From Ignavibacteria bacterium RIFOXYC2_FULL_35_21 (lineage in GTDB: Bacteria; Bacteroidota; Ignavibacteria; Kapaibacteriales; UBA2268), in NCBI GenBank assembly GCA_001804705.1, contig MHAY01000074.1, forward strand, positions 1 to 32,487: a stretch of 32,487 nucleotides of DNA, in the 5' to 3' direction. Position numbers and translations under genes: made by a program. How positions within the stretch are numbered: position 1 is the stretch's first letter; every line of letters starts with the position of its first letter. The notes below the pieces were generated by a model that was given only the letters and a program-made list of their open reading frames with translations, did no database searches and was not told the DNA's origin. Below are positions 1 to 32,487 of this stretch, piece after piece.

Positions 1-80
1 TCTTATAATAAATTTTATCAGAATAGATTAACGATATTTTTAAGAAAAAAGTTTATCAAATCTATTTATCGTTTTTTATG

Positions 81-112
81 TAAAAAAAAGGTGTGCTTAA
101 AAGCACACCTTC
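81..112 (-). terminator. Rho-independent terminator after the T9SS surface protein gene
   Basis: A perfect 11-bp inverted repeat (arms 88-98 and 101-111) is followed, read on the minus strand, by a run of eight T residues (complement of 82-89). It sits 17-40 bases past the stop codon of the minus-strand gene ending at 128. Stem, small loop and U-tract fit an intrinsic terminator. Confidence 0.85.
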
Positions 113-127
113 TTTATTTGTCTAAGT

Positions 128-2134
128 TTATTTTACGACATTGAATTTTTGTGTCAATATTCCATTTTCTGTGATTAACTGGATTAAATATATACCACTC
201 GGAAGCTCGATTGTACTTATACTTGTCTCATTCATACCATTGTTCTGAATTTGCTCATTGTTTACTACTTTAATGGTATTACCTGTTAAATCGAGGAGTT
301 TGATTACAACTTTTTGAGATTCAGTTGTATTATAATTAATTGAAATGAAATCATTTGCAGGCTGTGGATATATTGTAATATATTGACCGTTAAATGATTG
401 TAATTCATCAACTCCTGTTACCCTATACTCTTTATTAACAGGGTCGTATTCAGTCCAGCCCAAATCCCATCTTTCTGTACCAAAGGCACCACGGTAATTA
501 ACTTTCTCGAGGAATGGGTCGGTCAATCTTCCGTAATCGAATTTGGCAGTTGTTAAGAAAGGTGCATTTACTGTTGGTAGTGGATTGAATGATGACATAT
601 TAAATGCATTTGTGATATGAGCAACTGCATCAACCAAACCTGAACCATTTGCAAAGTTATTACCAAATTCAGCTTTACTTAACCAATTCTGGTCAACACT
701 TGCAGTCGGATTAGTTCCACTGCCGAAATAGAAGAATTTATTTCCCTTGATACCATAGAAATCATTGTATCTGACCAATACCGAATCATTCTCTGCGGCT
801 CTAACACAATTTTGGTTTGTTAACTCAATACCACCAGGCCAGCCGAGTATAACTGAATTTGCCAATCCCATTCTTGAATTTCTTCTAATCTGTGCAGCCG
901 TTAAGAATTTTGAGTGGAATGTATTTGTTCCGCTGACTCCCGAACCTTTTATCCAGCTTGTATCCTGAACCGGTCCGATAATCGTCATATTTGAAAAAAG
1001 TGGCTTTGTGAAAGGCTGTTTTTCAGATGCAGAAGCATCATTATCGCTCTCAAAAGCTTCACTATTTGATTGGTCTGCAATGTCGGTTAATCTTTTTTCT
1101 AAACCGAATTGAACGATTCCACTAAATCCGTTATCGGTATCAAAATCATCATCAATTGCGTTGTAGGCAATCAGGTGTTTACAATTGACGGTACCACCGA
1201 ACCATTCATAACTATCGTCATTAGAATAAGACACCTGCACATGGTCTATGATTGTACCTGCACCTACTGCACCTAATGTTAATCCGTTAAGCTCATTATC
1301 AGGTGATTCTGCAATACCTGCAAATTCAACTCTGACATATCGCAGAATACCACTGTTATCATTAGGGTCACTGCCACCGAACCATCCGTTTACTTTTGTG
1401 CCGGCATCATCTGCTATGCCACCTTCGATTGGTGCTTCACCTAAGTTTGTCGGTGCTTTACCCATAATGAGTAATCCACCCCAATCACCACGGTCCCTGC
1501 TTCCGGCAATAACACCGCTTGTAAACACAATTGGTTTAGTGGGAGTACCATCGGCAATAATTTTGCCGCCACGGTTAATACATAGTGCTGATGTAGCTCC
1601 GACTTCACCCATAATAATTGTACCGGGTTCAATAGTAAGAGTAGCTCCGTTGGCGACAAAAACTATTCCTTTAAGTCCCCAAATTTTATTTGCTGTTAAT
1701 GTTTTATTAGCTGTAATTGTACCCTGGATATATTCATCAATAGGAGATGGATTTGACACAACAACCGATAAAGGTCCTACAACTGAATTGAATGAAGGAT
1801 CATTGATATCTTCAACTTTTAACCATAATGTTTGCTGATTAGGAAATGTTATTAAGACACTGCCAATTGCAGCATTAGCTTTTGTGCTGTCTTTGAAAGT
1901 AGTCTTACCTTTTGGAAGAGGTAATGGATTCCAGGTGCCGGATTGAGACTGGCTCCATGTAAATTTAAAAGTTCTATTATAAGTATTGCTTGTATCCCAG
2001 CTCACACTTACACTTCTCCCGTATCTTAGATTGTCATTGGGTTTAGGATTTTTGATTGTAAGTTGAGCCAAAGCAATCTGGCCAAATAATATTATAGAGA
2101 ACAAAAGAATACTCAGGTTCTTAAAAAAATTCAT
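128..2134 (-). CDS. Type IX-secreted surface protein with parallel beta-helix-like body
   Basis: A 668-residue secreted protein of unknown biochemical role. Residues 1-24 form a signal peptide ending ALAQ. Residues about 25-130 look like an Ig-like beta-sandwich module. The body (about 135-560) is rich in short beta-strand repeats with Gly/Asn/Asp turns, of the kind seen in right-handed parallel beta-helix surface proteins, with segments such as TLTIEPGTIIMG and GDWGGLLIMGKAP. The last about 80 residues are a type A Por sorting domain: IYPQPANDFISI, a central KLLDLTGN strand, LPSGIYLIQL and a Lys-ending tail. This predicts export by the type IX system and cell-surface attachment. A GGAGG ribosome-binding site lies 7 bases before the ATG. 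It lies downstream of the TonB-dependent receptor gene on the same strand, which suggests a surface partner of that transporter, but the substrate is unknown. The family is recognised by architecture rather than by a named homologue. Confidence 0.85.
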   Translation of the reverse strand: MNFFKNLSILLFSIILFGQIALAQLTIKNPKPNDNLRYGRSVSVSWDTSNTYNRTFKFTWSQSQSGTWNPLPLPKGKTTFKDSTKANAAIGSVLITFPNQQTLWLKVEDINDPSFNSVVGPLSVVVSNPSPIDEYIQGTITANKTLTANKIWGLKGIVFVANGATLTIEPGTIIMGEVGATSALCINRGGKIIADGTPTKPIVFTSGVIAGSRDRGDWGGLLIMGKAPTNLGEAPIEGGIADDAGTKVNGWFGGSDPNDNSGILRYVRVEFAGIAESPDNELNGLTLGAVGAGTIIDHVQVSYSNDDSYEWFGGTVNCKHLIAYNAIDDDFDTDNGFSGIVQFGLEKRLTDIADQSNSEAFESDNDASASEKQPFTKPLFSNMTIIGPVQDTSWIKGSGVSGTNTFHSKFLTAAQIRRNSRMGLANSVILGWPGGIELTNQNCVRAAENDSVLVRYNDFYGIKGNKFFYFGSGTNPTASVDQNWLSKAEFGNNFANGSGLVDAVAHITNAFNMSSFNPLPTVNAPFLTTAKFDYGRLTDPFLEKVNYRGAFGTERWDLGWTEYDPVNKEYRVTGVDELQSFNGQYITIYPQPANDFISINYNTTESQKVVIKLLDLTGNTIKVVNNEQIQNNGMNETSISTIELPSGIYLIQLITENGILTQKFNVVK

Positions 2135-2222
2135 AATATACCTCCAATTAATAATAATGAAACAAAATGTAGTAAATATTTCTTCTAATGTTGGTTTGCT
2201 TTATTCAAGTTTTTTATTCAAC

Positions 2223-2373
2223 ACTTCGGACATTTTTGTCATTCTGAACGGAGCGTAGCGGAGTGAAGAATCTATATCCTTTTTCTTATCAACAGCTTAT
2301 AGATTCTTCGCTACGCTCAGAATGACAATCTATAAGGTTTTTATTTTCAACTACTTAAAAAAAATGTCCGAAG
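2223..2373. repeat. Large imperfect palindromic intergenic repeat
   Basis: An interrupted palindrome fills the gap between the TonB receptor and the T9SS gene. Outer arms 2223-2237 and 2359-2373 match exactly; inner arms 2237-2247 and 2317-2327 match exactly; arms 2251-2274 and 2299-2318 match apart from an inserted tetranucleotide. The core (GTCATTCTGA plus AGCGTAGCG plus GAAGAATCT) resembles a palindromic intergenic element I recall as common in Bacteroidota genomes. It could act as a transcription attenuator or be a small non-autonomous mobile element; no coding potential is seen. Confidence 0.8.
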
Positions 2374-2415
2374 TATTGTTATTATAACAATACTAATATT
2401 CAATTTTCAATTATT

Positions 2416-5340
2416 CTATTGAATTTTATAGCTTAAACTCAATGAAAAATCCCTTCCATAATAATTTGATAAGACTTCGTGTCCTCCTTGTTCCCAAATC
2501 AATCTTTCACTTAGAATATCTTTAGCCGATAATCTCATTTCAAACCTGTCAAACATTACCTGTGAAAAAGTAATGTCAATCATATTTCTTGGTAATTCAT
2601 ATACGTGAGGGTCTAAGAATTGAAATGAAGTAACGTCTGCTACCTGAACAATTCTTTTACCGAATGTATTGTAACTAATATTTATCGTTGTACCCCATTC
2701 CGGTTTATAATAATATAAACTTAGATTAAATGAATAAGGAGATTGGCCGCACATACTGCGAGTATCAATATCATTAATTTGAGTTACTGTAATTTCTGAT
2801 TTAATCAGAGCCAAATTACTATTTAAAGAAAAGTTATTTAGTAAATCAGAAATGAAACCAAAATTAAACCTTGCTTCCAATTCAACCCCATAATTATATG
2901 CTTTACCTTTTGCGTTATCGAATGACATGAAGATTTCACTTGAACTTCTCAATATGGTTTCTTCAATTGCATTATCAAATATTTTATAGAATCCGCCTAT
3001 GGATAGCACTTCCCCCGGATTTGGAAACATCTCCCAGCGAATATCATAATTCTGAACTATTGCTCTTTGGAGTTTTGGATTGCCTTTCACGTTGACTTGT
3101 GTCTTAAAGTCATAAAATGTAAAAGGAGCATATTCTCTAAGCGAGGGCCTTGTCAAAGTCTGAGAAGCAGATAATCGAAGATTCATAGTTTTATCTAATT
3201 CGTATATAAAATTTAATGATGGAAGAAAATCAATTATATTCTGATTCACAAACTCTTCATTTCTATATGTTGAATCCGATTCATTCAGTATTGGGTAATA
3301 ACTTTGTAAATTCTGATTACTGTTTTCAACTCTTACACCACCGATGAATCTTAGTTTTTTATTAAATAAATTAAAGTTAAAATCCGCCATAGAATAAGCA
3401 GCTAATACACCTTCATTTGCTTTATATGAATCTCTTTCGTGTGAATCTTCGGATATACCGAATCCGTGCAGATTGAAGTTTTGGTTTTCAAAAAGCAATT
3501 CGGGAGATGTTTCCTTATTCAGTAACTCATAGATGTAATCATCTGTCCAGTTTTCAATGTCTTGTTCATAAGTCGTATCATAATAACTTTTTACAATACT
3601 TTCGCTTTTAACGATAGTAAAAGACCTGACTAAAAATTCTCTTTGTTTCTGTTCATAAAGCCCACCGAACTCTACTTTTAGGCCCGGGAATTTTAATAAA
3701 ACATTAATCCCACCCGATAAAGCATCTTCGTTCAAATAAGAGTAAAACCTGCCCGCCATTGTGCCGTTCCCTTGCGGATTATCCGATATATCAATTCTGT
3801 AGGGTTCGGTTGTGTCATTTCTTGAGTATCTCAATCTGCGATAATCAGGCTCGTTTCTTATTGAATTCGAATAACCGAGATTCCATCGTAATGTTGAATT
3901 TTGTAGAACAGGTAATAAATGTTCACCAGCAATCTGGCTTGATAACAGGGTTTTTTGTACATTATCATAACTAATCTGCTTGAGATAAGTGTATTCCTTT
4001 TTTCCTACAATGTTGATTAATTCATTATCAATTGTATTATTGTATATGTTTTTCCAACTGATTGAATTATCAGTTCCGATTTTATAAGCAAAATTTAATA
4101 TACCTCCCAATCCTTTGCTATATGTTGATTGGGTACCTTTTACATAGGATTTATATTCACCATCGGAAAGTAAGACACCACGGCTCATTATGTTATTTGT
4201 ATAGTCTCCGCTTAACATTCCTGATGCAATAATACCAAAGTCATTTCCTCCTAAGTCAAATATATCAGTGAAGGTTAATTTATAAGTACCGTTTAACGGA
4301 GCCATAATAGTATCCCGTTTCCAGACCTGATTATTAAATGCATTTCCTAATTGTTCCCATTGCTGTTGAGATTCATATCTTGTATTCAGGTTCTGTGATT
4401 TCACTTCGGAGTATAACAATTTACTCATATCCGATGGTGAGGATGGTAATTTGCTTGGTAAACTCAGGTTACTTTTATTTAAACCGAATAGGTCAGTATT
4501 ATCTGATTTAAATGATATAAAAGATTTGCCTTTTAATGTAATGTTATCATTATATGCTTGAGATACACTTAGTTTAAGGCTGAATCCCTGGGGGAAGTCA
4601 ATCGTATTTAATTGAACTAATCCACCTGCAAAGTTTCCCGGCAGGTTTGGTGTGAAGGATTTTGCGATACTTGCATATTCAAGAAATTCGGATGGAAAAA
4701 TGTCAAAAGCAAAAGCCTTTTTATCAGGTTCACTTGTTGCAAGAGAAGTTCCGTTAAGTAATGTGTTGCTATATCTTTCGCTTACTCCACGTACAAAAAC
4801 GTATTTACCACTAACAAGAGTAACTCCGGGAACTCTTCTCAATGACTGCCCTGCATCGCTGTCCGGAGTCTTCTTTATTTCTTCGGCACTTATTCCATCG
4901 CTGACTTGCTCTGCATTTTTTCTCTGTGCCAGAACAGCACCTTCGCCACTCATTATTCTTTCGCCTTGTACAGTGATTTCTTCAGTTAGATTTGACTGTG
5001 GATTTAATATGATTGATGATAAGTCTGTTGTTTTTCCCTCGATTGCATCAACTTCAGGTAACTCTTTTGCATCATAACCGATATAACTTACTTTAATAGT
5101 ATAATTTCCTTCGGTAAGTACTTTGATTTTAAATTCACCTTTTATATCTGCTCTCGCCCCCCATTTAGTGCCTACAACATATACACTGGCACCTCTGAGA
5201 GGTTCACCCGTTGAACCATCTATAATTTTTCCTGTAATTAAACCTGGATTTGAATCTGCTAACGAGATGTAAACAAATAAGACATTGATAATAATGCTTA
5301 TTATGAATTTCAGAAAAATCCCTTTATATGCCAATCCCAT
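2416..5340 (-). CDS. TonB-dependent outer-membrane receptor with CarboxypepD_reg-like N-terminus
   Basis: A 974-residue outer-membrane active transporter of unknown ligand. A hydrophobic signal segment covers residues about 8-29. Next comes a carboxypeptidase-regulatory-like beta-sandwich (about 33-115: GLITGKIIDGSTGEPLRGAS, then GEFKIKV and YIGYDAKEL). The plug domain (about 130-250) contains SLRRVPGVTLVSGKYVFVRG and ERYSNTLLNGT. The remainder is a beta-barrel with alternating strands and long loops, including the family-typical LRLSASQTLTRPSLREYAPF, to the end. Such receptors import bound nutrients with TonB-ExbBD energy; no SusD gene is adjacent, so this is not a classical SusCD glycan pair. 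The downstream same-strand gene encodes a type IX-secreted surface protein that may work with it. The start is set by an AAGGG-like site just upstream and by the signal peptide. Confidence 0.93.
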   Translation of the reverse strand: MGLAYKGIFLKFIISIIINVLFVYISLADSNPGLITGKIIDGSTGEPLRGASVYVVGTKWGARADIKGEFKIKVLTEGNYTIKVSYIGYDAKELPEVDAIEGKTTDLSSIILNPQSNLTEEITVQGERIMSGEGAVLAQRKNAEQVSDGISAEEIKKTPDSDAGQSLRRVPGVTLVSGKYVFVRGVSERYSNTLLNGTSLATSEPDKKAFAFDIFPSEFLEYASIAKSFTPNLPGNFAGGLVQLNTIDFPQGFSLKLSVSQAYNDNITLKGKSFISFKSDNTDLFGLNKSNLSLPSKLPSSPSDMSKLLYSEVKSQNLNTRYESQQQWEQLGNAFNNQVWKRDTIMAPLNGTYKLTFTDIFDLGGNDFGIIASGMLSGDYTNNIMSRGVLLSDGEYKSYVKGTQSTYSKGLGGILNFAYKIGTDNSISWKNIYNNTIDNELINIVGKKEYTYLKQISYDNVQKTLLSSQIAGEHLLPVLQNSTLRWNLGYSNSIRNEPDYRRLRYSRNDTTEPYRIDISDNPQGNGTMAGRFYSYLNEDALSGGINVLLKFPGLKVEFGGLYEQKQREFLVRSFTIVKSESIVKSYYDTTYEQDIENWTDDYIYELLNKETSPELLFENQNFNLHGFGISEDSHERDSYKANEGVLAAYSMADFNFNLFNKKLRFIGGVRVENSNQNLQSYYPILNESDSTYRNEEFVNQNIIDFLPSLNFIYELDKTMNLRLSASQTLTRPSLREYAPFTFYDFKTQVNVKGNPKLQRAIVQNYDIRWEMFPNPGEVLSIGGFYKIFDNAIEETILRSSSEIFMSFDNAKGKAYNYGVELEARFNFGFISDLLNNFSLNSNLALIKSEITVTQINDIDTRSMCGQSPYSFNLSLYYYKPEWGTTINISYNTFGKRIVQVADVTSFQFLDPHVYELPRNMIDITFSQVMFDRFEMRLSAKDILSERLIWEQGGHEVLSNYYGRDFSLSLSYKIQ

Positions 5341-5468
5341 AATTTAACCCTTAACATTTATTAAATATAGTATTATTTTGAGTACAAAATTGCCACTACT
5401 GTGTGAACAGTAAATAAAGGAAATGTTAATTTTAAGTTAAGTTAAAAATCAATGTTTATTATAAAATG

Positions 5469-5496
5469 TAGGGACACAACATTGTTGTGACCTAAG
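5469..5496. repeat. Short dispersed-type palindrome
   Basis: An inverted repeat centred on 5481-5483 pairs CACAAC with GTTGTG and extends imperfectly to GTAGGGA on the left and the ACCTA side on the right. Its sequence looks like the GTAGGGACACAAC-type intergenic palindromes found dispersed in many bacterial genomes. It lies past the stop of the minus-strand oxidoreductase gene and upstream of the TonB receptor gene. It has no good U-tract, so I do not call it a terminator. Confidence 0.5.
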
Positions 5497-5553
5497 GAAA
5501 GCTAGGGAATTTTGTAAGGTATGGACAAGATAATGTTCTCTCCCTAATGCAAT

Positions 5554-6201
5554 TTATTTCTTCAATATCTTAAAAGCATGAGACCATTCGTTTCTCAAGA
5601 AACCCGGGATGCACCAAAGGATGCAGAGGTTTTCGATAGTGCCGGCAGCATTAGCTTTTCCCATATCTTCGACTTCCCAACCGAATTTTTCAAGAATTTT
5701 TGTAACTTCATTTCGAGCATTATCATCATTACCGCAAATTACCATAGTTGGTTTAATGTCTCCAAAGTCAGGATTAACCATTAATATTGCACCAACACTA
5801 TTGAAAGCTTTTACAAATTTGGCTTCTGGAACGTAAGACTGGAGTTGTTCCATCAGTGATTGTTCACTGTTTGTAAAAAATTTTATTACTCCGTTTTCGG
5901 GTTGTTTAGTATCGTCAATCGGGTTGGTTGTGTCAATCACTATTTTTCCTTTGAAATTATCAATACCTGACAAATTTATTGCTTCAATTGCTTTTGCACC
6001 TTTTACAGATAATATAATAAGGTCGCCGAAATTTGAAGTTTCTTCAAAAGAACCGACTAGCCCTTTATATCCTGATTCGTCTTTCCATACTTCTAATTTC
6101 TTTTTATCACGGCTTCCTATCATCACTTCGTAAGAGTGATTTGAAAAGCCTTGAGCCAATACTTTACCAACCATACCTGAACCTAATACCCCAATTTTCA
6201 T
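5554..6201 (-). CDS. NADPH-dependent F420 reductase-type oxidoreductase (NAD(P)-binding)
   Basis: A 215-residue cytoplasmic Rossmann protein of the F420-dependent NADP oxidoreductase superfamily (pfam03807 type). The N-terminal dinucleotide-binding motif is MKIGVLGSGMVGKVLAQGF (GxGxxG at residues 7-12), followed by MIGSRDKKKL, which suits recognition of the NADP ribose phosphate. Further landmarks are DLIILSVKG, GKIVIDTTNP (substrate-side strand), VKAFNSVGA and MVICGNDDNAR. Length fits the small family members that reduce flavin-like or unidentified substrates; whether this organism uses F420 cannot be told from the window. A GGAG ribosome-binding site lies 5 bases upstream of the ATG. It appears monocistronic, with a hairpin region upstream separating it from the DUF pair. 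Confidence 0.85.
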   Translation of the reverse strand: MKIGVLGSGMVGKVLAQGFSNHSYEVMIGSRDKKKLEVWKDESGYKGLVGSFEETSNFGDLIILSVKGAKAIEAINLSGIDNFKGKIVIDTTNPIDDTKQPENGVIKFFTNSEQSLMEQLQSYVPEAKFVKAFNSVGAILMVNPDFGDIKPTMVICGNDDNARNEVTKILEKFGWEVEDMGKANAAGTIENLCILWCIPGFLRNEWSHAFKILKK

Positions 6202-6394
6202 TTTGTCTCCATTATAATTTGAATAATTTTTAAAAAAGAATTGAAGACTATAACGAATTTTATAAAATATTAGTATAAACTTAATATATTGTTAGATATG
6301 ACAAAAAATAATTAAAATTAAATAGTATATGAATGTGATTGGTTTGGAAAATATGAATCATAGAACTGATGAAAAATAATTAGCAAATTAATTT

Positions 6395-6433
6395 CTCATA
6401 AAACCGCTGTCATTTGACTGCGGTTTTTATGAG
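6395..6433. terminator. Hairpin, probable bidirectional terminator
   Basis: A 13-14 bp stem (6395-6407 with 6420-6433, one bulged T) encloses an inner stem GTCA/TGAC. The GCGG base of the stem is followed by T-rich sequence in both directions. It lies about 90 bases after the DUF2283 stop (minus strand) and upstream of the oxidoreductase gene, so it most likely ends the transcript of the DUF4258/DUF2283 pair. Confidence 0.6.
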
Positions 6434-6441
6434 CCAAAATT

Positions 6442-6506
6442 TTATTTATCACACATAAAATAATACTGCAATTCTTGCTTATCCTCTATGTTTGGAAAAT
6501 TTCAAT
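6442..6506 (-). pseudogene. Relic of a second ChaN-peptidase gene 3' end
   Basis: Read on the minus strand, 6442-6495 encodes PNIEDKQELQYYFMCDK plus a TAA stop, which matches the last 17 residues of the large ChaN/M1-like gene ending at 7029 except for one Cys in place of Tyr. The match extends to about 6506 but with one base deleted, so the frame is broken further upstream. Nucleotide identity over about 60 bases is near 87 percent. Of the codons that differ, five are synonymous third-position changes (Asn, Glu, Asp, Gln, Lys) and one is non-synonymous. That pattern points to divergence while coding, so the relic probably comes from a paralogue or a related allele rather than from a fresh duplication. 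Confidence 0.75.
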
Positions 6507-6522
6507 TACCTCATTTTATAAA

Positions 6523-6744
6523 TTATACCAGTATTTCCTTATTTTTAATGGAATAGTCTATTGGTAATAAATTATTCAGGTTCAAAACTTCCATAGCACC
6601 TAATATTTCAATTCCAACTAATTTATCATCCTTGCCAATATCCAAAACAATATGGTCATTGATTCTTTGATTGACAACTTCCTGAAAAGTATCATCGAAT
6701 CTCAAATAAAGCAAATCATATTTATCATCATACTCTATTTTCAT
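6523..6744 (-). CDS. DUF2283-family small protein (possible antitoxin)
   Basis: A 73-residue protein with the DUF2283 pattern: MKIEYDDKYDLLYLRFDD at the start, IVLDIGKDDKLVGIEILGA in the middle and a short charged tail. The family has no settled biochemical function. It follows the DUF4258 gene with a gap of three bases, so the two are almost certainly co-translated. By its size, order and partner it resembles the second gene of a toxin-antitoxin-like pair; that role is inference. No catalytic motif or membrane segment is visible. Confidence 0.85.
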   Translation of the reverse strand: MKIEYDDKYDLLYLRFDDTFQEVVNQRINDHIVLDIGKDDKLVGIEILGAMEVLNLNNLLPIDYSIKNKEILV

Positions 6745-6747
6745 ATT

Positions 6748-7008
6748 CTATTCCCATTCTCCATAAAATACATAGACAGTTATGGTAACGATATTATCAT
6801 CTTCTTTAGTGTAAATTACTTCGATTCTTTTTTGTTTATAAAAATTATTATTCCATTGTTTGTTATATTCATAAATCTTTACTTTTGCTAATCTATTGAA
6901 TCTCGCTGTTATTTCTAAACCATTATTTATAACATCAAAAATTTCAGATTCACTTGCACCTCTCTCAGATGCTCTTTTGAGTGTATGAGGTTCAATGATG
7001 ATTTTCAT
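6748..7008 (-). CDS. DUF4258-family small protein (possible toxin)
   Basis: An 86-residue protein with the DUF4258 layout: MKIIIEPHTLKRASERGASESEIFDVINNG at the N-terminus (His plus Arg-x-x-x-Arg-Gly), a central basic strand region with KVKIYEYNKQWNN, and a C-terminal beta-strand IEVIYTKEDDNIVTITVYVF. The overall alpha-beta fold and basic surface recall RelE/HigB-like and BrnT-like small toxins, but no active site is proven. It is the first gene of a two-gene unit with DUF2283 and starts 20 bases past the stop of the large ChaN-peptidase gene on the same strand, so read-through expression is possible. Confidence 0.82.
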   Translation of the reverse strand: MKIIIEPHTLKRASERGASESEIFDVINNGLEITARFNRLAKVKIYEYNKQWNNNFYKQKRIEVIYTKEDDNIVTITVYVFYGEWE

Positions 7009-7028
7009 ACTTTACTTATTCTTTATTT

Positions 7029-10013
7029 TTACTTATCGTACATAAAATAATACTGCAATTCCTGCTTGTCTTCTATATTTGGAAAAATTTCCATATCAGC
7101 AATTGGTCTTCCTGTCTTTGTTTTGCTCAGAAAAACCATGGAATAACTCAAATAATGGAAGAGCCTCCTGAACTGTTCGGGTGATTCCATCTTTTGGCAA
7201 TAAATGATTGACATAAGCTTACCCTGACTTTTGGGATGTGCAGTGTTCAATAATAAAATATTACCAGTTGAGGAATACTTCTGATTATTAATAGTGATAT
7301 TAGTATCTTTTAAGGTTATCGTAGAAGGATAAATAGTTTTCAGATTCTTGAAAAACGGATTTGATCTGTTATCGCCAAACACAATCAAATGCCTCTCATA
7401 CCAGCTTGTATCCTTGAGCAAATCATCAGCAGATTTGAAATCAATATCATACTCACTCTCCTTAACCATTTCAGCAAATTTAACAGATACTTCATAATCA
7501 GGCGACTTCTTTGAAGGAAGTATCAGCAATGGTTTTTCGGCAAGGATTCTGCCGAAACTATATGGAATTTCCCATTTATTGAGATGGCGTAATACTTGAT
7601 AATCAGGGTCAACAAGAACGGATTTAACCTTTGAATCGGATTTAATAGCAAATTTATTTGTCTTTCCTGTTAAAGTGAAATTTTGCCATTGTTCACCTTC
7701 GAAAGTGTTGATTTTAACGGGTACACTCGTGTAAAAGTTCATATCCTGACTTATTTCAATGAAGAGAGAATCATTTTCACATTTTGCATTTTCTATTTTC
7801 AAAGTTGGGATATTTGTAGAGTTGAGCCACTGGCTCATTATTTTTCTGACAGGAATTTTCAGGCTATCTTTCATTGCAACTTCGTCAAATGCTGACATTA
7901 GGCTAAACCACAAGGCTTTTTTGCCTTTATATTTTTTTGCGAAATTCTTAAGTGCACTGAAAAATCTTTCTTCGCCGATTAATTTATAAATTTCATAAAA
8001 TATGAATCCGCCTTTCTGGTAGCCGATTGTTGCGTCGTCATTGTTGGATTGATACTTGAATTTCATCACAGGGTAATTACTTTTATCCGGCAGAGACTCA
8101 AGAGATAACAATGCTTTTTTTCGCCAGTCGAGAGCTTTATCATTTTTCTTTGTTAATACATTATAATAATAATTAGCGCAATATGTTGTCAAGGCTTCAC
8201 ACCAATTACCGAGTTCATAATCAACATAAACACTGTTACCCCACCAGTTATGCACAAATTCATGAGCAAGTGAACCGGGAGCAAGAACAATCCAGGGCAA
8301 TGCCATCAATTTGTTCGACAATAAAGTATATCCCGGCATACCAAAGCCTGTTGCAAAGAAATTTTCAACTATACTGAAATTACTGAACGGATAAGGACCA
8401 AGCAAGGGAGTGTATAGTTTATAATATTCAATAGATGCGTTCAGGTACACATCGCCTGCAGGGCTATTATTAAAAGTGTATAAGCTGAAAGTTTTTCCAT
8501 CATAATTTGTATCCTTTCTTATATATCTTCCGCCGACAAGAATCATATCATCAACGGGTAACTCGGATTTGAAAGTAAAGTTACGTATTGTTTCAGTTGA
8601 TGTTTCAAATCCTTGTGTTCCACTGGTTATCATTGTAAATTCTTTCGGAACACTGACATTGAGCTCAAAATTAGCAATATCTTTGCCTGTTATCGGATAA
8701 CAACTTCCACTCGGTAAATAAATTCCTTCATTTTGTTCATTAGAAATAATTCCAGGAGTATTAGAATGTTTCTGATTAAATAGTGTTACACTTGGCGAAT
8801 AGTAAACCTTACCTGAATAAGCAACTTTTAATTGGGTTATTTCATTTCCTTTTGATGTAATAACGACTTCCTTATACATACTATCGTCACTTGCAATTTT
8901 CACATCATAATCAAATCCGTCTGTAACTGCGTTTGTGATTTTCACATCGAGGTCTTTAAGGATTTTAAAACTTCCTTTTTTTGCAATTGGATTGAAGAAT
9001 TTTATTTCATCAAATCCATTCAGAGATTTATTCTGAGGGTCGAGTTTTAAATCCACTTTATGGCTTGCAATGTAGTTCTGAGCAAGATGTCCGCCCATCA
9101 TTGATAGAGCTATATCCGGCTTAGGCTTTTCGTCGAGAATTATCAAAAAATCACAACGGTTCTTATATGAATTATCAAAATCCAATGCTTTACCGGAATC
9201 GGCATAAATTGGAGTGATTACAGCAATTTTCACTTCTTTATTTCTATCCCGAACCTTTTGAACAGTGCCTAGATAATTATTTGAATGGAAATCGCCGTTA
9301 AAATGAATAATCTTATAATCATCATCTTTTTCCCATTGCCCGACGATACTCTCTGCCATAGTTTCATCTTTCAAACTCTGGGCACCGTAGTACAGATACA
9401 ATGTGTTTTCTTGATTAGGACTCATCACAGCATTGCTGTCCATACCCATATTACCCATCATGGTTTTGTAAAATTCTTTTTGGTAGAGGTCATCCCTGAT
9501 GTTCAGATTTTTCGCAACAAATATTCTATCGTCGGGTGGTAGTTTTTGGATGCCTGCCCAACCCTCACGGGTATAGACAGCAGCATATTTGCGTGGAATA
9601 TTTGCAGCTATTACCGGTGCTTCATTACTTTTAGCCAGTTCAACCAAAGATTTATAAAAGGCATTATAATCACTCCAAGGACGTGAGTTTTTCAGAAAAT
9701 CTTCTTCTGTTCTTTTATTATTTAAATAGTCATCAATATATTTTTGAACATCTCTTTCGAACATTTCCATTGAAACAGCGATTTCATCATCTTCCGAATA
9801 CATTGATGCCAGAAGGCCTTTCTGAATATTGTGCAATAAGCTGTCGTCGTGAAATTCACCGAAAAAGATAATATCGTATTCTAATGACTTTTCTGCCAGA
9901 TTAGAAATCGTGAGTTTTTCACCTGTTTTTGAATCATAAATTGCATATTGCCTTTCGGCTAATGCTATTGTTGATAATAAAATAAAACTTACTAATATTA
10001 TAAAAATTCTCAT
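7029..10013 (-). CDS. ChaN-like domain fused to M1-family-like metallopeptidase
   Basis: A 994-residue exported protein. Residues 1-19 form a signal peptide. Residues about 45-270 form a ChaN/Tiki-type haem-binding-like domain (IIFFGEFHDD at 49-57, SMEMFERDVQ, HFNGDFHSNNYLGT). From about 350 on it is M1-peptidase-like: an N-terminal beta domain, then the zinc motif HEFVH (His584, Glu585, His588) with the likely third ligand Glu606 in GNWCEALTTY. The HEXXH-to-Glu spacing is one shorter than the usual 18, and the exopeptidase GxMEN motif is replaced by GFGMPGYTLLSN, so aminopeptidase activity should not be assumed. The last about 250 residues lack clear motifs. A GGAG site precedes the ATG. It lies upstream of the DUF4258/DUF2283 pair, and a relic of its own 3' end lies beyond that pair. 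Role unknown; a secreted protein-processing or haem-related enzyme is plausible. Confidence 0.85.
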   Translation of the reverse strand: MRIFIILVSFILLSTIALAERQYAIYDSKTGEKLTISNLAEKSLEYDIIFFGEFHDDSLLHNIQKGLLASMYSEDDEIAVSMEMFERDVQKYIDDYLNNKRTEEDFLKNSRPWSDYNAFYKSLVELAKSNEAPVIAANIPRKYAAVYTREGWAGIQKLPPDDRIFVAKNLNIRDDLYQKEFYKTMMGNMGMDSNAVMSPNQENTLYLYYGAQSLKDETMAESIVGQWEKDDDYKIIHFNGDFHSNNYLGTVQKVRDRNKEVKIAVITPIYADSGKALDFDNSYKNRCDFLIILDEKPKPDIALSMMGGHLAQNYIASHKVDLKLDPQNKSLNGFDEIKFFNPIAKKGSFKILKDLDVKITNAVTDGFDYDVKIASDDSMYKEVVITSKGNEITQLKVAYSGKVYYSPSVTLFNQKHSNTPGIISNEQNEGIYLPSGSCYPITGKDIANFELNVSVPKEFTMITSGTQGFETSTETIRNFTFKSELPVDDMILVGGRYIRKDTNYDGKTFSLYTFNNSPAGDVYLNASIEYYKLYTPLLGPYPFSNFSIVENFFATGFGMPGYTLLSNKLMALPWIVLAPGSLAHEFVHNWWGNSVYVDYELGNWCEALTTYCANYYYNVLTKKNDKALDWRKKALLSLESLPDKSNYPVMKFKYQSNNDDATIGYQKGGFIFYEIYKLIGEERFFSALKNFAKKYKGKKALWFSLMSAFDEVAMKDSLKIPVRKIMSQWLNSTNIPTLKIENAKCENDSLFIEISQDMNFYTSVPVKINTFEGEQWQNFTLTGKTNKFAIKSDSKVKSVLVDPDYQVLRHLNKWEIPYSFGRILAEKPLLILPSKKSPDYEVSVKFAEMVKESEYDIDFKSADDLLKDTSWYERHLIVFGDNRSNPFFKNLKTIYPSTITLKDTNITINNQKYSSTGNILLLNTAHPKSQGKLMSIIYCQKMESPEQFRRLFHYLSYSMVFLSKTKTGRPIADMEIFPNIEDKQELQYYFMYDK

Positions 10014-10189
10014 ATTTACTCCAATTGTACAAATAAGTTCAGCAATTTAATCAAAAGGTGATAAAAGGTAAAAAGTTTACTTATATGTTAAATTCAAATA
10101 AAAGGAGTTTAATTCCATAGTATTAATATTTTTTCTATTATATTTGATATTGAAAAGTAATAGTATGACTAACATATTAAGTGAAAATC

Positions 10190-11308
10190 ATGAAGATTTT
10201 AGTATTAAAATCTATTATTTGCATTTTAACCATTTTAATATTTCCATTTATTAATAGTTCAAATGTCAAACTTTACGCAGTGAATCCACTTATCGCTGAC
10301 CACAACTCTGTATCTGAATTTGAAAATATTCCCGACAGCCTGTTACCTTTGGCAATACCAATAAGGTTAATGTTCCAGCATGCTTCTGTCGGGGGAACTG
10401 TAAATGACGGACTTGACTGTGTACAAGGTTCAAGAGAAAATCCTAAAGAATGTGATGAATTTCCGGACTATAAATTTGACAGGAGAAACTGGGAATTTCA
10501 ACCAAGAGGCAATTCGGGTTGGTATGGTAAAATCAATGATTTCGTTGAAGGTGTTGATTCCCAAATTGACAAATTCGATATATTTTCTTTTAAATACTGT
10601 TATCTTGACGGGCTTGATGGATTACAGGAACCTTGCGGTTCTCCATTCAATATAACAAAAACCATGCAAGCCTGGAATACACTGAAAGACAGTATGGAAA
10701 CACTCGAAAATAGGTATCCCAATAAAAAGTTTGTATGGTGGACAATTCCATTAACTCAGATTGGGATGTACTGTACTGATACCCTGAATACATTAATAAG
10801 AAATTATGTCAGAGAAAATGGGAAAATTTTATTTGATATAGCAGATATTGAAGCTTATGATACGATTAATATTCATCAGACAAATCCCAATGGTTGGGAA
10901 CTTGCTTTCAAATCCTATTGTGGTGAGCAACAACCCGGAGCACAGGCTTGCCATCCGAACTGGCTTGGTAAATTAAGACTGGCAAAGGCATTTTGGTGGC
11001 TCATGACAAAAATCGCAGATACAAGCATCACAGATGTTATAGAAACAAATTCAGGTTTTTCAAATAATTTTTTTAATGTTCAAATACAAGATAATTCTTT
11101 GATTATTCATTTGAAGAATGAGACTAATGGTTTTGTGAATGTTTCACTTTACAACATGATGGGAAGGTTAATTGTTAGTAGGATAGAGAGTCATACTGCT
11201 AATGGTAAAATTGAAATAAATACAAATAATTTTACCTTTGGATTATATTTTCTAACTGTCTCAAATGGAGAAAGTGTTGTAACCGAAAAAATCATCATTG
11301 ATGAATGA
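10190..11308 (+). CDS. Secreted SGNH-hydrolase-like protein with T9SS sorting domain
   Basis: A signal peptide occupies the first about 25 residues (MKILVLKSIICILTILIFPF). The catalytic-looking region has MFQHASVGGTVNDGL, with Ser66 in a HASVG block that could be the nucleophile, and a late ACHPNWLGKLRLAKAFWWL block with His255, as in SGNH/GDSL-type folds. Seven cysteines lie in the exported part, which suggests disulfides. The last about 75 residues (LIIHLKNETNGFVNVSLYNM through EKIIIDE) form a type A Por sorting domain, so the protein is predicted to be exported by type IX secretion. A GTG three codons upstream (10181) is an alternative start; the ATG at 10190 gives the cleaner signal peptide. 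The hydrolase assignment rests on motif order only and the substrate is unknown. It is divergent from the ChaN-peptidase gene. Confidence 0.75.
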   Translation: MKILVLKSIICILTILIFPFINSSNVKLYAVNPLIADHNSVSEFENIPDSLLPLAIPIRLMFQHASVGGTVNDGLDCVQGSRENPKECDEFPDYKFDRRNWEFQPRGNSGWYGKINDFVEGVDSQIDKFDIFSFKYCYLDGLDGLQEPCGSPFNITKTMQAWNTLKDSMETLENRYPNKKFVWWTIPLTQIGMYCTDTLNTLIRNYVRENGKILFDIADIEAYDTINIHQTNPNGWELAFKSYCGEQQPGAQACHPNWLGKLRLAKAFWWLMTKIADTSITDVIETNSGFSNNFFNVQIQDNSLIIHLKNETNGFVNVSLYNMMGRLIVSRIESHTANGKIEINTNNFTFGLYFLTVSNGESVVTEKIIIDE

Positions 11309-11329
11309 AATAAAATCCATAGTTCTATT

Positions 11330-12331
11330 TTAACCTAAATAGGAATTTGAATCGAGTAATTGATTTTGATTATTTCGATACAGGGCAAACTGAAAACCTT
11401 TGTTTATGCTATATGCTCCGAATCTTCCTCTTTTATCGAGAGCTATAAATCCAACCTGAAAATCTTTGTAGTCGGACTGTTTTTTCACAATTCTTTGTAT
11501 AGCAAGTTCACAAGCTTCCTGTGGGGATTTCCCGTTTCTCATTAATTCGACAATTAAAAAACTGCCTGACATTTTAATAACTGCTTCTCCCTTGCCTGTG
11601 GCAGCGGCACCGCCAACTTCATTATCAACGTACATACCAGCTCCGATAATAGGCGAATCACCGACTCTTCCATGGTATTTCCATGCTAAGCCGCTTGTGG
11701 TGCAGGCTCCGGATATGTTCCCGGTTTTGTCAATTGCTAACATACCAATCGTATCATGGCCTTTTGATTTCCTGGAATTATATTTAGTATCCTTCTTCCA
11801 TTTTAACCACGCTCCCTTAGCTTCTTTTGTCAGTAGATTCACTTTCTTAAAACCATTTGCCAGAGCGAAGTCTAAAGCACCTTTGCCGGCAAGCATAATA
11901 TGAGGAGTTTTTTCCATAACCATTCTTGCTACTGATATTGGGTGCATGATATTTTGAAGGTAAGCTACCGAGCCGCAGTTACCATTCTCATCCATGATAC
12001 AAGCATCTAATGTAACGAATCCATCCCGGTCAGGTAATCCACCATAACCTACGCTTTTAACATTAGGGTCTGCTTCGGGTACTCGTACACCCTGCTCGAC
12101 TGCGTCAAGTGCTCTGCCATTGCTCTGAATGACCTTCCATGCGGCTTCATTTGCAGGAATACCGTGTTTCCATGTTGAAATTACAACTGGTATTAATACT
12201 TCCGATTGTTTCGATTTTCCAAAGTCGGCAGTTTCTTCCTGGATTAGAGCTGAAGCTGATTTTGAAAAGGCAGCAATTGAACCAATTGATACAAGTGCAG
12301 TCTTTTTAAGAAATTCTCTTCTGTCAATCAT
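11330..12331 (-). CDS. N4-(beta-N-acetylglucosaminyl)-L-asparaginase / isoaspartyl peptidase family (Ntn hydrolase)
   Basis: A 333-residue exported enzyme of the glycosylasparaginase family, which matures by autoproteolysis to expose an N-terminal threonine. The N-terminus has a twin-arginine signal (DRREFLKKTALVSIG, cleavage after SASA). The cleavage and nucleophile site is KGHDTIGMLAID with Thr194, followed by GACTTSGLAWK and GRVGDSPIIGAGMYVDNE, then GAAATGKGE, all typical of the family. The full catalytic framework is present, so activity on N-glycan-linked asparagine or related beta-aspartyl bonds is expected; the true substrate is unknown. It faces the SGNH-like gene convergently with 21 bases between the stops. 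An AAAGG site precedes the ATG. Confidence 0.93.
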   Translation of the reverse strand: MIDRREFLKKTALVSIGSIAAFSKSASALIQEETADFGKSKQSEVLIPVVISTWKHGIPANEAAWKVIQSNGRALDAVEQGVRVPEADPNVKSVGYGGLPDRDGFVTLDACIMDENGNCGSVAYLQNIMHPISVARMVMEKTPHIMLAGKGALDFALANGFKKVNLLTKEAKGAWLKWKKDTKYNSRKSKGHDTIGMLAIDKTGNISGACTTSGLAWKYHGRVGDSPIIGAGMYVDNEVGGAAATGKGEAVIKMSGSFLIVELMRNGKSPQEACELAIQRIVKKQSDYKDFQVGFIALDKRGRFGAYSINKGFQFALYRNNQNQLLDSNSYLG

Positions 12332-12457
12332 GTTTTACCTTTGGTATTTTGCAATAAATCTCAAAATAGGAAAAATGGATGAATTAATTAAAATGATATG
12401 AAAAATTAATAATAAATTATTAAGTAATAAAATAATACATAAATTGGAGTTATTCGG

Positions 12458-12706
12458 CTATTGAAAGATTGAAATTTGTCCTTTGTTTTTTTTCTTAGTC
12501 TTAATCCCCACTTTATTTTTTCTAATATCCTGGACTTCAAATCTTATGCTTTTTGCATAGGCTCTAATTGTCTGCATGTTCTTTCTTAACTTGACACCGG
12601 CTGATTTATTCCCTTTTTTGTAAAAGTTTATGAAATTCGTTTCAAAACTTTTTACCATTTGGAGTAATTCCTGATAGCGGTTTAATTCGATTTCTGACTT
12701 TTTCAT
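12458..12706 (-). CDS. Histone H1-like (Hc1-type) DNA-binding protein
   Basis: An 82-residue, strongly basic helical protein. The pattern RYQELLQMVKSFETNFINFY, then KKGNKSAGVKLRKNMQTIRAYAKSIR and EVQDIRK, matches the short Hc1/histone-H1-like proteins widespread in Bacteroidota, where the KGNxxAGxxxRKxMQ block is the hallmark. Lys-rich ends (KNKVGIKTKKKNKG) fit nucleic acid binding. It probably helps to compact the nucleoid. It stands alone between the asparaginase-family gene and the subtilase gene, with its own AT-rich upstream region. Confidence 0.82.
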   Translation of the reverse strand: MKKSEIELNRYQELLQMVKSFETNFINFYKKGNKSAGVKLRKNMQTIRAYAKSIRFEVQDIRKNKVGIKTKKKNKGQISIFQ

Positions 12707-12878
12707 ATAATTTTATTATTTCTATTTTTTAAAAAAACGTTTTCTAAGTCGAAAGTATCAAAAATATCTGATAAAAATTAGAATTATTTCCATTAAGTAT
12801 GTAAAAATTAAATAATTTTTTCTTAAAATCATTATTAAAACATAACGTTTATTAGAAAAAAGAAATAACAGAGAGGTT

Positions 12879-15764
12879 ATGAATACAAAAATTGGTACTA
12901 AAACAATATTTTTTATTATAATTTTATGCCTTCTCAATTCCATTTCTTATGGAAATGAATACAAAAGCCATGCTTTGGTTGTCAAATTCAAAAACACTTT
13001 TTCAGGCTATAATAAATGGCTAATGCAGAACAGGAGTGGTGAGATAGAAGCATTGACACCTATCGTAGGAGCAAATTTAAGCAGGGGATATGTCTCCAAT
13101 ACAAACGTTAAGCTCATCCAAAAGAGAATAAATAAACAAAATATGATTCTTAATTCGGGTCAATCTTCAATTGCGGAAAATATATCAAGGATTTGTGTTA
13201 TTGAGTATGAAGCAGACATTGACCCACTTATAGTATCTAAAAAGATAGCAACTCTTTCCGGTATAGAATATGCAGAACCTTTGTACATTCACCATCTGAC
13301 GGATATTCCTAATGATTCGCTTGTCAGGTTCCAGTCACATTTGAATCAAATCAAAGCCTTTGAAGCATGGGATGTTCTCGATACAAATGAAACTCCTATT
13401 ATTGGAATTATTGATACAGGTGTTGATTACCTGCATGAGGATTTAGCTGAAAATTTATATATCAATCCCGGTGAATCCGGTGTTGATGGGCAAGGTAATG
13501 ATAAAAGAAGTAATCAGGTTGATGATGATGTGAATGGATATATTGACGATTGGAGAGGTTGGGATTTTGTTAGTGCAGAATTTGCTGAAGGAGATAACGA
13601 ACCTCTCCCGGGTAACGAACATGGGACACATGTAGCAGGTATCTGTGCCGCAGTAGTTAATAATGGAATCGGGGTTGCAGGAATTGTAAAGAGGGTAAAA
13701 TACCTTCCCGTTAAGGTTGCTCCTGATAATCCGTTTAATACTTCGGTTACCAATGGATATGATGGTATTATATATGCCGCAGGAATGGGAGCGAATGTGA
13801 TTAATTGCTCCTGGGGGAGTTCAAGTAAGTCGGAAGCCGAGCAGGAAATTATAGATGCCGCTGTCAGTCTTGGTTCTGTAATTGTTGCCGCCGCAGGAAA
13901 TGACGGAAGGAATATAGCTTTTTATCCATCCTCACATGAAAGCGTGTTATCTGTTGCCGCAGTTGATTCGAGAGATGTGAAAGCAGGTTTTTCCAATTTT
14001 CATAACACAATAGATGTGTCCGCTCCAGGTGTTGATATTTTATCTACAATACCGGACAATCAATATTCATATTTAAGCGGTACGTCAATGGCAACTCCCG
14101 TTGCCAGTGGTGTTGCGGCACTTGTATGCGAGCAATTTCCCGAATATAAGCCGATTCAGGTTATACAGCAGATAAAGGTTACAACCGATAATATTGATAC
14201 TTTGAATCCCTATTTGAAAGGAAGTATCGGAACAGGAAGGGTAAATGCTCTGAAGGCATTAACTGATTCTAATATCAAATCTCTCTTAGTTAAATCTTAT
14301 CATACTGAAGATAATAACGATGGGATTTTTGACAGAGGTGATACAATCAGACTAAATCTTACACTTCTGAATGTACTGAAGCCCGTACAGGACGGTTGGC
14401 TGAGGCTCAGCATTAATGATAATAATTTTATTATGTTGAAAGATAATTCTGCCATCGGAACAATGGCTTCACTCGAAATGAAGGATTTGACAGATACACT
14501 TATTTTTGTTGTTCCTGATAATATACCTGCTGACAGTAAGGTCATGCTGGAATTTAAAATGTTTGACGACACGAGCTACTGCAACAGCGAATTTATTGAA
14601 ATGACCTTCAGGCCTACTTACAAGACAATGAATGCAAATAATATTACAGTTACATTTAATAACATTGGTAATATCGGCTATAATGATTACCCGAACAACA
14701 ACCAGGGGGATGGCTTTAAGTATAGAGACAGTCCCAATCTTATGTTTGAGGGTGCATTGATGATTGGAACTTCGGTTGACAGACTATCAAATGTAGCCCG
14801 TGGGCTGGACCAGCTTGAGGAAGACAATTCTTTTTTGTCGGATGATGTTTTTAAAGTATTCAAGAATGGCTCTGTTGCTGCACAGGAGGGTTACTCGAAT
14901 TTTTATGATGTTAATTCGGTATATGATGCCGGTGTTATTGTCAATCAGAATGTTTATCAGTTTGATGACAGCCTGAGCCGTGATTTCATATTAGTCGTAT
15001 TTGATATTATTAATATCTCGGGATATGACACAGATTCTCTATTCGCATCTTTGTTTTTTGATTGGGACATAGGTCCATCCGGAAGTTATAACCGGGCAAC
15101 TTATGATAATCAGCAGGTATTCGGTTATGTAAGAAATGTCAGGGACACAAGTTATCCTATGGTTGGTGCTTCGATGTTATCAAGACATAAACTGAATTTT
15201 TATGCTATTGATAATGACGGCGATAACTTAAGTCCCGGAATCTGGGACGGATTTCCGAGGAATGAGAAATGGATGTTCATGAGCAGTGGAATATTAAGGA
15301 AGGAATCAGGTATTACTGATGTTTCAATGGTTATTGGCGCAGGTCCGATCAAGATTGATAAAGGCGATACTACCAGGGTTACCTTCAGTTTATTCGGAGG
15401 TAAAACTTTGGGAGAAATGAGAACAACTGCCCGGCTCTCACGTGAAAAAGCAATTTCATTGCATCTTGCAGACAGCACATTCAATCCACTTCCCAAAAAG
15501 GATACAATTTTCGTACTTTATCCGAATCCGGCCGAGCAAAATACGATGAGGATGGATTTTGGTTTGACAAACAGCTCTTATATTAAAATTGAAGTTATTG
15601 ACATTTCCGGAAAAATTATTGAAGCGCCTGTTCCTGTAAAATATTATTCAGCCGGTTATTATACTGAATTTATTCCTGTGGAGAACTTAAGCCAGGGGAG
15701 ATATTACCTGAAACTGACAACCGGATATGGCAGGATAGTTGAACCGTTTGAGGTGGTGAAGTAA
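12879..15764 (+). CDS. Subtilisin-family (S8) serine protease with T9SS sorting domain
   Basis: A 961-residue secreted protease. A signal peptide spans about residues 1-25. An inhibitor-like prodomain follows (HALVVKFKNTF to IEYAEPLYIHH, ending near 140). The catalytic domain carries the full triad: Asp179 in IIDTGVD, His248 in EHGTHVAGI and Ser403 in SGTSMATPVASG, with oxyanion Asn341 in AAAGNDGRN. About 400 residues of beta-rich, Asp/Asn-rich sequence of unknown function follow (about 470-870). The C-terminal about 80 residues are a type A Por sorting domain (FVLYPNPAEQNTMRM, then EVIDISGKI, LSQGRYYLKL). Export through type IX secretion to the surface or medium is predicted. A GAGAGG ribosome-binding site at 12871-12876 fixes the ATG. 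It appears monocistronic. Confidence 0.95.
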   Translation: MNTKIGTKTIFFIIILCLLNSISYGNEYKSHALVVKFKNTFSGYNKWLMQNRSGEIEALTPIVGANLSRGYVSNTNVKLIQKRINKQNMILNSGQSSIAENISRICVIEYEADIDPLIVSKKIATLSGIEYAEPLYIHHLTDIPNDSLVRFQSHLNQIKAFEAWDVLDTNETPIIGIIDTGVDYLHEDLAENLYINPGESGVDGQGNDKRSNQVDDDVNGYIDDWRGWDFVSAEFAEGDNEPLPGNEHGTHVAGICAAVVNNGIGVAGIVKRVKYLPVKVAPDNPFNTSVTNGYDGIIYAAGMGANVINCSWGSSSKSEAEQEIIDAAVSLGSVIVAAAGNDGRNIAFYPSSHESVLSVAAVDSRDVKAGFSNFHNTIDVSAPGVDILSTIPDNQYSYLSGTSMATPVASGVAALVCEQFPEYKPIQVIQQIKVTTDNIDTLNPYLKGSIGTGRVNALKALTDSNIKSLLVKSYHTEDNNDGIFDRGDTIRLNLTLLNVLKPVQDGWLRLSINDNNFIMLKDNSAIGTMASLEMKDLTDTLIFVVPDNIPADSKVMLEFKMFDDTSYCNSEFIEMTFRPTYKTMNANNITVTFNNIGNIGYNDYPNNNQGDGFKYRDSPNLMFEGALMIGTSVDRLSNVARGLDQLEEDNSFLSDDVFKVFKNGSVAAQEGYSNFYDVNSVYDAGVIVNQNVYQFDDSLSRDFILVVFDIINISGYDTDSLFASLFFDWDIGPSGSYNRATYDNQQVFGYVRNVRDTSYPMVGASMLSRHKLNFYAIDNDGDNLSPGIWDGFPRNEKWMFMSSGILRKESGITDVSMVIGAGPIKIDKGDTTRVTFSLFGGKTLGEMRTTARLSREKAISLHLADSTFNPLPKKDTIFVLYPNPAEQNTMRMDFGLTNSSYIKIEVIDISGKIIEAPVPVKYYSAGYYTEFIPVENLSQGRYYLKLTTGYGRIVEPFEVVK

Positions 15765-15766
15765 AA

Positions 15767-15805
15767 ATTAATTACTAATTACGAATTAATAACTACTAAT
15801 AATTT
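15767..15805. repeat. AT-rich AATTA-type gene-end repeat
   Basis: Just past the subtilase stop the sequence is built of repeated TTAATTA / TAATTACGAATTA-like units. Similar units occur just past the batE stop (20431-20451) and between the methyltransferase and tdh genes (27021-27056). They look like the low-complexity AATTC/TAATT repeats that often sit at gene ends in this kind of genome. Confidence 0.4.
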
Positions 15806-15952
15806 AAGAAAAATTATGTTTTATCTTATACGATATAACATTTTGATTAATGAGAAATAATTTCAAAATTTATTCATTATATATACTCAATTTTTATTTT
15901 TTTCGTCTATTTTTTCCGACTTAGAATGTAATTGGTGTAGATTTATTTTTTA

Positions 15953-16009
15953 CACACCCCTAAATCCCCTCTCGATAGGGGGGACTTAATAAAAGTGGAG
16001 GTTTGAGGG
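15953..16009. repeat. Degenerate palindromic repeat overlapping the batB leader
   Basis: The left arm (CACCCCTAAATCCCCT, 15955-15970) and the inner hairpin CCCCT...AGGGG (15966-15982) are followed by a degenerate right arm (15996-16009, TGGAGGTTTGAGGG) that pairs imperfectly with the left arm. The sequence resembles the CCCCTAAATCCCC-type palindromes I recall from Bacteroidota intergenic DNA. The right arm supplies the ribosome-binding site for batB. Confidence 0.65.
15997..16001 (+). promoter_or_regulatory. Ribosome-binding site of batB within the repeat arm
   Basis: GGAGG lies 8 bases before the ATG at 16010 and fixes that start. It forms part of the right arm of the palindromic repeat at 15953-16009. 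If the arms pair in the mRNA, this site would be partly sequestered. Confidence 0.6.
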
Positions 16010-17050
16010 ATGTTTCGTTTTGAAAATAGTGTTTTTTTATATGTGCTGGTTCTTATACCGGCATTTGCTTTACTGTATTTTCTTTTGAGAAATTATAGGA
16101 AGAAGCTATTACAGAAGTATGGGGACATGAGCCTACTGAACCAGCTAATGCCTGAAGTGTCGAGATATAAAAATGTAATTAAGATTTCATTGCTTCTTTC
16201 AGGGCTTGCTTTTCTAATACTTGGAACAGCAAATCCACAAATAGGAACTAAGCTCGAAAACTTCAAGCGGGAAGGTGTTGATGTAATTATTGCGATTGAT
16301 GTTTCCAATAGCATGAAGGCTGAGGATGTAAAGCCAAACAGGCTTGAAAGGGCTAAGCAATATGTCTCGAAATTAATTGACAAAATGTATAATGACAGAA
16401 TCGGATTAATTGTTTTTGCCGGGGATGCTTTCATCCAATTACCTTTGACAACGGATTATTCTGCCGCTAAACTGTTTCTCAGCACTGTTGATTGTGACCT
16501 TGTTTATAATCAGGGAACTGCAATCGGAAAGGCAATTGAACTTTCAATGAAATCCTTTAAACAGGAAGAAAAGAAATATAAAGCACTTATTATAATTACT
16601 GATGGCGAGAATCATGAGGATGATGCAATTTCGATAGCTGGTGAAGCGGTTAAGACCGGCATTGTGATTTACACAATCGGCATGGGTTCGATTAATGGAG
16701 CACCGATTCCGATTTACTCGGGAAATCAAAGAGTGAATTTCATGACCGATAACGAAGGTAATACCGTATTAACAAAACTTGATGCAAGCATGCTTGAACA
16801 AATTGCATCCGCAGGTGAGGGTAAGTTTATCCGCTCGACAGGGGATGACCCCGACCTTGCATCTATGCTCGATGAAATAGCAGGTATGGAGAAGAAAGAA
16901 TACAAAGCACAATTATTCACTGACTATGTTGATTATTTTCAATATTTATTTGGGTTGGCTCTGGTACTCCTTTTAGCTGATATTTTTGTATCTGAAAGAA
17001 AGAATAAATTTATTGAATCCTTGAATTTGTTTGGAGAGAAAAAGGTATGA
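16010..17050 (+). CDS. batB: BatB-type von Willebrand factor A membrane protein
   Basis: A 346-residue inner-membrane protein, first gene of a four-gene Bat operon. Two N-terminal membrane segments (about 7-25 and 57-76) and one C-terminal segment (about 305-325) flank a VWA domain. The MIDAS metal site is intact: Asp97-x-Ser99-x-Ser101 in AIDVSNSM, the Thr of QLPLTTDYSAAK, and ITDGENHEDD. The blocks KPNRLERAKQ and RIGLIVFAGDAF are the classical BatA/BatB signature; ROTATION to BatB rather than BatA rests on its place directly before batC and on the N-terminal MFRFENSVFLY pattern. Bat proteins are linked to aerotolerance in Bacteroides, though their molecular role is unsettled. Its last bases overlap the batC start (ATGA). 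The usual moxR, DUF58 and batA genes are not upstream here. Confidence 0.9.
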   Translation: MFRFENSVFLYVLVLIPAFALLYFLLRNYRKKLLQKYGDMSLLNQLMPEVSRYKNVIKISLLLSGLAFLILGTANPQIGTKLENFKREGVDVIIAIDVSNSMKAEDVKPNRLERAKQYVSKLIDKMYNDRIGLIVFAGDAFIQLPLTTDYSAAKLFLSTVDCDLVYNQGTAIGKAIELSMKSFKQEEKKYKALIIITDGENHEDDAISIAGEAVKTGIVIYTIGMGSINGAPIPIYSGNQRVNFMTDNEGNTVLTKLDASMLEQIASAGEGKFIRSTGDDPDLASMLDEIAGMEKKEYKAQLFTDYVDYFQYLFGLALVLLLADIFVSERKNKFIESLNLFGEKKV

Positions 17051-17778
17051 AAAAACTAATTATTGTCTTCTTATTATTGCCTTTAATTTGCACAGCACAA
17101 TCATATAAGGATTATCTGAGGAAAGGCAACAAACTATACGAGCAGAAGAAATACAATGATGCCGAAATAAATTATTTGAAGTCTCTGGATAAGAAGAAAA
17201 ATTCAGACAAGTCGGTTTTCAATATCGGCGATGCACTCTACAAACAGGAGCAGTACGATAAGGCAGCAGAAAAGTTTAATGATTTGACAAACAGAAATCT
17301 TGACAAAGAAACACGAGCAATGGCTTATCATAATCTTGGTAATTCTCTCTTGAAAGATAAAAAATATGCTGAGAGCATCGAAGCATATAAAAATTCATTG
17401 AGAAATACACCCGAGGATTTGGAAACAAAATATAATCTTGAGTACGCAAGACGCATGTTGATTCAACAACAGCAGCAGCAACAGCAAAATCAGCAAAATC
17501 AAAATCAGAATCAGGACAAAAAGCAGCAACAGAAACAACAACAGAATCAGGATAATAAAGACAATAAGGATAAAAACAAGCAGGACCAACAACAACAGCA
17601 GCAACAGGAGCAGAATGATAAGAATCAGCAGAATCAGCAGAAGCAACAGCAGCCAAAAATTTCTAAGCAGGATGCTCAGAGAATGTTGCAGGCTCTAGCA
17701 AATGAAGAAAAAAATCTTCAGAAGAAACTTAATAAACAAGTTGGTACCGGAAGAGTGAAGACTACAAAACCATGGTAA
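17047..17778 (+). CDS. batC: BatC-type TPR protein with Gln/Asn-rich tail
   Basis: A 243-residue exported or periplasmic protein. A signal peptide spans about 1-18 (ending CTAQ). Tetratricopeptide repeats cover about 20-135 (YLRKGNKLYEQKKYNDAEINY, ALYKQEQYDKAAEKF, NLGNSLLKDKKYAESIEAYK). A long low-complexity Gln/Asn/Lys segment follows at about 139-203, encoded by CAG/CAA/AAT/AAG runs (17461-17655). The end (DAQRMLQALANEEKNLQKKL) is the conserved BatC C-terminal helix. TPRs suggest a scaffold for other Bat proteins. The ATG overlaps the batB stop and its own stop overlaps the batD start, so translation is coupled. Gln-rich linkers are common in BatC, so the repeat is not by itself a defect. 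Confidence 0.88.
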   Translation: MKKLIIVFLLLPLICTAQSYKDYLRKGNKLYEQKKYNDAEINYLKSLDKKKNSDKSVFNIGDALYKQEQYDKAAEKFNDLTNRNLDKETRAMAYHNLGNSLLKDKKYAESIEAYKNSLRNTPEDLETKYNLEYARRMLIQQQQQQQQNQQNQNQNQDKKQQQKQQQNQDNKDNKDKNKQDQQQQQQQEQNDKNQQNQQKQQQPKISKQDAQRMLQALANEEKNLQKKLNKQVGTGRVKTTKPW

Positions 17779-19652
17779 AAAATAATTTGAAACATGAATA
17801 TAAATTGAATATGAAGGGTTTATCATTTTCGACTATCATAGCTTTTTTGTTTTTGAATACACTAGCACATGCACAGTTTTCGGCATCTGTGAGTAAAAAT
17901 CCCGTTGCAGTAGGAGAGCAGTTCCAGGTTATTTTTTCATTATCTAATATGAACGGGAATAATTTCAGGGCTCCCGGTTTCAAAGGGTTCACAGTGCTGA
18001 TGGGTCCCAGCACATCACAACAGATGAGCTTTGTGAACGGACAGATGTCGAGAAGTATATCCTATACGTACATCCTTCAGGCTGATGCAGAAGGTTCCTT
18101 TCAGATTGGTTCTGCTTCGATTGATGCAGATGGAAAGACACTCAGAACAAATCCAATTAATATGACTGTCGCAAAGGGCAGCACTCAGCAACAAAAACAA
18201 GCTCAGGGACAAGGGCAGGACCAATCACAAGGTACTCTTAACAAACAGGCAGATGATGTTATTAGTAAGAATTTATTTTTAAGATTGAATGTCAGTAAAA
18301 AAGATGTTTATCAAGGGGAGCAAATCATTGCTACCTATGTTTTATATGTTCATCCGGAATTAAGGCTTGTACAGTTAGTCCCATCGCAAAATGCTCCGAC
18401 ATTCACAGGTTTCTGGACACAGGATATTGATATTGGCAAACTTCAGTTTCATACTGAAAATGTAAATGGAGTTGCATTTAATGCGGCGGTTGTTAAGAAA
18501 GTCGTTTTGATACCACAGCAAACAGGAAAGCTGACTGTCGAGCCATTTATATTTGAAACTGTATGCAGACTCATTGTACAAAATCAACCGAGAAAGAGGA
18601 GAAGTATTTTTGATGATTTCTTTTCCTTTGGTAATCAGTATCAGGATTTTAAGTATAACGCAAGTTCGGGGGCTGTTTCAATTAATGTCAGGCCCTTACC
18701 ATCGGGAGCTCCGCCTGACTTCAACGGCGGTGTAGGAAACCTCTCGATGAAAGCGTGGATTGATAGGCCTAAGACAATAACAAACGAACCTGTAAATTTG
18801 AAAATCCAGATTTCAGGAAATGGTAATTTGAAATTAGTAGAACCTTTTGAACTCAAGCTCCCGCCTGATATAGAAACTTATGACCCTAAGGTCAATGATA
18901 ATATTTCTGTTTCAGGTTCGGGAGTATCAGGCACGAGAACATTTGAGTATCTGCTGATACCAAGACATGCCTGCGAATATAAAATTGAACCTGTTGGTTT
19001 TTCATATTTTGATTTATCTTCCAAGCAATACAAGACACTAACATCGCAGGAATTTATTATACAGGTTGAGCAGGGGACAGGTGATGAGGCTTATCAGTCA
19101 ATCAGTGGTGTGAAAAAAGAGGATATAAAATATATCGGGAAGGATATAAGGTTTATAAAAAATTTATCAGGGGGTTTAACTAAGAAAAGCAATACATTCT
19201 TAGGTTCTGCCGGGTTTTATGCTTTGTTCTTTTCTCCAATGTTCTTGTTCCTTTTATTTTTCATTTATCTGAAAAGACAACAGAAATTGGAAGGTAATCA
19301 AGCCTTGCTGAAAAATAAAAGAGCAACAAAAATGGCAAGGAAAAGGCTCCAAACAGCAAAATTGTTACTTAATCAATCTAACGAAGATAAATTTTATGAA
19401 GAAGTTTCTCACGCTTTGTGGGGATATTTGAGCGATAAGCTGACGATACCAATTTCTGAATTGAACAAGGACAGTGCTTCGTTTGCAATGAGTCAAAGAA
19501 CTGTCGGAGAAGAAAAAATACAGCAATATATGTCAACGATTGATTACTGCGAATTTGCAAGATTTGCGAGGTCATCGAATGATGTCAGTAAACAGAATAT
19601 TTATGATGATGCTGTCAGGGTTATTACCGAATTAGAAGGAGCATTAAGATGA
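17772..19652 (+). CDS. batD: BatD-type oxygen-tolerance protein
   Basis: A 626-residue envelope protein. A signal peptide lies within the first about 35 residues (cleavage near AHAQ). Repeated beta-sandwich modules follow (FSASVSKNPVAVGEQFQVIFS is the classical BatD opening; a second module starts LFLRLNVSKKDVYQGEQIIATY and a third near AWIDRPKTITNEPVNLKIQI). One membrane segment lies at about 480-500 (FYALFFSPMFLFLLFFIYL), then a cytoplasmic helical tail to the end. The ATG at 17772 overlaps the batC stop and is favoured for coupling, but ATG 17811 gives a more typical signal peptide; both remain possible. The gene ends in an ATGA overlap with batE. Function is unproven at the molecular level; the operon context is its best evidence. 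Confidence 0.9.
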   Translation: MVKNNLKHEYKLNMKGLSFSTIIAFLFLNTLAHAQFSASVSKNPVAVGEQFQVIFSLSNMNGNNFRAPGFKGFTVLMGPSTSQQMSFVNGQMSRSISYTYILQADAEGSFQIGSASIDADGKTLRTNPINMTVAKGSTQQQKQAQGQGQDQSQGTLNKQADDVISKNLFLRLNVSKKDVYQGEQIIATYVLYVHPELRLVQLVPSQNAPTFTGFWTQDIDIGKLQFHTENVNGVAFNAAVVKKVVLIPQQTGKLTVEPFIFETVCRLIVQNQPRKRRSIFDDFFSFGNQYQDFKYNASSGAVSINVRPLPSGAPPDFNGGVGNLSMKAWIDRPKTITNEPVNLKIQISGNGNLKLVEPFELKLPPDIETYDPKVNDNISVSGSGVSGTRTFEYLLIPRHACEYKIEPVGFSYFDLSSKQYKTLTSQEFIIQVEQGTGDEAYQSISGVKKEDIKYIGKDIRFIKNLSGGLTKKSNTFLGSAGFYALFFSPMFLFLLFFIYLKRQQKLEGNQALLKNKRATKMARKRLQTAKLLLNQSNEDKFYEEVSHALWGYLSDKLTIPISELNKDSASFAMSQRTVGEEKIQQYMSTIDYCEFARFARSSNDVSKQNIYDDAVRVITELEGALR

Positions 19653-20407
19653 AATACAGATTATGTGTATTAATATTTTTAATTTTAATCACTTCATCAT
19701 TATTTGCAAATGAAGCCCTCGAAACATTTAAAAAAGGGAATATGCTTTATCAAAATGGCTATTATTCCAAAGCAGCGTCAAATTATGAAAAAATCATTAA
19801 TAATGGCTATGAGAATGCAGAACTATACTATAATCTGGGGAATGCTTATTTCAGGATGAATAAAATTCCTAATTCCATTATCAATTATGAAAGGGCATTA
19901 AGATTATCGCCCGATGACGAAGATATTATTGTGAATCTGAATGTCGCAAACCTGAGAATTGTTGATAAAATTGAACCCGTCCCCAAATTTTTTCTTGTGC
20001 AATGGTATGAAGTCATTAGAAACCTCTTTACATCCGGTAATTGGGCTGTCATTCAAGTTGTTTTTTTATGGGTTGTATTTATTTCACTTGGTGTATTTGT
20101 ATTTCTCGAATCGCCTTTTATAAAAAAGATAATATTCGGAACATTAGTTATATCAATATTTATTTCAGTCATGTCATTGATATTTGCAATTCAACAAAGT
20201 GGCTATGAAAATTCCCGCAATTCAGCAATAGTATTTGAGCCGACTGTTTATGTGAAAAGTTCACCGGAAGAAGATGGGAAAGACCTTTTCATTCTTCATG
20301 AAGGCACAAAAGTAAACATAGTCGATGCTGTCGGAAAATGGAGAAAAATCAGACTTGCAAACGGCAACATAGGCTGGGTGCCGGGTGAAGCAGTCGAGCT
20401 GATATAA
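19649..20407 (+). CDS. batE: BatE-type TPR and SH3-domain membrane protein
   Basis: A 252-residue protein ending the Bat operon. A signal peptide (about 1-20, ending LFAN) is followed by TPR units (ALETFKKGNMLYQNGYYSKAASNYEKI, ELYYNLGNAYFRMNKIPNSIINYERAL). Two membrane segments lie at about 131-150 and 156-178, and a bacterial SH3-like domain at about 190-250 (VYVKSSPEEDGKDLFILHEG, then GKWRKIRLANGNIGWVPGEAVE). This TPR, two-helix, SH3 order is the BatE layout. The start overlaps the batD stop, so translation is coupled. It runs convergently into the DUF5686 gene with 46 bases between stops, filled by an AT-rich repeat. Confidence 0.87.
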   Translation: MKYRLCVLIFLILITSSLFANEALETFKKGNMLYQNGYYSKAASNYEKIINNGYENAELYYNLGNAYFRMNKIPNSIINYERALRLSPDDEDIIVNLNVANLRIVDKIEPVPKFFLVQWYEVIRNLFTSGNWAVIQVVFLWVVFISLGVFVFLESPFIKKIIFGTLVISIFISVMSLIFAIQQSGYENSRNSAIVFEPTVYVKSSPEEDGKDLFILHEGTKVNIVDAVGKWRKIRLANGNIGWVPGEAVELI

Positions 20408-20430
20408 GAAAATAGGGTAAAATTCCAACT

Positions 20431-20451
20431 CATAATTCATAATTCCTAATT
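20431..20451. repeat. AT-rich AATTC/TAATT gene-end repeat
   Basis: Between the batE stop and the stop of the convergent DUF5686 gene lies a tandem CATAATT unit followed by CCTAATT. It belongs to the same low-complexity class as 15767-15805 and 27021-27056. No terminator hairpin is evident in this 46-base gap. Confidence 0.4.
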
Positions 20452-20453
20452 GA

Positions 20454-22853
20454 TTAGAACGGTAGTGATACTCCCAGTCCCCATCCGAAACTGCCATGTG
20501 CCAGCGGTCCTAATCCCCATCTTGCATCGAATGACAGATAACCGACATTACTGATGAAAGTCGGTATCCTGCTTAAACCAAAACCAATTTCAGAATAATA
20601 GTCATTCCCTGTTTGTTTGTAATATGAGGATGGATGGGATATATACCTGCCTGAAGAACCGGAAAGAATCAAATCAATCCCTCGTCCTTCATATCTCGGC
20701 AAGCCGATTGCCCGCCACCATAAATCTGTGAGGTTATAATTGATATGAGCCGTATAATATTCGTTACCACCAAATACACCTATTGGTGCTGAGTAAAACA
20801 CACCCGACTGCCCAATGATACTCAGTCTCGTTGGCATCCTGAATTGTTCCTGATAAGGTGTTGTCTTACAGCTTTTGCCACCAATAAATAATAATTCGAG
20901 ATTCATAGGCGTATAGCCTGTATAGAAAGTTGGTATAACAAGTTTCAATTCACCTTCAAATAAATGGAAAAGTGTGTTCTGCTCTTCCATATCACCATAC
21001 ATGGCATTTAATTTTACAGAGGCATTAAAATCTGTATTTCTCAAAAATGAAGAAGAATTGAGGTACAAGCCACCTGCTATTATTCGATAATTATCGGGGA
21101 CAATAGCTGGATTATTTCTCCAAATGCTCGATGAGAAAATTGAATTATTTGTTGTCTTTTGAAGTGAATCATACTTTGCTATTTCAACGAATCCGAATAA
21201 TTGTACAAATGGGAGTCTTGCACTAATACCTGCTCTCCATCCCACTTTTTTATAGTAATCGAAATAATCCTCGTGGAAGATGGCTGATGTCAATGTATTT
21301 ACTAAAAATGGATAATCTATTGTGCTTGTGATATTTTCGATTGTCGAAAAATATTTTCCATACATACTGAGGTTTAGAGCACTTGAATCGAAAATATTTG
21401 TCAGGTTCAAGCTAACCTCACCAAAAGGTTTTTTCTGGCCGAAGCTATAATAACCGCCAAAATTCAAACTCACTTTGTTATAGAATAGGCTTGCCCATGC
21501 TCCAAGCCCAATTGAACAAACTCTATTGAATCTTATGTCAGGATAATAATCAAAGAATTTTGCAGATTTTTCTTTTTCTAAAGAATCTGAAATTGCAGAC
21601 AGGCTGTCAACTTCATGGTACATGCTCAATTCTCGAGGCGTAATTTCTCGTAGAGAATTATTTTCCCAGAACTCGGTTCGTGTTGAATCGGCACCTTTAC
21701 TAACTGTAATTATTCTCGGCTTTTCAGCTTCATAGATTGAATCAGGAAGTGGTTCATTGATTATCGTTTCGCTGTATATACTCGTCGCAGTTGCAAAGGC
21801 GGTTGCATCCAGCATCCCTTTGATTACATCTACTCTTACTTTAGCCGTTAATTCGAGAAATGACGGATACCAAACTCGCTTCGAACTTTCTTCGAATTTC
21901 TGTAAAAATTTTAGACTATCGAGGAAGGGAATAGAAGTGTTTTCACTTGGCTGAAGCGACACTTCAACAAGATTGTAAGTGCCTTCGACGATGCTTACAG
22001 AACCTGTAAAAGCAGGATAGGCCGTTGTTACAGGTTGTACTTTTATCAGGTATACAAACCTGTCATCCAGAGTATTTCTTTCAACCAGTTCGAAATTATA
22101 ATAGCTAAAGGCAGAACTGCTAAGGGGAGTCGGAATTTTTGTATCGAGCATTTCAATTTCATCATCATAAAAATTCATGAAATTTCCTATTGCGAGCAGG
22201 TTTTGTTGGGGTGGTATATTAGATGTTTGTCTCCTTTGAATTATATCGGTACGTGTTATATTTTTTTCAAAATCTCTATAAGTTTTTGAAAATGTTTCGA
22301 GGACAAACATTTTAAATTTCTCTGGTGCTGTCTCGCCAATTGTACTGCTGACCTGAAAACCACCCTGAGTTGGGCCGCCAAATATGCTTCCAGCGAGTTC
22401 AAGAACAAGCTTGGAATAAAGCATTCCACTGAATGTTTTCAGTTTCTTTAGATTTTCTTCCTTTCGCTCGATAGCGCGTTTTATGATTTCGTTAGCATCG
22501 ATTTTCCCGGTAACTTCGACAGATTTCATTTTGATTGAAGATGGTTTTAATCCTATATATAGAGTGTCCATCTTTCCTTCAATTCCCAGAAATTTAGTTT
22601 CATAGCCAAGGGATGATACCTTAATTATTTTAGCTCCAATTGGAATAGGAAGTCTGAATTTTCCAGAGGATGATGTGTAGGTTCCTCTCTCTGTATTTAA
22701 AACCCTGAGTGTAGCACCGGCTATCGGCTTTTTCGTTTCGGTGTCAATCACAATGCCATTGAAAACATTTACGTTTTGAGATTGTAGTTTGGTTAATGAA
22801 AAAGCAATTAGTATGGTTATAAGTAGAAAAGAAAAAGTTTTAACGCTTGACAT
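20454..22853 (-). CDS. DUF5686 outer-membrane protein with CarboxypepD_reg-like domain
   Basis: A 799-residue outer-membrane protein of the DUF5686 family, which is characteristic of Bacteroidota and of unknown function. A signal peptide spans about 1-26. A carboxypeptidase-regulatory-like module follows (about 29-105: FNGIVIDTETKKPIAGATLRV, then SSGKFRLPIPIG, VSSLGYETK). The conserved DUF5686 block starts DANEIIKRAIERKEENLKKL and is followed by a mostly beta-strand region that ends in barrel-like strands (GFGLSRIPTFISNVGYLSF through GLGVSLPF, with the terminal Phe typical of outer-membrane barrels). No catalytic motif is visible. It sits between the Bat operon (convergent) and the CASTOR-like channel gene (same strand, 150 bases apart), probably as its own unit. 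Confidence 0.9.
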   Translation of the reverse strand: MSSVKTFSFLLITILIAFSLTKLQSQNVNVFNGIVIDTETKKPIAGATLRVLNTERGTYTSSSGKFRLPIPIGAKIIKVSSLGYETKFLGIEGKMDTLYIGLKPSSIKMKSVEVTGKIDANEIIKRAIERKEENLKKLKTFSGMLYSKLVLELAGSIFGGPTQGGFQVSSTIGETAPEKFKMFVLETFSKTYRDFEKNITRTDIIQRRQTSNIPPQQNLLAIGNFMNFYDDEIEMLDTKIPTPLSSSAFSYYNFELVERNTLDDRFVYLIKVQPVTTAYPAFTGSVSIVEGTYNLVEVSLQPSENTSIPFLDSLKFLQKFEESSKRVWYPSFLELTAKVRVDVIKGMLDATAFATATSIYSETIINEPLPDSIYEAEKPRIITVSKGADSTRTEFWENNSLREITPRELSMYHEVDSLSAISDSLEKEKSAKFFDYYPDIRFNRVCSIGLGAWASLFYNKVSLNFGGYYSFGQKKPFGEVSLNLTNIFDSSALNLSMYGKYFSTIENITSTIDYPFLVNTLTSAIFHEDYFDYYKKVGWRAGISARLPFVQLFGFVEIAKYDSLQKTTNNSIFSSSIWRNNPAIVPDNYRIIAGGLYLNSSSFLRNTDFNASVKLNAMYGDMEEQNTLFHLFEGELKLVIPTFYTGYTPMNLELLFIGGKSCKTTPYQEQFRMPTRLSIIGQSGVFYSAPIGVFGGNEYYTAHINYNLTDLWWRAIGLPRYEGRGIDLILSGSSGRYISHPSSYYKQTGNDYYSEIGFGLSRIPTFISNVGYLSFDARWGLGPLAHGSFGWGLGVSLPF

Positions 22854-23003
22854 TTAAATACTCTTTATTAATTATGATAAACCGGATTCAGGTTGAGAAT
22901 ACGGAGGTATTAATATTATGTTTCAAAAAAATTATAACATTTCTTAATTATTCCCATTGTGAATTTCTAAATAGAAAAAATTATTGCTCTTCAGGAAATT
23001 AAT

Positions 23004-24962
23004 TTATCCTAACTGTTCTTCATCTGAGATGATGATTATTTTGTCGCCTTCGGAGAAGAACATTTGGTTCGACTTCTTAGGATTGACAACAACGCCATAA
23101 GCAAGAAAACTCTTTCCTTCTGATAGTTTCCTTGATTGATGTAGTTTGTATCCGATTGCAATCTGATTCCTCTGACGAGCTGATTCCATAACTGTATAGA
23201 AATTGACAGGTCTCCCAAGCTCAACATAAAATTCAGCAGGCTTAATATAGATAGCAGGCCCGCCGGCACTGAATAAATCCTCGAAAACTGTCTTCAGTTC
23301 TTTGTTCTCCGATATTTGCGAAAGCATCAAGCTGTCTAATTTCACGCTGACTATAAAATCATCTGTATAAGTAATTTCAGCAAGCTGTCTGTTCCTGTCG
23401 TCGAGCATTTCACTGACTATTGAAAATGTATGTCCCTTTAGGTCTGCAATATCCCTGAGATGCAACAATGTGCTTAGTGTCTTTGCATCTGTTGACTGCA
23501 CGTCGGTCAGCTCTGTCTGGCTGAGAACAATAATATGGTCGTATTGCTCGATTTGAAGGTCGTCCAGTATTCTTCTATTAGTAGTATCACCGAGCCAGAA
23601 GGTTACAGTCTGATGAGTGAGACCTGAACAGTGAGTTGCGAGTTCTTTCTCGACAGCCATGCTGTCTGCAACGACTGTAATTTTAGAACCGGGCCAGACA
23701 TAGTTATCGAGTTCATTAAGAATTAACGGAGCACGCCTGTTCCAGCCAAGAATTAAAGTTGATTCGGCTCTGGGAGGCACGTATTTCGGAGCAATCCTGA
23801 TTGCACCCGGGTCAATGCCAAACTCTGTCAATCCTGAAAGTATAACGGTATCATCATCTTCGGAAACGGCAATCACCATATCGCCTTTTTCAATCTTGGT
23901 TGTCATAGGAGGCTTTATCATTATTCTGCCGTCATGGCGGCGTAAACCAATTATGGCTGAAGTTTCATAAGCAAACATTGCTTCAACAAATGTTTTACCG
24001 ACGATTTTTGATTCTTCCTGAAAATAAATTTCATCGCCTTTGAAGTCGAGCAATTCTGTGAATACGACAGAAAGTCCTGGCTGGCGGCAGGTTTGAGCAG
24101 TGATTCTTGAAATCAGGTAATCAAAGACAACAAGCTGAACTTCGTTTTTACCGGCAATTTCTGCTATTCTGACATTTCTCGGGTCCCTCACTTCTGCAAC
24201 AATGTGATACTTAAGGGGAACAGGTTTCCTGTGGGGATTATTGGTTATAGCAAGAATAGTTTTGATAACAATCGAGTCCGGGTCTCCTGTTTCGGGTGCA
24301 AGGATTATTATAGCTTTTGCTTCGTTAAGGTTGACAATTTCAAGGTCCTGAAGGTCAATCGGATTTCCGGTTCTGCAAATCAATTTTGTATTCTGAGTGC
24401 TTCCGCATTTCGATTTGACTTCATCTTCCATTTCGACTTTATCTTTTTCGGCAAGTATAGCAACGCTTGGATTTTTCTGATTTTCATTGGCTATTACAAG
24501 CTCAGATACAATTTGAAAAACCTGGAAAGACCAGCCAAGAACGACTGTATGATTTTTCTCGACAACAAAAGACTTGCCTTTTCGGAGGTCGCTGATTTTC
24601 CTTACGACACCGCTGTTGACAATGCCGATCAAGGCACTTAACATAAACAAACCGCCAATAGTTGCTATGAACATAAAAAATACAAACAAAGTATTTATTG
24701 GGTCATAAGCGACCACACCGCCGTCAAGTGTCCTTAAAATGGTAATCCAAATTGTCCCGAAATATCCAATTTCATGAGAATTTTGCAATCCCTGTATTGC
24801 CTGGTCTTTGGGGATAGCACCCGTAATATAAACAAAGAAAGCCAGAACAAATATTGACAGGGCGGCTGCAAGTGATAATAAAAGAATAGGGGCAAATGTC
24901 CCTTTTGACATTAAATTATCAAAAACGTATCTCAGGCGTTGGTATAATGTTACTTTTTTCAT
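23004..24962 (-). CDS. CASTOR/POLLUX-type ion channel with RCK/TrkA-like domains
   Basis: A 652-residue membrane protein resembling bacterial members of the CASTOR/POLLUX/DMI1 channel family, whose plant members are cation channels. A first membrane helix lies at about 22-47 and a second at about 90-116, bracketing the pore-like segment YFGTIWITILRTLDGGVVAYD. Two nucleotide-binding-like RCK domains follow: HTVVLGWSFQVFQIVSELV (about 138) and STLILGWNRRAPLILNEL (about 400), each with a GWxxx glycine turn, and a TrkA-C-like segment between them (ESKIVGKTFVEAMFAYETSAII). The selectivity segment lacks the TVGYG of classical K+ channels. Ion specificity cannot be inferred. It is divergently placed to the methyltransferase pair. 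The start has no strong ribosome-binding site. Confidence 0.85.
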   Translation of the reverse strand: MKKVTLYQRLRYVFDNLMSKGTFAPILLLSLAAALSIFVLAFFVYITGAIPKDQAIQGLQNSHEIGYFGTIWITILRTLDGGVVAYDPINTLFVFFMFIATIGGLFMLSALIGIVNSGVVRKISDLRKGKSFVVEKNHTVVLGWSFQVFQIVSELVIANENQKNPSVAILAEKDKVEMEDEVKSKCGSTQNTKLICRTGNPIDLQDLEIVNLNEAKAIIILAPETGDPDSIVIKTILAITNNPHRKPVPLKYHIVAEVRDPRNVRIAEIAGKNEVQLVVFDYLISRITAQTCRQPGLSVVFTELLDFKGDEIYFQEESKIVGKTFVEAMFAYETSAIIGLRRHDGRIMIKPPMTTKIEKGDMVIAVSEDDDTVILSGLTEFGIDPGAIRIAPKYVPPRAESTLILGWNRRAPLILNELDNYVWPGSKITVVADSMAVEKELATHCSGLTHQTVTFWLGDTTNRRILDDLQIEQYDHIIVLSQTELTDVQSTDAKTLSTLLHLRDIADLKGHTFSIVSEMLDDRNRQLAEITYTDDFIVSVKLDSLMLSQISENKELKTVFEDLFSAGGPAIYIKPAEFYVELGRPVNFYTVMESARQRNQIAIGYKLHQSRKLSEGKSFLAYGVVVNPKKSNQMFFSEGDKIIIISDEEQLG

Positions 24963-25118
24963 TATTGTATCTGCATATTAATTGTAAAATTTTTTTCTTT
25001 TTATTACGATTGAATTTATTTACTAAACTCTTAAATTATGAAAAAATTAACGAAAATTCAATATCAAATATACTTTATTGAAAAAATACTTGATATTTTA
25101 AGGCAAAATCCAACATTA

Positions 25119-25152
25119 TTGGGAAAGATTAATTATAAAATTGTTATTTTTG
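25119..25152 (+). promoter_or_regulatory. Bacteroidota-type promoter of the methyltransferase pair
   Basis: A TATTTTTG box (25145-25152) fits the TAnnTTTG -7 consensus of Bacteroidota primary sigma promoters. A TTG (25119-25121) lies 23 bases upstream, at the long end of the accepted spacing. The -7 box is about 35 bases before the methyltransferase start. Confidence 0.45.
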
Positions 25153-25186
25153 CATCTCATTTAATTAAGGACTACACTTATAATTG

Positions 25187-26170
25187 ATGAATATGCATAA
25201 ATGCAGAATTTGCGGGAATTTTGATAATAATTTTTCTTTTGAAGACGAGGAAAAAATGTTCGGTACAAGAGAGAAATTTCTCTATTTCGAATGTTCTGCC
25301 TGTCATTGTATTCAGATATGTGAAATTCCCTATGAATTATCTGAATTTTACCCTGAAGGGTATTTTTCTTTAAATTTACCTTCTCCAAATATTTTTAAAA
25401 AATATATTAAAAGAAAATGCTTCCAACATTCTGCAGGTAATCATAACTTGCTTGGGAAATTTATTAGCTCAAAAAAAGGCAATGCTTCTTTTAATGTTTG
25501 GTTAAAGCATTTGAGAATAAATTTTAATTCATCCATTTTGGATGCAGGAAGCGGATAGGGATTAAGGCTCTATGAATTAGAGCTAGCCGTTTTTAGGAAT
25601 TTAACGGGTGTTGACCCAAATATTGAATGTGATTCAATTATTGGAAAAAATATTAAGATTTATAAAAATTATCTTAGTGAAATTGAAGGTTGTTTTGATT
25701 TAATTATGATGCATTATTCTTTTGAACATACGCCAAATCCAAAGGATATTATGCAGGATTCTTACAGACTATTAAACGATTATGGAACATTGTTAATTCG
25801 AATACCGGTAACAGGTTCTTATGTTTGGGAGAAATATGGCAAGGAATGGGTCCAATTAGATGCACCGAGGCATTTATTTATTCATTCTCAAAAAAGTATG
25901 GAATTACTTGCTGAACAAACGGGTTTCCAAATTGAAAAAGTTATTTATGAATCAACTGATTTTCAATTTTGGGGAAGTATTTTATACAGCAATAACATTC
26001 CACTTACTGCAACAAAGTTGTTTTCATCAGACCCTATGCGGGATTTCAGGCATCTGATTTCCAAAGAGGAAATGAAATATTTTGCAGAACAATCTGAGAA
26101 ATTGAATAATGAGAATAGGGGATACCAGGCAAGTTTTTATTTGAAAAAAATGATTGTGTATGTCAGATAG
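25187..26170 (+). pseudogene. SAM-dependent methyltransferase interrupted by one in-frame amber stop
   Basis: A single frame of 327 sense-length codons would encode a class I methyltransferase, but TAG at 25556-25558 stops it. The N-terminus holds a zinc-ribbon-like pair of CxxC motifs (CRIC, CSAC), as in methyltransferases acting on sugars or secondary metabolites. The SAM-binding motif I reads ILDAGSG-stop-GLRLYELEL, so the stop replaces one residue inside the nucleotide-binding loop. The same frame runs on unbroken to 26170 with VDPNIE (motif II-like), FDLIMMHYSFEHTPNPKDIM (motif IV), LLNDYGTLLIRIPV and a usual C-terminus. No other lesion is seen, so the damage is recent or is a base-call error; TAT, TGG, CAG or AAG at this codon would restore a normal loop. 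The downstream methyltransferase starts inside its 3' end. Alternative starts: TTG 25184 or ATG 25193. Confidence 0.85.
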
Positions 26171-26987
26171 TCAAATAAAAAATATTGAATATGATGTAAA
26201 GGAATTGAAAGAGTTTCCTGAGCATGATATTACAAATCGAATTGAACTATCATATAACTGGCTTCCTGCTGGAATAGATAATTTACTTGACGGGGGTTGT
26301 TCTTACGGCTATGGTACAAGGTTTATCAGGGCAAAAAGCAAAAATGTTTTTGGGATTGATTTGAATCCTAAGCATATCGAAATTGCAGAGAAACGTTACA
26401 AAGATATACAATTCAAGTGTTGCAGTTTAGAGAATACAGAATTTGAATCTCAATTTTTCGATGCCATAGTGATTAATGATGTCCTCGAACATACTCACGA
26501 TAAAATTCAAACTCTGAATGAGATGAACAGAATATTGAAACCGGGAGGTACAATCATTATTTCAACACCTCACAAAGGTTTGTTCACTTTTCTTGACCCA
26601 TATAATTATGGGTATTATCTCAGGAAGTGCTTTCCATGGCTGTACAAAGGGTTGTATAAATTTATCAGATTAATCAAAGATGGAAAAATCCCAAAAGAAT
26701 TTAATTCCGAGCATCAGGAAAAACATTTTCATTATTCTCTGAAAGACTATGTGAAAATGCTTAACCAATCCGGATTCTCAGGACATTTTACAATTGAAAA
26801 AGTTTTTCGTTCAGGATTGTTTATTGAAGTATTCACTATGAACCTGGAAAGCATATTTAATATTATTCTACCAATGCGGGTAGTAAGAATTTTATTAAAA
26901 CCATTCTATTGGCTTTCACAAATTGACTACTGGATACCTTACGGTGTTTTTGCTTATAATATTGCTGTAAGAGCGAAAAAGAAATAA
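26160..26987 (+). CDS. Class I SAM-dependent methyltransferase
   Basis: A 275-residue enzyme that transfers a methyl group from S-adenosylmethionine to an unknown acceptor. Motif I is LLDGGCSYGYGTRFI (about 40-54), an acidic residue follows in VFGIDLNPKHIEIAEKRY, and motif IV/post-I is FDAIVINDVLEHTHDKIQTL with the following RILKPGGTIIISTPH typical of Methyltransf_11 proteins. The C-terminal third (YYLRKCFPWLYKGLYKF and ILPMRVVRILLKPFYWL) is hydrophobic and could lie near the membrane, as in lipid or polysaccharide methyltransferases. The ATG at 26160 overlaps the last 11 bases of the amber-broken methyltransferase, so the two form one transcription unit; its product may therefore be the only functional one here. 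Confidence 0.9.
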   Translation: MSDSQIKNIEYDVKELKEFPEHDITNRIELSYNWLPAGIDNLLDGGCSYGYGTRFIRAKSKNVFGIDLNPKHIEIAEKRYKDIQFKCCSLENTEFESQFFDAIVINDVLEHTHDKIQTLNEMNRILKPGGTIIISTPHKGLFTFLDPYNYGYYLRKCFPWLYKGLYKFIRLIKDGKIPKEFNSEHQEKHFHYSLKDYVKMLNQSGFSGHFTIEKVFRSGLFIEVFTMNLESIFNIILPMRVVRILLKPFYWLSQIDYWIPYGVFAYNIAVRAKKK

Positions 26988-27015
26988 AAAAACCCCACCA
27001 AATTGATAGGGTTTT
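26986..27015. terminator. Probable bidirectional terminator between convergent genes
   Basis: Arms AAAACCC (26989-26995) and GGGTTTT (27009-27015) form a hairpin with a 13-base loop between the + methyltransferase stop and the minus-strand tdh stop. On the minus strand the stem is followed by a run of seven T residues (complement of 26986-26992); on the plus strand the arm ends in TTTT and TTTT recurs a few bases later. It can serve both transcripts, better for tdh. Confidence 0.65.
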
Positions 27016-27020
27016 AAAAT

Positions 27021-27056
27021 TTTAATTGTTAATTCTTAATTGTGAATTGTTAATTA
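27021..27056. repeat. AT-rich AATTGTTAATT gene-end repeat
   Basis: Repeated units of the form TTAATTGTTAATTCTTAATTGTG fill the short gap before the tdh stop. The unit resembles those at 15767-15805 and 20431-20451. Confidence 0.45.
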
Positions 27057-28025
27057 AATAAGTCCTTTTTTATGCTTTTCTGTTAAATTAGCAAGCATAT
27101 CCTTTGTCATCGAATCGAGGTCGTAGGACGGCTTCCAGCCCCATTCTTCACGTGCAGATGTGTCCTCGACATCATCGGGCCAGGAATCAGCAATAGCCTG
27201 CCTGAAATCAGGGTCGTAGTTAATTGTAAATTCGGGAATGTATTTCTTAATGGAATCGGCAAGAGTTTTAACATCAAAACTCATAGAGCCGACATTAAAA
27301 TCATTATGATGTTTAAGATTTTCAAATGGTGCTTCCATCAAATCCATCGTTGACTTTAGACAGTCAGGCATATACATCATCGGGAGCTTTGTCTGTTCAT
27401 TAACAAAACATGTGTAGTGCTTATTTTTAACTGCTTCATAATAAATTGCAACTGCATAGTCGGTTGTACCACCTCCGGGCATTGTCTCTGATGAAATGAT
27501 TCCGGGATAACGTAAACCGCGGCTGTCCAATCCAAACTTCTTCACATAATAATCAGCTAATAACTCACCGGCAACTTTTGTAACGCCGTACATAGTTGTC
27601 GGTTTCAATGCTGTTTCCTGTGGTGCCTTTGCAGGTGTGCCGGGTCCCCAAACTGCAATTGAACTTGGGATAATTACCCTTGCCATTTCATATTGTACGG
27701 CAAGGTTTAGAATTACTATTGTACCATTCATATTGACATCCCAGCAAAGCATAGGATTTTTTTCTCCGATGCCTGACAGTATTGCCGCCATGTGGACAAT
27801 GGTATCAATGTTATATTTCTTTATCATTTCTTCTACTGTTGCCGGGTCGTTTACATTGATGAAATGGAATGGGCCTGATTCGAGTAGTTCTTTACTTGGT
27901 TCGGTTTTTCTTCCTGTTGCAATTACATTTTCTGCACCGTATTTTTTTCTCAGGGCAAGCGTAAGCTCAGAGCCAATCTGACCCACGGAACCCGTAACGA
28001 GTATCTTTTTAATTTCTTTTTTCAT
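27054..28025 (-). CDS. tdh: L-threonine 3-dehydrogenase (short-chain, epimerase-like type)
   Basis: A 323-residue NAD-dependent enzyme of the extended short-chain (UDP-galactose-epimerase-like) type that oxidises L-threonine to 2-amino-3-ketobutyrate. The Rossmann motif is ILVTGSVGQIGSEL (Gly12, Gly15, Gly18). The catalytic Tyr146-x-x-x-Lys150 lies in TTMYGVTKVAGE, and PSSIAVWGP carries the catalytic Ser/Thr region. GLRYPGIIS, GTTDYAVAIYYEAV and the NVGSMSF block are typical of this TDH subgroup rather than of the zinc-containing Tdh. The gene lies 87 bases downstream of kbl on the same strand, which strongly supports the threonine assignment. A hairpin terminator lies between the two genes, so some expression may be separate. 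This is not related to the medium-chain Tdh of enterobacteria. Confidence 0.92.
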   Translation of the reverse strand: MKKEIKKILVTGSVGQIGSELTLALRKKYGAENVIATGRKTEPSKELLESGPFHFINVNDPATVEEMIKKYNIDTIVHMAAILSGIGEKNPMLCWDVNMNGTIVILNLAVQYEMARVIIPSSIAVWGPGTPAKAPQETALKPTTMYGVTKVAGELLADYYVKKFGLDSRGLRYPGIISSETMPGGGTTDYAVAIYYEAVKNKHYTCFVNEQTKLPMMYMPDCLKSTMDLMEAPFENLKHHNDFNVGSMSFDVKTLADSIKKYIPEFTINYDPDFRQAIADSWPDDVEDTSAREEWGWKPSYDLDSMTKDMLANLTEKHKKGLI

Positions 28026-28064
28026 ATTATATCCTTATTTAAAATTTTAGAATATTCTTTATTA

Positions 28065-28092
28065 TAAAAAAGGCTTCACAAAAAGTGAAGCC
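28065..28092 (-). terminator. Rho-independent terminator between kbl and tdh
   Basis: A perfect 8-bp stem GGCTTCAC/GTGAAGCC (28072-28079 with 28085-28092) with a five-base loop is followed on the minus strand by six T residues (complement of 28066-28071). It lies 21 bases past the kbl stop and before the tdh start, so it could end or attenuate the kbl transcript. Confidence 0.75.
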
Positions 28093-28112
28093 CTGATTAA
28101 AATCAAAATAAA

Positions 28113-29360
28113 TTATTTAATCATTCCAAGCTCTTTACCGACTTTAGTAAATTTCTCAACTGCAAAAGAAACATTTTCAGTTGAATGTCCGGCTGAAAGC
28201 TGAACCCTGATTCTGTCCATTCCGCGTGGGACAACCGGGAATGAGAATGCTATTACGTAAATACCATCTTCGAGCATCTTGTTCGCAAAATCAACTGCAA
28301 GTTTAGAGCAATCGGGATATTTACCAAACATAATGGCAACGATTGGGTGAACGCCGGGTATAATATCAAATCCTGCGGCAGTCATTTCGTTGCGGAATTT
28401 CATTGTGTTTCTTTCAAGTTTGTCTCTCAATTCTGTTGATGCTGTGAGTAAGTCCATAACTTTAATTGTAGCACCAACTGTTGAAGGAGGAACTGTATTT
28501 GAGAAGAGGTAAGGACGTGCTTTATTACGCATCCAGTCAATAATTTCTTTTCTTCCTGATATACAGCCGCCGGAAGCACCGCCGAGTGCTTTTCCGAATG
28601 TAGTTGTTATGATATCTATCTTACCCATAACACCACGGAACTCATGTGTGCCGCGTCCTGTTTTGCCCATGAAGCCTGATGAGTGGCTATCGTCAACCAT
28701 TACGAGAGCATCATATTTTTCTGCGAGTGCAACTATTTCATCCAATTTGGCAATGTCTCCGTCCATTGAGAAACAGCCATCAGTAGCTATCATCTTAAAG
28801 CGGCAGCCTTTTTCATTAGCTTCGATAAGGCATTTTTCAAGGCCTTTAAGTTCCTTGTCTGTTGACGGGTCTAAGCCGATTTCGTTACTCATGTTCCCAT
28901 GGCTGTAAATCCATCTCTGTGCTTTGCAAAGTCTGATGCCGTCAATGATTGAAGCATGGTTCAATGCGTCTGTGATGATTGCATCATTTTCCTGAAGAAG
29001 TGGTTCAAATACTGCACCGTTTGCATCGAAGCAAGATGAAAACAGGATTGTGTCTTCAGTGCCTAAAAATTCAGAAACTTTTTTCTCGAGTACTTTGTGG
29101 ATGTCCTGGGTTCCGCAGATAAATCTAACCGAGGATAAGCCGTATCCTCTGTCGTCTATTTCCTCGTGTGCTGCTTTAATCAAATCAGCATGTGATGACA
29201 AACCGAGATAGTTGTTTGCACAAAAATTAAGAACTTTTTTTCCTTTCACGATAATTTCTGCTCCCTGGGGGCTCTCGATTATTCTTTCATGCTTATACAA
29301 TTTTTGCTCATGAAGTTTTCCAAGCTCCTCTGACAGATATTCCTTCATTTTACCGAACAT
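28113..29360 (-). CDS. kbl: Glycine C-acetyltransferase (2-amino-3-ketobutyrate CoA ligase)
   Basis: A 415-residue pyridoxal-phosphate enzyme of the alpha-oxoamine synthase family that converts 2-amino-3-ketobutyrate and CoA to glycine and acetyl-CoA. The PLP lysine is Lys257 in TTTFGKALGGASGG. The cofactor-contact motif DDSHSSGFMG and the substrate region NFCANNYLGLSSH plus SSVRFICGTQDIHK are those of Kbl rather than of BioF or HemA. Length agrees with the family (about 400). An AAGGAG ribosome-binding site at 29367-29372 sits 6 bases before the ATG. It is followed by tdh, and the two together form the threonine-to-glycine pathway. Confidence 0.95.
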   Translation of the reverse strand: MFGKMKEYLSEELGKLHEQKLYKHERIIESPQGAEIIVKGKKVLNFCANNYLGLSSHADLIKAAHEEIDDRGYGLSSVRFICGTQDIHKVLEKKVSEFLGTEDTILFSSCFDANGAVFEPLLQENDAIITDALNHASIIDGIRLCKAQRWIYSHGNMSNEIGLDPSTDKELKGLEKCLIEANEKGCRFKMIATDGCFSMDGDIAKLDEIVALAEKYDALVMVDDSHSSGFMGKTGRGTHEFRGVMGKIDIITTTFGKALGGASGGCISGRKEIIDWMRNKARPYLFSNTVPPSTVGATIKVMDLLTASTELRDKLERNTMKFRNEMTAAGFDIIPGVHPIVAIMFGKYPDCSKLAVDFANKMLEDGIYVIAFSFPVVPRGMDRIRVQLSAGHSTENVSFAVEKFTKVGKELGMIK

Positions 29361-29582
29361 AAATAACTCCTTAAATGAAAATTAGAAACAATATTTTTTT
29401 ATAATCTGAAAAATTGATTTATTAATTAAATATTAATGTTCAAATTTTTGTCAAATTACAGACTTCAAAATTAATTAAGGAATACTATCCAAGCAAGGTA
29501 TTTCTTAATGAAAAATAAAAAGTTATGAAAATTAAAATATTATAACAATGTAGCGAAACCAAGATTAATTTTTAGCTTATAC

Positions 29583-31499
29583 TCAAGCAATAAATTTTTT
29601 GTACCAGAGGTTTAGCATAAGAAGGGAATAGAGTTCTAATCCGAGATTTTGCCTGCCTGATTCATGGAGTCTGAAGATTTTATTTATATATTCTTTATTA
29701 AAAATGCCTGTTTTCATTAACGGGGAATCAAATATTTCGGAATAAGCGTAACTCTTCCATTCGTTTCTGAGCCATTCATTGACAGGAGCCCAGAAACCCT
29801 GCTTCTGCCTATTAATTATTTCATAGGGCAGAATGGATTCAACGGCTTTTTTCAGTATATATTTTGAGCTTTTTTTGTCGGGTACTTTTAAATTATCCTG
29901 AATAGACAAAACAAATTCAACGATGCGATGGTCGAGAAAAGGAACTCTTGCCTCGATGCTGTGAGCCATTCCGATTTTATCTACTCTCATAAGAAGCAGT
30001 TCGGGAAGCCTGTGCTGAAGTTCGAGGAATGTCATTTTTTGTAGATAACTTGAATTGCTATTCAAAATATCAGCCTGTTCATAATGTTTTGAAGCATAAT
30101 TCCATGGATTTCCAATTAATGAGTGATAATCTTTATTTAATAAACTATTCTGATGAGATGGTGTATAAATAGGCACACCGCTCCAGTATAGTTCCTCATT
30201 AAAAGTCCCTCGCCTGAGATACTCAAGAGCAAGATATTGATTTAAACCCTTGAATATAGGTTTGGTAGCATAATAAATGGATTTTCTTATGAATGAAGGC
30301 AGATGAGTAAAATATTTCCAGTATGTTTTGTGGAAAATGTAATCCCGAAGCATCCACTTATAACCGATGAATTGTTCATCGCTTCCTTCTCCAACCTGAA
30401 TTACTATTGTTCCCGAATCCCTTGTAAGTTTACTAAGGAAATACAGAGGCATACAGACAGGGTCGGCATTTGGTTCATCTTCGTGCCAGACCAAATCTTC
30501 AAGTATTGGGAAAACATCATTGCTGTCAATTAAAATCTCATGATGATTGGTTTTATATATATTGGCAATTTTTCTTGCATAATCGAGTTCATTATACTTT
30601 TCAAGTTCTTTGAACCCGACTGTGAAAGTATCAACCGGTCGGTTCATCAGCTCAGCCATCAGAGCCACATTCAGGCTTGAGTCAATCCCTCCGCTAAGGA
30701 AAACACCGAAAGGTACATCGCTCATCATTCTGTCTTTAATTGACTGTTTAAGCAGCCGAAGCACTTCCGACTGAATTTCATCAAAGCTCATGTCTGAAGA
30801 TATTAAATCCGAATTAAACGGGCTCCAATATCTTTCAATTCTTATTTCACCATTACTATTGACGGTTAGACAATGTGCTGGAGGGAGTTTCTTTATGTTT
30901 TTAAATAACGATTCACTTCCCGTCATACCATAGTTCAGGTAATTTGGTAGTTCTTCTAAGTTGAGTTCAGATTTAATTGAAGGATGTTGTAGTATTGATT
31001 TTATTTCTGATGCAAAAATGAATCTTCCATTTGAAATGGTATAATAAAGAGGTTTTATACCAATTCTGTCACGTGCAATAAATAATTCTTTCTTTTCGCT
31101 GTCCCAAATTGCCATTCCCCACATTCCAAGCAGTTTGCCCAGAATATTTTTCCCATATTCGCGATACCCGTAAAGTATAGTTTCTGTATCGGAACGGGAT
31201 TTGTACTTATATCCGGATTTTTCGAGATTTTCTCTGATTGACAAGTGATTATAAACCTCTCCGTTATAAACGATGGAATATTTTCCATCAGGGGTATGCA
31301 TTGGCTGGTTTGCGGCTTCGCTTAGGTCAATGATTGCAAGACGTCTGAAAGAGAATCCGCATTTCCTGTCGTCTGATACCCATTGCCCTTCAGAGTCGGG
31401 TCCGCGATGGGTGATAACATCACTCATGGATTTCAGAATTTTTTCGTTTATCCGGCTGTCAGATACATTGTATTCAAATATTCCTGCTATTCCGCACAT
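29583..31499 (-). CDS. asnB: Asparagine synthetase B-type (glutamine-hydrolysing) amidotransferase
   Basis: A 638-residue two-domain cytoplasmic enzyme that uses glutamine to amidate aspartate, or a related carboxyl group. The N-terminal Ntn glutaminase domain begins MCGIAGIFEY with the nucleophile Cys2 and has RRLAIIDLS and YNGEVYNH. The C-terminal ATP-binding domain has the PP-loop SGGIDSS (Ser269 to Ser274/275) and VGEGSDEQFIGYKW. Length matches the 620-640 residue AsnB-like amidotransferases often found in polysaccharide gene sets as well as housekeeping ones, so the precise acceptor is not certain. It is 36 bases downstream of pdxJ on the same strand and probably shares its promoter. The initiating Met must be removed for the Cys to act, so the ATG before Cys is the only sensible start. 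Confidence 0.93.
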   Translation of the reverse strand: MCGIAGIFEYNVSDSRINEKILKSMSDVITHRGPDSEGQWVSDDRKCGFSFRRLAIIDLSEAANQPMHTPDGKYSIVYNGEVYNHLSIRENLEKSGYKYKSRSDTETILYGYREYGKNILGKLLGMWGMAIWDSEKKELFIARDRIGIKPLYYTISNGRFIFASEIKSILQHPSIKSELNLEELPNYLNYGMTGSESLFKNIKKLPPAHCLTVNSNGEIRIERYWSPFNSDLISSDMSFDEIQSEVLRLLKQSIKDRMMSDVPFGVFLSGGIDSSLNVALMAELMNRPVDTFTVGFKELEKYNELDYARKIANIYKTNHHEILIDSNDVFPILEDLVWHEDEPNADPVCMPLYFLSKLTRDSGTIVIQVGEGSDEQFIGYKWMLRDYIFHKTYWKYFTHLPSFIRKSIYYATKPIFKGLNQYLALEYLRRGTFNEELYWSGVPIYTPSHQNSLLNKDYHSLIGNPWNYASKHYEQADILNSNSSYLQKMTFLELQHRLPELLLMRVDKIGMAHSIEARVPFLDHRIVEFVLSIQDNLKVPDKKSSKYILKKAVESILPYEIINRQKQGFWAPVNEWLRNEWKSYAYSEIFDSPLMKTGIFNKEYINKIFRLHESGRQNLGLELYSLLMLNLWYKKFIA

Positions 31500-31535
31500 T
31501 AAATATTTTTATTGATTGTGAAAAAGAGGGAGTAA

Positions 31536-32276
31536 TTATCTATTCAAACTCCTGTGCAAAGTGGAAGTGTTGATTACTTCAATCATCTCTCTTGTAGCTC
31601 TTTCGATGCCTACATGAATTGCCCTGCTGATAATAGAATGTCCAATGCTGAATTCACCTATTTCAGGAATCAGGCAGAGAGGTTTGATATTCAGATAATT
31701 TATTCCATGTCCTGCGGCAATTTTTAATCTTGTTTCATTAGCGAAGAAAGATGCAATTTTAATTTTTTCCAATTCATCGTTGAATAATTCACCTTTAGCA
31801 TTTGCATAATTACCTGTGTGTAATTCAACCATATCGGCACCTGCGAGTAATGATGCTTCGATTTGTTTTTTATCAGGCTCGACAAAAAAGCTGACTTCGA
31901 TTCCATTGCCGTGCATTCTCTCGACAAGCGATTCGAACTTATCAGGATTACCTGCGACATCTAATCCACCTTCAGTTGTAAGTTCCATTCTGCCTTCGGG
32001 TACGATTGTAACCAGGTCAGGCTTTAAATTCAGAGCAATATTAATTATTTCTTCATGAGCCGCCATTTCCAAATCGAGTTTTGATTGAACCACCTCACGA
32101 AGAATTTTTACATCTCTGTCATTAATATGCCTGCGGTCTTCACGCAGGTGGCATACAATACCGCTTGCACCTGCTAATTCGGCTAATATAGCAGTGGCGA
32201 CCGGGTCAGGTTCTTTACCACCCCGTGCTTCTCTTATAGTAGCTACATGGTCAATATTTACGTTTAATGTTTTCAT
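31536..32276 (-). CDS. pdxJ: Pyridoxine 5'-phosphate synthase
   Basis: A 246-residue TIM-barrel enzyme that condenses 1-deoxy-D-xylulose 5-phosphate with 3-amino-2-oxopropyl phosphate to form pyridoxine 5'-phosphate, in the DXP-dependent vitamin B6 pathway. Family hallmarks are intact: LNVNIDHVATIREARGG at the start, CHLREDRRHINDRDV, LEMAAHEE, VTIVPEGRMELTTEGGLDV, VSFFVEPD, VELHTGNYA, KIAAGHGINYLN and FSIGHSIISRAI. Length agrees with E. coli PdxJ (243). It is the first gene of a probable pdxJ-asnB unit, with a TAATTTTG box 30 bases upstream. The end has a short extra tail (STLHRSLNR). Confidence 0.96.
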   Translation of the reverse strand: MKTLNVNIDHVATIREARGGKEPDPVATAILAELAGASGIVCHLREDRRHINDRDVKILREVVQSKLDLEMAAHEEIINIALNLKPDLVTIVPEGRMELTTEGGLDVAGNPDKFESLVERMHGNGIEVSFFVEPDKKQIEASLLAGADMVELHTGNYANAKGELFNDELEKIKIASFFANETRLKIAAGHGINYLNIKPLCLIPEIGEFSIGHSIISRAIHVGIERATREMIEVINTSTLHRSLNR

Positions 32277-32306
32277 TTCTGTCTAATCCTATTTCAAAAA
32301 GAAGTA

Positions 32307-32314
32307 CAAAATTA
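32307..32314 (-). promoter_or_regulatory. Possible -7 box for pdxJ
   Basis: Read on the minus strand this is TAATTTTG, which fits the TAnnTTTG consensus, 30 bases before the pdxJ ATG. No convincing TTG element lies at the expected distance upstream, so support is partial. Confidence 0.35.
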
Positions 32315-32407
32315 TCAATAATTGTAATATCGGGAAAATAGAGGAAGGAGTAAATAGGTGATTACAAAATTATTCCCGGTTATTTATTGTGCAATCGCTG
32401 AATGGTA

Positions 32408-32487
32408 TTAAGCAGTCTTTCTTAAACCCAGATTTTTCATTAGAAAAATTATGTATAAGATACAGGCAATGAAAAATGCCTGGAATT
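32408..32487 (-). CDS. 3' end of a probable integral-membrane protein (partial at window edge)
   Basis: On the minus strand an open frame enters from the window edge and ends with TAA at 32408-32410. Its 25 visible codons read a hydrophobic run (FQAFFIACILYIIFLM) and a short basic tail (KNLGLRKTA), as expected for the last transmembrane helix and cytoplasmic end of a membrane protein. The length seen is too short to name a family, and chance hydrophobic frames do occur in AT-rich DNA. Confidence 0.45.
   Translation of the reverse strand, partial: FQAFFIACILYIIFLMKNLGLRKTA

Follow-up and report, generated by a model that had tools for sequence, protein, structure and literature searches.

We found that a methyltransferase gene, here called MT1, is interrupted by a single in-frame amber codon within its SAM-binding motif I. 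The reading that we favor, with a probability of about 60%, is a recent and real nonsense mutation that would make this copy a null allele of a surface-glycan-type methyltransferase. The window, the whole stretch of DNA analyzed (32,487 nucleotides), is the entire contig C74 of the genome under study (G000), a draft assembly of 4,153,626 bases (4.15 Mb) in 105 contigs, and it was compared with three congeners (G001, G002, and G003), giving four genomes with one genome per species. Among the explanations considered, a null allele is the most likely, an error in the consensus base comes second, and one state of an on/off switch is possible. The features discussed are collected in Table 1.

Table 1 Features of the MT1 locus in the window, with the basis of each assignment.
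Feature	Position	Strand	Basis or detail
Promoter-like element TATTTTTG, Bacteroidota TAnnTTTG type	25145..25152	+	42 nt before the start codon
MT1, interrupted gene for a four-cysteine ribbon and class I methyltransferase	25187..26170	+	translation, Pfam, family alignment
Expected product of the interrupted MT1, 123 residues	25187..25558	+	cysteine ribbon and first SAM-fold strand
In-frame amber codon in motif I	25556..25558	+	TAG here; CAG in G001, G002, G003
Remainder of the MT1 methyltransferase domain, still open	25559..26167	+	Methyltransf_23, E 2.3e-15 alone
Altered MT1 3' end, 5 nt fewer than G001/G003, last codons shifted	26150..26170	+	congener alignment
MT2, intact class I methyltransferase, ATG 26160	26160..26987	+	Methyltransf_11, E 7.8e-21

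Translation of MT1 gives 328 positions, the 328th being the terminal stop, with one internal stop (n = 1); as the first-pass annotation had described, the frame is open on both sides of this TAG. The open reading frames of at least 80 aa listed within the MT1 stretch in its frame are 25184-25558 and 25706-26170. The stop sits within LDAGSG-stop-G, the SAM-binding loop that follows the first strand of the fold, at a position that had been called variable. Across the wider family Q, Y, S, A, T, K, N, E, and D are indeed found there, although the three congeners all have Q. Past the stop, the frame does not offer an ATG, GTG, or TTG until 25706, which lies beyond motif I, so re-initiation cannot restore the SAM site. 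At the other end of the gene, translation could start at an ATG later than 25187, since codon 1 of the G001 copy is ATA and its codon 3 is ATG. If the stop is real and obeyed, translation would end just past the first strand of the SAM fold and no MT1 methyltransferase would be made. The earlier statement that no other lesion is visible needs correction: relative to G001 and G003 the gene has lost 5 nt at its 3' end, and it carries the changes G135V and D313Y at positions where 22 of 23 and 23 of 23 of the other members of the family, respectively, share the same residue.

We examined the protein family and predicted fold of the interrupted product. Read through the stop, MT1 matches Methyltransf_23 (PF13489) over residues 114-251 (E 4.3e-19, 69.3 bits), and the G001 protein scores 77.4 bits against the same family; both pass the gathering cut-off of 27. 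The glycine loop of motif I, which a class I methyltransferase product carries unbroken, is broken in G000 and has a sense codon in G001-G003. Four cysteines (C4, C7, C34, and C37 in the numbering of the first row) are conserved without exception in the family alignment (24 of 24 rows). The first-pass annotation had described a complete Zn-ribbon plus class I methyltransferase; the methyltransferase is borne out by Pfam, and the ribbon stands as a putative one on the four invariant cysteines, with no Pfam zinc family listed for it in the scan. The dTDP-sugar C-3'-methyltransferases TcaB9, KijD1, and MtmC have an N-terminal zinc site ahead of the methyltransferase domain, and MT1 likewise has a four-cysteine ribbon, a putative metal site, before a Rossmann methyltransferase. 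Neither Methyltransf_13 (PF08421) nor Methyltransf_14 (PF08484), which we take to be the domains of TcaB9-type NDP-sugar C-methyltransferases, came up at E <= 1 when the read-through protein and that of G001 were scanned, and because these domains were not found we do not claim membership of MT1 in that family.

A sequence search with MT1 against solved structures gave 0 matches at E <= 0.01. Five AF2 models ranged in pLDDT from 75.0 to 44.8. In the model built for the G001 protein from a four-row alignment (mean pLDDT 75; numbering begins 2 residues later than in the MT1 of the window), the stop residue is predicted to fall between strand 114-118 and helix 124-132, so the truncated product would consist of the cysteine ribbon and the first fold strand only. 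When this model was compared with known structures using Foldseek, MtmC, KijD1, and TcaB9 ranked 1, 8, and 37 (E about 1e-9 to 1e-8) among 1020 matches at E <= 0.001, many of them other class I methyltransferases. The three sugar methyltransferases are about 400 residues long versus 321 for the modeled protein, and their resemblance to the model comes with 11-16% identity, TMq of 0.45-0.54, and rmsd of 6-14 Angstrom.

MT1 occupies the same position in all four genomes of the genus, flanked on one side by a Castor/Pollux-like channel gene and on the other by a second methyltransferase gene, MT2. The copies of G001 and G002 are single open frames, 80% and 70% identical to the G000 copy. The codon comparison with sister genomes suggested by the first-pass annotation returned CAG (glutamine) at the stop position in 3 of 3 sister species, so one C-to-T transition explains the TAG. 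The G003 copy (G003:C125:21486-22384) contains a different lesion, a 76-nt frameshifting deletion downstream of its CAG codon whose edges share GAA and which is likewise known from one draft assembly. This suggests that the same gene was broken by a separate lesion in G003 and that it can be lost in the genus. Along the syntenic locus, 43 of 63 possible gene-by-congener pairs had a match and two of these were flagged, namely MT1 in G003 and a gene that runs off the compared stretch, leaving MT1 of G003 as the only gene found broken among the 43 pairs tested.

Beyond the genus, a search of the family at E <= 1e-30 found MT1 in 10 of 54 genomes (its own included), with broken copies in two of the ten (G000 and G003). 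In an evenly drawn sample of 395 genomes of the phylum, with at most five candidates scored per genome, MT1 is present in 27 genomes as 29 copies, two of which are broken: that of G000 and a second copy in G381. The latter (G381:C3; L167 3150-4156) is split where an A run shifts the frame, which could be slippage or a homopolymer error, and shares its contig with a whole MT1 copy. Two further candidates were rejected. An apparent TAA inside the G023 copy was taken as the gene's own end, the frame being open to the terminal stop, and three TAG codons in G058 belonged to a weak match extending upstream of an ORF that is itself intact.

We also asked whether the cell reads TAG as a stop. The first-pass annotation had listed suppression among its options, by which an amino acid inserted at UAG would yield the full MT1 enzyme, and the frame downstream of UAG is indeed open and selected. 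However, scoring 150 of 302 first-look candidates in this 97.75% complete genome gave 47 tRNAs over the family cut-off, all typed by ARAGORN and together serving all 20 amino acids, and none of the 47 has the CTA anticodon of a CUA suppressor tRNA. Release factor 1 (RF1) is present and open, and PylS gave 0 matches over the cut-off and two weak ones below it. TAG is an ordinary terminator here: in a 432-kb sample it closes 18 of 170 open stretches of at least 300 codons, counted as open frames and not as proven genes, and it ends 3 of the 20 other genes inspected in the window. Since tRNAs, RF1, PylS, and stop usage are all against it, and the sister species use CAG, amber recoding was rejected; the TAG in MT1 should be read as a stop, and a full-length enzyme made by readthrough is very improbable.

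Using codon models (GY94-type, F3x4, four taxa, with the tree ((G000,G001),G002,G003) assumed), we estimated the selection acting on MT1; synonymous sites are heavily diverged, so all omega values are rough. Omega is 0.078 overall, 0.091 on the G000 branch versus 0.075 elsewhere (2dL 0.25), and 0.069 on the G003 branch. The profile for the G000 branch spans about 0.05 to 0.19, and an omega of 1 is rejected (2dL about 14.8). In the part after the stop omega is 0.067 on the G000 branch versus 0.060 elsewhere (2dL 0.04), and in the part before it 0.154 versus 0.092 (2dL 0.75). Branch models of MT1, its two parts, and five control genes gave no significant relaxation of selection on the G000 branch in MT1; the control gene DUF5686 is more relaxed there than MT1 (its omega being 0.095 on this branch versus 0.036 elsewhere, 2dL 4.65). 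Purifying selection along the G000 branch indicates that MT1 kept its function through most of the G000 lineage, and that the stop is either late or false.

An established pseudogene would be expected to show relaxed selection and several lesions; MT1 has one stop, the 5-nt end loss, and the two changes at conserved sites, with an omega on the G000 branch close to that elsewhere. The end loss, G135V, and D313Y are weak signs of early decay, and to judge from omega on the G000 branch the decay of MT1 has hardly begun. An excess of radical substitutions in the G000 copy was tried as a further sign of decay and dropped, because other genes on the contig lean likewise (mean BLOSUM62 of G000-unique changes -0.33 in MT1, -0.20 in MT2, and -0.25 in the gene at 31536). 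The first-pass description of MT1 as a very young pseudogene agrees with the purifying selection found along the lineage both before and after the stop, but it competes with the reading that the stop is a base error.

According to that reading, the TAG is a consensus error or the base of a minority strain in a draft, probably metagenome-assembled contig, and MT1 is intact in the organism. A single substitution suffices for it, the part of MT1 past the stop looks selected, G000 is a draft of many contigs, and the public record matching the G001 contig carries the label cov_1.96, which makes consensus errors plausible in such data. We scanned 432,487 of the 4,153,626 bases (10.4%) for in-frame stops, with score thresholds of our own choosing. 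In this sample 419 stops have at least 40 open codons on both sides, 27 of which are coding-like on both sides. A 100-codon filter, applied by eye to the printed list of these coding-like stops, left nine flanked by 100 or more open codons in both directions. Eight of the nine resemble gene junctions in having an ATG no more than 3 codons away, and the stop at 25556 is the only one of them that does not. Together with the open frames in G001 and G002 and the CAG codons of the three congeners, this makes the split frame more than a chance pattern. No second coding-like frame in the list is split in this way, which argues that errors are not common, although a sample of 432 kb still allows a consensus error rate that we estimate to be of the order of 1e-4. 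The 5-nt deletion at the 3' end adds a second difference in the same copy, though it may be an error too. We consider a wrong or minority base somewhat unlikely, and infer that the base at 25556-25558 is real.

Taking the nonsense mutation as real, we examined its possible effect on MT2. The first-pass annotation had noted an 11-base overlap between the two genes, and MT2, from its ATG at 26160, does overlap the end of MT1 through the terminal TAG (26168-26170). The overlap results from the 5-nt loss at the MT1 3' end and is present in G000 only; the junction is a 6-nt gap in G001 and G003, and a 4-nt ATGA overlap in G002. A TAnnTTTG element, presumably the Bacteroidota promoter consensus and a candidate promoter here, lies at -41 or -42 before MT1 in 4 of 4 genus genomes, so MT1 and MT2 are probably co-transcribed as one transcript, and polarity of the MT1 stop on MT2 is possible. 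The sequence upstream of MT1 (25047-25186) is conserved in the genus, including the TAnnTTTG element and a GACTAC segment.

Outside the genus, MT1 and MT2 are unlinked in the 54 family genomes (E <= 1e-30): MT1 occurs alone in five genomes and MT2 alone in four, and in the fragmented draft of G010 the two genes lie on separate contigs. The proposal that the stop lowers MT2 translation through lost coupling is therefore retained as possible polarity, and is weakened by an overlap confined to G000 and by the absence of linkage outside the genus. MT2, which was searched for in the family, is present in 9 of 54 genomes (E <= 1e-30) with a stop or split in 0 of 9, and its omega of 0.034 on the G000 branch (free-ratio fit) reflects strong purifying selection. 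Polarity is compatible with this selection because the stop is recent, and we infer that MT2 is still made.

Three other features of the window were recorded. On the minus strand, 6523-7008 holds two adjacent small genes, DUF4258 (86 aa, ending in TAG) and DUF2283 (73 aa), which by their size and families would form a toxin-antitoxin-like pair; the TAG that separates them marks a normal boundary between genes. For a 375-aa ORF at 10181-11308 no match was obtained in the syntenic stretches of the G001 and G003 genomes, in which its two neighbors lie close together, and it looks like an accessory gene of G000. A histone H1-like Hc1 protein of 82 aa is encoded at 12458-12706 on the minus strand of this Bacteroidota genome.

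We surveyed the gene neighborhoods of MT1 relatives for indications of the role of the enzyme. The survey covered 23 loci (22 with a whole MT1 and one with a split copy) of relatives that are 35-47% identical, and 105 of the 109 neighboring proteins chosen were scanned. The commonest families are the glycosyltransferases PF00534 (in 12) and PF00535 (in 11), and the bacterial sugar transferase, polysaccharide-synthesis, and O-antigen-ligase families occur in 3 each; most of the 105 neighbors lie outside these glycan families, so this is a tendency only. Within the genus, MT1 adjoins the channel-like gene and an epimerase/aminotransferase pair. The glycosyltransferase-rich neighborhoods of the distant relatives make a surface-glycan methyltransferase the best reading, and the intact MT1 enzyme would most plausibly have methylated a surface polysaccharide or its sugar precursor. 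The stop would then create a null allele of such an enzyme, either fixed or segregating in the species, and to that extent the null-allele reading overlaps with that of a maintained on/off allele.

In the on/off alternative, which the first-pass annotation had also listed, MT1 would act across the genus as a serotype-like switch: this surface-glycan methyltransferase would be selected in the long term and repeatedly knocked out by independent, possibly revertible lesions. The different MT1 lesions in two of four congeners despite long-term purifying selection are consistent with this, as are the scarcity of flags among the 43 syntenic pairs, where MT1 in G003 is joined only by a gene truncated at the end of the compared stretch, and the A-run frameshift in the second copy of the distant relative G381. 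Against it, two lesions are few when one genome per species is compared, the glycan role is itself a prediction, and the probability that a second lesion would strike the same gene by chance is about 3% by length, a post hoc estimate. We regard a maintained switch as quite unlikely. If it were true, methylated and unmethylated surfaces would coexist, for instance under phage pressure.

The precedent for such a switch is wbeT/rfbT, the O-antigen methyltransferase of Vibrio cholerae O1, in which varied disrupting mutations change the serotype (Ogawa/Inaba), as described in two reports (PMC3727987, PMC5051702). In these descriptions the gene is inactivated by varied point mutations, indels, and insertions, yet intact copies of it survive, which makes it a possible model for MT1. 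The lesions of wbeT/rfbT described there occur in strains of one species, whereas those of MT1 occur in different species, and the two genes are likened by behavior, not by sequence. A claim of wbeT/rfbT-like behavior would need more than two lesions in four genomes. Our best reading is that MT1 was knocked out here and, separately, in the sister species G003, an event of an ordinary kind.

Bacterial genomes contain recent nonsense pseudogenes and null alleles in which a single stop lies in a selected frame and the orthologues of sister species are intact. By itself, one nonsense change found in a draft assembly means little, and compared with these ordinary pseudogenes MT1 is distinctive only in that its counterpart in a congener shows another lesion. 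A selected gene broken differently in sister species of an uncultured Bacteroidota genus is of some use as a lead.
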